Origin: Actinomycetota bacterium
GTDB taxonomy: Bacteria; Actinomycetota; Acidimicrobiia; Acidimicrobiales; JAJPHD01
Length of the DNA stretch: 64,000 nucleotides
Assembly: GCA_021325455.1 (NCBI GenBank)
Contig: JAJPHD010000026.1
Location: 1 to 64,000, forward strand
Direction of reading: 5' to 3'
Positions 1-64,000 of this stretch are shown here, piece after piece (the first letter of the stretch is position 1; each line of letters starts with the position of its first letter). A program made the position numbers and the translations under genes. The notes under the pieces were generated by a model that was not told where the DNA came from, ran no database searches, and worked only from the letters and a program-made list of their open reading frames with translations.

Positions 1-106
1 CTGGCCTCCGTGGTCTTGGACCGTCAAGAAGCCCAGAACCGTAGGAGCCATGCGGGGTGTCACCGCGGATGGCCGCTCAACCCACCCACGACAACGTCAG
101 TAGACC

Positions 107-709
107 CTAAAAGTCGAGGATCTGGGTCTCCTCGTCGAAGACGGCGGAGGCCGCCTCGCTGGGCTCCTCAGCGATCTCACCTTCCGACTCCTCGTCGAGT
201 TCGTCGGTGAGCGCCTCCTCGTCCTCGCCATCAGGGGTTTCGGCGAGCTCCAATCCGTGTGTCTCGCGAGCTAGATCCATCGCCGTTCGCAGCCTCGCCT
301 CGGGTACTTCAGACTCGGCCAGCCATGGCACTCGCACCTTCAGCCGCTGGCAAACCTCCCGGAGCATCTCAAGGAGCGTCCACTGGCTGGGGTCTTGGCC
401 CTCGATGACGAGGTGCCCGAAGCCACCGTTCCCGGCTGGTTCGAAGCGGACGCTGGGGCCGTCTTGCACCGCTCCGAGGAGAGGGTTCTGCACGACGTTG
501 CGCCCGTCGCTGAAAAAGCGGGTCAGCTCGCGCAGCCGGTCGGGGTTCTCTTCGCGCTGCCAGCCGACGGTCTCTTCTCCAGATAGTCGGCGCCGCTGGG
601 GCACGCCGGCCCATTGCTCGATCTCGGTAGCCGAGGCTGCAAACAGCACGAGAGGCCGCGACTCTTCGGTCTGTCGGAGGCTCAGCGCCGGATACCGGAA
701 GGTGACCAT
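107..709 (-). pseudogene. N-terminal part of a DGQHR-domain/DndB-like protein, truncated (ends ...ETQILDF*)
   Basis: Frame MVTFRYPALSLRQ...AGVPQRRRLSGEETVGWQREENPDRLRELTRFFSDGRNVVQNPLLGAVQ... resembles the N-terminal part of actinobacterial DGQHR proteins; the expected VDGQHR core is absent because the frame stops at TAG 107-109. ATG at 707-709; the longer track ORF start is unlikely. Confidence 0.55.
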
Positions 710-720
710 GGGGTGAGACG

Positions 721-843
721 CTAGCGTCCCCCTGCAGTCGGACCGATCCAGCCCTGCTGCAGGAAGTCCTGACAAAGGTGTTGCAAGAGGTACGCCTCGG
801 CGGAGTTGGATTGCGACCAGCGAACCTGGTCCCGGAGAGCGAC
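721..843 (-). pseudogene. C-terminal remnant of an unidentified gene directly upstream of the DGQHR-like gene
   Basis: Reading frame ...VALRDQVRWSQSNSAEAYLLQHLCQDFLQQGWIGPTAGGR* has coding-like composition and stops 11 nt before the ATG at 709; no ATG/GTG start upstream before an in-frame stop. Confidence 0.35.
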
Positions 844-878
844 AGGCCGCCGACCATCGATTGGCGGGTCGGCGGCCT
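844..878. terminator. Perfect 12-bp stem hairpin (aggccgccgacc/ggtcggcggcct), putative terminator of the ABC-2 operon
   Basis: Inverted repeat read directly; lies 75 bp downstream of the permease stop codon; no U-tract. Confidence 0.5.
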
Positions 879-952
879 GCGCGTCGGCGGTCGTTGGAGG
901 CGGAACTCGGCTGTGCGAGGTGACGTAGCGCCCTTTGCGTCACGCCTTCCGA

Positions 953-1783
953 TCATGCGTCGCGGCGGTGGACGATGACCAGGCCGGCGGCGAGGATGGC
1001 AGCGGTGTAGAACGTCAGGACGGTTAGGCCGGTCCAGGGCGAGAGGCTCGTCGTCGTGGCGGCGGTGTGGGTGATGGCTTGGCCGGCGGTGCTGGGCAGG
1101 AACTTGGCGATGTTGTGCAGCGAGGGCAGGGCCGTGAGGATCTGCGGGAGCACGAAGAGCAGCGCGAAGAGGATGGCGATGGAGCCGACGCTGCTGCGGA
1201 CGATCGTTCCCAGCCCTACAGCGAAGATGGCGACGAGGGCGAGGTAGATGCCTACCCCGATCACCGATCGGAGCGCACCGGGGGCGGTGATGCTGACGCC
1301 GTGGTGGCCGAGGATGGCTTGGCCGGCCAAAAACGTGCCGAGACTGGCGATGGTGCCGGCGACGAAGGCGATGCTGGCGACGACGGCCGCCTTGGTGGCG
1401 ATCACCCAGCGCCGTTGGGGGGCGGCGACGAAGGTGGAGCGGATCATGCCGGTGGAGTACTCGCTGGTAACCACCAGGACGGCGAGAACACCGATCGCCA
1501 GTTGCGCGAAGAGCACGCCGCCCAGCGTGAGGCCGACAGGGTCGACGATGGGCTTGTTGCTTTTGGCCTGGATGGCGGCGATGACGGTGCCGAGGCCCAT
1601 CGCGACGGCGGCGAGGAGCACGCTCCAGTAGGTGGAGCGCACGGTCTTGGTCTTGGCCCACTCGGAGCGAAACAGCATCGGTAGCAGTGGGAGCCGGGCC
1701 TGGACGGCGGTGGGGCCGGCGTCCTCACCGGTGGCAATGGTCGAAGGATCGAGGGGGGTGTTGGGGATGGTGGTGGCGGTCAT
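953..1783 (-). CDS. ABC-2 type transporter permease
   Basis: 276 aa with six hydrophobic segments; adjacent to ATPase gene (4-bp gap). Confidence 0.8.
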   Translation of the reverse strand: MTATTIPNTPLDPSTIATGEDAGPTAVQARLPLLPMLFRSEWAKTKTVRSTYWSVLLAAVAMGLGTVIAAIQAKSNKPIVDPVGLTLGGVLFAQLAIGVLAVLVVTSEYSTGMIRSTFVAAPQRRWVIATKAAVVASIAFVAGTIASLGTFLAGQAILGHHGVSITAPGALRSVIGVGIYLALVAIFAVGLGTIVRSSVGSIAILFALLFVLPQILTALPSLHNIAKFLPSTAGQAITHTAATTTSLSPWTGLTVLTFYTAAILAAGLVIVHRRDA

Positions 1784-1786
1784 GGT

Positions 1787-2749
1787 TCAGGCTGCGCTTT
1801 CTTGCGTGGTGTGGGCAGGGGCAGTGGCGCGGTACTCGACGCTGTCGTGGGTGAGCTGCATGAACGCTTCTTCGAGCGAAGCGTGCTGAGTGGCTAGCTG
1901 GTGGAGGGTGATCCCATTGGCGGAGGCGAGGTCGCCGATCTGTTCGGCCGGCATGCCGGTGACGGTCATCTCACCGTCGGCGCCGATGGTGGTCGCCGCT
2001 CCCACCTCGTCGAGGAGCGCCTTGAGGGCGTCGGCTTGCGGTGATCGAACCTGGACGATGTTGCGGCTGCTGGCTGAGACGATGCTGTCGACGCTGTCGT
2101 CGGCCACGAGCCGGCCCTGTCCGATCACGACGACGTGATCGGCGGTGAGGGCCATCTCGGCCATGAGGTGCGACGACACCAGCACGGTCCGGCCTTGCTC
2201 GGCGAGGGAGCGCATCAGCGTCCGGATCCACAGGATCCCTTCGGGATCGAGACCGTTGACCGGCTCGTCGAGGATCAAGGTGTGCGGGTCGCCCAGCATC
2301 GCCGCCGCGATCCCGAGCCGCTGGTCCATTCCGAGGGAGAACCCGCCGACCCGGTTGGCGGCGACGGCGGTCAACCCGACGAGGTCGAGGACCTCGTCGA
2401 CGCGCCGCCGGTCGATCCCGTTGGCCAGCGCCAGGCAGCACAGATGGTTCAGCGCGCTGCGGCCGGGATGGAAGGCCTTGGCGTCGAGGAGGGCCCCGAC
2501 CTCGAACAGCGGCTGGCGGTGCTCCTTGAACGGACGGCCGTTGACCAAGGCCACACCCGAGGAGGGAGTGTCAAGGCCGAGGATCATCCGAAGCGTGGTC
2601 GACTTACCTGCACCGTTGGGGCCGAGGAACCCCGTGACCCGGCCGGGGTGCACCTCGAAGCTGAGATGGTCGACTGCGAGGGTCTGCCCGTAAGACTTGG
2701 TCAGTCCTCGCACCTCGATAGTCGGGGAGTGCTTGCGCTTGGTGGTCAT
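1787..2749 (-). CDS. ABC transporter ATP-binding protein (drug/bacitracin-type exporter)
   Basis: GPNGAGKST Walker A, LGMDQRLGIA signature-like motif, LILDEPVNGLDP Walker B; likely start MTTKRKHSPTIEVRGLTKSYG at 2749. Confidence 0.9.
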   Translation of the reverse strand: MTTKRKHSPTIEVRGLTKSYGQTLAVDHLSFEVHPGRVTGFLGPNGAGKSTTLRMILGLDTPSSGVALVNGRPFKEHRQPLFEVGALLDAKAFHPGRSALNHLCCLALANGIDRRRVDEVLDLVGLTAVAANRVGGFSLGMDQRLGIAAAMLGDPHTLILDEPVNGLDPEGILWIRTLMRSLAEQGRTVLVSSHLMAEMALTADHVVVIGQGRLVADDSVDSIVSASSRNIVQVRSPQADALKALLDEVGAATTIGADGEMTVTGMPAEQIGDLASANGITLHQLATQHASLEEAFMQLTHDSVEYRATAPAHTTQESAA

Positions 2750-3232
2750 GAGCCGATCATGAGGTACCGCCACCCCCCATGTCGTCGGCCTCAGGTGCCG
2801 ATGAAGCTCATCCTCAGGTAGGACCAGCGGCGAACCGACGGCGGCGCGACATCGCGGGCCGTGAGCCGAAAGGACTTTCGCTCTCACCGGCTTGCCTTGC
2901 GCTGCGACAGGACCGATCGCGCCTGGTATCAAGCCAGCGGTCTCGGGACCTTTCCACGGGTGCATCGAGCTGGCGCCGCCGAAGCGTGACGCGGCGCTAC
3001 CGGATGACGACGTCTGCGGGCCGTGAGATGGCCGAGCATTGACGGTTGGAGCCCGCGATGACAGGGCCCAGCCGGCAGCGACGCCTAACCGTCGGCGCTC
3101 CTGTGGTGTTTCCGAACGATCCGTCCTCGACCGGCCAGTCCATTTGAGGAGCCGGTTCACACCGCTCGTGGAGGGGCGGGAGCGAGGCTCAGCCTGCCGG
3201 CGACCGGGAGCCGGGTCGCGGTCCCACTCCGG

Positions 3233-3913
3233 TCATCCGGCTCGCTCGCCGGGTCGCACGAGCCCCGTTTCGTAGGCAAGGACGACGGCTTGGACGCGGT
3301 CGCGTAGCTGGAGTTTCATGAGGATCCGACCGACGTGGGTCTTGATGGTCGTCTCCGAGAGGTACAACCGGCGGCCGATCTCGGCGTTGGAGAGCCCTTG
3401 GGCGATGAGGAGCAGCACTTCGTTCTCCCGGGCGGTGAGATCTTGGAGGCCGGGAGGCGGAGCTGGCGGTGTCGCCGTCGCGACGGCGGCGAAGCGCTCG
3501 AGGAGCCGGCGGGTGACCGACGGCGCCAAGAGGGCGTCGCCCGCCGCGACGACCCGGATGGCGCCGACGATGTCGTCGGGCGGGGCGTCTTTGAGCAGGA
3601 ACCCGCTGGCGCCGGCTCGGAGTGCCTCGACGATGTATTCGTCCAGGTCGAAGGTGGTCAGCATGATCACCTTGGGAGCTGCCTGCGGGGTGCAGCCGGT
3701 GATTTGCCGGGTGGCTTCCACCCCGTCGGTTCCCGGCATGCGAACATCCATCATGACGACGTCGGGACCGGTCCGGGCGACGAGGTCTACGGCTGCCGCC
3801 CCGTCACCTGCCTCACCCACGACCACCAGGTCTGCTTCGGCGTCGATCATCATCCGCAGACCACGACGTAGCAGCGCTTGGTCGTCGACCACGGCGACCT
3901 TGACGGGGTTCAC
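3233..3913 (-). CDS. NarL/LuxR-family response regulator
   Basis: REC domain (VVDDQALLR, DVVMMDVRMPG) plus C-terminal LuxR HTH (LTARENEVLLLIAQGLSNAEIGRRLYLSETTIKTHVGRILMKL). Confidence 0.93.
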   Translation of the reverse strand: MNPVKVAVVDDQALLRRGLRMMIDAEADLVVVGEAGDGAAAVDLVARTGPDVVMMDVRMPGTDGVEATRQITGCTPQAAPKVIMLTTFDLDEYIVEALRAGASGFLLKDAPPDDIVGAIRVVAAGDALLAPSVTRRLLERFAAVATATPPAPPPGLQDLTARENEVLLLIAQGLSNAEIGRRLYLSETTIKTHVGRILMKLQLRDRVQAVVLAYETGLVRPGERAG

Positions 3914-5190
3914 GGCGCCGCCAGTGGGGCGCCGGCGGGTTGCTCAGTGTTGCTCGGCAGCGGCATCCGGGCATGCACGCAGAAGCCACCGCCTGCGGTG
4001 GGGCCGACGCACAGTTCGCCCCGGAACAGGCTCACACGTTCCCGCATGCCGACCAGCCCGTGACCGCCGCTGTCGGGAGCGGGAGCGGCGCCACCGGGAC
4101 GGGGCGTGGGGTTGGTGACCTCGACGTGCAGGTCTCGTGACGTCCAGGCGAGCTTGACCCGAGCGGGCACTTCGCCGGCGTGCTTGAGCGTGTTGGTGAG
4201 GGCTTCTTGGACGATCCGATAGACCGACAGCTCGATCCCTGCTCCCACCTCCACCGGGTCGCCTTCGACCTCGAGGCTGACTGTCAGGCCTGCGTCGTTG
4301 AAGCCGGCGACCAGGCCGGCCAGGTCTGCGATGGTCGGCTGCGGTGCGAGCTGGGCCGGGCACTGGTCGTCGCGCAGCACGTCGAGGAGCCGGCGCATCT
4401 CGGCGAAAGCCTGCCGGCCGGACTGCTCGATCGACGCCAGGACGTCCTGGGCGACGGAGCGGTCGAGCTCGGCGACCCGGGCGGCGCCTCCCGCTTGCAT
4501 GACGATCACCCCCAAAGCGTGGGCGACCACGTCATGAAGCTCCCGGGCGATGCGGGCCCGCTCGTCGGCGACCGCCTGGCGGGCACGGGCTTCCCGTTCT
4601 TCCTCGGCTCGCTCGGCCCGCTGCGAGAGGCGGGCGGCCTCCGCCCGTCGGGACCGCAGAACCTCGCCGGCCGCCCAGGCCGCCACGAACGCCACACACG
4701 CTCCCAGCGACACGCCCGCGACGCCCAGGCCGGCCGGCCGATGGGGGCGGACGGCGAAGCTGGCCGCCACCTCGACCGCGACAGCCCCGATCGCCCACAG
4801 GTCAGCCCAACCCCGCCGGTGGGCGGCGAAAGAGTAGAACGCGACCACCAAGGCAGCCCAGGCCGGCTGGGAGCCGTAGCCGGCGGCGAAATAGGCGACG
4901 GTGGCAGCACCGACGGCGACCAGCACCACATCCGGGCGCGAACGGCGCCACACCAGCGGCACCGTCTCGGCCAGCACCAGCGCCACCGCCAAGGCGTCAG
5001 CGGGCCGGGAGCCGCCCCCGGCCAAAAACGGGCTCGGCACGGCGAGCCCGGCCAACACCGCGGCCAGGACGGCGTCAGCGCCGACCGGGTGTCCCCGCAC
5101 CCACCCCGCTGGCCGGCTGGCGACCATGGGTTCAACATAGCGCCCCGACAATCGCCCCACCCAGGAGAAACGCCCCGAACGGCCGGTCAT
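3910..5190 (-). CDS. Sensor histidine kinase (HisKA_3/HATPase type)
   Basis: ARELHDVVAHALGVIVMQAGGAARV HisKA_3 motif; GHGLVGMRERV ATP-binding motif; overlaps response regulator by 4 bp; start ATG at 5190. Confidence 0.9.
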   Translation of the reverse strand: MTGRSGRFSWVGRLSGRYVEPMVASRPAGWVRGHPVGADAVLAAVLAGLAVPSPFLAGGGSRPADALAVALVLAETVPLVWRRSRPDVVLVAVGAATVAYFAAGYGSQPAWAALVVAFYSFAAHRRGWADLWAIGAVAVEVAASFAVRPHRPAGLGVAGVSLGACVAFVAAWAAGEVLRSRRAEAARLSQRAERAEEEREARARQAVADERARIARELHDVVAHALGVIVMQAGGAARVAELDRSVAQDVLASIEQSGRQAFAEMRRLLDVLRDDQCPAQLAPQPTIADLAGLVAGFNDAGLTVSLEVEGDPVEVGAGIELSVYRIVQEALTNTLKHAGEVPARVKLAWTSRDLHVEVTNPTPRPGGAAPAPDSGGHGLVGMRERVSLFRGELCVGPTAGGGFCVHARMPLPSNTEQPAGAPLAAP

Positions 5191-6608
5191 GGCCGCCCGT
5201 CCCGGCACCCCGCCAGAATGTCCGGTGCCCCGCTGAGGACATCCTTCGCGTCTCGGACCGGCAGGCAGTCGGTCGGGCGAGCCGACCAGGCTCGGGCGGC
5301 CAGCGCCGCCCAATCCCCGCAGGCGCCGAGCCGCCCGAGGAGTGCCACGAGCCCCAGGTTCACTCGCTGGAGCACGACGAACGGCGCCGGCAACCTCGCG
5401 TCCCGAAGCACCGGGGACTGGTCGCCGCCGGTGGCGAAGGTAGCCGCCACGAGAGCAGACGCCCGCCGGGCGGTCACCTCGGACCGGCCCGGCAGGTTCA
5501 GCAGAGGGCACAGCCCGCCGAAGGCGAGGGCGACTTCGGCGTCGCTGAAGCCTGCCCCGGCAGGCAGGAGGCCAGCCTCCTCGACGTGGCGGCGCAGCCC
5601 CCGGGGGTCCCCGGTGGCGACCGCCCGCATGATCGCCGCGAACCCGGCTACGTCGGGGTCGCTGAAGCGGCGGACCATCCCGAAGTCCAACACCGTGAGC
5701 GTGCCATCCGGCCCGACGAGGAGGTTGCCCGGGTGAAGGTCGCCATGGCAGGCGCCGAGGACGAAGAGGCTCTCGAAGACGAACCGGAACAGTGCCTCCC
5801 CGATGCGGTCCTTGCCGTCCTGCGGCCACGACATTGCCTCGTCGAAGCGGGCACCAGCAGCCCACTCGGTGGTCAGCACCCGGCGGGCGGACAGCTCAGG
5901 CACAACGGCAGGGATCCGTACGCACTGATCGTTCTGGAAGAACCGGGCGAACAGGACCTGGTTGGCTGCCTCCCGCCGGTAGTCGAGCTCCTCCTCCAGC
6001 CGTTCGCGCAGCTCCGCCGCCACCACCTTGGTGTCCAGCCCCGGCCAGAAATGGCGCAACCCGTGGAGCAGCAGCGGAGCACACTCGAGGTCGGCACGCA
6101 AGGTTGCGTCCACCCCCGGGTATTGCACCTTGACGGCCACCTGCCTGCCGTCATGAGTCACGGCCCGATGTACCTGGCCGATCGACGCGGCGGCCACCGG
6201 TACCGGGTCCCAACTACCGAAGAGCACCTCCGGCGGGTGGCCCAGTTCGGCCGTGACTGCCTCACGAGCCAGCTGCGAGCTCATCGGAGGAGCGTCCGCG
6301 CACAGGCCGGCCAACGCCACTCGCAGAGGCTCGGGAACCCCCTCCGAGCAGAAGCTCAGCAGCTGGCCAAGCTTCATGGCAGCTCCCCGCATGTTCCCCA
6401 ACGTGGCCGCCACGTCCTCGGCGCTCCGCAACTGATGGGCGCTGTCAAGCTGCTCGCGTTCTACGGCCGGAGCCACCGCCCGGCGCACCCGGTGAGCCAC
6501 GCTCGCGCTCCCTCGGCGGACGCCCAGCCGGCCCAGATCGGCGAAACGGCCGAGGCGCACCGGAAGAGGAACAGCAACAGAACTCGGCGGCAACGCGCAG
6601 GTGGTCAT
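5187..6608 (-). CDS. ABC1/AarF/UbiB family kinase-like protein
   Basis: AAMKLGQLLSF (KxGQ), PVAAASIGQVHRA, VAVKVQYPG, ACHGDLHPGNLL, VLDFGMVRRF; overlaps the histidine kinase gene (ATGA). Confidence 0.92.
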   Translation of the reverse strand: MTTCALPPSSVAVPLPVRLGRFADLGRLGVRRGSASVAHRVRRAVAPAVEREQLDSAHQLRSAEDVAATLGNMRGAAMKLGQLLSFCSEGVPEPLRVALAGLCADAPPMSSQLAREAVTAELGHPPEVLFGSWDPVPVAAASIGQVHRAVTHDGRQVAVKVQYPGVDATLRADLECAPLLLHGLRHFWPGLDTKVVAAELRERLEEELDYRREAANQVLFARFFQNDQCVRIPAVVPELSARRVLTTEWAAGARFDEAMSWPQDGKDRIGEALFRFVFESLFVLGACHGDLHPGNLLVGPDGTLTVLDFGMVRRFSDPDVAGFAAIMRAVATGDPRGLRRHVEEAGLLPAGAGFSDAEVALAFGGLCPLLNLPGRSEVTARRASALVAATFATGGDQSPVLRDARLPAPFVVLQRVNLGLVALLGRLGACGDWAALAARAWSARPTDCLPVRDAKDVLSGAPDILAGCRDGRP

Positions 6609-7550
6609 GCACCAAGTGTTTCGCCCACGGCCGCACATGTCGTCGCCCCTGGGTGCCATCGACAGTCATCCGAAGGTAGGAAGGCATGCATCCAGACTCC
6701 GCCGCGCGGACCCGACACAAGCGTCGACTGCGTGCCCAATGCTCGCAGCAGCCACCTCGTGAAGCCCCATCGCGAGCTGGTCGAGCAACCCGAGCTCGCT
6801 CCGAGGCGAACGGCCGCCGACGATCCGATAGGGGCACCGCATACACCGAACCCCGTGCCCCCCTGTTTCGACTGCGCAATATCAACCACCAGGCACGGCA
6901 CAGTGACAGGTGGGAACGCCGGACCCCAAAAGAGGTCGACGTGGTGGCCTTCGTCGAGCCGCAGTGGGCGGTGAACCCCCGGCTGAGCTCCCTCCTAACT
7001 CTCAGTGCCACGGCCGTGCATTGGAATAGCACCCTCTCGGTGAAGCGTTCGGCGCTCCATCTCGCCGCGGCGGGCGCGTTCCTCCATGTGCAGGACAGCC
7101 TGTTGCGGCACGCGACGCGGCTGCACCGCCGAGACCGCCTCGATCGGCGCGGCGCCAGTCAAACAGGGCGCCCGGTGAAGGATGCGATGAATCGGCGCGG
7201 CGCTGTCGGTTCACCCGGGCACGGCAGCGCCCGGGCCGGCGGCCGGCTTTGGCTTCCTGCGCCGAGCGGAGGCCAGCGCGACACACTCGACGGATCCTCG
7301 CGTCGCAGGATCGGTCACGCCGTCTGCGTGGCGACGCTCCGCTTTGGCTCGCGAGCGTACGGCGGTACGGCGGTCATCGCTGGCGGTGCTCCACGCGATA
7401 GGGTGGTGGGCCCTCGTCGGCGTCAGCGTGCTCGTAGAGCCGTTGCCAGACGCTGACGACCCCGAAAGGGGTGGTCAGACCTGGTTGGACCGACCCGGTT
7501 GGACCCCAGCAGGTGGCCCTTGGCTGCGACCGACTCGCCGCTGGATGACG

Positions 7551-8813
7551 TTATTCGGCATCCCGCTGGAGCCTGGTAAACAGCTCATCAGTGAGCTGCT
7601 CATAACGGAGTTGCACGTCCGGCCACGACAGGCGAGTTGCCGAACCGTTGAACCGAACCCACTGCCCGGCCACCATGACGTGGCGCACGAGACTGGCGCC
7701 ACCACGCGAGACCAGCGCCGCTGCCATGGTGGAAACCTCGCTTGACTGCAGGTAGGGCCGGAGCGCGCCCGCGTCCACGAAGACGAGATCGGCGGGTGCT
7801 CCGACCGTGATGCCCCCGACGGCCGGGCGGTAGCAGGACCGCCCTCCTTCGGTTGCCATCGTCAGGACGTCGGCGGCCGAGCGAGGGCGACGATCTCCCT
7901 GCGCCGTCAAGATCGCCCAAGCCGCACGCAGGCAGCCCCACATGTCGGTGTCCGCCCAGTCAGTGCCTAGTCCGACGTTCACGCCGGCCTCCAGCCAGCG
8001 CCGCAGCGGCGCCACCCGACCGCTGGTCATCACGTTGGACATCGGGCAGTTCACGACGGACGCCCCACGGGCGGCCACCAGCTCGATGTCTGTATCGTCC
8101 ATGAGACAGCCGTGAAAGAGCACCGTCGACGGTCCGAGCAGGTCTGCTGCGTCCAAGACGCCGACCGTGGAGGTCCCGAAGCGACGCCCGACCTTCTCCC
8201 GGCGCAGCGCCGTCTCTAGGCAGTGCCCCGTCAGCGGGACAGATCCGGCCGCCCAAGCATCGGAAGTCGCCGCGACGCTGTCTTCGTCGAGATCCTCCTC
8301 TTCGGGGAAGTGCAGGCTCACGCCCACGTCGCCCCGCCCGCCCGATGTGGCGAGGGCGCCGTAGCACTCGATGCTGCCGACCATGCCGATCTCCGACATC
8401 ACCTCCGCGGCCACGCCCTCGGCCCGTTCGGACACCCCGGAGTCGGCGATGAACGTCACGCCTTGCCCGAGCAGGTCTAGAAACTCCTTGCGGTACAGGG
8501 CTACCAGATCAGCGCGGGTGGCTTCCTCGTCCAGCCACCGGAACAGACGTGCCTGTGCGCGGCCTCGGGGACTGGCGTCGCCCCAGTCGTCAATCTCCAT
8601 TCCGCTCGTCAACCCGGTGAACAGCGACGAGCAGCCGTGGTAGTGCGCGTTGCAGAGCCCGGGCAGGACGACCAGAGCGGAGGCATCCACAGCATCGGCC
8701 CGGCGCGCGCCGGGACTGAGCAACGCGCTGACATGTCCGTCGCTCACCTCGATGTCGACCACCCGGTATCGATCGCCCCCGTTGTCCAGGAGGATCGCCG
8801 ACGTTAACCACAT
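7551..8813 (-). CDS. Amidohydrolase family protein (chlorohydrolase/nucleoside deaminase-like)
   Basis: VVLPGLCNAHYHG, LTGHCLE, VLFHGCLMDDTDIEL, VNCPMSNVMTSGRVAPLRRWLEAGVNVGLGTDWADTDMWG motifs typical of the metallo-dependent amidohydrolase fold. Confidence 0.85.
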   Translation of the reverse strand: MWLTSAILLDNGGDRYRVVDIEVSDGHVSALLSPGARRADAVDASALVVLPGLCNAHYHGCSSLFTGLTSGMEIDDWGDASPRGRAQARLFRWLDEEATRADLVALYRKEFLDLLGQGVTFIADSGVSERAEGVAAEVMSEIGMVGSIECYGALATSGGRGDVGVSLHFPEEEDLDEDSVAATSDAWAAGSVPLTGHCLETALRREKVGRRFGTSTVGVLDAADLLGPSTVLFHGCLMDDTDIELVAARGASVVNCPMSNVMTSGRVAPLRRWLEAGVNVGLGTDWADTDMWGCLRAAWAILTAQGDRRPRSAADVLTMATEGGRSCYRPAVGGITVGAPADLVFVDAGALRPYLQSSEVSTMAAALVSRGGASLVRHVMVAGQWVRFNGSATRLSWPDVQLRYEQLTDELFTRLQRDAE

Positions 8814-8879
8814 CCCCGAACTATGGCAGTCGACCGAACGGGGCGTCAGCTTGGACAAGGGGCTTCCGCCGGTAGGCGC

Positions 8880-9118
8880 TCGTTTGAGCCATTACGCGGC
8901 ATCGACACCGCGCCCAACTCCGCGCGGTTCGATCGATCCGGGCCGCCCAGCGGTCATCGGCCACCGCCACGCGTCCCGCCGGCGGCCTCCGCTGCGGCGG
9001 CGGCACGCCCATTCTCAACCACGACGACACCGTCGCCGGGTGCTTGTGCACTCCCTGGGCGATCTGGGTGATCGTCCAGCCCTTGTCGAAGGCGCCTGGA
9101 CAGGCCCCTGTGCAAGCC
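8880..9118 (-). mobile_element. Degenerate transposase-like helix-turn-helix fragment
   Basis: Minus frame AFDKGWTITQIAQGVHKHPATVSSWLRMGVPPPQRRPPAGRVAVADDRWAARIDR looks like a transposase/integrase N-terminal HTH; stop just upstream, frame loses similarity after about 60 aa. Confidence 0.45.
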
Positions 9119-9367
9119 AGCTATCCATCGGCCGGTTCCGAAGCGGAGGCGGGCGAAGCTACGTCCGCCGTTGATCAGTGCACTGCGTACGCATGCCCTG
9201 TGCTGCCCTACGCACCAGCGACGCTGCCAGGAAGCCCGCCGCAAACCCGCTGCTCAGCGGCCGCACGCGCCGCGCCACCCTGCCACGACGTGCCCTATGC
9301 AGCCTTGAGAAGGCCCCGAGAAAAACACCCGAGAAACCCGCCCCTCCGACGACCGCCGGAACGAGAA

Positions 9368-9420
9368 ACCGCTGGTCAGGCGCCTGCACCCCTGCACGAG
9401 GTTCGCGCTCGACCAGCGGT
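9368..9420. repeat. 10-bp perfect inverted repeat (accgctggtc/gaccagcggt) just 3' of the tRNA
   Basis: Direct reading; on the minus strand the distal arm is followed by TTTCTCGTT. Confidence 0.55.
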
Positions 9421-9425
9421 CGTAG

Positions 9426-9499
<74 letters not shown>

Positions 9500-9607
9500 T
9501 CGTTGCCCCTATCATAGCAGGTGTCCCGCCCCGGCTCACATCGCCTCGGTCCCGACCTGGCACCGGGCCCTCGGACCCCCGACTAGCCCGCCCGTCTGCC
9601 AACGAGG

Positions 9608-12600
9608 CTAGGCCGCCGCCGTGGTCGAGGTGGTCCCACTGCCGCCCGTGGAGCCGGAACCGGACGGCCGCTGGCTGGTCCCCGACGCCTGGTTCTCCAG
9701 CTTCTGGGCCTGCTCGAGCAGCTGCTGGGCCACGTTCACCTCGTGCTGGTAGCCCGACAGGTCCCGCTGGCCCAGGTCCGCCTGTGCTTGGGCAAGGGCC
9801 GTGTCTGCTTGCTGGATGAGCGAAGCCACCGCCGGCGAAAGGGCTCCTGCCCCCGGCGACCCTCCCGGTGAGGTCACACCGCTCGTGTAACCGAGGCCGG
9901 GCACAGGCCGGCCCAGCAGCTCGGCCATCGCCTCGGCCAGGGTCGGGGCCATGACGTAGCGGTCGCCGTAGCCGACTATCACCCTTTGCACCTGGGGGAG
10001 CAGGGGACCCTGGCCCGAATAGACGTAGACCGGCCTCACATAGACCAGGGACTGACCCACGGGCACCATGAGGACCGTGCCCAGCAGGACCTGTGACCCG
10101 TGGCGGCCCAGAGCAGTGATGGCCGAGGCGATCTTGGGGTTCTGCATGGCCTCGGTGTCCATGAGCCCAGGCGCGGCGTGCTGTGCCCCACCCGGAACCT
10201 GGTACAGCTCGAGCTGCCCGTTGCCGTAGCTCCCCGGCGTGGACCGGGCCACGACGAAGCCCGTCAGGTCCTCCCGGCTGGCCCCTGAGGGCCCGTCCAC
10301 GTAGGCCTCGGTCAGGTTGAAGGTCAGAGAGGAATCGTCGGGGAGCCGGCTCACCTGGTAGATGGGCGGCATGGGACGAAGGCTGCGGGTGCCCCCCGCC
10401 AGCATCCCCGTGTCGGCCAGGGTGGACGAGGACCCGGAGGCCGCCGCTCCCACGGCCTCCTGCCCCGAGGACGCCGTCCCCCCGCTGCCAGCTGCCTGCC
10501 CGCCCCCCGACCCCAGCCCCGACGCCGCCGCCGACCCCGAGCTGCTGCCATTCGCCGGCGCCACCGGACCCTCACCCGGGTCTGGTGCCAGGCTCCACGC
10601 CCCGCTGCCGGCGTAGAAGGCGTCAGGGCTGGTCACGTGGTAGCGCCCCAGCATGGCTACCTGCACGGCGAAGAGGTCGTAGGGGTAGCGGAGCTGGGCC
10701 TTGAGGGCCACCGGCATCCTGGACGCCGGCGTGAACAGGTGGGGGAAGGCGCGCTCCCACGCCCGGATGACCGGGTCGTGCGGGTTCACGACGTAGAAGG
10801 TCATGGCCCCGGAGTAGGCGTCGATCACCACCTTCACCGAGTCCCGCACGTAGTTGAAGGACCGGTCCAGCCCGCTCCCCGCTGGCAGTGCCTGGGTGTC
10901 CCCCTCCGCCGCGTACGGGTAGTAGTCGGTGGTGGTGTACGCGTCCATGACGTAGAGGATCCGGCCATTCGCAATGACCGGGTACGGGCTCGAGTCGTAG
11001 GCGAGGAAGGGAGCCGCCATCTCCGCCCGCTGGCGGATGTCCCGGACGAAGAGCACCCGTGAGTGCCGGGTCAGCAGAGGTGAGATGAGCGGGTTCAGGG
11101 TCCCGAAGCGGAGGGCGAAGGCGGCGCGCCGCCAGAAGCCCCCGAGGGCCACTCCCCCGCCACCGTGGTAATGCCCCTCAACCGCCGTCCCGCCCCCGGA
11201 CTGGTATTCCAGCTCGGGCTGCTTGGAGTCGGCGATCACATATCCGGACAGCCCGGTCCCGAAATAGACAGCTGGCTGTCGTATCACCGGCGCGCCCCGA
11301 GAGGAAACAGGGGGCACGTCCCTCACGACAAAGAAGGGGTTTCCTTGCGCCGTTGCCTGGTTGGCAGGAGAGAGCACGGCGCCGTTCCCATGGGTGTACT
11401 GCAGGTGCTCGTTGACCCAGGTGCGCAGGGAGGAGGGCAGGTCCGCTATCTGGCGGACCGACAGGATCGTCGGGGTGAGGGCCCCGTCTAGGTTGTAACG
11501 GTCCAGGCCGGTGATGCCGAACTGGTAGTAGGGCCGGAGGCTCTCCAGCGTGTCGTAGGAGGTCTGGGCGAAGGCCGGGTCCCAGAGGCGCACGTCCCGC
11601 AAAGTGGCCATGTCGTTGGACGCCTGCTTGAGCGTCAGCTGCGAGGAGTCGGCGAAGTGCTGCACCTTCACGCCGTCAAGGCCCATGGCCACCCGTGTGG
11701 CGCTGATGTTCCTGGCCAGGTAGGGCCTCTCCTTGGCCAGCTGTGCCGGCTGGACGGTGAAACCCTGGACCGCAGCCGGATAGATGGCTCCCAAGACCAG
11801 GGAGACCAGGCCCCACAGCCCCACGGCGATGGCGGGGAGTACCCAGCCCGGACGCCTCATGTTGGCCAGGAGGACCGCCGCGCACACCAGGGCCACGAAG
11901 ACCAGCAGGTCCAGGCCGGGCAGGCGGGCGTGAACATCGGTGTAGAAGGCGCCCTTCTGCAACCCATGGGTGGATAGGTCGAGCTGGTAGCGCGCCAACC
12001 AGTAGCCGGCCGCCTTGACCACCGCCAGCACGGCCAGCAGTGCTGACAAATGGGCCTTGGCCCCCGAGCTCACCCGCTGGCCCGGTCCCTGGAGCCGGAT
12101 GCTCCCGGTGAGGTAGTGGGCCAGGGCCACGGCCACGGTGATGACGGTGGCGGCCACGAAGGCCCAACCCACGAGGAAGGAGAGGAACGGCAGGCGGAAC
12201 ACGAAGAAGCCGATGTCCTGGTGGAACAGCGGGTCACGGACGCCGAAGGGGACGCCGTAGGAGAAGAGGAGCCAGCTCTGCCACTCAGCCGAAGCCCCGG
12301 AGCCAGCCGCCAGGCCCAGGATCGCTGATGCCACGGTCCGGATCAGGACGGGACGGCGGGCGGTGAAGATCCGGTACCGCTGGACCACCTCGTCATCCGA
12401 CCGGAGCGCGGCGAGGGGGGGCGCCAGGCGGTCGACCAGGGCCAGATTGGCCCAGATGCCCACGAAGAAGGCGGCCGAGAAGGCCAGGGCCAAGGCGACC
12501 TTGGTCTCCACCATCCGGGCCCAGACCTGGGTGATGTGGAGGGAGGAGAACCACAGGCCGTCGGTGAGGAGATCGGCGATGCCCCGCAGCGAGAGCAGGA

Positions 12601-12694
12601 GCGCCACCAGGATCCCGATGCTGACGGCCACCCCCACCCGGCCCCCGGGGTAGCGCCAGTGCCGGCGCCTCACGTCCATGGGCCGTACCCGCAC
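9608..12694 (-). CDS. UPF0182 family multi-pass membrane protein
   Basis: About 1000 aa; N-terminal TM segments; RPYLARNISATRVAMGLDGV, LRTWVNEHLQYTHGNG, YFGTGLSGYVI, DAYTTTDYYPYA, NYVRDSVKVVIDAYSG motifs characteristic of UPF0182. Start may be MDVRR.. a few codons inside. Confidence 0.93.
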   Translation of the reverse strand: MRVRPMDVRRRHWRYPGGRVGVAVSIGILVALLLSLRGIADLLTDGLWFSSLHITQVWARMVETKVALALAFSAAFFVGIWANLALVDRLAPPLAALRSDDEVVQRYRIFTARRPVLIRTVASAILGLAAGSGASAEWQSWLLFSYGVPFGVRDPLFHQDIGFFVFRLPFLSFLVGWAFVAATVITVAVALAHYLTGSIRLQGPGQRVSSGAKAHLSALLAVLAVVKAAGYWLARYQLDLSTHGLQKGAFYTDVHARLPGLDLLVFVALVCAAVLLANMRRPGWVLPAIAVGLWGLVSLVLGAIYPAAVQGFTVQPAQLAKERPYLARNISATRVAMGLDGVKVQHFADSSQLTLKQASNDMATLRDVRLWDPAFAQTSYDTLESLRPYYQFGITGLDRYNLDGALTPTILSVRQIADLPSSLRTWVNEHLQYTHGNGAVLSPANQATAQGNPFFVVRDVPPVSSRGAPVIRQPAVYFGTGLSGYVIADSKQPELEYQSGGGTAVEGHYHGGGGVALGGFWRRAAFALRFGTLNPLISPLLTRHSRVLFVRDIRQRAEMAAPFLAYDSSPYPVIANGRILYVMDAYTTTDYYPYAAEGDTQALPAGSGLDRSFNYVRDSVKVVIDAYSGAMTFYVVNPHDPVIRAWERAFPHLFTPASRMPVALKAQLRYPYDLFAVQVAMLGRYHVTSPDAFYAGSGAWSLAPDPGEGPVAPANGSSSGSAAASGLGSGGGQAAGSGGTASSGQEAVGAAASGSSSTLADTGMLAGGTRSLRPMPPIYQVSRLPDDSSLTFNLTEAYVDGPSGASREDLTGFVVARSTPGSYGNGQLELYQVPGGAQHAAPGLMDTEAMQNPKIASAITALGRHGSQVLLGTVLMVPVGQSLVYVRPVYVYSGQGPLLPQVQRVIVGYGDRYVMAPTLAEAMAELLGRPVPGLGYTSGVTSPGGSPGAGALSPAVASLIQQADTALAQAQADLGQRDLSGYQHEVNVAQQLLEQAQKLENQASGTSQRPSGSGSTGGSGTTSTTAAA

Positions 12695-12834
12695 GCTGGG
12701 CCAGCTTACGCCCGACCCCTACCCTCGAGGCAGCGCCCGACAGCTCTACTCGGCGACCGCTCTTGGCCCCCCCGCCACAGGGCACCCTTGGCCATCTGCC
12801 ACCAGGGAGGTGGGGTGGCCCACACGGCCCGTCG

Positions 12835-14031
12835 CTAGTCCCAGATGGCCGCCCCGCTGTCCAGGTCGAAGAAGTGCAGCCGCTCGGTGTCCACCTGGAA
12901 GGTGACCCGCTCCCCTGCCTTTATCCCCGAACGCGGGTCCACCCGAGCCACGCCTTCGGCCAGCGCCTCACGCCCCACCGGGCCCGACGCCCCCAGGGTC
13001 TCGAGACCCTCGTCCTCGGTGGCCGAGATGGCGTCCTCGGAGCGCACCCTGGTGGCGTCCAGGCCGAAATGGACCTGCAGCTCGTTGCCGAGCGCCTCCA
13101 CGAGCTCCACGTCCCCCACCAGAGTGGAGCCCGATGGGGCTCCCGCGCCGGGGGCCGACAGGTGCTCGGGCCGTATGCCCACCACCACCTTGCGGTCCTG
13201 GTAGCGGGACAGCCCCGGGCGGGCCGTCAGCACCACCTCGGGGAGCGCCAGCGACTGGTTGCCCAGGCGCACCGCCGACCGGTCGGCCGCCAGCACCCCT
13301 TCATAGAGGTTCATGGCGGGCGAGCCGATGAAAGCTGCCACAAAGAGGTTGGCCGGGTGGTCGTAGAGCCGCTGGGGAGGTTCGCACTGCTGCAGGTGGC
13401 CGAGGCGCAGCACGGCCACCCGGTCCCCCATGGTCATGGCCTCGGTCTGGTCGTGGGTGACGTAGAAGGTGGCCACCCCGAGCCGGCGCTGGACCCGGGA
13501 GATCTCGGCTCGCATCTGGACCCGCAGCTTGGCGTCCAGGTTCGACAGCGGCTCGTCCATCAGGAAGACCGAGGGCTCTCGGACTATGGCCCTTCCCATG
13601 GCCACCCGCTGGCGCTGGCCCCCCGAGAGCTGCCCCGGCTTGCGGGACAGGTGCTCGGACAGGCCCAGGATCTGGGCCGCCTCGGCCACCCGGGCCTTGA
13701 TCTGGGACTTGGGCATCTTGCGCAGCTTCAGGGCGAAGCCGATGTTCTCCGCCACCGTCATGTGCGGATAGAGGGCGTAGTTCTGGAACACCATGGCCAC
13801 GTCCCGGTCCTTGGGCGACAGGTCGTTCACCACCCGTCCCCCCACTCTCACCGTGCCCGAGGTGATCTCCTCCAGCCCCGCCACCATGCGCAGAGCCGTG
13901 GTCTTGCCGCACCCCGACGGGCCCACCAGGACCATGAACTCACCCTCGGCCACCTCGAGGTCGAGACCGGCCACCGCCGTGGTCCCGTTGGGGTAGACCT
14001 TGGACACCTGCTCCAGGCTCACCTGGGCCAT
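12835..14031 (-). CDS. Carbohydrate ABC transporter ATP-binding protein (MalK/UgpC/MsmK-like)
   Basis: GPSGCGKTTALRMVAGLEEITSG, LSGGQRQRVAMGRAIVREPSVFLMDEPLSNLDAKLR, plus C-terminal TOBE domain; start MAQVSLEQVSKVYPNGT at 14031. Confidence 0.95.
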   Translation of the reverse strand: MAQVSLEQVSKVYPNGTTAVAGLDLEVAEGEFMVLVGPSGCGKTTALRMVAGLEEITSGTVRVGGRVVNDLSPKDRDVAMVFQNYALYPHMTVAENIGFALKLRKMPKSQIKARVAEAAQILGLSEHLSRKPGQLSGGQRQRVAMGRAIVREPSVFLMDEPLSNLDAKLRVQMRAEISRVQRRLGVATFYVTHDQTEAMTMGDRVAVLRLGHLQQCEPPQRLYDHPANLFVAAFIGSPAMNLYEGVLAADRSAVRLGNQSLALPEVVLTARPGLSRYQDRKVVVGIRPEHLSAPGAGAPSGSTLVGDVELVEALGNELQVHFGLDATRVRSEDAISATEDEGLETLGASGPVGREALAEGVARVDPRSGIKAGERVTFQVDTERLHFFDLDSGAAIWD

Positions 14032-14092
14032 CTCGCCCTCCCTTCTCGGCCTAGCAAGATCGTGCCTCGTCCCACTGGCTCTCCGCATCCAC

Positions 14093-15655
14093 TCACGACG
14101 GCCTTCCCACGACCACCGCCCCCCATGGCCCCAGCACCCCGTCCTCCAGCGCCCCAGGGCTGCTGGACACGAGCAGCGGGCCGTCCGGCAGCTCTACCGG
14201 TGCCCCTTCGTCGGACAGGTTGACCGCCACCGTGGCCTCCCCCACGCCGTAGACCCAGAGCCGGTCTCCCACCGCCACCTCCTCATACCTGCCCCCGGTG
14301 GGGATCATGCCGTCACGGCGCAAGGAGAGCAGCCGGCGGGTGAGGGAGAGGAGCGAACCGGGGTCCTCCCGCTGGTCGGCCACGTTCACCTGAAGGCAGT
14401 CGCCCACGGGCAGCCAGGGCCGTGGGGCCGAGGTGAACCCGCACCCGGGGCCGGCCTCCCACTGCATCGGCGTACGGGCCCGGTCGCGGGGGGGCTGGCC
14501 CTCCGGGTCGCCCAGGCCCATCCGGTCACGCGCCTCGGCGACCGGCACGTCCACGTCGGCCATGCCGATCTCGTCCCCGTAGTAGAGGACGACAGTGCCC
14601 GGCAAGGTGCACAGGAGGACCAGAGCAGCCCCGGCCCGGCTGCGCTCGCCGGCACACCACCGGCTCACCAGGCGGGAGACGTCGTGGTTGGACCCCGTCC
14701 ACACGGGGCAGGCCCCCTCGGGGAGAGCGCCCATGGTCTCCCTCACCACCCGGGCCAGGCAGGGGGCGTTGAAATCGGAGAAGAGGAAGGAGAAGTTGAA
14801 GGCCAGGTGCAGCTCGTCGCCGTCGCCGTAGAAGGCGGCCAGCTGGTGGGGGTCGAACACCCAGGTCTCGCCCAGGAGGACCCGGGCAGGGTCGTAGCTG
14901 TCGGCTATGCGCCGCCATCGCCGGTAGATGTCGTGCACCTCGGGGCGGTTGGCGCTGTACACCCTGCGCAGCCCGTGGCGCCCCGCCATGGGGTGGTCGT
15001 CCTCGGAGGCGGGGGGGTCGTCGCGCAGCAGGGCGTCCTTCACCAGCCCGTGGGCCACGTCGATGCGGAACCCCGCCACGCCACGGTCGAACCACCAGCG
15101 CAGTATGTCGTCAAAGCGTTCCCCCACCTCGGGGTTCCACCAGTTGAGGTCGGGCTGGGCAGGGAGGAACTGGTGCAGGTAGTACTGGCCGCTGGATGGG
15201 TCGAGGGTCCAGGCCGGCCCGCCCCCGGCCGCCAGCCAGTTGTTCGGCGGGCCACCCCCGGGACCAGGAGGTGCCCACACGTACAGGTCGCGGTGAGGGT
15301 CGTCCGGGCCCCGCAGGGCGGCCTGGAACCAGGGATGCTCCCTGCTGGTGTGGTTGGGCACCAGGTCCAGCAACACGGCCATCCCCCTCGGGCGGGCCTC
15401 GGCGATGAGGTCCTCCAGGTCCCCCATGGTGCCCAGGGCGGGGTCCACCCCCAGGTAGTCCGAGACGTCGTACCCCCAGTCCTCGTTGGGCGAGGGCATG
15501 GTGGGTGAGAGCCAGATGCCGTCGATGCCCAGCCAGGACAGGTAGTCCAGGCGCTGCGTGATGCCGGCCAGGTCGCCCACCCCGTCCCCGTCGGAGTCCA
15601 TGAAGGACCGGACGTACACCTGGTAGATGGCTCCCCCCTGCCACCACTGCCCCAC
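14093..15655 (-). CDS. GH13 family alpha-glucosidase/alpha-amylase
   Basis: WWQGGAIYQVYVRSFMDSDGDGVGDLAGITQRLDYLSWLGIDGIWLSP..., VLLDLVPNHTS, GFRIDVAHGL, LLGETWVFDP, SNHDVSRLVSR; GTG start overlapping the upstream permease stop. Confidence 0.93.
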   Translation of the reverse strand: MGQWWQGGAIYQVYVRSFMDSDGDGVGDLAGITQRLDYLSWLGIDGIWLSPTMPSPNEDWGYDVSDYLGVDPALGTMGDLEDLIAEARPRGMAVLLDLVPNHTSREHPWFQAALRGPDDPHRDLYVWAPPGPGGGPPNNWLAAGGGPAWTLDPSSGQYYLHQFLPAQPDLNWWNPEVGERFDDILRWWFDRGVAGFRIDVAHGLVKDALLRDDPPASEDDHPMAGRHGLRRVYSANRPEVHDIYRRWRRIADSYDPARVLLGETWVFDPHQLAAFYGDGDELHLAFNFSFLFSDFNAPCLARVVRETMGALPEGACPVWTGSNHDVSRLVSRWCAGERSRAGAALVLLCTLPGTVVLYYGDEIGMADVDVPVAEARDRMGLGDPEGQPPRDRARTPMQWEAGPGCGFTSAPRPWLPVGDCLQVNVADQREDPGSLLSLTRRLLSLRRDGMIPTGGRYEEVAVGDRLWVYGVGEATVAVNLSDEGAPVELPDGPLLVSSSPGALEDGVLGPWGAVVVGRPS

Positions 15656-16527
15656 TACTTGAGGGCTCCTGCCGTGAGGCCGGTCACGATGCGGCGCTGG
15701 GCCAGGAGCACGAGGCCTGCCACCGGGAGGGTGACGATGACCACGGCGGCGTCGATCAGGTTGTAGAAGATCTGGAACTGGCTCTGGCCGTAGTTGACGA
15801 TGGCCAGCGGGGCGGTGAAGTGGGGGGAGCTCGTGATGAAGGACACGGCAAAGGTGAAGTCGTTCCAGGCCAGGATGAACGAGAGGATGGCCGCCGTGAA
15901 CACCCCCGGCACGGCCACCGGGATGACCACCCGCCACAGGGCCTGCAGGCGCGTGGCTCCGTCGACCATGGCCGCCTCCTCCAGGTCCTTGGGGATCTGG
16001 GCGAAGAAGTTCTTGAGCAGCCAGGTGGCGATGGGGAGGGTGTAAACGAAGTAGACGATGATGAGGGGGTAGATCGAGTCGATGAAGCCGAAGTCCCGGT
16101 ACACGAGGAAGAGCGGGCCCACCATGGCCAGGGGAGGGAAGAAGCCGGCCAGCAGTATGAAGCCGAGGATCGCCCCGCCACCCCGGACCGGGAGGCGGGC
16201 CAGGGCGTAGCCGGCCAGGGACGAGAACACGATCGTCACGAAGGTGGTCGCCAGCGAGACGATGGCGCTGTTGAGCAGAGGCCTCCCGAAGTGCTCCTGC
16301 TTGAACACGTTCACGAAGTTCTGGAAGGTGAGGTGCGGCGGCAGCAGGCTGGAGACGCCCTGGGAGAACTCTGCCGTGGTCTCGAGCGAGGTGCGCACGA
16401 TCCAGTAGAAGGGAAAGAGGGCCACCCCCAGCACGACGAGGACAGCCAGGTACAGCAGCGCCTGGCGCCACACCAGTCGCGGCCAGCGCCTGGCCGGCGC
16501 CCTGGGCCTCACGGCGACAGCTGTCAT
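15655..16527 (-). CDS. Carbohydrate ABC transporter permease (MalG-like)
   Basis: EAAMVDGATRLQALWRVVIPVAVPG EAA loop; 290 aa. Confidence 0.93.
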   Translation of the reverse strand: MTAVAVRPRAPARRWPRLVWRQALLYLAVLVVLGVALFPFYWIVRTSLETTAEFSQGVSSLLPPHLTFQNFVNVFKQEHFGRPLLNSAIVSLATTFVTIVFSSLAGYALARLPVRGGGAILGFILLAGFFPPLAMVGPLFLVYRDFGFIDSIYPLIIVYFVYTLPIATWLLKNFFAQIPKDLEEAAMVDGATRLQALWRVVIPVAVPGVFTAAILSFILAWNDFTFAVSFITSSPHFTAPLAIVNYGQSQFQIFYNLIDAAVVIVTLPVAGLVLLAQRRIVTGLTAGALK

Positions 16528-17477
16528 GTGCTGGGCCTCAGCACCTTCACGTAGATGCCGGCGATGATGAGCGAGAGCACTACCAGCATGATGGCGATGG
16601 CCCCCCCGTAGCCGAAGTTGAACTGGTTGATGAAGGCCTGGTAGTCGAGGAAGGACAGGGTCTCTGTGCTGGTCCCCGGCCCCCCGCCGGTCATGATGTA
16701 GATCACGTCGAAGATGAGGAAGGCCTGCAGGGTGCGGAACACCAGGGCCACCAGCAGGGCCGGCTTGAGCAGGGGCAGGGTCATGCGCCGGAAGGACTGC
16801 CAGGCACTGGCCCCGTCGATCCTGGCTGCCTCGTAGACCTCGTCGGGTATCACCTGGAGCCCCGCCAGCAGGATGATGGCGATGAACGGCACGTTCTTCC
16901 AGGCGTCAGCCACGAACACCGCCGTCCAGGACGTCCACTGCCCTGTGAGCCAGCTGATGTTCGACCCGGGAAGGTGAAGCTGGCCGAGCAGGTAGTCGAC
17001 GAACCCGCTGCGGGGGTCGAACATCGTCTTCCACAGCATGGCCGAGACCACGGTGGGGACGGCCCAGGGGACCAGGATGGCCGCCCGTACCAGGCCCCGG
17101 CCCGGGAAGGCCTTGTTGATCAGCACGGCCAGGCCCAGGCCCACCACCATCTCGAAGGCCACGGACACCGCCGTGAAGCCGAGGGTGCGCACCAGGGACC
17201 CGAGGAAACCCTGCTGGGTGAACAGGTCGGCGTAGTTCTTGAGCCCCGAGAAGCCGTGGGGCCCAGGCTGGTTCAAGATGACGTTGTGGAAGGAGTTCCA
17301 GAAGTTGTAGACGAGCGGGAAGGCCGTCACGAACAGCAGGACGATCACCGTGGGAGCCACCATCAGGTAGCCCAAGCGCCTTTCCCGCCTCACCAGAGCG
17401 GTGGTCCTGCCCCGTCCCCCCTCCTGGGGTGACGGCGTCCCGGGCTCCGCCCGGGGCACCGCCACCGTCTGAGCCAT
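16524..17477 (-). CDS. Sugar ABC transporter permease (MalF-like)
   Basis: YEAARIDGASAWQSFRRMTLPLLKP EAA loop; overlaps downstream permease by 4 bp. Confidence 0.93.
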   Translation of the reverse strand: MAQTVAVPRAEPGTPSPQEGGRGRTTALVRRERRLGYLMVAPTVIVLLFVTAFPLVYNFWNSFHNVILNQPGPHGFSGLKNYADLFTQQGFLGSLVRTLGFTAVSVAFEMVVGLGLAVLINKAFPGRGLVRAAILVPWAVPTVVSAMLWKTMFDPRSGFVDYLLGQLHLPGSNISWLTGQWTSWTAVFVADAWKNVPFIAIILLAGLQVIPDEVYEAARIDGASAWQSFRRMTLPLLKPALLVALVFRTLQAFLIFDVIYIMTGGGPGTSTETLSFLDYQAFINQFNFGYGGAIAIMLVVLSLIIAGIYVKVLRPST

Positions 17478-17530
17478 TCCCTAGATCCTCCGGCCCTGCC
17501 CGCCCGTGGGGGCCCGGTCCGGCCCGGCCA

Positions 17531-18835
17531 TCATCCGCCAGCCAGGGACTTGACCTGCGAGGCCGCCTTGGCCAGCGCCTTCTGGGGGGTGGTGAGGTTG
17601 GCGAAGACCGAGGACAGCATGTCCTGCAGGTCGGAGGAGATCTGGGGGTACTTGGGGCTGACGGGCCGGGGCTGGGCGTCGGCGGCCAGCACCTTCACCT
17701 CCCTGAAGTACGGGGCCTTGGAGTAGAGGGCCGACGTATAGGCAGAGGGCCGGGACGGCGGGTCCCCGGTGGCCAGCGCCCTGGTGATCTCGGTCTTGGG
17801 GCTGGTCAGGTACTGGATGAGCTTCCAGGCTGCCGCCTTGTGCGTGCTCTTGGCGTTGATGGCGAGCATCTCACCGCCCAGGGCCGACCCCTTGGTGGGG
17901 AAGGGGATGAAGCCCGTGTGGCCCTCCGCCGGCCCGCCCTTGAGGGTGGAGAAGACGAAGGGGTAGTTGATGGCGAAGGCGGTGTGGCCCGAGGAGAACT
18001 CAGCCTGGACCTGGCCCTCCTGCCACCCCGTGACCGCCTGGGGCGACACGTGGGTCGTGTAGATGGCGTCGTGCAGGAACTCCAGTGCCTTCAAGTTGGC
18101 CGGCGTGTCCAGGTTCGAGGGGTTGAGCTTGCCCCCGAAGCCTGACAGGACAGTCAGGTAGGCGGTAACCGCTCCCTCGTACTTGGCCCCCTCGAAGGCC
18201 AGTCCCTCCTTCAGCGAATGGTCCTTCTTCATGGCCGCCAGGGCGTCGGCCATCAGCTGGGCCGCGCTCTTGGGCGGGGTCTTGACCAGGTCGGTGCGGT
18301 AGAAGACCCCCTCGGGGTTGTCGAACCAGGGGATGGCATAGGTCTTGCCCTTGTACTGGCCCGCCTTGACCTCGCCCTGGAAGTACTGGCTCACGTTGGG
18401 GTGGTAGCTGTCCAGGGCCTGCACCCAGCCGGCCTGGGCGAAGGCGGCAGGGTAGGTGACGTCCGACTCGAAGACGTCCGGCGTGGACGACCCGGCGATG
18501 AAGTCGTGCTCGAGCTGGGAGAGGTAGGTCGTGGAGTTGGGGGACAGCACCTGGATCTTGACGGTGATGTTGGGGTTGGCCTTCATGAAGGCGTTCACCG
18601 CTGCCTGCGTGGCCTTTCCCTCGGGCCCGAGCCCGGACTCGGCGAACACGATGGTCTGCTTGCCAAGGGCCGCCGCGCTGCTGCTGGGCGAGCTCGACGG
18701 CGTGCTGCTCGGGGGCGTGCTGCTGGACGTCGTCGTCTTGGACGTCCCGCCACAGGCCGCTGCCACGAGCGCCACCCCTGCCAGCCCGGCTACCACCCGC
18801 CGGTGGCCCCTCATCCACTTGCGAACCGCAGCCAC
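17531..18835 (-). CDS. Extracellular solute-binding protein (maltose/sugar type lipoprotein)
   Basis: VVAGLAGVALVAAACGG lipobox; SBP family 1 features; located in permease operon. Confidence 0.9.
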   Translation of the reverse strand: MAAVRKWMRGHRRVVAGLAGVALVAAACGGTSKTTTSSSTPPSSTPSSSPSSSAAALGKQTIVFAESGLGPEGKATQAAVNAFMKANPNITVKIQVLSPNSTTYLSQLEHDFIAGSSTPDVFESDVTYPAAFAQAGWVQALDSYHPNVSQYFQGEVKAGQYKGKTYAIPWFDNPEGVFYRTDLVKTPPKSAAQLMADALAAMKKDHSLKEGLAFEGAKYEGAVTAYLTVLSGFGGKLNPSNLDTPANLKALEFLHDAIYTTHVSPQAVTGWQEGQVQAEFSSGHTAFAINYPFVFSTLKGGPAEGHTGFIPFPTKGSALGGEMLAINAKSTHKAAAWKLIQYLTSPKTEITRALATGDPPSRPSAYTSALYSKAPYFREVKVLAADAQPRPVSPKYPQISSDLQDMLSSVFANLTTPQKALAKAASQVKSLAGG

Positions 18836-18912
18836 GTTTCCTCTCTCCCCGGCCCGCAGGCCGCACTTGCCTCTACGCAACGGGGGCCGCCTGATGCGGC
18901 CCTGAAGGGATA

Positions 18913-21660
18913 CTACGCAGATCTCCCCCGGGGGGAGACGTCACCCGCAACCGGGAGCCGCTCAGCAGGCACCGGTGGCAAGTGGGCGGGTGCCCCCAGG
19001 GCCCGCAGGACGATGGTGAACCGGGAGCCCACCCCGGGGCGCGACTGCCAGGTCAACCGCCCGCCGTGGGCTGCCGTGACCCGCTCCACCAGGGCCAGGC
19101 CCAGCCCCAGGCCCCCGTAGCGCCGGGTGTCGGACGAGTCGCCCTGGCGGAAGCGGGAGAAGGCCCTCTCCCCCTCATCGGCGGTCATGCCCTTCCCCCT
19201 GTCGCTCACCGAGAGCTCCACGGTGCGGGGGCGCTCACCTGCCTCGGCTCGCACGCTCACACGGCTGCCGGCGGGCGAGAACTTGACGGCGTTGTCCACC
19301 AGCTCGTCCAGGGCCATCCCGAGCAGCCGCCGATCGCCCTCGACCAGCGGCAACCCATGAGCCACCCGGCAGCTGAGGACGTGGGAGCCCTCCAGGCGGT
19401 GTGACCACCTGCTCACGACATCCTGCACCAGCTGCCCCGGCTCCAGGCGCTCCCGGCGAAGGGGCGGCTCCCCCACTCCCGACGCGGCGAAGAACTCCAG
19501 CAGCTCGACCGTGCGCAGCAGGCGGCGGGACTGCTCCTGGATCTCCTCCCGCCACCCTCTCGCCCGGTCCGGGCCGGCATCGGCCCGGCCCAGCAGGTCG
19601 GCGAAGCCCATGATCCCGGTGAGGGGGGTGCGCAGCTCGTGGCCGACCCGGGAGAGGAACTCGGCCTGCATCTGCTCGGCCGCCCGCTCCTGGCGGAGGT
19701 CCCTCAGGAGATAGACGCCTCCGGCCAGGTGCCTGTCATCTTCCCTCACTGCCCCCGCCGAGATGGCCACGGGCACCCGCTCCCCCTTCCCCGGTGCCAG
19801 CCAGCCCAGGCCAGCCCAGCGCTGGGTGGGAGGCCGGCGCAGCCGTCCTGAGAGGCTGGACCCAGCGTCGTCCTCGAGGGCCACCACCTGGTCCACGGGT
19901 TGGCCCACGGCTGCCGAGGCACTGATACCGAGGAGCTCCTCGGCGGCCTGGTTGCAGGCCGTGACACGGCCCTCCCGGTCCACCGCCACCAGGGCCTCCC
20001 CCATGCCGGCCACCACCGCTTCCAGGCGGTCGCGCAGACGGGCCTCCTCCTCTGCCACGCGGCGCAGGGCCGCCTCCTTCTGCTCGACGGACCCCGCCAT
20101 GGTGTCGAAGGCCGAGCCCAGCACACCCACCTCATCGGCGCCGCCGAGGCCGGCCCTGGCCCCGCTCTCGCCCCTGCGAATGGCCTCGGCCGCCGCCGTG
20201 AGCCGGCGCAGGCGGCTCCCCACCCGGTCACCCACGGCCGCTGCCATCAGCAGGGCGAGGAGGGTCCCGCCCAGGGCGATGAGGAAGAGGGTCCGGGACA
20301 CCTGGTCGCGGGCCTGGTCCACCGCCGTCGTCGTGGCGCTGGCCACCAACACCGCTGCGGGGTGTCCGCCGGCCCCCGGGACGAGCTGCACGGCCCAGAA
20401 GCGCCCGCCGGTCTCGATGTTGGCCGTCAGCCCCGAGGCGAGGGCCCTTCCGGCCACCGCCCGTACGCCGGCGGGGTTGAGGGCAGGGCTGGACGCCACC
20501 GCGCCCCTTCCCGCCACCAGGGCCAGGCTCACGGTCGGGTCCAGCTGGCGCTGCTGACCCAGGAACCCCTCCCCCAGTGGGTAGGCAACCACCGCCACGC
20601 CCACCAGCCGGGTGGGTGAGGCGGGAGCCGACCCCAGCCTCACCACGTCCGGGGCGGCGGCCAGCGCCACCACCCGCCCCGAGACCACGACCAGCGAGGC
20701 CGTCGAGCGCTTCGCTCGTACCGCCTTGGCCACCGGCGCCAGATGGGCCAACCCGAGAACACGACCGCTCAGGGGCCCCAGGTGGGGGGAGTGAGCCACG
20801 ACGACCGGTGCCGGCGAACCGGGCTGGCGGCCGACCCAGAGGGCCACGGCACCAGGTAGGTAGCGGGAGGCCGCCCCCCCCAGGTAGGCCCGCACGCAGG
20901 CCTCCGAGGTGGGTTGGCACCCCGGCGTACTGTCCAGATGGGCCTGCACCAGGCGGGCCAGCAGGAGAGCCTCCGGGGGAAGCGAGCTGTAGGCGACGTG
21001 CTCGATCTGGGCCACCCCGGCCGAGGCCCGGCTGTCCAGGCGGCGGAGGGCGTCAGATCGCAAGGTGGACGACAGGACCGCCGAAAGAGCCACCGAGAGC
21101 ACCAGCACCAGGGCGAGGAGGGTCCCTCCCGCGGTGGCGGCCATGGTGGCTGCCACCGAGAACCGGCTGGCCAGGGCCAGGCCCAGGCCCAGGAACAGCG
21201 CGCCCGCCCCGAGCAGCCCCGGGCCGGCCAGCACGGCAGGCCCCGGCCCCGCACCGGGCGCCGCCCCCCCGGGCGCCACCAAGAGGGCCCACTCGGCGAT
21301 GGCAGCCCCTTGGAGGACAATGCCCACCCAGAGGAAGTACCACCATCCCCGGGGCCCGCCGCCTCGATCGTTGCCGGGGAAGGCACAGGCCAGCACCGAC
21401 CCGAGCAGGAGGAGGGCCAGCCCCCCGGCCCCGAGCCCCAGCACCCAGGGGGCGGTGAAGCTCGGGACCAGGAGCGAGCCGTGCAGGAAGGCAGCCGCCG
21501 CCACCCCACCAAATCCCAGGGCCAGGGCCGCCGACTGGCCCTGGCGCCACCCCAGGGCGTCGGTCCGCAACAGCACCAGGGCGAAGCCGGCCGCGGCCAC
21601 CAGGAACGAGGCCAGCTCCACGGCGAATACCAGCTCGACGGGCGGTGCCCCGGGGGACAA
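18913..21660 (-). CDS. Large membrane sensor histidine kinase (multi-TM, extracytoplasmic sensor, HAMP, PAS, HisKA, HATPase_c)
   Basis: EFLSRVGHELRTPLTGIMGFADLL HisKA; SRFRQGDSSDTRRYGGLGLGLALVERVTAAHGG HATPase; PAS-like VAGMGEALVAVDREGRVTACNQAAEELLG. Confidence 0.92.
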   Translation of the reverse strand: MSPGAPPVELVFAVELASFLVAAAGFALVLLRTDALGWRQGQSAALALGFGGVAAAAFLHGSLLVPSFTAPWVLGLGAGGLALLLLGSVLACAFPGNDRGGGPRGWWYFLWVGIVLQGAAIAEWALLVAPGGAAPGAGPGPAVLAGPGLLGAGALFLGLGLALASRFSVAATMAATAGGTLLALVLVLSVALSAVLSSTLRSDALRRLDSRASAGVAQIEHVAYSSLPPEALLLARLVQAHLDSTPGCQPTSEACVRAYLGGAASRYLPGAVALWVGRQPGSPAPVVVAHSPHLGPLSGRVLGLAHLAPVAKAVRAKRSTASLVVVSGRVVALAAAPDVVRLGSAPASPTRLVGVAVVAYPLGEGFLGQQRQLDPTVSLALVAGRGAVASSPALNPAGVRAVAGRALASGLTANIETGGRFWAVQLVPGAGGHPAAVLVASATTTAVDQARDQVSRTLFLIALGGTLLALLMAAAVGDRVGSRLRRLTAAAEAIRRGESGARAGLGGADEVGVLGSAFDTMAGSVEQKEAALRRVAEEEARLRDRLEAVVAGMGEALVAVDREGRVTACNQAAEELLGISASAAVGQPVDQVVALEDDAGSSLSGRLRRPPTQRWAGLGWLAPGKGERVPVAISAGAVREDDRHLAGGVYLLRDLRQERAAEQMQAEFLSRVGHELRTPLTGIMGFADLLGRADAGPDRARGWREEIQEQSRRLLRTVELLEFFAASGVGEPPLRRERLEPGQLVQDVVSRWSHRLEGSHVLSCRVAHGLPLVEGDRRLLGMALDELVDNAVKFSPAGSRVSVRAEAGERPRTVELSVSDRGKGMTADEGERAFSRFRQGDSSDTRRYGGLGLGLALVERVTAAHGGRLTWQSRPGVGSRFTIVLRALGAPAHLPPVPAERLPVAGDVSPRGRSA

Positions 21661-21688
21661 CGATCCTCCCGAGATCAGGTCGGCCCCA

Positions 21689-22776
21689 TCACCGGCGGGA
21701 GCCCAGTGCAGGATGGCGGGGTGCCCTGCCTCCCAGCCGGCGGAGGGCGGCGATGGCCTGGTTCAGCGTCGAGACCGGGATCACCCGCAGGTGGGGACCG
21801 GCCTTGGACAGGGCATCGTGGTAGTTGCCCTTGGGGACCAGGAAGACGGTGGCACCGGCCCGCTGGACGGCGACGGTCTTCTGCGGAACTCCTCCCACCA
21901 GTCCCACCCGGCCGTGCAGGTCTATGGTCCCCGTAGCGGCCACCCTGTGCCCACCGGTCAGGTGCCCTCCGGTCAGCTGGTTGATGATCCCCAGGGTGAA
22001 GGCCAGCCCCGCCGAGGGTCCCCCGATGCCGTCGGAGTTGATGTCAACCCGGATTGGCAGGGCGAACCACGGCCCGGTCTGTATGCCCACTCCGATGAAG
22101 GCCTCGGAGCGGTGGCCGGGGCGGTGGCCGAGCACGACCAGGGCTCGGCGGTGCACCCCGTCCACGGTCTGGAACGAGATGCTCACCCGCTCCCCGGGAC
22201 GCTCGCCCTTGAGGGCCCGGGCCACCGCCTTGGTGGAGGTGGTGGCCCGCCCGCCGATGGCGGTTATGGCATCACCCAGCCCCAGCCCCTTGATCCGCGC
22301 CGCTGGCGAGTGGGGCAGGATCTGGAGCACCAGGGCGCCCTGGTGCTCCGGGACGTGGTAGCCGAGGTAGCGAAGGGCCTCCACCCTGGCCTCCTCGCTG
22401 GAGAACACCATCTCGAGGGCCTGCTCCTGGGCGATCTTGGCCGGCTTGGTGACCGGCCCGAAGAGAGCCTTGGCGGGGTAGATGGCGTCGTTCGAGTTGA
22501 GGGCATAGAGCGGCCACTGGAGGGCGCTGACCCGGTTCAGGTAGACATCGGTGAGGTAGATGTCCCGGCGGCGGGGCGACCGGGACGAGGGGATCGTGAT
22601 GAGGGGCCCGACGGGCTGGGCCAGCCCCGGAGAAAGGACGTAGTCGTCCAGCTGGATGGAGTTGGCCACGAACCCGGCGACCACCAGGGCCACCACCAGC
22701 ACGGCGACCGCGACCGCCCAGCGGCGCCGTCGGCGCCGCTGGCTGGCGGAGGGTGGTGTACCTGGTTGTACCATGT
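21689..22776 (-). CDS. PDZ domain, Lon-like (S16) protease, YlbL type
   Basis: Single N-terminal TM, PDZ (HVPEHQGALVLQILPHSPAARIKGLGLGDAI), S16 catalytic motif INSDGIGGPSAGLAFTLGIINQL...; start MVQPGTPPSASQRRRRR probable. Confidence 0.85.
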
Positions 22777-22905
22777 GTCGAATAGTGCGCACGCCGGTCA
22801 GGGAGCCCTTCGCGCTGACCGCCTTCTCGAGGTCCTGCGACCACTGGCGGTCCCCCCAGCCTGCCATGTCGCCACGCCCCATCCACGCCAGCAGGAGCGA
22901 GGAGC

Positions 22906-23539
22906 GGTGACCCACCCCTTCGACCAGGACCACCCCGAGGAGCCGCTGGGAGCCGGCACGCCCCCCGCCTCGAACGGGGACCGGCCCCTTTCCAGCACCA
23001 ACGGTGATGGTGAGGCTCCCTCAGGCGACGCAGAGGCGACACCTCTGACCAGCCACGGCCGTCGCCAAGCGGTGGCCCGGGCCTTCCTGCCGGTCCCATC
23101 GCTGGACCGCCGCAGCGTGCTTGCTCCCCCCACCTTCCCCACCTTGGTGCCGCCGGCCGCCGCTGCCCCCATTCCCGCCCGCTTGGCGGTCCGCACCACC
23201 TTCCTGGCCGACCCGTCGCCGGGTGCCGCTGGCGCCCCTGCGCCAGCAGGTGGTCCAAGCCCCCGCGCCACCCTCCCCCCGTCATCGCCCCCTACGGCCC
23301 GGGTCGCCCCGACCCGCCCGGGGGCGGCGTCAGTCCCGGCGTCCACCCTGGTCCCCACCGGCAGCTCCCCGAGTGGCCGCCGCTCCCGCCCCAGCCCCCG
23401 GCTGCACCCCATATGGCACCGGATCGGCTCGGCGGTCGGATTGCTGGTGCTCACGGTCCTGGTGGGGGCGGCAGCAGCAGCAGGAGTGCTGGCGGTGATC
23501 TACGCCCTGCTCCATGCCCTCATCCATCACGGAGGCTAG
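22906..23539 (+). CDS. Hypothetical proline/alanine-rich protein with C-terminal TM helix
   Basis: GTG start preceded by GAGGAGCG; C-term HRIGSAVGLLVLTVLVGAAAAAGVLAVIYALLHALIHHGG; divergent from the PDZ protease. Frame is part of the long track ORF 21065..23539 (its 5' portion is antisense to the protease and kinase). Confidence 0.5.
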
Positions 23540-24296
23540 GCAGATCGCCGGCGGGCAACTGCGCCGGCGGGAGATGGCCATCGCCGGGCACCGGGGTGAC
23601 CGGGCCAGGGCCCGGGCCGGGCTGCAAGATCCCCACGCTGACGTGCGGGCCACCGCCCTGGGGGCCCTGGGCCGGATGGGAGCCCTCGGGGAGCGCGACC
23701 TGGAAAGGGGTCTGGCCGACCCTGACCCGGGAGTGAGGCGCCGGTCGGCCACCCTGGCCGCCAAGGCCCCGGGTGCCCGCCCGGAACCGCTCCTGGAGGC
23801 CCTCGCCGACCCGGAGCCCGGCGTGGCGGAGGCCGCGGCGTGGGCTCTCGGAGAGCTCCGGGAGACCCGAGCCCTTTCAGAGCTTTCTCTCATGGCCACC
23901 AGCCACCCTGACCCCCTGTGCCGGGAAGCGGCCGTCGCCGCACTGGGTTGCATCGGGCACCCGGCGGGCCTCGAGGCCATCCTGACCACCCTTTCCGACC
24001 GCCCTCCGGTCCGTAGGCGGGCCGTGCTGGCCCTGGCGCCCTTCGATGGCCCCGAGGTGGAGGGGGCCCTCCGCCGGGCGCTCGAGGACCGGGACTGGCA
24101 GGTCCGCCAGGCAGCGGAGGACCTCATGGGGGCGGAGGACCTCAGCGGGGCGGAAGCCCCGCCCTTTGCGGACGAGCCCGGGGCCAAGGACCTCAGCGCA
24201 CCGGACCCCTCAGCATCTCCCTCACTTCCTCGAAGGACTCGAGGCAGCGGGCCGCCCCCAGCACCACGCACTCCAGGGGGGCGTCCACCACCTTGA
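23514..24296 (+). CDS. HEAT-repeat protein
   Basis: Repeated helical units (ADPDPGVRRRSATLAAKAPG, ADPEPGVAEAAAWALGELRE, SHPDPLCREAAVAALGCIG, SDRPPVRRRAVLALAPF); start could be internal ATG at 23575. Confidence 0.75.
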   Translation: MPSSITEARQIAGGQLRRREMAIAGHRGDRARARAGLQDPHADVRATALGALGRMGALGERDLERGLADPDPGVRRRSATLAAKAPGARPEPLLEALADPEPGVAEAAAWALGELRETRALSELSLMATSHPDPLCREAAVAALGCIGHPAGLEAILTTLSDRPPVRRRAVLALAPFDGPEVEGALRRALEDRDWQVRQAAEDLMGAEDLSGAEAPPFADEPGAKDLSAPDPSASPSLPRRTRGSGPPPAPRTPGGRPPP

Positions 24297-25197
24297 CCGG
24301 GAGCGAGGTCTCCTCCGATAGGCGCCGGTCCATACCCTTGAGCAGCGAACCGCCCCCCGCCAGGTGGATGCCCTGGACTATCAGGTCCTGGGCCAGCTCG
24401 GGAGGAGCCTGACCCAGGCAGCTCACGACGGAGTCCACGATGGCCCCCACCGGCTCGGCCATGGCCTCCCTGATCTCGGCGGGGGAAAGGATGACGGTCT
24501 TGGGCAGGCCTGACATGAGCTCCCGGCCCCTCACCTCGGCCTTGATGTCGTCGTCCACCGGGTAGGCCGAGCCGATGGCGAGCTTGATCTCCTCGGCCGT
24601 GCGTTCCCCGATGGCTATGCCGTACTCCCGCCGCACGTAGGTCTGGATGGCGGCGTCCAGGTCGAAGCTGCCGACGCGGATGGCCTGGCTGGCCACCACG
24701 GACCCCAGGGCGATGACCGCCGTCTCCGCCGTGCCCCCTCCTATGTCCACGATCATGTTGCCCACCGCCTGGTTGATAGGCAGCCCAGCCCCCAGGGCCG
24801 CCGCCAAGGGCTGGTCGATGAGGTAGGCCGCGGTGGTGCCAGCCCGCTTGGCCGCCTCCTCCATCGCCCGCCTCTCCACCTCGGTTATGGCCGAGGGCAC
24901 GCAGATCACCACCCGGGGGCGGTACAACCGGGACACGCCGGCCCGCTGGAGGAGCAGGCGGATCATGCGCTGAGTGATGTCGAAGTCCGTTATGGCCCCC
25001 TGGCGGAGGGGCCTCACGGCAACTATGTAGCCCGGAGTCCGCCCGATCATCCTCCAGGCATCCTGGCCCATGGCCAGGACCTCCTGGGTCTGGGAGTTGA
25101 GGGCGATGACGGTGGGCTCATTGAGGACGATGCCCCGCCGGCGGGTGTAGACGAGGGTGTTGGCGGTCCCGATGTCGATGGCGAGGTCCCTAGCCAG
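24193..25197 (-). CDS. mreB: MreB-like rod-shape determining actin homolog; apparent CTG start codon
   Basis: Continuous frame (L/M)ARDLAIDIGTANTLVYTRRRGIVLNEPTVIALNSQTQEVLAMGQDAWRMIGRTPGYI... extends 42 codons upstream of the track ATG (25071); AAGGAGG sits 6 nt before CTG at 25195-25197. Confidence 0.9.
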   Translation of the reverse strand: MARDLAIDIGTANTLVYTRRRGIVLNEPTVIALNSQTQEVLAMGQDAWRMIGRTPGYIVAVRPLRQGAITDFDITQRMIRLLLQRAGVSRLYRPRVVICVPSAITEVERRAMEEAAKRAGTTAAYLIDQPLAAALGAGLPINQAVGNMIVDIGGGTAETAVIALGSVVASQAIRVGSFDLDAAIQTYVRREYGIAIGERTAEEIKLAIGSAYPVDDDIKAEVRGRELMSGLPKTVILSPAEIREAMAEPVGAIVDSVVSCLGQAPPELAQDLIVQGIHLAGGGSLLKGMDRRLSEETSLPVKVVDAPLECVVLGAARCLESFEEVREMLRGPVR

Positions 25198-25693
25198 CGG
25201 GCTCCTCCTTCGGCTCTGCCGGTGGTGGGAGACCCCCCACCATCGCCACGGGTTGGGCCCCTGTCCCCCAACCGGTCCCCTCGTCCCAGGTCTCCTTCTT
25301 CCAGATGGGGACGGTGGCCTTCAGGGTGTCGATGCAGTAGCGGGCCGCCTCGAAGGCGCTCGCCCGGTGAGGGGCCGAGGCCACCACGACCACGGAGGGC
25401 TCTCCGACCTCGAGCAGCCCCACCCGGTGCAACAGGGCCAGGCGGCCCAGCTCGGGCCAGCGCCGGCGGGCCGCCTCGGCCACCTTCTGCAGGCGGGGCA
25501 CGGCCTGCTCCAGGTAGGCCTCGTACTCGAGGCTCACCACCCCTGCCCGCCCCTCGGCGTGGTCACGCACCGTGCCCACGAAAGTGACCACGGCTCCGCA
25601 GGAGGGCAGGCAAGCCCACGTCGTGGCCGACGCGACGGGCAACGCAGCCTCGGTGATCTCCACCCAGTCGTCTGCCGCCGGAGCGGTGCCCAC
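25190..25693 (-). CDS. moaE: Molybdopterin synthase catalytic subunit MoaE
   Basis: GAVVTFVGTVRDHAEGRAGVVSLEYEAYLEQA, LLHRVGLLEVGEPSVVVVASAPHRASAFEAARYCIDTLKATVPIWKKE; start approximated at GTG 25693. Confidence 0.93.
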   Translation of the reverse strand: MGTAPAADDWVEITEAALPVASATTWACLPSCGAVVTFVGTVRDHAEGRAGVVSLEYEAYLEQAVPRLQKVAEAARRRWPELGRLALLHRVGLLEVGEPSVVVVASAPHRASAFEAARYCIDTLKATVPIWKKETWDEGTGWGTGAQPVAMVGGLPPPAEPKEEPAG

Positions 25694-25774
25694 GCCAGCA
25701 TGGTAGTGAGCGCCGGGCAAAGTGGGACCCCGGGGCGCGACCAGCCCGCAGGAGCGCGGCCGTAATCTCAGGGG

Positions 25775-27013
25775 GTGGTAGCGGGCGAGGGACCGGAGTT
25801 CGACGACCCCGGCGACGAGGCCGGTGGCCCTCCCCCCGACCCCGACGACCGCCTCTGGCGCCATCCTTCCGAGATAGCCAAGGCGTGGGCTGGAGGCACC
25901 AGGCACCGGCCGGCCCCGCGGGGACCCGGCCTGCAACTGGGCCGCCTGGCCGGCGTGGCACTTGTTGCCGCAGTGGCCGGGGCCCTGCTCTCGGCGGCCA
26001 TCCTCTACGCCATGGACCGGGGGCCGCTGACGACAGCCACGACCGGGTCCCAGGCCCCGTTGGCCGACCCGCCTCCGGGGTCGGCCCAGGCCCAGGGGGC
26101 GCCCCCTGCCGTCCAGGTGGGTCGGGCCGTCAAGTCCGGCCTGAGCCAGGACCTACGCGGCGTGGTCGCTATCGACGTCACCGCCGCGGTGGGGGACCGG
26201 CGGGGCACAGGGTTCGTGTACCAGGCCAACGGGATGATCCTCACCTCGGCCCGGCTGGTCTCGGGAGCGACAACCATCACCGTGACCGGCCAGGGAGGGG
26301 CCGAGTGGAGCGCCACCGTCCTCGGGTCGGACCCCAGCACCGACCTGGCCATGATCCAGGTCCCCGCCAAGGGCCTGCATGCCCTGCCCATAGCCGCCTC
26401 GGACCCGCCCAGGGCGGGGGACCTGCTCGTGTCGGTGGCGGTCGGCGGCCAGGACGACACCCCGGCCCGCGTCTCCGTCGTGCAGGTGAAGGGGGTGGGA
26501 CAGCGGGTCACCCTGGACCACCGCCCCTTCTCGGACGCCATGGAGACCGACTCACCTCCGCCCGATCCCCTCGGAGGTGTGCTCCTGGACGGCGACGGGG
26601 AGGTGGTGGGCCTGATCCAGGCTGCCCTTCCCTCCGGTGACTCACGCTCGATGGCGGTGGCCACCCCGGCCGAGGACTTGCAGCTGGCCGCCACCCAGCT
26701 GGCGGCGGGCGGCCCCCTCGTCCACGGCTGGCTGGGAGTGAGCGGCACCAACCTCAGCCCTGGGCGAGCCCGTGCCCTGGGCATCCGGGGGGGCGCCCTC
26801 ATAACGAAGGTCGTGCCGGACAGCCCCGCGGCCCAAGCCGGGTTGGTGGTTGGCGACGTGATCACCAAGGTGGACCACCACCCCGTCACCTCCATGACGG
26901 CCCTGTCCGAGGCCGTCGCCCTCCTCAGGCCGGGCACTGTCGTCCCGGTCGAGGTGGACCACCGGCACCATCGCCTGACCGTGAAGGTGACGTTGGCCGG
27001 CCAGCCCAGCTGA
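25775..27013 (+). CDS. Trypsin-like serine protease with PDZ domain (HtrA/DegP family)
   Basis: N-terminal cytosolic segment with TM (LAGVALVAAVAGALLSAAILYAM), protease-like core, C-terminal PDZ (GALITKVVPDSPAAQAGLVVGDVITKVDHHPV). A canonical catalytic GNSGG is not obvious (segment reads ...SPPPDPLGGVLLDGDGEVVG). Confidence 0.8.
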   Translation: MVAGEGPEFDDPGDEAGGPPPDPDDRLWRHPSEIAKAWAGGTRHRPAPRGPGLQLGRLAGVALVAAVAGALLSAAILYAMDRGPLTTATTGSQAPLADPPPGSAQAQGAPPAVQVGRAVKSGLSQDLRGVVAIDVTAAVGDRRGTGFVYQANGMILTSARLVSGATTITVTGQGGAEWSATVLGSDPSTDLAMIQVPAKGLHALPIAASDPPRAGDLLVSVAVGGQDDTPARVSVVQVKGVGQRVTLDHRPFSDAMETDSPPPDPLGGVLLDGDGEVVGLIQAALPSGDSRSMAVATPAEDLQLAATQLAAGGPLVHGWLGVSGTNLSPGRARALGIRGGALITKVVPDSPAAQAGLVVGDVITKVDHHPVTSMTALSEAVALLRPGTVVPVEVDHRHHRLTVKVTLAGQPS

Positions 27014-27050
27014 GCACGCTCGGTTGACAGGCGCCCCCTACGATGGGCCC

Positions 27051-28379
27051 GTGAGCTCTTCGTCACCGTTCGGGGGTAGCAATCCCTTTGAGCACCTGCT
27101 GGGTGACCTGATCAAGCTCATCTCCAACGCCGGGCCTATGCAGTGGGACCTGGCCCGCCAGCTGGCCCACGCCGTGGCCACCGATGGGCAGCCGGAGACC
27201 AACGTGGAGCCGGTGGACCGCATCCGCCTGGAGGAGCTCATCCGGGTGGCGGACCTCCATGTCTCCACTCTCACCGGGTTGCCCACCTCCACCACCGGTC
27301 ATCTCGTCACCGTGCGACCAGTGACTCGCTCCGAGTGGGCCTGGCGGGCCTTGGAGGCCTGGCGGCCGCTCATAGAGTCGCTGGCCACGTCGATCACCCG
27401 TCCCCCCGGGGGCCGGGCCCCTGGAGGGGGTCAGGGCGGCCAGGAGCCCCCGGGCGGGCCCCTCCCCGGCAGCGAGCACCCCACGGCGGGGCCGGCGGGG
27501 CTGGATGAGCAGAAGTGGCCCGGTGAGTTCCTTCCCGAGCCGGGTGAGGCCGGCGACTCGGGAGGCGATGCCGGCCTCATGGGGCTTCTCGGGAACCTCG
27601 GCCAGGCCATAGGCCCGGCCATGTTGGGGCTCCAGGTGGGCTCCGCCATCGGCCACCTGGCCCGCCGGGCCATGGGGCCCTACGTCCTTCCGGTGCCCTG
27701 GCCTCCGGGGGACGAGCTGCTGCTGGTGCCGGCCAACATCTCCTCCTTCACCACGGACTGGAGCCTGCCAGGGGACGAGGTGCGGCTCTGGGTGTGCCTG
27801 AGCGAGCTGACCCACCATGCCGTGATCGGCCGCCCCCACGTCCGCCACCGGCTCAACCAGCTCATCAACGACTACGTGGGGGGGTTCCGTATCGACCCCT
27901 CCGCCCTGGAATCCCGCCTGTCAGGGGTGGACCCGACCGACCCCGCCTCCCTGCAGGCCGCCCTCGGTGACCCCACCGCCCTCCTCGGGGAGCTCCAGAC
28001 ACCCGAGCAGCGCCGCGTGCTGGGCCAGCTGGGAGCGGTGGTGATGGCCCTCGAGGGCTACGTGGACCACGTCATGGACTCGGTGGGCCACCAGCTCATC
28101 GGCTCCTACCCCGCCCTCACCGAGGCTCTCCGCCGGCGCCGGGTCGAGCGTGACGGGGGCGAGCGCATGGTGGAGCAGCTCTTTGGCCTCGAGCTGAGCC
28201 AAGCCCGCTTCGACCGGGGCACGGCCTTCATCCGGGGCGTCGTGGAGCGGGCAGGGGAGGATGCCCTGGCCCGACTGTGGCAGTCAGACGCCACGCTGCC
28301 CACCCCTGCCGAGATCGACGCCCCCGGCCTCTGGCTCGCCCGGATTGAGCTCCTCGACCAGCCCGACCCCGAGGGCTGA
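27051..28379 (+). CDS. DUF2342 / zinc-dependent metalloprotease-like protein (F420-associated family)
   Basis: WVCLSELTHHAVIGRPHVRHRLNQLINDYVGGF and ALLGELQTPEQRRVLGQLGAVVMALEGYVDHVMDSVG motifs; start GTG 27051 (VSSSSPFGGSNPFEHLLGDL). Confidence 0.85.
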   Translation: MSSSSPFGGSNPFEHLLGDLIKLISNAGPMQWDLARQLAHAVATDGQPETNVEPVDRIRLEELIRVADLHVSTLTGLPTSTTGHLVTVRPVTRSEWAWRALEAWRPLIESLATSITRPPGGRAPGGGQGGQEPPGGPLPGSEHPTAGPAGLDEQKWPGEFLPEPGEAGDSGGDAGLMGLLGNLGQAIGPAMLGLQVGSAIGHLARRAMGPYVLPVPWPPGDELLLVPANISSFTTDWSLPGDEVRLWVCLSELTHHAVIGRPHVRHRLNQLINDYVGGFRIDPSALESRLSGVDPTDPASLQAALGDPTALLGELQTPEQRRVLGQLGAVVMALEGYVDHVMDSVGHQLIGSYPALTEALRRRRVERDGGERMVEQLFGLELSQARFDRGTAFIRGVVERAGEDALARLWQSDATLPTPAEIDAPGLWLARIELLDQPDPEG

Positions 28380-28382
28380 GGC

Positions 28383-28673
28383 CTAGGAGACCTCCACAGG
28401 TTCCTCCCCCTCGGGCAACCCCAGGTCCCACTCGAGGATCAGGTTCTCCCGCTCGGCATCGCGAGCCACCCGCTCACGGTTACGGCGGAACTGGGGGTCG
28501 TGGGGGGGCAGGAGGAGCAGACGGGCCAGGGCCCGCTGGCGGAACTCCTCGATCAAGCTCCGGTCCCCGAAGACCCCCTGAACCTCCCAGTGGGGAGCCA
28601 CCGGCCCCAGGTACACCACGCGCGCGTGGCCGCGGGGGGGCTGGGGCTCTTGATCGCTGGACACCAAGGACAC
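28383..28673 (-). CDS. Conserved hypothetical protein (96 aa)
   Basis: Complete ORF with plausible composition, convergent with DUF2342 gene. Confidence 0.55.
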   Translation of the reverse strand: MSLVSSDQEPQPPRGHARVVYLGPVAPHWEVQGVFGDRSLIEEFRQRALARLLLLPPHDPQFRRNRERVARDAERENLILEWDLGLPEGEEPVEVS

Positions 28674-28906
28674 GGGCGGAGCCTACCCACCGGGCGGCTG
28701 GCGCCCCAACGGGCACATAGGCTGCCCGGTCGGGCCATAAAGCTTACGGTGAGTCACCAGAGCCATTAGGCTTCGTTGCATGGCTGCCGATCCCCCTCGG
28801 GAGAGGGCGATCCGGTGAGCGGTGCCGGACGTAACCACCGATGCTCGTGGGAACCACAGCGGGGGGCTACGGGGTCCAACTGGGTCAGGGGACCCATGGA
28901 GGTGTG

Positions 28907-29152
28907 ATGGACACAGCTTGGATGGCCGAGGGGAAGTGCCGGGACTTGCCCCCGTCCATGTTCTTCCCGAGCGATGGGGTGGGGGTGGAGGTGGCCCGGC
29001 GGATCTGCGCCGACTGCCCGGTGAAGGAGCCGTGCCTGGAGTACGCCCTCTACAACCGCATCGACCACGGCGTCTGGGGTGGAGCGTCGGAGCGGGAGCG
29101 CCGCCGCATCGCCCGGCGGCGCCGGATCGCGGCTGCCACCAGCTCCCGCTGA
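28907..29152 (+). CDS. WhiB-family Fe-S transcriptional regulator
   Basis: Cys pattern KCRD..RRICADCPVKEPCLEYAL, GVWGGASERERR turn; GGAGGTG upstream of ATG 28907. Confidence 0.93.
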   Translation: MDTAWMAEGKCRDLPPSMFFPSDGVGVEVARRICADCPVKEPCLEYALYNRIDHGVWGGASERERRRIARRRRIAAATSSR

Positions 29153-29213
29153 CCGGCTGCTCCCGGGCGGGGAGCCTCGGCCCGGGGAACGGGTTGGCAG
29201 CGGTCGCCAGGAG

Positions 29214-30095
29214 ATGACACCTCGGCCGCTGCTCGAATGCGTGGTCAACGTGAGTGAGGGTCGCTCCACGGCCACCTTGGAGCGCCTCGCCGAGGAGGTC
29301 TCCGCATCCCTCATGGACCTGCACTTGGATCCCCACCACCACCGGTCGGTCTTCACCCTGGGCGGCCCGGCGGTGGAGGAGGCCGCCCGGGCGCTCACCA
29401 GCCAGGCCGTTGCCCTTGTCGACCTGCGCACCCACTCCGGTGCTCATCCCCGCCTGGGCGTGGTGGACGTGGTCCCCTTCGTCCCCCTCGAGGGCTCCAC
29501 CCCCGCCGACGCCGTGGCTGCCCGGGACCGGTTCGCGGCCTGGGCCGCCACCACCCTCGATCTGCCCTGCTTCCTCTACGGCCCCGAACGCCCCCTCCCC
29601 GAGGTACGCCGCCGGGCCTGGCTCGACCTGGCACCTGACCGGGGGCCTGCCCGTCCCCACCCCACTGCCGGGGCGGTGTGCGTAGGTGCCCGTCCGCTCC
29701 TGGTCGCTTACAACCTCTGGCTCGAGGACGCTGACCTGGCCCTGGCCCGGGAGCTGGCCCGGGAGCTGCGGGGGCCGGCAGTAAGGGCTCTGGGCCTGGA
29801 CCTGGGTGGTAGGGCCCAGGTGTCCTGTAACCTCGTCGCCCCCAGCGTCGTCGGTCCCGACCGGGTCTACGACGCCGTGGCCGGACGGGCCCGCATATCT
29901 CGTGCCGAGCTGGTGGGCCTGGTCCCGAGGGCCACGCTGGAGGCCATACCCCCCGAGCGCTGGGCACAACTCGACCTCAGCAGAGACCGCACCATCGAGG
30001 CCCGGTTGGCCGCCCTCCCCCACCGGGTGGGCTCGCCCACGGCAAGGGACCCTGCCGGTGACGACGATGCTGCTTCAGGCTCTGGCCAGGGCTAG
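29214..30095 (+). CDS. Glutamate formimidoyltransferase (formiminotransferase domain)
   Basis: MTPRPLLECVVNVSEGRS, DLRTHSGAHPRLGVVDVVPFVPL, FLYGPERPLPEVRR motifs. Confidence 0.92.
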   Translation: MTPRPLLECVVNVSEGRSTATLERLAEEVSASLMDLHLDPHHHRSVFTLGGPAVEEAARALTSQAVALVDLRTHSGAHPRLGVVDVVPFVPLEGSTPADAVAARDRFAAWAATTLDLPCFLYGPERPLPEVRRRAWLDLAPDRGPARPHPTAGAVCVGARPLLVAYNLWLEDADLALARELARELRGPAVRALGLDLGGRAQVSCNLVAPSVVGPDRVYDAVAGRARISRAELVGLVPRATLEAIPPERWAQLDLSRDRTIEARLAALPHRVGSPTARDPAGDDDAASGSGQG

Positions 30096-30382
30096 GAGGC
30101 CGAGGCAGCCTGCTGGGCCTGCCTGGCCATCAGGTTGCGGTGCCGGCGGACCCGGCGGCGCTCCCTCTCGGACAATCCGCCCCAGATCCCGAACTTCTCG
30201 CCATTGGCAATGGCGTACTCCAGGCAGTCCTCCCTCACGACACAGCCCCGGCAGACGGCCTTGGCCTCCCGCGTCGAGGCCCCGCGCTGGGGGAAGAACA
30301 GCTCCGGGTCCACTCCCATGCAGTTGGCCCGCTGCTGCCAGCTGCGGTCCCCGCCCAGGATCTCCTCCAACAGTTGCTCCAT
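30092..30382 (-). CDS. WhiB-family Fe-S transcriptional regulator
   Basis: RANCMGVDPELFFP, AKAVCRGCVVREDCLEYAIANGEKFGIWGGLSERERRRVRR. Confidence 0.95.
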   Translation of the reverse strand: MEQLLEEILGGDRSWQQRANCMGVDPELFFPQRGASTREAKAVCRGCVVREDCLEYAIANGEKFGIWGGLSERERRRVRRHRNLMARQAQQAASAS

Positions 30383-30415
30383 CGGCCTTGCCTTCCCTCA
30401 GGTGCGTGGCACCGA

Positions 30416-30425
30416 TGTAATTACA
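30416..30425. promoter_or_regulatory. Perfect palindrome TGTAATTACA between divergent whiB and macro-domain genes
   Basis: AT-rich 10-bp palindrome in the 75-90 bp divergent intergenic region. Confidence 0.35.
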
Positions 30426-30471
30426 CTCCTGTTATCTTGCTCCAGCCGGGCCCGGGTTGCAAGGGGGAATC

Positions 30472-30978
30472 ATGAGGATCGAGCCCATCCAGGCCGACAT
30501 CACCACGCTCGACGTGGACATGGTCGTGAATGCCGCCAACACGTCCCTCCTGGGAGGGGGCGGGGTGGACGGCGCCATCCACCGGGCCGCCGGGCCGGAG
30601 CTGCTCGAAGCCTGCCGCGCCCACGGAGGTTGCCCGACCGGCGAGGCCCGTCTGACCCCGGGCTTCGGGCTTCCGGCCCGCTGGGTGGCCCATGCCGTCG
30701 GCCCCCGCTGGAGAGGAGGGGACCGGGGGGAAGCTGAGGCCCTGGCCTCCTGCTATCGGGCCGCCCTGGCCCTGGCCGACCAGGTGGGCGCCTCCTCCAT
30801 CGCCTTCCCCGCCATCTCGACGGGCATCTACGGCTACCCCCCGGAGAAGGCTGCCCAGGTGGCGGTGGAGGCCCTGCGCCAGGCGAAGACCAAGGTCGAG
30901 GTCGCCTACCTGGTGGCCTTCGACCGCCCCATGCTCGACACCTACCGGCGGCTGCTGGGGGCGCCCGGAGCGCAATAG
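30472..30978 (+). CDS. Macro domain protein (ADP-ribose binding / O-acetyl-ADP-ribose deacetylase-like)
   Basis: [75 protein letters not shown]. Confidence 0.95.
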
Positions 30979-31098
30979 GTCTTCCTCCGGTCGGTCGCGT
31001 CCCCTTCGTTCTCCATCCGCGCTCGGCCGGGGGAATCATCGCCCAGCGCCCCCTGTTGCTCAGCTAGGGTCGGTGGAGGAAGAGAGAGGACGACGAGC

Positions 31099-31995
31099 GT
31101 GATGGTCATTGCCTTGGCCGTAGGGGCGGCGCTGTGCAATGCCGTGTCCTCCGTCCTCCAACGCCTGGCGGCGCGCAACGCCCCGGACGAGAACTCCTTC
31201 CACCTCCGGCTCCTCACCTACCTGCTGCGCAGGCCCCTGTGGGTGGCGGGGATCCTGGCCATGATGGGGGCTTTCGTGCTTCAGGCCGCCGCCCTCACCA
31301 GGGGCAGCCTCTCGGTCGTGCAGCCCCTGCTCGTGAGCGAGCTGCTGTTCGTGCTGGGCATCCTCGCCTTGTGCCTGCACGTCCGGGTGACCCGCCGGGA
31401 CTGGCTCGGAGCCGCCATGGTGGTGGTGGGCCTGGGCGGGTTCCTGGCCGTGGCGAGCCCGGTGCCCGGTGGCCAGACCCCCGGCCTTCTGCCCCTGATC
31501 GGCACCGGAATAGCCACCCTGGCGGTGGTGGTGGCGGCCATAGGCCTTTCCCAGCACGGCAGCGGCGCCAGGAGAGCCGCTCTTCTCGGGGCAGCGGCCG
31601 GGACCACCTTCGGTCTCACCGCCGCCCTGACCAAGATCTTCACGGTCTCCATCGTGAGCTCGGGCTTCGCCGGCGCCTTCGCCAGCTGGGCCCCCTATGC
31701 CCTGGCCGCCACCGGCCTCAGTGCCGTCTTCCTGGCCCAGAACGCCTACCAGGCCGGACCCCTGGCCGCCTCCCAGCCCGCCTTCACCATCGTCGATCCA
31801 CTGGTCAGCGTGTCCATCGGCGTGGCCCTGTTCGGGGACCGTCTGCGCACCACGGGCTGGGATGTCCTCCTCGAGCTGCTCACGTTCGGTCTCATGGCCG
31901 TGGGGGTGGTCGTGCTCAGCCGGTCACCGCGCCTGCACGGGGACGTGAGCCCGGCACCGGTCCCAGCACGAATACCCGCAGATTCCAGGCATTGA
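31099..31995 (+). CDS. DMT-family (EamA-like) transporter
   Basis: 298 aa, about 9-10 hydrophobic helices; MMVIALAVGAALCNAVSSVLQRLAAR. Confidence 0.8.
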   Translation: MMVIALAVGAALCNAVSSVLQRLAARNAPDENSFHLRLLTYLLRRPLWVAGILAMMGAFVLQAAALTRGSLSVVQPLLVSELLFVLGILALCLHVRVTRRDWLGAAMVVVGLGGFLAVASPVPGGQTPGLLPLIGTGIATLAVVVAAIGLSQHGSGARRAALLGAAAGTTFGLTAALTKIFTVSIVSSGFAGAFASWAPYALAATGLSAVFLAQNAYQAGPLAASQPAFTIVDPLVSVSIGVALFGDRLRTTGWDVLLELLTFGLMAVGVVVLSRSPRLHGDVSPAPVPARIPADSRH

Positions 31996-32030
31996 CCTCG
32001 ATCTACCTCGCTTCTGCCCCCCAGTTCTGA

Positions 32031-32048
32031 GCTATATCTCGAAATAGC
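32031..32048. promoter_or_regulatory. Dyad gctatatctcgaaatagc upstream of the TOBE/HTH regulator (ModE-box-like)
   Basis: GCTAT/ATAGC arms separated by 8 nt, 17 bp upstream of the start codon. Confidence 0.4.
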
Positions 32049-32064
32049 GGGCTAGCATGGCGGA

Positions 32065-32463
32065 ATGACCAGCCTGCGCATGAACCAGGCCGCCCAGCTG
32101 CTCGGGGTGAGCACGGACACCCTGAGGCGCTGGGCGGACAGCGGGCGCCTGCCCTCCACCCGGACCTCCTCAGGGCGCCGGGTGATCGACGGTGCTGATC
32201 TGGCCCGCCTCGCCACCTCGCTGGCGGAGCCATCCTCGCCTCCAGCCGTCGTTTCGGAGTCGGCCCGCAACCGCTTCACGGGCATAGTGACCAGGGTCCT
32301 GCGGGACACCGTCATGGCCCAGGTGGAGATCCAGGCCGGGCCCCACCGGCTGGTCTCCCTGCTCAGCCGGGAGGCCGCTGACGAGCTGGGCCTGGCCCCG
32401 GGGGTCATCGCCGTGGCCGCCGTGAAGGCCACGAACGTCATCGTGGAGCTTCCCGAGCAATGA
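32065..32463 (+). CDS. MerR-like HTH plus TOBE (molybdopterin-binding) regulator
   Basis: MNQAAQLLGVSTDTLRRWADSGRLP HTH; NRFTGIVTRVLRDTVMAQVEIQAGPHRLVSLLSREAADELGLAPGVIAVAAVKATNVIVE TOBE/Mop. Confidence 0.9.
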   Translation: MTSLRMNQAAQLLGVSTDTLRRWADSGRLPSTRTSSGRRVIDGADLARLATSLAEPSSPPAVVSESARNRFTGIVTRVLRDTVMAQVEIQAGPHRLVSLLSREAADELGLAPGVIAVAAVKATNVIVELPEQ

Positions 32464-33359
32464 AGAGCGACCGTCTGGTCCGGGCCGTCCTGGCCCTGTC
32501 CCTGGTCACGCTGCTCGCCGCCTGCGGCGCCGCCCGGGGGGGGAGGGAGCAGACCTCGGCAGCTTGCGCCGGGGGCCAGCGCATCGAGGTCCTGTACGCC
32601 GGCTCCCTGGTGCGGCTCATGGAGCAGGGCCTGGCCCCGGCCTTCCGCTCCGCCACCGGCTGCCGAGGCTTCCAGGGATTCCCCGGCGGCTCGAAGGAGC
32701 TGGCCAACGAGATCAAGGGCCGCGTCCGCCAGGCGGACGTGTTCGTGAGCGCCGACCCGGGGCCGGATCGCCTCCTCATGGGCAAGGCCAACGGGCAATG
32801 GGTCTCGTGGTACGCCGTCTTTGCCCGCTCCCCGCTTCTCCTCGCCTACAACCCCAAGAGCAGCTTCGCTCACCAGCTGCGCACCAAGCCGTGGTGGAAG
32901 GTGGTCACCGAGCCCGGCTTCCGCCTGGGGCGGACCGACCCCCGCCTCGACCCCAAGGGGAAGCTGACCGTGGAGGCCCTCGAGGAGGCGGCCCGGGCCC
33001 ACCACGATCCCGCCCTGACCGCCCTCATTCGCACCCAGGCCGGGGTCTTCCCTGAGGAGGACCTGGTCAGCCGGCTCCAGTCCGGTCAGCTGGATGCCGG
33101 CTTCTTCTACCGGGTCGAGGCGGAGTCCGCCCACCTGCCCACGGTGGGCCTGGGTGGGCTGCACCTGGCGGCGAGCTTCACCGTCACCATCCCCAACCGG
33201 GCCCCTGACCGCCGGGGTGCGGAGGCCTTCACCCGCTTCCTGCTGGGGCGCAGGGCCCGGAGCATCCTGGCCAGCCACGGGCTCACCCCCGTTTCCCCCA
33301 AGCTGTCAGGTGACGTCAGGGCGGTACCGGCCACTCTGCGTTCCGTGCTGGAGGGCTGA
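32460..33359 (+). CDS. modA: Molybdate/tungstate ABC transporter substrate-binding protein (ModA-like)
   Basis: Lipobox LLAACG; LYAGSLVRLMEQGLAPAF..; overlaps TOBE gene (ATGA) and precedes ModBC. Confidence 0.85.
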   Translation: MKSDRLVRAVLALSLVTLLAACGAARGGREQTSAACAGGQRIEVLYAGSLVRLMEQGLAPAFRSATGCRGFQGFPGGSKELANEIKGRVRQADVFVSADPGPDRLLMGKANGQWVSWYAVFARSPLLLAYNPKSSFAHQLRTKPWWKVVTEPGFRLGRTDPRLDPKGKLTVEALEEAARAHHDPALTALIRTQAGVFPEEDLVSRLQSGQLDAGFFYRVEAESAHLPTVGLGGLHLAASFTVTIPNRAPDRRGAEAFTRFLLGRRARSILASHGLTPVSPKLSGDVRAVPATLRSVLEG

Positions 33360-33371
33360 GGCAGGGCGGCC

Positions 33372-35324
33372 GTGCTGGCACGCCAGAGGTCGGCGGAAGA
33401 GATGCCGGCGCCCAACCGCCCGAGGGCGGCCAAAGCCCGGGGCAGGGGCCCCCTCCCCTGGCTCGGGGGCCTCCTGGCCCTCTATCTCCTCGGGCCCATA
33501 GCCGCCCTCATCGGGCGCCTGGGCCCAGCGGCCTGGGCCGGGATCCCCACCTCCGGCCTCGCTGCCGCCCTCGGCGTCTCAGCCCTCACGGCCACGGTCT
33601 CCTCGGCCGTCATAGCCCTTCTCGGCATACCCCTGGCCTGGCTGCTGGCCCAGGGCCGGGGCCGGGCCTGGGACCTCCTGGGCTTGGCCGTACAGCTGCC
33701 CTTGGCCCTCCCTCCCCTCATGAGCGGCATCCTCCTCCTCGAGGTGGTGGGGCCGGCCACCCCCCTGGGGAGCATCTTCGGGGGCCGCCTCACGGACACC
33801 CTGGCCGGCATTGTCTTGGCCCAGACCTTCGTGGCCTCCCCCTTCCTCATCGTGGCGGCCCGGTCAGCCTTCGCTGCCATCGATCCCGGGCTGGACGACG
33901 TGGCCGCCACGCTCGGGCACCGGGGCTGGTCACGCTTCTGGCGGGTGGGGCTCCCCTTGGCAGGACCGGGCATCCGGGCCGGCCTGCTGCTGGCCTGGTT
34001 GCGGGCATTCGGCGAGTTCGGGGCCACCATCATCCTCGCCTACCATCCCTACTCCCTCCCGGTGTTCACCTTCGTGCAGTTCACCGGCACCGGCCTGCCC
34101 GCCACCCTGGCCCCCACGGGGAGCGCCCTCGGGGCCGCCTTCGCGGTCCTCGCCGTAGCCCACTGGCGGCCGGGCCGGTGGCTGTGGTCGAAGGCCCGAC
34201 CCGATGGCTCCGCCCCCATCGCCGTGCCCGGTCCCAGCCCTACCGCCCGGAGCCAGGCTCCTCCCCCGGGACCGCTTGCCATGGATCTCGACATCACGGT
34301 GGGCAGCTTCCACCTGAGGGTCGCCCATAAGGCCCAGGCCGCCCACCTGGCCCTGCTCGGGCCATCCGGGGCTGGTAAGTCTCTCACCCTGCGGAGCCTG
34401 GCCGGCCTCCTCGGGCCGGGGGTGGGGGAGGTTCGGCTGGGTCCCCGCCGGCTGGGGCGGCTTCTCCCCGAGGGCCGGCGGATTGGCTGGGTCCCCCAGG
34501 ACGCCGGCCTCTTCCCCCACCTCTCCGTCTGGGAGCAGCTGACCTTCGGGAAGGAGGCCGACCCGGGTCTGGCGGCCCAGTGGCTGGCCCGGCTGGGCCT
34601 GACCGGGCTGGAGCGGCGCCGCCCCCACCAGCTGTCCGGAGGGCAGCGCCAGCGCGTGGCCCTGGCCCGGGCCTTGGCCCGCTCACCCGATCTGGTCCTC
34701 TTGGACGAGCCGTTCTCCTCCCTGGATTCGCCCGTGCGCAGCGAGCTTCGCCACGAGCTGCGCAGCCTCCAGCGCGAGGCCGGAGTCGCCACCGTCCTGG
34801 TCACCCATGACCCCGAGGAGGCGGCCCTGCTGGCCGATGAGATCCTGGTCCTGGCAGACGGCAGGGTGCTGCAGGCCGGTCCCCGCCGCTCCGTCTTTGC
34901 CCGCCCTAGCTCAGCCCGCGTCGCCCGACTCCTCGGGGTGGACAACCTGAGAAGCGGCACCTGGATCGGGCCGGGCCGGATGCTCGCCGAGGGCACGGAG
35001 CTGGCCTGCCCGGACCTGGGGCTCCCCCCCGGAGCTTCCGTCACTTGGTGCATCCGGGCCGAGCACGTCGTGGTGGACGGGGCGGTGCCCCCCGGCCGGA
35101 GCGAAGGAGGCAGCGTGGGGGTGGTGCTGGACGCCGCCGACCTCGGGGCCTGGCACGAGGTGGTGGTGGTCCTGGATGGGGGGCTCCAGCTGACGGCCCG
35201 GACCCCTACTCCACCCCGCCTGGCTCCGGGCGACCGGTGCCGCGTCGCCGTCCCGCCCGAAGCCCTGACCCTGTGGTCAGGCGAGGAGGCAACCGAGGCC
35301 GCCCGCAGCGCCCAACAGGCCTAA
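33372..35324 (+). CDS. Fused molybdate ABC transporter permease + ATP-binding protein (ModB-ModC fusion)
   Basis: One 650-aa ORF: permease with DDVAATLGHRGWSRFWRVGLPLAGPG EAA loop followed by GPSGAGKSLTLRSLAGLL Walker A, LSGGQRQRVALARALARSPDLVLLDEPFSSLD and a TOBE-like tail. Confidence 0.9.
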   Translation: MLARQRSAEEMPAPNRPRAAKARGRGPLPWLGGLLALYLLGPIAALIGRLGPAAWAGIPTSGLAAALGVSALTATVSSAVIALLGIPLAWLLAQGRGRAWDLLGLAVQLPLALPPLMSGILLLEVVGPATPLGSIFGGRLTDTLAGIVLAQTFVASPFLIVAARSAFAAIDPGLDDVAATLGHRGWSRFWRVGLPLAGPGIRAGLLLAWLRAFGEFGATIILAYHPYSLPVFTFVQFTGTGLPATLAPTGSALGAAFAVLAVAHWRPGRWLWSKARPDGSAPIAVPGPSPTARSQAPPPGPLAMDLDITVGSFHLRVAHKAQAAHLALLGPSGAGKSLTLRSLAGLLGPGVGEVRLGPRRLGRLLPEGRRIGWVPQDAGLFPHLSVWEQLTFGKEADPGLAAQWLARLGLTGLERRRPHQLSGGQRQRVALARALARSPDLVLLDEPFSSLDSPVRSELRHELRSLQREAGVATVLVTHDPEEAALLADEILVLADGRVLQAGPRRSVFARPSSARVARLLGVDNLRSGTWIGPGRMLAEGTELACPDLGLPPGASVTWCIRAEHVVVDGAVPPGRSEGGSVGVVLDAADLGAWHEVVVVLDGGLQLTARTPTPPRLAPGDRCRVAVPPEALTLWSGEEATEAARSAQQA

Positions 35325-35842
35325 TCGGTGGGAGGGCCGGCCCGGAGGGGTCGATTGGCGCGCAGGGGGCGGTTGGCACGGAGGGGGCGGTTAGCGCGCG
35401 GGGAGCGGCCTGGGGGCAGGGAGCGGGTGACCGGCTCCATCACCTCCTCACCCTGGCAGAGGACTGGTCCCTCACCTTCCGCCGGCTGGTCGGCGGAAGG
35501 GATGCCGGACCGGGACGGCCCTGCCAACGACGGGCCAGCCAGGGCCTGGCTGTGGGCTGCCACCCGCCGGCGCAGCAAAGCCACCTCCCGGGACAGCTCG
35601 CCCAACCGGCTGGCCTGCTCGGAGAACCGCTCTGCCCAGCGGGCCTCGGATTCCTCCACCAGGCTCCTGAGGCGCTCAACCTCGCCCCCGATCCCTGAGC
35701 CCGCGTCCTCCCCCCTGGCCAGCTCCATGGTCGAGAGCAGTTGCTTGGCTGCTGCGCTTCCCAACTCCTCGCCCAGCTCGGTCATGGCAGAGCGCAGCTT
35801 GGTGACCACTGACGAGGCCATCTGATCTCCCACCTTGGCCAT
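35321..35842 (-). CDS. Hypothetical coiled-coil protein with ANRPLR tandem-repeat tail
   Basis: MAKVGDQMASSVVTKLRSAMTELGEELGSAAAKQL...; C-term PRANRPLRANRPLRANRPLRAGPPTD; 4-bp convergent overlap with modBC. Confidence 0.65.
   Translation of the reverse strand: MAKVGDQMASSVVTKLRSAMTELGEELGSAAAKQLLSTMELARGEDAGSGIGGEVERLRSLVEESEARWAERFSEQASRLGELSREVALLRRRVAAHSQALAGPSLAGPSRSGIPSADQPAEGEGPVLCQGEEVMEPVTRSLPPGRSPRANRPLRANRPLRANRPLRAGPPTD
35339..35410. repeat. About 3-4 imperfect 18-bp tandem repeats encoding ANRPLR
   Basis: Units ggcgcgcagggggcggtt, ggcacggagggggcggtt, agcgcgcggggagcggcc. Confidence 0.8.
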
Positions 35843-35904
35843 GCTCTTCTCCCGGCGGCTAACTCCCCGGGCTATGGTAGCTGACCCAGGTTAACTAGTA
35901 AATC

Positions 35905-36249
35905 TCAACCGGGAGGCCAACCCATGGGGCGACCTCCCAGCACGTGGATGTGCAGGTGGGGGACGGAGTTGAGGGCGTCGGGGCCGACGTTCAGCACCAG
36001 CCGGTAGCCCCGCTCGGCTATCCCCTCCGAGCTGGCCACTTCCTGGGCCACCTGGAACATGTCGGCCAGCACCTCTCCGTGCTCGCTCCTCAGGTAGTGG
36101 GCGTTCTCGATGTGCTGTCTCGGCACCACCAGGACGTGGGTGGGCATCACAGGGTTGATGTCCCGGAAGGCGTAGGTGGTGTCGGTGCTGGCCACGGCCT
36201 CCGAAGGGAGCTCCCCGGCCAGTATCCGGCAGAAGAGGCAGTCGCTCAC
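35905..36249 (-). CDS. HIT family protein (histidine triad hydrolase)
   Basis: CLFCRILAGELPSE, HVLVVPRQHIENA, NSVPHLHIHVLGGRPMGWPPG. Confidence 0.96.
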   Translation of the reverse strand: MSDCLFCRILAGELPSEAVASTDTTYAFRDINPVMPTHVLVVPRQHIENAHYLRSEHGEVLADMFQVAQEVASSEGIAERGYRLVLNVGPDALNSVPHLHIHVLGGRPMGWPPG

Positions 36250-36290
36250 CGCCGCCGACCCTAGTCCTTCCGGGCAATAGCGTCCGAGCC

Positions 36291-36887
36291 GTGGAGGGCG
36301 AGGGGGACCGGTCCTGGGAGCGTTTCGCCGCCGAACTGGCCCGCATGGCCCGTGCCGCTGAAGGGGAGGAGGTTCTCCGGTCCCGGATCCGCCGGGCTTG
36401 GCTGGGACGCCAAGCCGCCGAGGACCTGGCCTGGGAAGAGCTGGCGCTGGGGTGGGTGGAACGGGGAACGGAGGTGGGACTGGTCACGACGGCCGGCAGG
36501 CGCCGGGGCCGGCTGGCCGGGGTGGGGCAGGACTTCGTGATCCTGGTCGAGGCGGGGCCCGACAAGGGCCGGGACGAGCTTCCCTCGAGCCATGCGGTCC
36601 TCATTGCCAGTGCCGCCATCTGCCAGATGGTCCCGGAGCGGGGTGAGGTGCAGCCCGGACCTGGTCATGGAGTCCCAGGGGAGCTCATGGCGATGGTCGA
36701 TGCCCTGGACGCCCTTGCTGCCGCCCGAACCAGGGTCAGGATCGTGGCACCTCCGTCCCCCCCGCTGGAGGGGGACCTCAGGTGGGTGGGTCGGGACCTG
36801 GTGTGCCTGCTGGCCCGACCGGACCGCCGAGCTGTCTACGTGCCCCTGGCTGCCATCGCTGAGCTCGGGATCCGTTCACTCCCTTGA
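36291..36887 (+). CDS. Conserved hypothetical protein
   Basis: 198-aa ORF with coding-like composition, divergent from HIT gene. Confidence 0.6.
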   Translation: MEGEGDRSWERFAAELARMARAAEGEEVLRSRIRRAWLGRQAAEDLAWEELALGWVERGTEVGLVTTAGRRRGRLAGVGQDFVILVEAGPDKGRDELPSSHAVLIASAAICQMVPERGEVQPGPGHGVPGELMAMVDALDALAAARTRVRIVAPPSPPLEGDLRWVGRDLVCLLARPDRRAVYVPLAAIAELGIRSLP

Positions 36888-36962
36888 ACGGCCGGCCCAC
36901 TTCGGATAGCAGTGGGCGATGGGGAGGGAGCACTCCCTGCGCTTGCTCCCTTTAGGGTCGGC

Positions 36963-37214
36963 CTACCCCGAGGACTCCGACTTGGGCTCGGGGTACAGGT
37001 GCTTGAGCGTGCCGGGCGTGATGCGAGAGGCCTCGATGAACCGGACGACGTCGGCAGCCTTGAGCCTGATGACGCGGCCGAACTGGTAGGCGGGGATCTG
37101 TCCCTCGTCGATGAAGCGGTAGAGAGTGCGCAAAGTCACTCCCAGTCGCTCCGATGCCTGACGCGTGCTCAGCCACTGGATGTGCTCGTCAGTGGTCGGT
37201 GTAGCGTCCTCCAT
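36963..37214 (-). CDS. Excisionase-family/MerR-like HTH DNA-binding protein
   Basis: WLSTRQASERLGVTLRTLYRFIDEGQIPAYQFGRVIRLKAADVVRFIEASR. Confidence 0.88.
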   Translation of the reverse strand: MEDATPTTDEHIQWLSTRQASERLGVTLRTLYRFIDEGQIPAYQFGRVIRLKAADVVRFIEASRITPGTLKHLYPEPKSESSG

Positions 37215-37288
37215 GTTGCCATCGTACCCTATCGTGATCCATTACGGCCTATCTCATGGGCTTCTGCCCGAAGCTCCATGTGGCGCCC

Positions 37289-38374
37289 TCAAAGACTCTG
37301 AGTGAGCGGGAGGTGGCTCCCGAGGGGGCCACCCAGGCCGGCCAGCAGGGCCACCGCCGCCAGACCCGCCAGCACCACGATCACGGCCAGCCATACCAGC
37401 TGGAGGACCGTCCAGGAGGGCCTGGCGGCCGGGCACGGGGGCGGCTCCTCCTCGGGACCCTCTGCCCCTGCCTCCGGGACCAGCCCTCCGGGCAGGTTGG
37501 CTCCTGGAGCCGCCCGCAGGCCGGAGGGAACACGACCTGTTCCCCCTGAGCCGCCGGCCAGCAGGGCCAGAAGTTCCGCTCCGTGGCTCGGGCGGTCCGC
37601 TGGTCGGCCGGCCATGGCCTGTCCGACCACCCGGGCCAGCCAGGGGGGCACCCCCGGGGCTGCCGCGGTCAGTGGCGGGAAGTCAGCCCGGGCCGCAGCC
37701 AGCAGGGTCTGCTGGCTGGTGGCCCGACGGTAGGGATGGCAGCCAGCCAGGAGCTCCCACAGGATCACCCCCAGGGCGTACACGTCGCTCTCCGGCCCCG
37801 GGGGCTCGCTCCTCACCACTTCGGGGGCCAGGTACTCGATGGCACCAGCCAGGGCCGGGCCCCAGCCAGAGGTGGCAGCCACCCACCCCACCAGGCCGGC
37901 ATCAGTGACAGCAGGCCGGCCTCCTCGAGGCACCCCTTCCTCCCGGCACGAGAAGATGTTGGTGGGCTTCAAGCCGCCGTGCACCAGGCCGACCCGATGG
38001 AGTGCCCCCAAGACCCCGGCCAGCGCCACGCCGAGCCCCAGGGCCTCCTCGACGGGAATGCCTGGTCCGGCCCCCCGCCGGACGGAGACCGCCAGCGAGG
38101 GGCCGGACAAGAGAGGGGACACCAGGGCCACGGCTTCTCGCCCCGCGGGTACGACGGCCTCTACCGGGACCAGCCCAGGGTGGCCGACACGCCTGAGGGC
38201 GGCCACCGACCGGCCAATTGCATCCCTGCCCCGGGCCCCCTCCCCTGGAGTGAGGACCTTCACGGCAACGGTCCGGCCGCTCGGGTCCTCACCCCGGTAG
38301 GTCGCTCCCGAAGGGCCCCAACCCAGGACCGGTCCCAACCGGAAGCCATCGAGGATCTCGGGATCGATTGACAC
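37289..38374 (-). CDS. Ser/Thr protein kinase-like protein with degenerate catalytic loop (HGG instead of HRD) and C-terminal TM
   Basis: VLGWGPSGATYRGEDPSGRTVAVKVL; VHGGLKPTNIFSC; TDAGLVGW; EYLAPEVVRSEPPGPESDVYALGVILWELL; C-term VLQLVWLAVIVVLAGLAAVALLAGL. Confidence 0.88.
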   Translation of the reverse strand: MSIDPEILDGFRLGPVLGWGPSGATYRGEDPSGRTVAVKVLTPGEGARGRDAIGRSVAALRRVGHPGLVPVEAVVPAGREAVALVSPLLSGPSLAVSVRRGAGPGIPVEEALGLGVALAGVLGALHRVGLVHGGLKPTNIFSCREEGVPRGGRPAVTDAGLVGWVAATSGWGPALAGAIEYLAPEVVRSEPPGPESDVYALGVILWELLAGCHPYRRATSQQTLLAAARADFPPLTAAAPGVPPWLARVVGQAMAGRPADRPSHGAELLALLAGGSGGTGRVPSGLRAAPGANLPGGLVPEAGAEGPEEEPPPCPAARPSWTVLQLVWLAVIVVLAGLAAVALLAGLGGPLGSHLPLTQSL

Positions 38375-38568
38375 CGATTGACATCATAGTTCATGTTGCC
38401 GGGCCACCGGTGGGCGGACTAGCTTCGCCCCTGCCCTCGGTGCCCAGGGCCGCTGCACGGGACGCCCACCCTCGAGCTCCTCACCCTTGCGTCCGCGGAT
38501 GTGCAGCCGGCTGCCACACCGGACGCCCACCCACCCCGGCTGACGGCCCGGTTCCCAGGGAGGTGCCT

Positions 38569-39828
38569 GTGCTCGGTGACCGCTACGTCGTGTTGGCCCT
38601 GGTACCTCCCGAGCGCCGGTGGCTCAGGGAGCTGCTCGCCCTGGAGCCCCCGGGGCCGGACGGGGAGGCCCTCCAGGTGGTCGTGGCAGGCTCGGCCGAG
38701 GAGCTGGGCCTGCGGCTGGCCTCGGGACGGGCCTTCTCCGCCGTGGTAGTGGACGGTCACCATGACGCCCTGAGCCAAGACCTGGTGGCGTCGTGCCACC
38801 GGGCCCGCTGCCCGGTCATCGTGGTCTCCCCCTCTCCCTGGGCCAGCGGGATGGACCTGGGGGCCCAGGCCATGGTGGCAGGAGGGTCCCTGCGACACGA
38901 ACTCCCGCCCGTCCTGCGCCGTTGTGCCCTGCCCGTTCCCGCCGCCGGCATCTGCTGCCCGGAGGACCTGCACCGAGCGCTCCGGGGCGTGCCACCGCCT
39001 GGTCGGGGGGTCGCCGTGGCCGTGTGCGGCTCCGGGGGGACGGGCGCCTCCACGGTGGCCATGGCCACGGCGCAGGGCCTGGCAACCGGCGGGCTGGCCA
39101 CCGGTGGACCCGTCGTCCTAGCCGACCTGGCCCGGCGGGCCGACCAGGCTGTCCTCCATGGGGCCGGCCAACCCGAGCGAGGACTGGGCGACCTCCTCAT
39201 GTACCGGCCCCCGGGCCCGGGGGGCCCCGGCTCCGTCCTCGACTCGTGCCTGAGGATGCCCGAACGGGGCTACTGGCTCCTGCCCGGCCTGCCCGAGCGC
39301 TCCGCCTGGGCCGCCGTCCGACCCCAGGCCGTGGGCCGGGTGCTGGCCCTCCTCGCCTCGATCAGCGCGGGTTTGGTGCTCGACATCCATCCCGACTGGG
39401 ACGGGGAGAAGGAGACGGGCTTCTTGGAGGTGGAGGAGCGCAATGCCTTCTCCCGCGCCGCCCTGGCGAGCGCCGACGTGATCGTGGCGGTGGGGCTACC
39501 GGGGATGAAGGGGGCCCACGCCCTGGCCTGCCTGGCCCAGGACCTGGAGGCCGGTGGGGTCCCTCCGTCACGCACCCTGCTGGTCATGAACCGCGGGGAC
39601 GGGATAGCCGCCGGTCCCGACCAGGTCCAGCTCCCCGACCTGCCCGAGGCGGACCTCGTGGGCCACGGGCGGTCCCTGCCCACCGCCCTGGTGGCACCGC
39701 TCACTGCAGCCGTGGGCCGGGTGCTGGCCCGCTCCGGGCGCCGGGAGGCGCCCGGAGCGAGCATCCGACTCGTCGCCCGCGGCACCTTGGGCCATTTCCT
39801 CGAGGACGAGCCGACCCGCAGGCCCTAG
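38569..39828 (+). CDS. CpaE/Ssd-like (MinD/ParA superfamily) P-loop ATPase
   Basis: VAVAVCGSGGTGASTVAMATAQGLA deviant Walker A; N-terminal receiver-like region; start taken at GTG with GGGAGG upstream. Confidence 0.7.
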   Translation: MLGDRYVVLALVPPERRWLRELLALEPPGPDGEALQVVVAGSAEELGLRLASGRAFSAVVVDGHHDALSQDLVASCHRARCPVIVVSPSPWASGMDLGAQAMVAGGSLRHELPPVLRRCALPVPAAGICCPEDLHRALRGVPPPGRGVAVAVCGSGGTGASTVAMATAQGLATGGLATGGPVVLADLARRADQAVLHGAGQPERGLGDLLMYRPPGPGGPGSVLDSCLRMPERGYWLLPGLPERSAWAAVRPQAVGRVLALLASISAGLVLDIHPDWDGEKETGFLEVEERNAFSRAALASADVIVAVGLPGMKGAHALACLAQDLEAGGVPPSRTLLVMNRGDGIAAGPDQVQLPDLPEADLVGHGRSLPTALVAPLTAAVGRVLARSGRREAPGASIRLVARGTLGHFLEDEPTRRP

Positions 39829-39862
39829 AGCCCGGCCCGGCCGTCCCGGGAGTGGGCGGGCC

Positions 39863-41182
39863 CTATGCCTTGGCGCGGGCGTAGCCGGCGACGATCGTGT
39901 CGCCCGCCAGCTCCGGGGATGAAGCCGTGACCTGCAGGTCGATCATCTCGACGGTGATGCTGTTGGCGGTCTTGATCACCTTGTTCAGGTAGAGGGTGCC
40001 CACACCGGGAATCTGGATCTTGGTGTTGGGTGATGGCAACCCGCTCTCGGAGGAGTGCCCAAGGATGGTGAGGCCGAGGATGCCCGAACCATTCTCGCTC
40101 AGCACTGTCCTGCCATCCTTCACGTAGGCGCTGGCCACCGACTTGATCGAGGTGGCACCCAGAGCATCGGCGAGTGAGCCGGGGCCGAGGTCCAGATGCA
40201 GGTCCGCCACCGAGGAGGTGACGTAGGCCGCCAGGGCACTGGCAGTGTCGGTCCCCTTGACCGTGTCGGTGGTGGCCCCGGTCTTGAGACCGCGATAGCT
40301 CGACCCTGAACCGGCGTCCTCCCTGGTGTGCCCGGCCGTCCCGTAACAGGCCATCGGCTCGCTGTAGGTGGGGCCGGACTCGATGAGCCCGGATCCGCTG
40401 GTCACCTCCGTGCCGTAGGAGAGGCCCCCCAGCACGCCGGACACCGGGCCGTGCAGCGAGGCGGTCGCCGCCGAAACAACGATCCTCGTCCCATAGAGCG
40501 AACTGGACGTACTGGTGACGTGGATGTCGAGCCCGACGACATAGCCACTCACTCCGGTGCTGGTGATCCGCTGGCCCTGCTCGTTCAAGACGGCGTAGCC
40601 GATGTCGGGTATGACGACCTTGGTATTGGCCGGTTCTGCGCTCTTCAGGGCCTTGTCGTCGATGGTGAGCCCCGCGAAGGACGCGCTGGCATGCGATGCC
40701 GCCGCGCCTGCGGCCGTCTCGCTGGACAGGGTGCTCACCGACACAGCACTGGCTCTCACCCGACCGCCCAGCAGGTTCACGTCAGCCGTACTGGCCGACG
40801 ACTTGGCCTCCTGAGTGCCGCTGGAGGTCGCCTCGGTCGAGGCATGGCTGTCCACCGAGCCCACCGTCCCAGCAGGAGCCAGGCTCACCCCCGCCACGGT
40901 GTTGTACCGGGAGAGCCCGGCGTTGGTCGTGCACCCCACCCAGGCCAAGGCCGAGTAGCCCGATTCGACGATCGTGGGGTTCTTCATCTCGGTTCCATAG
41001 GCGAAGGCGGTGAAGCCCAGCTTCGGAGCCGATGCCGCGCCGGCCGGTGGGGCCAGCGCCATTGGGGTCATGGTCACCCCGCCGGTGACGAGGGCGGCGG
41101 CGGTCAAGGCCAGAAGCCGCCGGCAGGGACGGGGACGAGGCCGAGAGCGGCTCGACGGCTCCCCAGCGATACGCACTCTCAT
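39863..41182 (-). CDS. Secreted two-half protein resembling 'choice-of-anchor P' family
   Basis: Signal peptide (LLALTAAALVTGGVTMTPMALAPPAGAASA); two similar halves beginning AFAYGTEMKNPTIVESGYSALAWVGCTTNAG and LSYGTEVTSGSGLIESGPTYSEPMACYGTAG. Confidence 0.65.
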   Translation of the reverse strand: MRVRIAGEPSSRSRPRPRPCRRLLALTAAALVTGGVTMTPMALAPPAGAASAPKLGFTAFAYGTEMKNPTIVESGYSALAWVGCTTNAGLSRYNTVAGVSLAPAGTVGSVDSHASTEATSSGTQEAKSSASTADVNLLGGRVRASAVSVSTLSSETAAGAAASHASASFAGLTIDDKALKSAEPANTKVVIPDIGYAVLNEQGQRITSTGVSGYVVGLDIHVTSTSSSLYGTRIVVSAATASLHGPVSGVLGGLSYGTEVTSGSGLIESGPTYSEPMACYGTAGHTREDAGSGSSYRGLKTGATTDTVKGTDTASALAAYVTSSVADLHLDLGPGSLADALGATSIKSVASAYVKDGRTVLSENGSGILGLTILGHSSESGLPSPNTKIQIPGVGTLYLNKVIKTANSITVEMIDLQVTASSPELAGDTIVAGYARAKA

Positions 41183-41220
41183 AGGAACCCCCCTTGTGGT
41201 GCGCAGGTTACTGATTGAGA

Positions 41221-41249
41221 TGTGTACCCCAGCCGGTGGCCTGTGTCAA
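41221..41249 (-). promoter_or_regulatory. Sigma70-like promoter TTGACA-17-TACACA for the secreted protein
   Basis: Minus-strand TTGACACAGGCCACCGGCTGGGGTACACA; about 40 bp upstream of start. Confidence 0.6.
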
Positions 41250-41431
41250 GGGGTAGTGCATGAACCACTGCTTGTCCTACTCGACCCCATGCCGAGCACA
41301 GAGGGTGGTGTCCATGGGGGGACCACTTCGACAAGTGGCTACCGTCACACCGTGTTGCTGTAGCGCGATACCATGGCCCTGCGGCCGCACCGGACGAGAC
41401 AGAGACAATCCAGCATCACAAAGGGGAGACG

Positions 41432-43417
41432 ATGGCTGAACTTTCCGAGCAAACCATCGAGGCCCTCTTCGACGAGAGTCGCACGTTCCCGCCGCCGGAG
41501 GAGTTTCGGGCCGGGGCCACGGTGACCTCCGACGAGATCCTGCGGCGGGCAGAGGAGGACCCGGAAGGGTTCTGGGCCGAGGAGGCCGGCCGCCTGGCCT
41601 GGAGGCGCAAATGGGACCAGGTGCTCGACTGGTCCAACCCTCCGTTCGCCAAATGGTTCGTGGGCGGGAAGCTGAATGTCACGGAGAGCTGCCTGGACCG
41701 TCACCTCGAGTCCAACGGCGACAAGGTCGCCTACTACTTCGAGGGCGAGGAGGGCGACACCCGCACCATCACCTACCGGGAGCTGCACGCCGAGGTCTGC
41801 AGGCTGGGCAACGGACTCAGGTCCCTCGGTGTGAAAAAGGGCGACCGGGTGGCCATCTACATGGGGATGGTGCCGGAGCTGCCCGTGGCCCTGCTCGCCT
41901 GTGCCCGCCTGGGAGCGCCCCACTCGGTGGTGTTCGGGGGCTTCTCCGCCGACTCCTTGAGGGACCGCATCAACGACTGCGACGCAAAGGTGCTCATCAC
42001 CTGCGACGGCTCCCGGCGCAACGGCTCCGTGGTCAACCTCAAGGCCTTCGCCGACCAGGCCCTGGCCGATACCCCTTCCATCGAGTCGGTGGTGGTCCTG
42101 CGTCGCACCGGCCACGACGTCCCCATGGTCGAGGGCAGGGACCGCTGGTACCACGAGCTGGTGTCGGACCAGAGCACCGAATGCCCTGCCGAGGAGATGG
42201 ACTCCGAGGACATCCTCTACCTCCTTTACAGCTCGGGCACCACCGGCAAGCCCAAGGGCGTCGTGCACACCTGCGGTGGCTACCTGACGGGGTGCGCCAC
42301 CACCCACCGGCTGGTCTTCGACCTGAAGCCCGAGGCCGACGTCTACTGGTGCGGGGCCGACATCGGCTGGGTCACCGGCCACAGCTACATCGTCTACGGG
42401 CCTCTCGCCAACGGCTGCACGAGCGTGCTGTTCGAGGGAGTCCCCCAGTACCCGGACAAGGACCGGTTCTGGGACATCGTCGAGAAGTACAAGGTCACCC
42501 AGCTGTATATCGCCCCCACCACCATCCGGACCATGATGAAGTGGGGGACGGAGTACCCGGCCAAGCACGACCTCTCGTCGCTGCGGGTCATCGGGACCGT
42601 CGGTGAGCCCATCAACCCCGAGGCCTGGATCTGGTATCACCACAACATCGGCGGGGACCGCTGCCCCGTGGTGGACACCTGGTGGCAGACCGAGACCGGG
42701 GCCATGATGATCTCGCCCCTGCCCGGTGTGACGACCCTCAAGCCAGGCTCGGCCACCTTCCCCCTCCCTGGCGTGTTCGCCGACGTGGTGGACGAGTCCG
42801 GCAACAGTGTCCCCCTCGGCGGGGGTGGGTACCTGGTCCTGACCAGGCCCTGGCCGTCCATGCTCCGCACGCTCTGGGGCGACGACGAGCGCTTCATCGA
42901 GACCTACTGGACCCGGTTCTCGGACCCGTCGTCAGGCAAGTGGGTGTATTTCGCCGGTGACGGCGCCAAGCGGGACAAGGAGGGGTACTACTGGCTGCTG
43001 GGCCGGGTGGACGACGTGATGAACGTGTCCGGCCACCGCATCTCGACCCTCGAGGTCGAATCGGCCCTGGTGGACCATCCTGCCGTGGCCGAGGCGGCCG
43101 TGGTCGGCCGGGCCGACCCCACCACGGGACAGGCCATAGCCGCCTTCGTCACCTTGCGGGGCACGGCCACAGGCGACGACGCCCTCCTGGCAGAGCTGCG
43201 CCAGCACGTGGCGGACAAGATCGGCAAGATCGCCAGGCCCGCCTCGATCGTGTTCACCCCCGAGCTGCCCAAGACCCGGTCAGGCAAGATCATGCGGCGC
43301 CTGCTCAAGGACGTCTCCGAGCAACGCCAGCTCGGCGACGTCACCACCCTGGCCAACGCTGATGTCGTCCAGGACATCGCCGAGCGAGCAAAGGGGGTGC
43401 GGGCCGCAGAGGACTGA
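41432..43417 (+). CDS. acs: Acetyl-CoA synthetase
   Basis: YLLYSSGTTGKPKGVVHTCGGYLTG, VYWCGADIGWVTGHSYIVYGPL, WWQTETGAMMISPLPG, LPKTRSGKIMRRLLKDV. Confidence 0.97.
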   Translation: MAELSEQTIEALFDESRTFPPPEEFRAGATVTSDEILRRAEEDPEGFWAEEAGRLAWRRKWDQVLDWSNPPFAKWFVGGKLNVTESCLDRHLESNGDKVAYYFEGEEGDTRTITYRELHAEVCRLGNGLRSLGVKKGDRVAIYMGMVPELPVALLACARLGAPHSVVFGGFSADSLRDRINDCDAKVLITCDGSRRNGSVVNLKAFADQALADTPSIESVVVLRRTGHDVPMVEGRDRWYHELVSDQSTECPAEEMDSEDILYLLYSSGTTGKPKGVVHTCGGYLTGCATTHRLVFDLKPEADVYWCGADIGWVTGHSYIVYGPLANGCTSVLFEGVPQYPDKDRFWDIVEKYKVTQLYIAPTTIRTMMKWGTEYPAKHDLSSLRVIGTVGEPINPEAWIWYHHNIGGDRCPVVDTWWQTETGAMMISPLPGVTTLKPGSATFPLPGVFADVVDESGNSVPLGGGGYLVLTRPWPSMLRTLWGDDERFIETYWTRFSDPSSGKWVYFAGDGAKRDKEGYYWLLGRVDDVMNVSGHRISTLEVESALVDHPAVAEAAVVGRADPTTGQAIAAFVTLRGTATGDDALLAELRQHVADKIGKIARPASIVFTPELPKTRSGKIMRRLLKDVSEQRQLGDVTTLANADVVQDIAERAKGVRAAED

Positions 43418-43535
43418 GAGAAGACCAGCGGCCCCCTCTTCCGGCGCGCCAAGGCGCGGGGGCCCGCTCCATAGCAGGCGGCTACAACCCGTCGGCGGCG
43501 AACGCTGGCGGCTCCACAAGGAGGGATCTAGGCGG

Positions 43536-44258
43536 ATGGCACAGACTCCCACGAACGTTGAGGACGGCAGGCCCATCTCCCGGGTGGCGCTCACGGAGAT
43601 GCCTGCCACCCACCCGTTCATCACGAACCCGGTCCCAGTCGGCGTAGGGGGTTTCGCCCTCACCACCTTCACCCTGGGGCTCATGACCAGTGGGTTCTTC
43701 CCGTCAGCGGAGGCCCTGCTCGTGATTCCCCTGGCCGGCTTCTACGGAGGCCTGGTGCAGATGGTGGCGGGCTTCTTCGCCCTTCGGCGCGGAGACCTGT
43801 TCCCGGCGGCCTTCATGACGACCTACGGGGCCTTCTGGTGGAGCTACGACGTGCTGATCCTCTACGTCGTCCCCGGCGTGGCCAAGGCAGGTGGTGCCGC
43901 CGGGGCCCACGACGCCGCCCAGGCGGTGACGATCTTCCTCGTCATGTGGTCGGTGATCACGTTCATCTTCCTCGTGGCCACGCTCGGGACGAACTGGATG
44001 GTGTTCCTCACCTTCTGCGAGTTCCTGGCCACCCTGATCGTGGCCGACATCGGGGCCTGGACCGGCATCTCACAGGCCTCCGGCCTGGGGACCGGCATAG
44101 GAGAGATGCTGTTGGCCGCCATGGCCTGGTACATCGTGGGGGCTGAGGTCGTGAACGAGACTGTGAAGCGGCCCGTCTTCCCTCTGTTCCCCTTCAAGAA
44201 GCCCTTCTTCACCCCCCTGACCCCCCCGGTGCACTACCCCGAGCACGTACAGCCCTAG
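43536..44258 (+). CDS. GPR1/FUN34/YaaH family acetate/succinate transporter (SatP-like)
   Basis: NPVPVGVGGFALTTFTLGLMTSG (NPxPxGL-type), YGGLVQMVAGFFALRRGDLFPAAFMTTYGAFWWSY. Confidence 0.95.
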   Translation: MAQTPTNVEDGRPISRVALTEMPATHPFITNPVPVGVGGFALTTFTLGLMTSGFFPSAEALLVIPLAGFYGGLVQMVAGFFALRRGDLFPAAFMTTYGAFWWSYDVLILYVVPGVAKAGGAAGAHDAAQAVTIFLVMWSVITFIFLVATLGTNWMVFLTFCEFLATLIVADIGAWTGISQASGLGTGIGEMLLAAMAWYIVGAEVVNETVKRPVFPLFPFKKPFFTPLTPPVHYPEHVQP

Positions 44259-44394
44259 GTCGAGGGCAGCTCGGCCCCCAGTGGGCCCGGGGGGTCATCG
44301 GCACCCCCTGGGCCCGGCTCCTGTGCCACTGGGCCCGGGAGCTCCGGGCTCGTCCGGGCGCTGCGGGCAGCGGCGGGCCGTTGCCCGCCCCGGT

Positions 44395-46002
44395 TCAGCC
44401 CTTGACGCGGCTGGCATAGCCCGCCCATTCACGCTCGCGCAGCTCGAACTTCTGGATCTTCCCGGTGGATGTCTTGGGCAGGGCTTCCATGAACTCGACA
44501 TCACGGGGCGCCTTGTAATGGGCGAGGCGCTGCCGAACATGGTCGATGAGGTCCTGAGAAGAGACCTCGACTCCGGCCTTGCGGACCACGAAGGCCTTGG
44601 GACGCTCTCCCCACTTGTCATCGGGGGCCCCGATGACCGCTGCCTCCAGCACCGCCGGGTGGGACAGGAGGGCTTGCTCCACCTCGATGGTGGAGATGTT
44701 CTCCCCTCCTGAGACAACGATGTCCTTGGCCCGGTCGCGCAGCTCGACATAACCATCAGGGTGCATGACCCCGAGGTCTCCTGAGTGGAACCAGCCGCCG
44801 GCAAAGGCCTTCGCCGTGGCCTCCTCGTCGCGGAAGTAGCCGGTCATGACGTTGTTCCCCCGCATGACGATCTCGCCCATGGTCGTGCCATCCGCCGGGA
44901 CGTCCCGCATCTGCTTGTCCACCACCCGCAACCGGTCTGCGCAGAGCATCCCCACGCCTTGCCGGGCCAGCAGCCGGGACCGCTCTCCCACCTCGAGCAG
45001 ATCCCAACCCGGCTGCCACTCGCAAAGCGAGTAGGGGCCGTAGGTCTCGGTCAGGCCGTAGACGTGCACGATGGTCGCGCCCAGCCCCTCCATCTGCTCG
45101 ATGACCGTCGGGCTGGGAGCGGCACCGGCCGTGGTGACCAGCAATGGACGCTCGAGGCGGTGGGCCTGGGGGTGGTTGGCGATCATGGTCATCACGACGG
45201 GCGCCCCGTTGAGGTGGGTGACCCCCTCGGTGTCCAGCAGGCGCCAGATCTCCTCGGGATCCACCGTCCGCAGGCAGACGTGCCTCCCGCCTGCGCCGGT
45301 CACACCCCACGTCGTGCACCAGCCATTGCAGTGGAACATGGGCAGGGTCCACAGGTAGACGCTGCCCGGACTGTGGCGAGAGTGGATGATCTCGCCCAGG
45401 GCGTTGAGGTAGGCACCCCGGTGGTGGTACATGACGCCCTTTGGCCGGCCGGTGGTGCCCGACGTGTAGTTGATAGAGATGGTGGCCCTCTCGTCCTCGA
45501 CCGACCAAGGGAGCGGTTCCTCCGAGCCGCGGGCCAGCAGCTCCTCATAGCTGGGGCCCTCCAGCACCGCCTCAGCCGGGTCGGCAGCGTCGACCAGGGT
45601 GACCGTCTCCTTGACCCGGTTCGAATCCTTGAGGCCTAGGGCCAGCTGGGCGTCGACAACGAGCATCTTGGCCCCCGAGTGCTCGAGGATGTAGCTGACC
45701 TCGGGGGGTGACAGACGGGTGTTGATAGCCACCAGGACTGCTCCCGCCAGCGGCACTCCGAAGTGGGCCACCAGCATCTCGGGCAGGTTGGGCATCAGGT
45801 AGGCCACCCTGTCCCCCGGGCCTATGCCCGAGGCCTGCAGAGCTCGCGCCAGCCGGGTGGCCTCGGCAGCGAACCGGCGGTAGGTGATACGACGGTCACG
45901 GTAGACAATGGCCTCCTTGTCCGGGAAGACAGCGGCCGAGCGCTCCAGGAGCACGAGCGGCGTCAGCTCGGTGCGGAAGACGGGCGGAGCAAGGGGATCC
46001 AT
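44395..46002 (-). CDS. AMP-dependent acyl-CoA synthetase (medium/long-chain type)
   Basis: ISINYTSGTTGRPKGVMYHHRGAYLNALGE, VYGLTETYGP, YVELRDRAKDIVVSGGENISTIEVE, LPKTSTGKIQKFELRE. Confidence 0.95.
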   Translation of the reverse strand: MDPLAPPVFRTELTPLVLLERSAAVFPDKEAIVYRDRRITYRRFAAEATRLARALQASGIGPGDRVAYLMPNLPEMLVAHFGVPLAGAVLVAINTRLSPPEVSYILEHSGAKMLVVDAQLALGLKDSNRVKETVTLVDAADPAEAVLEGPSYEELLARGSEEPLPWSVEDERATISINYTSGTTGRPKGVMYHHRGAYLNALGEIIHSRHSPGSVYLWTLPMFHCNGWCTTWGVTGAGGRHVCLRTVDPEEIWRLLDTEGVTHLNGAPVVMTMIANHPQAHRLERPLLVTTAGAAPSPTVIEQMEGLGATIVHVYGLTETYGPYSLCEWQPGWDLLEVGERSRLLARQGVGMLCADRLRVVDKQMRDVPADGTTMGEIVMRGNNVMTGYFRDEEATAKAFAGGWFHSGDLGVMHPDGYVELRDRAKDIVVSGGENISTIEVEQALLSHPAVLEAAVIGAPDDKWGERPKAFVVRKAGVEVSSQDLIDHVRQRLAHYKAPRDVEFMEALPKTSTGKIQKFELREREWAGYASRVKG

Positions 46003-46201
46003 CGGTGCACCTCCTGGAGCGCTGATGGGGGGTGGCCTCGGGCGAGGCCCGAAGCCTGGCGTCACCCTCCCGGCTGCCATCTTCTCATCCGGGCTGGGGG
46101 GCAACAAGGGCCTGCCGTCGCCGGCGGGGAGTGCAGGACAGCTCGACCCCGGGGATCGGGGAAGGATCGCCCAGGGTCAGCGAAGGATAGCCCCCGGCAC
46201 C

Positions 46202-46230
46202 TTGACGGCTCACACTCCGGGGGGGATGAT
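46202..46230 (+). promoter_or_regulatory. Sigma70-like promoter TTGACG-17-GATGAT for the second acetate-CoA ligase
   Basis: Direct reading in the divergent intergenic region. Confidence 0.4.
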
Positions 46231-46330
46231 CGGGGCAGGCCGGTCGAGCAAACGCCGGGTGCTCCATCGATTGGGCGCTGTGGCCCCTTGCAGCGAGACC
46301 CGCCCAGTTGGAACCTCCCAAGGAGCCACC

Positions 46331-48235
46331 ATGGACGTGATCAGCCCCATCGTCAAGCGCTGGGTCCACGAGGCCGAGTCCGATCACGAGGGGTTCTGGG
46401 CCCGGGCCGCCTCCGACCTCCCCTGGTTCAGGGGATGGGACCACACCTTCGAGCCTGACCCCCCCAGCTTCCGGTGGTTCACGGGCGGCCTGACCAACAT
46501 CAGCTACAACGCCATCGACCGCCACGTGGCTGGTGGGAGGGCGGGGCACACAGCGCTCATAGCCGAAGACGAGGCGGGCGGGCGGCGGTGCTACACCTAC
46601 GCCCAGCTCCTCACGGAGGTGAAGCGCATTGCCGCCGGCCTGCGGGGGCTGGGTGTGGGCAAGGGGGACAGGGTGGCGATCTACATGCCCACCATCCCCG
46701 AGGCCATCGCCGCCATGCTGGCCACCACCCGGATCGGCGCCATCCACCTCGTGGTCTTCGCCGGGTTCGGGTCCGGGGCGCTATCCGAGCGGATCCGCCT
46801 GGCGGGCGCCAAGGTCCTGCTGGCCTCGGACCTGACCCTGCGCAAGGGGAACAAGGTGTCCCTCAGCCCCATCGTCTCGGACGCGTTGGCCGACCCGGGG
46901 TCACCCATAGAGCACGTCGTGGTGATGGGCCGGGGGGGCGAGCCGGTCCGCTGGGAGAAGGCCAAGCCCCTCACGTGGGAGGAGTTCCTTGCCGGTGGTG
47001 CCGGGCAGCCCACCAGCCACGAGGTGATGGAGGCCAACGAGCCGGCCTACATACTGGCCACCTCGGGCACCACGGCCAAGCCCAAGCTGGCGGTGCACAC
47101 CCACGGGGCCTACCAGGTGGGCATCCACAGCACGGCGAAGTGGTGCTTCGGCCTCCGGCCCGACGACGTCTGGTGGTCGACCTCCGACATCGGCTGGGTG
47201 GTCGGTCACAGCTACATCGTCTACGCGCCCCTTCTCGCCGGCTGCACCACCATCGCCTACGAGGGGGCGCTCGACCATCCCGGGCCTGAGCACTTCTACC
47301 AGCTCATAGAGGACAACCACGTCACGGGGGTCTTCACGGCACCAACGGCGGTGCGGATGCTCATGCGCTACGGCACCGGGCCGGCTGAGTCTGCGGACCT
47401 CTCCAGCCTGGAGCGTGTGTTCTGCGCCGGCGAGGTGCTGAACGCCCCGGCCTGGGAGTGGCTCCAGCGTCAGGTGCTCCATGACCGGGTCCCGGTCATC
47501 GACCACATGTGGCAGACCGAGACCGGGGGCCCGGTGTTCGGGAACCCCTACGGCATCGGGATGCTGCCCATCAAGCCGGGCTCGGCGGGAATCCCGCTGC
47601 CCGGCTTCTCGGCGGAGGTTCGCAACCTGGACGGCAGCCGCTGCTCCCCAGGAGAGAAGGGGATCGTCGTGCTCACCAAGCCCTTCCCGGGGCTCACCCC
47701 CACCATCTGGGGTGATCCCGAGCGGTATGGGCGCGATTACTGGGGGATCATCCCGGGCGTGTATTTCACAGGGGATGCCGCCGAGGAGGATGAGGACGGG
47801 TACTTCTGGTTCTCGGGCCGCGCTGACGAGATCATCAAGATCGCCGGCCACCGCGTCGGCACCATCGAGGTGGAGACCGCCTTCCTGCGCCACCCGGCCG
47901 TAGCCGAGGCAGGCGTGACGGGGCGACCTGATGAGGTGAGGGGGGAGGTCATCTCGGCCTTCATCGTCCTGCGGGCGGGCCACACCCCCTCCCCCGGGCT
48001 GATCAAGGAGCTCACCGACACCGTTCGCCAGGAGCTCGGGCCCGTGGCCGTCATCGGGGAGGTGAACGTGGTCGACAGCCTGCCCAAGACCCGCAGCGGC
48101 AAGATCATGCGCCGGGTGCTGAAGGCGGTGACCCTGGACAAGGACCCCGGGGACGTCTCCACCATCGAGGACGAGGGGTCCGTGGAGGAGGCACGGGAGG
48201 CCTGGCGGCACATGAAGGAGTCGCTGGCGGGATAG
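46331..48235 (+). CDS. Acetate/propionate--CoA ligase family protein (second ACS-like paralog)
   Basis: YILATSGTTAKPKLAVHTHGAYQVG, VWWSTSDIGWVVGHSYIVYAPL, MWQTETGGPVFGNPYG, LPKTRSGKIMRRVLKAV. Confidence 0.95.
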   Translation: MDVISPIVKRWVHEAESDHEGFWARAASDLPWFRGWDHTFEPDPPSFRWFTGGLTNISYNAIDRHVAGGRAGHTALIAEDEAGGRRCYTYAQLLTEVKRIAAGLRGLGVGKGDRVAIYMPTIPEAIAAMLATTRIGAIHLVVFAGFGSGALSERIRLAGAKVLLASDLTLRKGNKVSLSPIVSDALADPGSPIEHVVVMGRGGEPVRWEKAKPLTWEEFLAGGAGQPTSHEVMEANEPAYILATSGTTAKPKLAVHTHGAYQVGIHSTAKWCFGLRPDDVWWSTSDIGWVVGHSYIVYAPLLAGCTTIAYEGALDHPGPEHFYQLIEDNHVTGVFTAPTAVRMLMRYGTGPAESADLSSLERVFCAGEVLNAPAWEWLQRQVLHDRVPVIDHMWQTETGGPVFGNPYGIGMLPIKPGSAGIPLPGFSAEVRNLDGSRCSPGEKGIVVLTKPFPGLTPTIWGDPERYGRDYWGIIPGVYFTGDAAEEDEDGYFWFSGRADEIIKIAGHRVGTIEVETAFLRHPAVAEAGVTGRPDEVRGEVISAFIVLRAGHTPSPGLIKELTDTVRQELGPVAVIGEVNVVDSLPKTRSGKIMRRVLKAVTLDKDPGDVSTIEDEGSVEEAREAWRHMKESLAG

Positions 48236-48238
48236 GGG

Positions 48239-48294
48239 CCGGCGGGGGGGTGGCCTTTCGGCCGGCGGGGGGTGGCCTTTCGGCCGGCGGGGGG
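48239..48294. repeat. About 2.5 copies of 22-bp tandem repeat tggcctttcggccggcgggggg
   Basis: 48251-48272 and 48273-48294 identical, preceded by a partial unit. Confidence 0.85.
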
Positions 48295-48407
48295 CCAGCC
48301 GGCGGGCCGGCGGGGGGCGAGGCGCCCCGCTTGGGGTGACCTGGGCAGATTCGTGCGTGTCACACCACCCATGGTGCCGACCTCGGCAACTGTCATCCTC
48401 TCCTGAT

Positions 48408-48456
48408 GTACTTGGTACCATGACGTGTAAAAAAGAACCGTCACGGTACCAAGTAC
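48408..48456. promoter_or_regulatory. Long inverted repeat: 18-bp arms (17/18 match) with 13-nt A-rich loop, spanning the candidate ATG of the AbiEi-like gene
   Basis: gtacttggtaccatgacg - tgtaaaaaagaac - cgtcacggtaccaagtac. Confidence 0.85.
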
Positions 48457-49400
48457 GCATTGACGAGTTGAAGCAGCGCCAGTACGGGTTGGTGACCTAC
48501 GAGCAGGCCCGCGCCCTCGGTGCCCCCGAACAGCATCTTCGGCGGGGACCTGGCACCAAGTGGGTCCGCGTCAAGCAAGGCATCTACCGCGATCCCTCCT
48601 TCCCCCGGTCCTGGCACCAGAAGGTCATGGCTGCGGTACTCGCCGGGGGGCCGGGCGCCCTGGCCTCCCATCGGTCAGCTGCCACCCTGCACGGTCTGCA
48701 CGAGGCAGCTCGCTGCCCGGTGGAGATCACTGTCGATCGGAGCCGCCACCCCACGTGCTACCCCGGTGCCATCGTCCACAGGAGGGCCCGGATCGAGCGC
48801 ATCGACCGAGACAGGATCGACCGCATCCCCACCACCACTGTGACCCGGACCGTGATCGACCTCTCAGCCGTGGCCAGTGCCGATCGGTTGGAAGCGGCAC
48901 TCGAGGCCGCCTTGCGCTCGGGGCGTACCTCGGTGCGGTTCCTGGAGGAACGGCTGGCAGTCCTGGGGGGCCGGGGTTGCACCGGGACCGCAGTCCTGCG
49001 CGAGGTGCTCCGCAGGCACGGGCAACAGCCACCCACCGAGAGCGATCTCGAGACGAAGTTCCTCCAGCTGCTCAGGAACGCCAACCTTCCTCTGGGGGTG
49101 GCTCAATGGCCCGTGTACATCGCAGGCCGCCTGGTAGCCAGGGTCGACCGTGCCTTCCCGGAGCAGCGGGTCCTTGTCGAGCTGGATGGTCGGGGCTCGC
49201 ACGGCACGTGGAGTGACTGGCAAAGGGACCTGAGGCGCCAGGACGAGCTGGTATTGGCCCTGCCCGGATGGCTGCTCCTCCGCTTCACCTGGAACGACGT
49301 GACCGGTCGCCCAGGGTGGGTCTTGGCCACCGTCGAGAGGGCCCTGAGCAGCGCGAACGTCCCAGGGACCCCAGCCGGCACCGGGAAGGGCAGTGCTTGA
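48420..49400 (+). CDS. AbiEi-type antitoxin N-terminal domain fused to DUF559/Vsr-like endonuclease-fold domain
   Basis: ELKQRQYGLVTYEQARALGAPEQHLRR wHTH; ALASHRSAATLHGLHE; C-term SDLETKFLQLLRNANLPLGVAQWPVYIAGRLVARVDRAFPEQRVLVELDGRGSHGTWSDWQRDLRRQDELVLALPGWLLLRFTWNDV. Start codon uncertain. Confidence 0.8.
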   Translation: MTCKKEPSRYQVRIDELKQRQYGLVTYEQARALGAPEQHLRRGPGTKWVRVKQGIYRDPSFPRSWHQKVMAAVLAGGPGALASHRSAATLHGLHEAARCPVEITVDRSRHPTCYPGAIVHRRARIERIDRDRIDRIPTTTVTRTVIDLSAVASADRLEAALEAALRSGRTSVRFLEERLAVLGGRGCTGTAVLREVLRRHGQQPPTESDLETKFLQLLRNANLPLGVAQWPVYIAGRLVARVDRAFPEQRVLVELDGRGSHGTWSDWQRDLRRQDELVLALPGWLLLRFTWNDVTGRPGWVLATVERALSSANVPGTPAGTGKGSA

Positions 49401-49508
49401 GCTGGGCCGGCCCTGCCGTGAGCCAGGCCGGGGCTCTCTATAGGCACATCGGCACGATGAGTGGGCTGGCGCCCACGGGAGGTGGCCCTTCCGGGGCCGG
49501 GCCAGGAA

Positions 49509-50684
49509 TTAGCGGGGCAGGGAGCTACCGGTCGCAGGGCGCTCTTGGCCAGGAGGGACACGCAGGCGTGCTGTCACCTCGTTGGCGAGAAGGCGCCCCC
49601 GAAGGGTGAGTACCAGGTTCCCCTCCTCCGCGGAGCCGCCGGCCAGCGCGGGCTCCACCAGCCCCGCTACCGCCTCATCCAGGTGACCGCCGGAAGCCGC
49701 ATCGCCGGAAGCCGCAAGGGCCCCTGCCGGAACACCCCACCGGGTCCGGAGGGCCAGCACGAGCCTCTCCATGGCCCGCTCCTCCTCCGACAGGACCTCA
49801 GAGGCAGCCACCGGCGAGGCGCCACCCATAATGGCCCCTATGTACCTCTCGGGCGTGCGTATGTTCCACCAGCGCCGGCCGTCCACATGGGAGTGGGCGG
49901 CGCACCCGATGCCGCGGTAGTTGCCCTGGGACCAGTAGAGCTGGTTGTGCCGGCACTCCTCGCCGGGGAGGGCCCAGTTGGACACCTCGTACCAGGCCAG
50001 GCCGGCGCCGCCGAGGACCGCGTCAGCCAGTTCGTAGCGGCCCGCTTGGACGTCATCGTCAGGATGGCGGGCGGGGTCAGCGGCGAGAGGCGTGCCCGGC
50101 TCGACCGTGAGGGCGTAGGCGCTCACATGCCCAGGGCGGGGTGACAGGCCGAGGACGCCTTCGAGCGTGCCCACCCAGTCGGCATCGGTCTCGCCGGCAC
50201 CCCCGTAGATGAGGTCGACGTTGATCCGCTCGAAGCCCACCGCCCCCGCCAGGGTGACGGCCCTCTTGGCCGTGGCCGGGTCATGCTGTCGCCCCAGCCC
50301 GCTCAGCACCTTGGGGGACAACGACTGGACCCCGAAGGACAGCCGGTTCACCCCTCCCTCTCGGTACGCCTCGAGGAGCGGTGCGTCCACCGTCTCCGGG
50401 TTGCACTCCACGGTCACCTCGGCATCGGGGGTCCTCGGGATGGCCGCCAGGATGGCCAAGAGGGACTCAGCGGGGAGGAGTGACGGCGTCCCCCCGCCGA
50501 AGAACACCGAGGTCGCCTCGGGCATCCCCTCCGCCACGGCAGCCTCGATCTCCCTTGTGCAGGCCGCCGTGTAGTCGGCCATCAGGTGGTGGCGGTCGGT
50601 CCAGGTTGCGAAGTCGCAGTAGTCGCAGCGGGCCGAGCAGAAGGGCACGTGCACGTACACGCCGTATGGCTGGTCCTGCCTCAT
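49509..50684 (-). CDS. hemW: Radical SAM coproporphyrinogen III oxidase-like / heme chaperone HemW
   Basis: YGVYVHVPFCSARCDYCDFATW, SVFFGGGTPSLLPAESL, RLSFGVQSLSPKVL. Confidence 0.94.
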   Translation of the reverse strand: MRQDQPYGVYVHVPFCSARCDYCDFATWTDRHHLMADYTAACTREIEAAVAEGMPEATSVFFGGGTPSLLPAESLLAILAAIPRTPDAEVTVECNPETVDAPLLEAYREGGVNRLSFGVQSLSPKVLSGLGRQHDPATAKRAVTLAGAVGFERINVDLIYGGAGETDADWVGTLEGVLGLSPRPGHVSAYALTVEPGTPLAADPARHPDDDVQAGRYELADAVLGGAGLAWYEVSNWALPGEECRHNQLYWSQGNYRGIGCAAHSHVDGRRWWNIRTPERYIGAIMGGASPVAASEVLSEEERAMERLVLALRTRWGVPAGALAASGDAASGGHLDEAVAGLVEPALAGGSAEEGNLVLTLRGRLLANEVTARLRVPPGQERPATGSSLPR

Positions 50685-51433
50685 CCGGCGCTCACCACGC
50701 CGGCCCGCAAGGCGCACAGCAGCGTCCCGGCCACCACGGCTGCCGTCTCTGCTCTCAGCACCGTCGGCCCCAGTCCCACCACCGGGAGGCCCTCCGCTAG
50801 CTCGGGAGGGGCCCACCCTCCCTCAGGCCCCACCAGCACGATGGGGTGGTCCAGCGACAGCGGCCTCCCCCCCATGTCCGCCAGGGCAGCGCCGCCGCCC
50901 TGGCCCAGCTCAGCCAGCACACCGCACGACGGGGCGGGTGGCTCCACCACCGGGAGCCACACCCGCCGGGACTGCATGGCCGCCGCCCGGGCCACCCGCT
51001 TCAGGCGCTGCATGTGCTGCTCCCCCCGCTGTCCCTCCCATCGCACCACCGAGCGCTCCGCCACCAAGAGGAGGATGCGGTCCACCCCCACCTCGGTCAG
51101 GCGCTGGACGGCCCACTCGGGACGCTGCCCCTTCACGAGGGAGAAGCCGACGGCTACGGGCGGGGTTGGCCGGTCCTCCGCCATGATGGGCCCGTCAGGG
51201 TGCAGGCGGTTGCTCCCGTCCCACCGGCAGGGCCGCCAGCGGCCCGCCCCATCGGAGATGGTGACGGCCTCCCCCCGGCGCAGGCGGAGAACCCTCGCCA
51301 GGTGGTGGCGTTCCTCGGCGCCAAGCGCCGGCTCTTCCAGGTCGTCCACCAGGAGATGGGCGGCGGCCTCGACCAGCTCGGGGGCCGGCCGTCGCGCCCC
51401 CCCGGACCCGGGCCCCCGGCCCGCTCCAGGCAC
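50681..51433 (-). CDS. rsmE: 16S rRNA m3U1498 methyltransferase
   Basis: ATMQSRRVWLPVVEPP-type region, ILVGPEGGWAPPELAEGLPVVGLGPTVLRAETA; ATGA overlap with hemW. Confidence 0.92.
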   Translation of the reverse strand: MPGAGRGPGSGGARRPAPELVEAAAHLLVDDLEEPALGAEERHHLARVLRLRRGEAVTISDGAGRWRPCRWDGSNRLHPDGPIMAEDRPTPPVAVGFSLVKGQRPEWAVQRLTEVGVDRILLLVAERSVVRWEGQRGEQHMQRLKRVARAAAMQSRRVWLPVVEPPAPSCGVLAELGQGGGAALADMGGRPLSLDHPIVLVGPEGGWAPPELAEGLPVVGLGPTVLRAETAAVVAGTLLCALRAGVVSAG

Positions 51434-51443
51434 CGGGCCGCCC

Positions 51444-52601
51444 CTACCGGAAGGCAGAACGGATCCGGTGCAGCAGCCCGCTCTCTGGTGGAGCCACCTC
51501 CTCCCCTCGCAGGGCGGCCAGCTGTCGCAGCAGCTCCTCCTGCTCCGGGGTCAGGTCGGTGGGCGTGTCCACGACCACTTCCACGATGAGGTCGCCCCGG
51601 CCCCGGGCGTTGACATGGGGGACCCCCCGGCCCCGCAGCCGGAAGGTGCGGCCGCCCTGGGTCCCGGCCGGGATGACCAGCTCCTCCTCGCCGTCCAGGG
51701 TGGGGAGGGCCAACTCGGCGCCCAGAGCGGCCTGGGTCATCGACAGGTGCAGGACCTGGACCAGGTCGTAGCCTTCCCGGCGGAGATAGGGGTGTGGCCG
51801 GACCCGCAGCTGCACGTACAGGTCCCCGGCCTGTCCGCCCCGCGGCCCGGCCGGCCCCCGTCCCGGGAGGCGGAGGACGGAGCCGTCGTCCACTCCGGCG
51901 GGGACGTCCACCGTCCAGGTCCGCTCCTCGGTCCGCCGGCCCTCGCCCCGGCAGTCCGGGCAGGGGGACGAGATGATCTCGCCCATCCCATGGCACCGGC
52001 CGCAGACCGTGGCCGTCACCATCCGCCCCAGGATCGACTGTCGCACCCGGTGAATTTCGCCGGTGCCGTTGCAGGCCGGGCAGGTGGTGGGAGAGGTCCC
52101 GGGGGCGGCTCCCGTCCCCCCGCAGGTGGAGCACACGACCGGCAGGCGGGACCGCACCTCCTTCTCGGCGCCGAACACCGCCTCCTCGAAGGTCAGCTCC
52201 ACCGACAGCCGCGCATCCCCACCGGCCGTGGGCCCGGCTGGGCCCGTCCGCCCCCCGGTGGTCCCGAACGGCGACCCCTGGCCGAAGAAGGCATCGAACA
52301 GGTCGCCCAGTCCCCCACCGAAGATGTCGCCGGGCCCTGGTCCGGTGGTGCCCGCCGCCCCGGAGCCCCGGACAGCCTCGGGGCCGAAGAGGTCGTAGCG
52401 CCGGCGCCGCTCGGGGTCCCGGAGCGTCTCGTAGGCCAGCGTGACCTCCTTGAACCGCTCCGCCGTCTCGGGGTCCCCGCCGGTGGCGTCGGGGTGGAGC
52501 TCCCGGGCCAGCTTCCGGTAGGCCCGCTTGATCTCGTCCTCGGTGGCGTTGCGGTCGACCCCGAGGAGGGCGTAGAAGTCGGTAGGCAAGGCCTGGCTCA
52601 T
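51444..52601 (-). CDS. dnaJ: Chaperone DnaJ
   Basis: DFYALLGVDRNATEDEIKRAYRKLARELHPDA, G/F region, four CxxCxGxG-type zinc motifs. Confidence 0.96.
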   Translation of the reverse strand: MSQALPTDFYALLGVDRNATEDEIKRAYRKLARELHPDATGGDPETAERFKEVTLAYETLRDPERRRRYDLFGPEAVRGSGAAGTTGPGPGDIFGGGLGDLFDAFFGQGSPFGTTGGRTGPAGPTAGGDARLSVELTFEEAVFGAEKEVRSRLPVVCSTCGGTGAAPGTSPTTCPACNGTGEIHRVRQSILGRMVTATVCGRCHGMGEIISSPCPDCRGEGRRTEERTWTVDVPAGVDDGSVLRLPGRGPAGPRGGQAGDLYVQLRVRPHPYLRREGYDLVQVLHLSMTQAALGAELALPTLDGEEELVIPAGTQGGRTFRLRGRGVPHVNARGRGDLIVEVVVDTPTDLTPEQEELLRQLAALRGEEVAPPESGLLHRIRSAFR

Positions 52602-53596
52602 CCCTCGCTCAGGTAGTTGCCGAGGCGTTCGCTCACGAGAGCCACGGCCGCCATGGCGTGGGGGTAGTTCATGCGGGTCGGCCCGAGGATGCCGACCGTG
52701 CCCGCCTCCGAGCCCTCCACCTGGTACCGGGACACCACCACGGCACAGTCGGCCAGGGGGACAACACCGTGCTCGGCCCCGATGGCCACGGACAGGCCCC
52801 TGTCGATCACGTCGCGCAGCAGGCTCACGACCACGTACTGCTCCTCCAGGGTGGCCAGCACCGCCCGCACCGTCTCCACGGCATTGAAGGCCCGTGCCAT
52901 GCGGGAGGCTCCCCCGACGAAGACGTGCTCGGGCTCCCCCGCCACCATGTCCGCCAGGGCGGAGAGAGCCGAGGAGGTCACCGCGTCGACCACCGGGTCC
53001 CCCACCGAGGGCACGCCACCGACGTCGGTGAGGTGGCGTCCCTTGAGGTGGGCCATCAGGTGGGCCGAGGCAGCCGCCAGCCGCTCCTCCCCGGTCTCCT
53101 GGCCGAGCTCGAGGGTTCGCTTCTCCACGGTGCCGTCCGACAGCACCACCACGAGCAGGGCCGTGCGCCGGTTCATGCCGACCAGCTGCACGGAACGGAC
53201 GGTCGCCGCATCCTGGTGGGCAGCCACCACCACCGCGGCCTGGTCGGTGAGGTGCGAGAGCAGGTTCGAGGTGTCGGCCAGCATCTGCTCCAGCTGGCCG
53301 TGGGCCTTGGCGAAGAACTGCTTCACCTGCTGGTACTGGCTGGGCTTCAGGGAGAGGGGCCCGGCCAGCTGGTCCACGAAGAAGCGGTAGCCCTTGTTGG
53401 TGGGCACGCGTCCGGCGCTGGTGTGGGGGTGGGTCAGGTAGCCCTCGTGCTCCAGGGCCACCATCTCGTTGCGAACCGTTGCCGCCGACACCGAGACCCC
53501 GGGCGCGTTGACCACATGGCCCGAGCCCACCGGCTGGGCCGTCTCGATGTACTCCGTGACCACTGCACGCAGGATGGCAGCCTGACGCTCGTCCAT
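52598..53596 (-). CDS. hrcA: Heat-inducible transcription repressor HrcA
   Basis: ILRAVVTEYIETAQPVGSGHVV, SAATVRNEMVALEHEGYLTHPHTSAGRVPTNKGYRFFVDQL. Confidence 0.96.
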   Translation of the reverse strand: MDERQAAILRAVVTEYIETAQPVGSGHVVNAPGVSVSAATVRNEMVALEHEGYLTHPHTSAGRVPTNKGYRFFVDQLAGPLSLKPSQYQQVKQFFAKAHGQLEQMLADTSNLLSHLTDQAAVVVAAHQDAATVRSVQLVGMNRRTALLVVVLSDGTVEKRTLELGQETGEERLAAASAHLMAHLKGRHLTDVGGVPSVGDPVVDAVTSSALSALADMVAGEPEHVFVGGASRMARAFNAVETVRAVLATLEEQYVVVSLLRDVIDRGLSVAIGAEHGVVPLADCAVVVSRYQVEGSEAGTVGILGPTRMNYPHAMAAVALVSERLGNYLSEG

Positions 53597-53618
53597 CAGC
53601 CTCTCTCGCTGGTCCCGT

Positions 53619-54491
53619 TCACCCGGACTCGGCACTGGATTCTACCGAGCGCCGTGGTTCCTCCTGGCTTGCCGGGCGCCCGACACTTCGCCCCGCCCCG
53701 GGAGCGCCGTAGGAGCCGAGCACCTGCAGCCGCCACCAGATGGCGAGGGTGTCCATGAAGATGCGGGCCACAGCGGGGAGCGAGATGGTGGAGGAGAACC
53801 TCTCGTGGATCCGTACCGGGGCCTCGAAGAAGGCCTGGTAGCCCAGATGGCGGGCCACCACGAACAGCTCCAGGTCGAAGGCGAACCTCCTCTCCACCAT
53901 GAGGGGGAGCACGTCGGCCAGGACCTCCCGGCGCACCAGCTTGATGCCGGTCTGGGTGTCACGCACCTTGAGGTGGAACAGGGCCCGGATCAGCTGCTGG
54001 TATCCCCACGAGTACGCCCGGCGGGCCGGGGGGTAGACGACCTCGGACATGGGGTGGCGCTTGGAGCCGAGGATGATGTCGGGCTTGTAAAGCCGCATGA
54101 GGGTCACGAACGGCCCCAGCAGCTCGGGTGAGAGGTCGCCGTCGGCGTCGATGAACCCGAGGTAGGCCCCCCTCCCCATGGCCAGCCCGATCCGGAGGGC
54201 CTGCCCCTTGCCGCCATTGCGGTCCAGGCGCACCAGGCGCAGGGACTGGCCAGCCAGCCCTTCCAGGCCCTCCAGGGCCTCCGGGCTCCCGTCGGTGGAC
54301 CCGTCGGAGACCGCGATCACCTCGAAGCTCACGGAGGCCTCCTCGAGGGTGGCAAGGAGGCGCTCCATGGTGGCTCGCAAGCGGGCCCCCGGGTTGTAGT
54401 AGGGCACGACCACGCTCAGCTCCAGGCTGGGCGTGGGCTGGACCCATAGATCCCCGGCGGTGGTGCCTGCCCGGCGACGGAGGACAGCCAT
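53619..54491 (-). CDS. Family 2 glycosyltransferase (dolichol-/polyprenyl-phosphate glycosyltransferase-like)
   Basis: LSVVVPYYNPGARLRATMERLL, VSDGSTDGSPE, GFIDADGDLSPELL, DTQTGIKLVRREV. Confidence 0.92.
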   Translation of the reverse strand: MAVLRRRAGTTAGDLWVQPTPSLELSVVVPYYNPGARLRATMERLLATLEEASVSFEVIAVSDGSTDGSPEALEGLEGLAGQSLRLVRLDRNGGKGQALRIGLAMGRGAYLGFIDADGDLSPELLGPFVTLMRLYKPDIILGSKRHPMSEVVYPPARRAYSWGYQQLIRALFHLKVRDTQTGIKLVRREVLADVLPLMVERRFAFDLELFVVARHLGYQAFFEAPVRIHERFSSTISLPAVARIFMDTLAIWWRLQVLGSYGAPGAGRSVGRPASQEEPRRSVESSAESG

Positions 54492-54588
54492 GACCGCCCC
54501 GATGGTACCCGAGGATCGGCGAAATGAGACCGGCGCCCGGCCCGCCCCCCTGGCCACTCACGGGGGGCCGGCCGGGCGGCTCAGGTCA

Positions 54589-55002
54589 CTATGCCGAGCA
54601 GGCCTTGGCGATAGCCTTGGCGTCCGCCGTCATCTTGGGGATGTTGACCTTCCCGTGGGCGGCGGCCTCCAGCTGGGCGGCAAAGGCGTTGACCTTGCTC
54701 TTGACCGCCGGCGAGGCACTGGCTGACTCGGTCTTGAGCTGGGCCACGTCGGTCGCGATGGCCTTGGCCAGCTGGGAGGGCTTGGACTCCAGCTTGGTGA
54801 GCTGCGGCTGCAGTTTGCCCACCGTCTTCTCGATCTTGGTGCACGCCGACGACGCCGCGGCTGCCGGAGCGGACGACGAAGTCACCGACGACGGCGTGGA
54901 CGAGGGCACCGAGCTGGTCGAGGGCTTGCTGGACCCGCCACACGCCGTGAGGCCGAGCCCGAGCGCCCCCAACAGGACGACGCCACCAATGGTCCTGCGC
55001 AA
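54589..55002 (-). CDS. Hypothetical lipoprotein, TTG start
   Basis: LRRTIGGVVLLGALGLGLTACGGSSKPS lipobox; AAAGGAG 8 nt upstream of TTG. Confidence 0.75.
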   Translation of the reverse strand: MRRTIGGVVLLGALGLGLTACGGSSKPSTSSVPSSTPSSVTSSSAPAAAASSACTKIEKTVGKLQPQLTKLESKPSQLAKAIATDVAQLKTESASASPAVKSKVNAFAAQLEAAAHGKVNIPKMTADAKAIAKACSA

Positions 55003-55136
55003 TGTAGTGACTCCTTTCGTCTTCCGATCACTCCCGTACCTTCGAGCGCACGGGAATTGCCCCAACGGGCAAGCTACTTTCCCTTTCGGGCCCGCACCCT
55101 AACACCGAGAGGCCGGGATCCTGCTTCAGGGGGCGG

Positions 55137-56927
55137 TCATTCCTCCAGGCGCAGGGCGGAGATGAAGGCCTCCTGGGGCACCTCGACCCGCCCGATGGAC
55201 TTCATCCGCTTCTTGCCCTCTCGCTGGCGCTCGAGCAGCTTGCGCTTCCGGGTGATGTCCCCCCCGTAGCACTTGGCCAGGACGTCCTTGCGCTTGGCCT
55301 TGACCGTCTCCCGGGAGATGATCCGGCTCCCGATGGCGGCCTGGATGGGCACGTCGAACAGCTGGCGGGGTATCAGCTCCCGCAGCTTGGCAGTCATGCG
55401 CCGGCCGTAATCCTCGGCCTTGGCCCGGTGCAGGATGGTGCTGAAGGCATCCACCGGCTGGCCGTTCAGCAGGACGTCCACCTTGACCAGGTCGGAGGGA
55501 GCGTACCCCGCCGGCTCGTAGTCCAGGCTGGCGTAGCCCCGGGTGCGGCTCTTCAGGGCATCGAAGAAGTCGGTGATCACCTCGGCCAGCGGGATGCGGT
55601 ACACCAGCTCCACCCGCTCGGGCGACAGGTACTCCATCCTTTCCATCTCCCCCCGGCGGGACTGGCACAGCTCCATCACCGCCCCGGTGTGCTCGGCGGG
55701 CGTGAGGATGGTGGCCTTGAGCCAGGGCTCCTCGATCCGGTCCACGGCGTTGGGAGCGGGCATGGCGCTCGGGTTGTCCACCACCACGGTCTCACCACCC
55801 TTGGCCAGGTGGGCCCGGTACTCGACCGAAGGAGCCGTGGCGATGAGGGAGAGGCCGAACTCCCGCTCCAGGCGCTCCCTCACGATGTCCATGTGCAGGA
55901 GGCCCAGGAAGCCGCAGCGGAACCCGAAGCCGAGGGCCCCCGAGCTCTCGGGCTCGTAGGTGAAGCTGGCGTCGTTGAGGCGGAGCCGCTCCAGGGCCTC
56001 CCTCAGGTCGGAGAACTGGTCACCGTCCACGGGGTAGAGCCCGCAGAAGACCATGGGCTTTGGGTCCCGGTACCCCGGCAGGGGGTGGGGGGCCGGCCGG
56101 CCGGCCTCGGTGACCGTCTCGCCGCTGCGGGCCTCCCCCACGTCCTTGATCCCGGCTATGAGGTACCCCACCTCACCGGGGCCCAGCTGGTCGACAGGAA
56201 CGATGGCGGGGGTCCGGATGCCGATCTCCTCCACCTCGTGGGTGCGCCCGGCCTGCATGAAGGCCAGCTTGGCGCCCGCCCGCAAGCAGCCGTCGATGAC
56301 CCTGACCGAGCTCACCACCCCCCGGTACTGGTCGTAGTACGAATCGAAGATCAGGGCCCGCAGCGGAGCCTCGGGGTCCCCTGCCGGAGGGGGGATGCGC
56401 TCCACCACGGCGTCCAGCAGCTCGGGAACCCCTTCGCCGGTCTTGGCCGACAGCCGCAGGATCTGGCCGGCATCGAGGCCGAGCACCCTCTCGATCTCGG
56501 CGGCATAGCGGTCGGGCTCCGCCGCCGGCAGGTCGATCTTGTTGAGGGCGGCCACTATCTCGAGGTCGTGCTCCAGGGCGAGGTAGCAGTTGGCGAGGGT
56601 CTGGGCCTCGATCCCCTGGGAGGCGTCCACCAGCAGGACGACGCCCTCGCACGCAGCCAGGCTCCGGCTCACCTCGTAGGCGAAGTCGACATGGCCCGGG
56701 GTGTCGATCAGGTGCAGCACGTGCCCCCGCCAGGAGACCCTCACGTTCTGGGCCTTGATCGTGATCCCCCGCTCCCGCTCGATCTCCATGGTGTCGAGGT
56801 ACTGGTCCCGCATCTCCCGGGGGTCAACGGCGTGGGTGAGCTCGAGTATGCGGTCCGAGAGGGTCGACTTGCCGTGGTCGATGTGGGCGATGATGGACAG
56901 GTTGCGGATTCGCTCGGTGGAGGTCAC
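55137..56927 (-). CDS. lepA: Elongation factor 4 (LepA)
   Basis: [82 protein letters not shown] start 56927. Confidence 0.97.
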
Positions 56928-57003
56928 GGTGGTCCCATTGTGGCGGGAGAAGGGGGCCGGGACAGCCGATGCCGGGGCCCACCCCTGGTAGAGTCGCCAC
57001 TTC

Positions 57004-57276
57004 GTGGCCAACATCAAGAGCCAGATCAAGCGCAATCGCCAGAACGAGCGCAGGCGCCTGCGCAACAAGGGCGTCCGGTCGGAGGTCAAGACTAGGATCA
57101 AGCACGCCGTGGCGAGCGCTGAGGCTGGGACGCCCGACCGGGCGGAGGCGGCACGGCTGGCCGTCAAGCGCCTGGACATGGCCGCGGCCAAGGGCATCAT
57201 CCACCCCAACCAGGCCGCCAACCGCAAGTCCCGGCTCATGCGCCGACTGGCCCGTCTGGAGCAGGCCGAGGCCTAG
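57004..57276 (+). CDS. rpsT: 30S ribosomal protein S20
   Basis: [36 protein letters not shown]...[22 protein letters not shown]. Confidence 0.98.
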
Positions 57277-58295
57277 GGGCGCCGGGCGGCCGTCCTCCCC
57301 CCGGACCGCCGGCTCTCCCGGGACAGCCGGCACAGCCTGGCCACCAGCACCTCCAGCACCGGCTCAGGAGGCAGAGCGCTGGCCCCCCTGAGGTCGAGAT
57401 CGGCAGCGGCGAGCAGCTGCACCGCCTGGGAGATGCGGCCCGAGCCCAGCTGGCGGGCCTGCCTCCGCACCTTGCCGCCCCGCCAGGCAGAGCCCGTCCC
57501 CACGGTCCGAGCCGCTTCCTCGTCGCTTGTCACCTGGGCCCCGTCCAGGCGCAGGAGGCCCTCGTAGTGCCGGTGCAGGACGGCCATGATCGCCAGAGGA
57601 TGGCGCTGGCCCGCTCCGAGCAGCCGATGGAGGGCGGCCAGTGCCGGCTCCGTCTCGCCCCGGTCCAGGGCGTCGGTGAGGTCCCAGGGGGGCACGGCTC
57701 CCGATTCGCCGAGGAACGGCTCCACCTGCTCGAGATGCAGCTTGGCGCCCTCGCCGTAGGTGGCAGCCAGTATGTCGAGGAGGCCGGACAAGCGGGCCAG
57801 GTCCTCCCCCAAGTGCTCCTCGACCAGGTTCAAGGCGCCCCGGTCCAGCCGCACGGGCCCGCGGGCAGCCTGTTCCGCTATCCAGGACCCCCGCCCCTTG
57901 CCTTGAGGAGGGCTGGCGTCCACCACATGGCCCACCTTGCGCACCCCCGCCACCAGCTTCGGGGATAGGGCCCCTCCCCCGGCCACCAGCACCAGCGAGG
58001 TCGTCCCCAGCGGGTCCTCCAGGTAGGAGAGCACGGCTGCAATGTCGCTCGACCCCAGGCGGCCCACGTCGCGTGCCACCACCACCCTGCGCCCGCCGAG
58101 GAACGGTGGGGTGGCGCACGCCTCCAGGGCAGCGGCGATGCCCCCCTCCTCGGGGCCGTGGTCCTCGACCACGAGGGAGGGGTCCTCGCCCCCCACCAGG
58201 CTGTTCACCAGCTCGCTGGCAGCCTGGCCCACCAGTGAGGGGTCCGAGCCCCGGACCAGGTAGGCGGGGGCGGGCGGAGACCCGACCCCGGTCAC
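57273..58295 (-). CDS. holA: DNA polymerase III subunit delta
   Basis: AYLVRGSDPSLVGQAASELVN...; position next to rpsT/lepA; GTG start overlapping folP stop. Confidence 0.88.
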   Translation of the reverse strand: MTGVGSPPAPAYLVRGSDPSLVGQAASELVNSLVGGEDPSLVVEDHGPEEGGIAAALEACATPPFLGGRRVVVARDVGRLGSSDIAAVLSYLEDPLGTTSLVLVAGGGALSPKLVAGVRKVGHVVDASPPQGKGRGSWIAEQAARGPVRLDRGALNLVEEHLGEDLARLSGLLDILAATYGEGAKLHLEQVEPFLGESGAVPPWDLTDALDRGETEPALAALHRLLGAGQRHPLAIMAVLHRHYEGLLRLDGAQVTSDEEAARTVGTGSAWRGGKVRRQARQLGSGRISQAVQLLAAADLDLRGASALPPEPVLEVLVARLCRLSRESRRSGGRTAARRP

Positions 58296-59122
58296 TCCGC
58301 CTCCTGCACGGCGGCCAGGGTGGCGCACACCCTGCGGGCGCCCATCACGTCGTGGACCCTGACCACCCGGCACCCCCTGGCCACCCCGATCGCTGTCGCC
58401 CCCAGCGTGGCGTACCGCCTGTCCATGACGTCGAGGCCCAGCAGCCTCCCCAGGAAGGTCTTGTTGGAGGCCGAGAGCAGGAGCGGGTGGCCGAGCCGGG
58501 CCAGCCGGTCGGAGGCCCGCAGGAGGGCCAAGGACTGCTCCCAGGTCTTGCCCAGGTCCAGCCCGGCGTCGAGCACCACCCGGTCCGGGCCGAGGCCGGC
58601 CCCGGCGGCCTGCCGGGCCAGCTGGCGAAGGCGCGCTTCCACCTCGCCGAGGAGATCCCCATAGGTGGGCTCGGGGTCGGGGACCCGAGGGGCGAGGCGG
58701 ATGTGGGTGGCCACCACGCTGGCGCCCGCAGAGGCGGCCGCGGGCAGGTAGCCGGGGTCGGAGAAGCCGCTTATGTCGTTGCCCAGGACCGCCCCGGCGG
58801 CGAACGCCTGAGTGGCCACCGCTGCCCGCCAGGTGTCCACCGACACCGGCACGTCGAAGCGGTCCACCAGGGCCTCGACGGCGGGCAGCACCCTCTCCAG
58901 CTCCTCCTGCTCCCCCACCTCGGGGCCGGGCCCGGCCTTGACCCCTCCCACGTCCAGGATGTCGGCGCCCTCCGCCACCAGCTGCTCGGCCCGGCGCAGG
59001 AGGGCGTCCAGGGCGAAGTGGGAGCCCCGGTCGTAGAACGAGTCGGGGGTCCGGTTGAGGATCCCCATGACGAGGGCCCTGGCCTCCAGGTCGTAGCGGC
59101 GCTGCCCGAGGGTCAGGTGCAC
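58292..59122 (-). CDS. folP: Dihydropteroate synthase
   Basis: VMGILNRTPDSFYDRG, GADILDVGGVKAGPG, VPVSVDTWRAAVA, VLDAGLDLGKTWEQSL. Confidence 0.93.
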   Translation of the reverse strand: MHLTLGQRRYDLEARALVMGILNRTPDSFYDRGSHFALDALLRRAEQLVAEGADILDVGGVKAGPGPEVGEQEELERVLPAVEALVDRFDVPVSVDTWRAAVATQAFAAGAVLGNDISGFSDPGYLPAAASAGASVVATHIRLAPRVPDPEPTYGDLLGEVEARLRQLARQAAGAGLGPDRVVLDAGLDLGKTWEQSLALLRASDRLARLGHPLLLSASNKTFLGRLLGLDVMDRRYATLGATAIGVARGCRVVRVHDVMGARRVCATLAAVQEAE

Positions 59123-59142
59123 GGGCCGGGGCGCCGGGAGGG

Positions 59143-59865
59143 CTAGAAGAGCCGGGCCGCCAACGCCCGGCGGTAGTGCCCGGTACGGGGGTCCTCGGGG
59201 CCCATGGTCTCGAGGAGGTCCACGAACTCCTGGCGGGCCTCGTCGTCCTCCTTCACCCGCTCCAGGAGGCCGTCCAGCCGGCCCTCCAGGTCCGTTCCCT
59301 CGGGTAGGCCGGCGCCATCGCCCTCACCGGCGCGGAGCCGGGCCAGGGCAGCCACGCGCCGCGTCTCGGGTGACTCGGGTATGCGCCCCAGCAGGCTCAG
59401 GGCCTCCTCGTTGTCTCCCCTGTCGACCAGCAGCTGGGCCAGGGCGACCACCGCCCCGGCGTGGTCGGGGTCGATCTCGAGAGCCCGCCGCAGGCTGGCC
59501 TCGTCCCCCGCCGCCACCAGCCGGTCGGCCTCCGACGGAGGGGCCGGGGCCAGGCGGGCCACGAACTCCCTCACCGACTGCTCGGGCAAGGCCCCGATGA
59601 AGCTGTCCACCACCTGCTGGCCCCGCACGGCGAAGACAGCCGGGATGGACTGCACCCGGAAGGCCGTGGCCACCCCCGGGTTCTCGTCCACATTCACCTT
59701 GGCCAGCTCGACCGCCCCCCCGGTCTCGTCCACGACCTTCTCGAGGATGGGCCCGAGGGTCCGACAGGGCCCGCACCACGGTGCCCACAGGTCGACCACG
59801 ACCGGGACCTCGTCGGAGCGCTGCAGTACGTCGGTGGCGAAGGTGGAGTCGGTTACGTCCTTCAT
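59143..59865 (-). CDS. Thioredoxin-domain protein with TPR-like tail (YbbN/CnoX-like)
   Basis: VVVDLWAPWCGPCRTLGPILEKVV; C-terminal TPR-like region. Confidence 0.9.
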   Translation of the reverse strand: MKDVTDSTFATDVLQRSDEVPVVVDLWAPWCGPCRTLGPILEKVVDETGGAVELAKVNVDENPGVATAFRVQSIPAVFAVRGQQVVDSFIGALPEQSVREFVARLAPAPPSEADRLVAAGDEASLRRALEIDPDHAGAVVALAQLLVDRGDNEEALSLLGRIPESPETRRVAALARLRAGEGDGAGLPEGTDLEGRLDGLLERVKEDDEARQEFVDLLETMGPEDPRTGHYRRALAARLF

Positions 59866-59893
59866 GGCACATCCGACGTTATCTTCCCCGCCC

Positions 59894-60919
59894 ATGGAGG
59901 CGATCCACGAGGAGCGGGTGACGGCCTGGTTCACCGAGAACATCGAGGGCGTTCGGCCTCCCCTGCGCTTCGAGCTCATAGCCGGCGGCCGCTCCAACCT
60001 CACCTTCCGGGTGACCGACGCCTCCGGGCAGCGCTTCGCCCTCCGCCGGCCACCGCTTTCCCACGTCCTGCCCACGGCCCATGACATGGCCCGGGAGCAC
60101 CGGGTCATCGCCGCTCTCGGGCCCACCTCCGTGCCGGTGCCCCCGGCCCTCGGCTACTGCGGCGACGAAGCGGTGAACGGGCAGCCCTTCTACGTGATGG
60201 GCTTCGTGGAGGGCCGGGTCATCCGCGATGCGGCGGCCGCCCGGTCTCTCGACCCGGCCAGCCGGCGCCGGGCCGGTCTGGCCCTGGCCGACGTGCTGGT
60301 CGAGATCCACGCCGTCGACCCCGACGCAGTGGGCCTCGGGGACCTGGGGCGGCGAGAGGGCTACATCCAGCGCCAGCTGAGGCGCTGGCAGGAGCAGTTC
60401 ACCCGGTCCCAGATGCTCACCCGCCGGCCCGTCCCGGCCATGGCAGAGGTCCACGCCCGGCTGGGCCGCCGAGTCCCTCCCCAGGGGCCCCCGGCCATAG
60501 TGCATGGGGACTACCGGCTGGACAACGCCCTGCTTGACGACACGGGCGAGGTGCTGGCCGTGCTGGACTGGGAGATCTGCACCCTGGGCGACCCGCTCGC
60601 CGACGTGGGCCTCCTCAACGTCTACTGGACCGAGGAGGGCGAGGACGACCTGCTGCTGGTCGAGCCCCCCACGCAGGTCCCCGGCTTCCCGAGCAGGGAG
60701 GAGATCATGGCCCGCTACGCCTCGGGCTCGGGCCGGGACCTCGGGCAACTGGACTTCTATGTGGCCTTCGGCTACTGGAAGCTGGCCTGCATCCTGGAGG
60801 GCGTCTATGCCCGCTACCTGGGGGGTGCCGGGGGTGGAGACCAGAGCGACTTCGCCGGCTACGCCGACAAGGTGGTCACCCTGGCCGAGCGGGCCCTGGC
60901 CGTGACCGAGGGTCTGTAG
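59894..60919 (+). CDS. Phosphotransferase (aminoglycoside phosphotransferase/ChoK-like) family protein
   Basis: AGGRSNLTFRVTDASGQRFALRRPP, IVHGDYRLDNALLDDTGEVLAVLDWEICTLGDPLADVGLL. Confidence 0.93.
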   Translation: MEAIHEERVTAWFTENIEGVRPPLRFELIAGGRSNLTFRVTDASGQRFALRRPPLSHVLPTAHDMAREHRVIAALGPTSVPVPPALGYCGDEAVNGQPFYVMGFVEGRVIRDAAAARSLDPASRRRAGLALADVLVEIHAVDPDAVGLGDLGRREGYIQRQLRRWQEQFTRSQMLTRRPVPAMAEVHARLGRRVPPQGPPAIVHGDYRLDNALLDDTGEVLAVLDWEICTLGDPLADVGLLNVYWTEEGEDDLLLVEPPTQVPGFPSREEIMARYASGSGRDLGQLDFYVAFGYWKLACILEGVYARYLGGAGGGDQSDFAGYADKVVTLAERALAVTEGL

Positions 60920-60983
60920 GCACCGCCCCCTGTCACCCCCTCCCCGGTCGCCAGCCACGCCCTTTCGGGCTTACGCTCCTCCC

Positions 60984-62006
60984 GTGCGAGTGGACGGCGG
61001 CATGGGGTTCGGTACCGGCTTCGACCTCTCCCAGGCGGCGGAGGCGGCCAGGGAGGCGGAGGAAGTCGGCTACGACGGCCTCTGGTCGCCGGAGACGGGC
61101 CATGACCCCTTCCTCCCCCTCGTGGTGGCAGCCGAGCACACCTCGACGCTCGAGCTCGGCACAGGCATCGCCGTGGCCTTCGCCCGCAACCCCATGAACC
61201 TGGCCATGCTGGCCAACGACCTGCAGATCTTCTCCCGGGGCCGCTTCCTGCTCGGGCTCGGGTCCCAGATCAAGCCCCACATCGAGAAGCGCTTCTCCAT
61301 GCCCTGGTCCCATCCCGCCCCCCGCATGCGGGAGCTGATCCTTGCCATGCGGGCCATCTGGGCCTGCTGGAACGACGGCACCAAGCTCGAATTCAGGGGC
61401 GACTTCTACACCCACACGCTGATGACGCCCTTCTTCAGCCCGGGGCCCAATCCCTATGGGCCCCCGGCAGTGTTCCTGGCTGCGGTGGGACCCCACATGG
61501 CCGAGGTCGCCGGCGAGGTGGCGGACGGTGTCCTCGTCCACGGGTTCACCACCGAGCGCTATCTCCGGGAGGTGACGCTGCCCGCCGTCCAGAGAGGCCT
61601 GGACAGGGCGGGCAAGTCCCGTCAGGCCTTCCAGGTGTCGTATCCGGGGTTCGTCGTCACGGGCAAGGACGAGGCCGAGATGCAAGAGGCTGCCCGGGCC
61701 GTCAAGAGCCAGATCGCCTTCTACGGGTCCACCCCCGCCTACCGCCCGGTCCTCGACCTCCACGGATGGGGGGACCTGCAGACCGAGCTCAATCGCCTCT
61801 CCAAGCAGGGGGAGTGGGCGGCCATGGGAGACCTCGTAGACGACGAGGTGCTGGAGGCCTTCGCCGTGGTGGGCGCCCCCGCCGACATCCCCCGTCTGGT
61901 CCACGAGAGGTTCGGCGGAGCCGTGGACCGGTTCAGCTTCTACGCCCCCTACCGGTCCGAGCCCGAGCGCTGGCGCCCCATCCTGGCCGGGCTCAAGGAG
62001 GCCTAG
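60984..62006 (+). CDS. LLM class flavin/F420-dependent oxidoreductase
   Basis: AREAEEVGYDGLWSPETGHDPFLPLVVAAEHTSTLELGTGIAVAFARNPMNLAMLANDLQIFSRGRFLLGLGSQI. Confidence 0.94.
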   Translation: MRVDGGMGFGTGFDLSQAAEAAREAEEVGYDGLWSPETGHDPFLPLVVAAEHTSTLELGTGIAVAFARNPMNLAMLANDLQIFSRGRFLLGLGSQIKPHIEKRFSMPWSHPAPRMRELILAMRAIWACWNDGTKLEFRGDFYTHTLMTPFFSPGPNPYGPPAVFLAAVGPHMAEVAGEVADGVLVHGFTTERYLREVTLPAVQRGLDRAGKSRQAFQVSYPGFVVTGKDEAEMQEAARAVKSQIAFYGSTPAYRPVLDLHGWGDLQTELNRLSKQGEWAAMGDLVDDEVLEAFAVVGAPADIPRLVHERFGGAVDRFSFYAPYRSEPERWRPILAGLKEA

Positions 62007-62008
62007 GG

Positions 62009-62545
62009 CTACATCTCGTCGGCTTCGTACACCCGGGCGGCGAAGCCCTCCAGGGCCTCGGCGCAGGTGGCCAGGGCGGCCTCGGCCTCCTTGGCGCCGG
62101 CCGCCCCCAGGGCGTCCCTGCCCCGCACCGTCTGGAACCACCCCTGCAGCTTGGCCAGGTCCTCCTCGTTCTCCTCCAGCTCCCCGTAGGTGAAGTGGCG
62201 GGCGGCGATCTCCTTCTCTATCTCCGCCAGGAAGTCGCGGCAGCGGTCCACGATCTCGGCGTACTCGTCGTCCCGGGCCGCGTTGACGGCTGCCACCATG
62301 TCGGTCTGGCCGGCCAGCGCCGTTGCCGCCAGGAGCAGGCAGGAACCCCCGAGCTGCTCGATGATCTCCTTGCGCAGGGCACGCAGAGCCCTCTCGGCGG
62401 CGGGGCTGGCCGGCAGGGCGGCCACCGAGCTCTGTAGGTACACGGCCCCGAGACGCTTGAGCCGCCGCCACACGGCCGCTCGCAACCGGGTGGGCTCCGA
62501 CGGCACCCGGTACACCAACACCAGCCAGCGGACACGCTCGGGCAT
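62009..62545 (-). CDS. ChrB N-terminal domain protein (chromate-resistance-associated)
   Basis: WLVLVYRVPSEPTRLRAAVWRRLKRLGAVYLQSSVAALP typical ChrB-N. Confidence 0.85.
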   Translation of the reverse strand: MPERVRWLVLVYRVPSEPTRLRAAVWRRLKRLGAVYLQSSVAALPASPAAERALRALRKEIIEQLGGSCLLLAATALAGQTDMVAAVNAARDDEYAEIVDRCRDFLAEIEKEIAARHFTYGELEENEEDLAKLQGWFQTVRGRDALGAAGAKEAEAALATCAEALEGFAARVYEADEM

Positions 62546-62625
62546 GGGAGCCAGTCTGCCCTGCCGTCGAGCGCACCGGGTGGGTGGACAGGGAGGGGGC
62601 GGGGCCGAGGACCGGTTTCGCCCTC

Positions 62626-64000
62626 CTATGCGGGCTGGAGGTCGGCCTCGAGGTAGCGCTGGCGGCAGAGCGAGCGTTGCAGCTTGCCCGACGAGGTCTT
62701 GGGCAGGCTGCCCGGGCCGACCAGGACCACGTCCCGGGGCGGCAGGCCCACGCTGTGCCGGACCCGCTCGGCCACCGCCCGCCGCAGGGAGTCGGCGTCG
62801 GCCTGGCGGGTCTCGGCCACCACCACGAGACCCTCACGTCCCCGGGTCCCCTCTATCCCGAAGGCGATGACGTTGCCCGCCCTCACGCCCGCCACCCCGG
62901 CCACGGCCCGCTCCACGTCCTCGGGGTAGATGTTGCGGCCCCCCACGATGATCACATCCTTGGACCGACCGCACACCACGAGGTCCCCCTCGGCCATGTA
63001 GGCCAGGTCGCCGGTCCGCAGCCAACCGTCGGGCGTGAAGGCCCTGGCCGTGGCTTCCGGGTTGGCGTAGTAGCCGGGGGTAACCGAGCTCCCCCTTATC
63101 TGGAGCTCGCCCACCTCCCGCTCGCCGCGCACCCTCCCCTCGGGGTCCACGATGCGGACCTCCAGGTCCCCGATGGGCCGGCCCAGGCGGGCCAGGCGCC
63201 TGGCGACCGCCGCCCTCGGGTCGGCTGGCACCGCCAATCCCTCTTGCTCCAGGGTGGCCCGGTCCACGGCGTCGGTGGTGAGCCCGGTCCACAGCTCCGG
63301 GAAGGTGACGGCCAGGGTGGCCTCGGCCATCCCGAAGCCGCACAGGACCGAGCGGGGATCGAGGCCGTGGCGCTCGCCGGCGGCACAGAAGGCCTCGACG
63401 GCCCCCGGGTCGATGGGCTCGGCCCCGTTGAACGCCAGCCGCCAGGAGGAGAGGTCGAGGCGGTCCATGCGGGCCAGAGCCCGGGCCGCCAAGGCGTAGC
63501 CGAAGTTGGGGCCCGCCGTGCAGGTGCCCCGGTAGGCGCTCATCCACTCCACCCAGCGGGACGGGGAGGACATGAACTCCTGGGGGGTGGCCAGCACCGC
63601 CTGCCCGCCCGTGACCATCGGCACCGTGAGGCAGCCGATCAGGCCCATGTCGTGGTAGAGGGGCAGCCACGACACGGTGACGTCGTCAGGCGTCATCTTG
63701 AGGCCTTCGGCCATGGCCTCCACGTTGGCCCCGACCTGGGCGTGGGGGAGCATGACACCCTTGGGCTCGGCGGTGGACCCGCTCGTGAACTGGATGATGG
63801 CGAGGGAGCTCGCGTCGGCGGGTGGGGCCTCGAACCTCCCCGCCTGGCCTCCCGCCACGTCCTCGAAGGGGACGAGGGGCGGGTCGCCCGGGGCTGGCTC
63901 CACCACGCCGGCCAGGGCCGGGTCGACCAGGCACAGGCTGGCGTCAGAGGCCCGGAGGCGCCCGCGGGTCTGGGCCACGAACTCCTCCACTGACCCCAGC
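62626..64000 (-). CDS. Fatty-acyl-AMP ligase-like (FAAL) AMP-binding enzyme, 5' end beyond window
   Basis: IIQFTSGSTAEPKGVMLPHAQVGANVEAMAEG, WLPLYHDMGLIGCLTVPMVTGGQAVLATPQEFMSSPSRWVEWMSAYRGTCTAGPNFGYAL; no stop to right edge. Confidence 0.93.
   Translation of the reverse strand, partial: LGSVEEFVAQTRGRLRASDASLCLVDPALAGVVEPAPGDPPLVPFEDVAGGQAGRFEAPPADASSLAIIQFTSGSTAEPKGVMLPHAQVGANVEAMAEGLKMTPDDVTVSWLPLYHDMGLIGCLTVPMVTGGQAVLATPQEFMSSPSRWVEWMSAYRGTCTAGPNFGYALAARALARMDRLDLSSWRLAFNGAEPIDPGAVEAFCAAGERHGLDPRSVLCGFGMAEATLAVTFPELWTGLTTDAVDRATLEQEGLAVPADPRAAVARRLARLGRPIGDLEVRIVDPEGRVRGEREVGELQIRGSSVTPGYYANPEATARAFTPDGWLRTGDLAYMAEGDLVVCGRSKDVIIVGGRNIYPEDVERAVAGVAGVRAGNVIAFGIEGTRGREGLVVVAETRQADADSLRRAVAERVRHSVGLPPRDVVLVGPGSLPKTSSGKLQRSLCRQRYLEADLQPA

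Follow-up and report, generated by a model that had tools for sequence, protein, structure and literature searches.

The 49-bp palindrome that overlaps the start of an AbiEi-like gene in the window (the whole 64,000-nucleotide stretch of Acidimicrobiales DNA analyzed here) very probably belongs to a gene-linked, dispersed family of REP-like repeats. We consider it likely that the palindrome is a miniature repeat of a private family, tied to the adjacent AbiEi-DUF559 gene as its dedicated protein and mobilized by the nuclease of that protein. On balance, we favor a model in which the AbiEi-DUF559 protein recognizes and spreads its palindrome. We also lean, if only slightly, toward the broader view that actinobacteria harbor widespread selfish REP-like systems in which the place of an HUH transposase is taken by a fusion of an AbiEi-like DNA-binding region and a Vsr/DUF559 nuclease that recognizes and spreads a private palindrome, the specificities of protein and repeat changing together. 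The features of the locus are listed in Table 1.

Table 1. Features of the palindrome and its gene neighborhood in the window.
Feature	Position	Strand	Basis
49-bp palindromic repeat, gene-associated member of a genome-private five-copy family	48408..48456	.	Inverted-repeat and covariance searches
Left arm GTACTTGGTACCATGACG, holds ATG 48420 (GTG in the family consensus)	48408..48425	+	
Right arm CGTCACGGTACCAAGTAC	48439..48456	+	
AbiEi-like/DUF559 fusion gene, 326 aa; palindrome encodes the first ~12 codons	48420..49400	+	ORF and profile matches
AbiEi-like part at the N terminus, residues 9-192; proposed to bind the palindrome	48444..48995	+	PADLOC AbiEi E=1.5e-33
DUF559 / Vsr-like PD-(D/E)XK nuclease domain, residues 242-309	49143..49346	+	DUF559 match at Pfam cut-off
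Upstream neighbor, acetyl-CoA synthetase-like; true start possibly inside the frame	45908..48235	+	ORF list
Downstream neighbor, HemW/HemN-like radical SAM gene facing the AbiEi-DUF559 gene in convergent orientation	49509..50816	-	ORF and domain match

The first-pass annotation described a near-perfect palindrome at 48408-48456 that covers a gene start, and both descriptions hold. The 18-bp arms pair at 17 of 18 positions (94% complementarity) across a 13-nt loop, and the ATG at 48420, which opens the 326-aa frame running to 49400, is the sole plausible start codon. As RNA, the region is predicted to fold with a free energy of -30.2 kcal/mol (z = -6.3), and none of 200 shuffled sequences folded equally well. 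Because the window copy has ATG where the family consensus has GTG, the lone mismatch between the arms sits at the start codon; it is plausible from this difference that a better start codon was selected for in the window copy. The palindrome lies unusually near the gene and supplies its first 12 residues, which are missing from most homologues in a 22-sequence alignment. A search for a 3′ copy or remnant of the palindrome at the window gene found none; the window keeps just the 5′ copy, which is now the source of the start codon. Upstream of the palindrome, the gap that follows the acetyl-CoA synthetase-like gene holds three GC-rich direct repeats with a spacing of 22-23 bp (48237-48317).

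Earlier assignment of the gene to the AbiEi-like proteins was borne out by the strong PADLOC match listed in Table 1; a second match, to AbiEi_4 (E=0.0013), falls under the whole-protein cut-off. The C-terminal region contains the D...ExD nuclease core of DUF559 / Vsr-like PD-(D/E)XK proteins, in which all 22 aligned homologues retain the putative catalytic residues D243 and E254 and nearly all retain D256. The C-terminal part of a profile made from these homologues matched the endonuclease-like 3hrl (E=1e-5) and the PDB chain 3r3p, ‘Mobile intron protein’ (E=0.0017), which we take to be I-Bth0305I; its N-terminal part gave weak matches to AbiGI and AbiEi chains (9hlo, 6y8q). Single-sequence structure prediction of the window protein was uninformative, with a mean pLDDT of 39. 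Scanning a collection of genome contigs with this protein yielded only one distant fragment, and the homologue alignment held no conserved stretch usable as a scan query. The window’s own genome (G000) has two further members of the family: one is full-length and is followed, beyond its stop codon, by a bulged hairpin, and the other is split over two frames and is probably a pseudogene (C22:229058-229969 and C22:278739-279657; L010, L011, and L012).

No AbiEii (DUF1814) nucleotidyltransferase toxin adjoins the gene or occurs elsewhere in the whole genome, which indicates that the window gene is not part of an AbiE toxin-antitoxin pair. The similarity of residues 9-192 to AbiEi would fit a remnant of such a pair, with an orphan antitoxin lying beside its operator. 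This explanation is largely refuted by the absence of AbiEii, by the conservation of the C-terminal region as a nuclease domain, and by the occurrence of full-length fusion homologues in many actinobacteria, and we regard it as extremely improbable.

A pattern search followed by a covariance model revealed exactly five 49-bp copies of the palindrome, an INTERSPERSED repeat, in the 2.95-Mb genome, whereas the covariance model applied to 30 relatives gave nothing comparable, the best stray match having E=0.002. The four solo copies are intergenic. According to our reading of the translations, three of them lie between convergent genes (hutI-/rluD-like, atpC-/glpX-like, and aspS-/rarA-like pairs) and the fourth occupies a gap next to an argF-like gene. 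Covariation among the five copies is limited to one compensatory pair, which is no better than shuffles and too thin to count. The palindrome had initially been read as a candidate operator of the AbiEi-like gene, and interspersion had been named beforehand as the finding that would speak against that reading; the palindrome proved to be interspersed. What survives of the operator claim is the resemblance of arm length and spacing to known AbiEi sites, but the other copies are located mostly between 3′ ends and not in promoters. This interspersion, mainly into convergent gaps, rules out a lone autorepressor operator as the full account of the repeat.

Of 99 genomes from the order, 50 contain homologues of the AbiEi-DUF559 gene, as do 53 of the 150 sampled over the phylum. 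Strong inverted repeats in 80 homologue regions of the order numbered 42 near starts and 21 near stops, compared with a background of approximately 0.01 inverted repeats (score at least 13) per 190 bp elsewhere in the homologous regions. Most of the 5′ palindromes are located no more than 150 bp upstream of the gene. A matching 5′/3′ repeat was present at 52.6% of 76 loci in the order (score at least 16) and at 0% of mismatched pairings; the corresponding values for the phylum sample were 44.8% of 67 loci and 0% of controls. With a score of at least 18, matching repeats bracket 27 of 57 homologues versus 1 of 195 neighboring genes from the same regions. The sequence of the bracketing palindrome differs gene by gene, and about half of the homologues, the window gene among them, are without a recognizable matching pair. 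The palindromes span a median of 50 bp and have loops that are most commonly 3 nt; several of them, the window copy among these, have loops of 13 nt. Their ends differ among families; GTAG appears in the own-genome consensus only inside an arm, and no GTAG tag lies beside the hairpin.

Strong hairpin potential and a position right after stop codons could also mark bidirectional terminators or mRNA-stabilizing hairpins that were spread by recombination with the gene uninvolved. Such a model does not explain why members of the AbiEi-DUF559 family are bracketed and almost no other genes are, nor why each genome has a separate sequence, and we consider it quite improbable.

Several paralogues are present in one genome, G042 (L091, L097, L109, and L113), where some of the repeats form tandem arrays. 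The palindromes of L091, L109, and L113 are alike in the outer CGAAATGT half and unlike in the inner half. A neighboring frame at L113:7290-7818 (in the homologue’s orientation), which is not itself a recognized homologue, is likewise accompanied by a matching 5′/3′ repeat with a score of 30. Some genes, at L050, L053, L103, L120, L094, and L112, have at least two tandem palindromic units per side.

When 13 genomes were scanned for 25 private palindromes, each matched its home genome only among the matches listed. Copy numbers exceeded 25 in G078 and were about 20 in G065, and some families are very small, such as that of the window’s own genome. The copies are near-identical (88-100% over the query) and lie in unrelated flanks. 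Those in G078 match at 49-51 of 51 positions and those in G065 at 43-47 of 49, with differences found mainly at the outer ends. In a crude gene call covering 40 solo copies, convergent and co-directional gene pairs each flank 18, divergent pairs flank none, and the remaining 4 fall within called frames. Many solo copies lie 2-20 bp beyond a stop codon. Placement mainly after genes, as in these repeats, has been reported for REPs (PMC3733652). An example is Tsukamurella tyrosinosolvens NCTC13231, in which TGCGGTGGAT...ATCCACCGCA stands on both sides of the gene for the DUF559 protein WP_068740572.1 and the palindrome occurs at six places in three records, the listed matches being free of annotated features. 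One copy lies 8 bp from both stops of a convergent pair and another lies between divergent genes. The records L282, L289, and L290 of this strain are labeled as plasmids and contain the housekeeping genes nrdF and pntB; they look like pieces of the chromosome.

These placements bear on the possibility that the palindrome is an autorepressor operator of the AbiEi-like protein and that the other copies are operators of its regulon. AbiEi-type proteins bind inverted repeats at their own promoters, and the known sites match the palindromes in size and spacing (PMC7319586); moreover, the window copy overlaps the start codon and most 5′ palindromes lie close upstream of their genes. A regulon, however, would not be expected to consist of dozens of near-identical, lineage-specific copies, to include matching copies past the stop codon, or to lie mostly in convergent gaps or just past stops, with the single Tsukamurella copy as the one divergent case. 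We judge this explanation unlikely. As a side effect alongside the dispersal of the repeat, the protein may repress itself through the 5′ copy, but autorepression is an incomplete account because it leaves unexplained both the dispersal and the matching 3′ copies in relatives.

In comparing two members of one genus, G065 and G009, we found that in both genomes the AbiEi-DUF559 gene is flanked by ilvC- and serC-like genes, which indicates that the locus was inherited. Both bracketing palindromes changed together, from CGAGTAAATAG+GGTGTCA in G065 to CGAGTAAATAG+CTCGCCA in G009 or the reverse, such that the outer half is common and the inner half differs. We looked for five G065 solo copies at their G009 counterparts, and all five sites were without a palindrome. 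The orthologous gene locus, together with these empty sites, argues for a fixed gene whose repeats spread in trans. Because the intergenic DNA of the congeners has diverged, this comparison revealed neither a target-site duplication nor a clean insertion junction. No correlation between repeat sequence and protein identity was seen across the whole set (Mantel rho -0.04), so the case for coevolution comes from the closest pairs, which are the only ones to have outer palindrome halves in common.

We infer that the AbiEi-DUF559 protein binds, cuts, and actively mobilizes its repeat. The unit of this process would be a repeat of about 50 bp in which two arms of about 18-24 bp flank a short loop. 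AbiEi binds two 23-bp inverted repeats separated by 3 bp, and Rv2827c binds pairs spaced by 13 bp (PMC7319586). On the strength of this likeness in span and loop, we propose that the AbiEi-like N-terminal half binds its own palindrome in the manner of AbiEi antitoxins on their operators, each arm taking up one monomer. Occupancy of both arms would put two PD-(D/E)XK nuclease domains on the repeat. The nuclease may then cut the palindrome or its vicinity, and subsequent repair or copying would seed new palindromes elsewhere, preferentially in non-coding gaps right after genes. Vertical inheritance would hold the gene at one locus, and its repeats would move in trans to other sites of the genome, comparable to REP/REPIN sequences and their RAYTs. 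Alternatively, the spread could be the work of another enzyme or of gene conversion, with the AbiEi-DUF559 gene merely binding the palindromes.

One such enzyme would be a Y1 tyrosine transposase (RAYT), encoded elsewhere, that moves ordinary REPs, leaving the AbiEi-DUF559 gene as a passenger or as a tamer that silences them. The size, placement, and dispersal of the repeats are indeed REP-like (cf. PMC3733652). Y1_Tnp, however, was absent from seven of the eight repeat-bearing genomes tested, including the window’s own genome, G065, G009, and G078, and a published survey reports that Y1 genes in high-GC Actinobacteridae are limited to the IS200 subclass (PMC6006769). We find this model very unlikely, although the protein may tame the repeats without moving them. 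The only Y1-type transposase matches in the eight genomes are located at G042:C184:24908-25192 and G042:C66:11218-11409.

In the open-access literature, we found no description of DUF559 or AbiEi proteins in connection with palindromes, REPs, or RAYTs. The gene family is abundant and poorly understood, and its members are often annotated as ‘type IV TA antitoxin’ or as DUF559 proteins. To our knowledge, REP repeats have so far been attributed to a single enzyme class, the RAYT/HUH transposases. If our model is true, a second, unrelated enzyme is tied to dispersed palindromes, and the REP lifestyle has evolved more than once. The model would also give a function to the abundant AbiEi-DUF559 gene family, provide a natural series of protein-palindrome pairs in which changes in DNA recognition can be traced, and call for caution in annotating these genes as parts of toxin-antitoxin or phage-defense systems.

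Four known systems invite comparison. The AbiE type IV toxin-antitoxin systems (PMC7319586, PMC3985639) share with the window protein an AbiEi-like N-terminal region, and their inverted repeats of about 23 bp, spaced by 3 or 13 bp and located 5′ of the gene, are comparable to the palindromes described here. They differ in that the present gene has an additional nuclease domain and no AbiEii partner, and in that its repeat also lies 3′ of the gene in relatives and is dispersed through the genome. The Vsr-like homing endonuclease of PDB 3r3p has a related nuclease domain, and this relatedness suggests a selfish or mobile use of the fold. Here, however, there is no intron; the gene is apparently fixed at its locus, and short repeats are what spread.

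Close parallels are found in the ‘REPtrons’ composed of REP/REPIN sequences and a RAYT (TnpA-REP) gene (PMC3116915, PMC3733652, PMC8266576, PMC6006769). Both involve short private palindromes dispersed in intergenic space, mainly after genes; a dedicated gene flanked by repeat copies (the 5′ copy alone in the window); and a single gene that is inherited vertically with repeats that spread in trans. The protein is an HUH Y1 transposase in REPtrons and an AbiEi-like/DUF559 PD-(D/E)XK protein here. The arms of the present repeats are longer (18-24 bp) and near-perfect, they have no GTAG-tagged foot, and the host phylum is one without REP-type Y1 genes in the cited survey (PMC6006769). CGTC-tagged REPs (PMC3733652) provide a further parallel as palindromic REP families said to be without a dedicated transposase, although they occur in other hosts and carry another sequence tag. 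Because the defining HUH transposase is absent, the repeat and its gene fall outside the REP/RAYT class, although they appear to work like a member of it.
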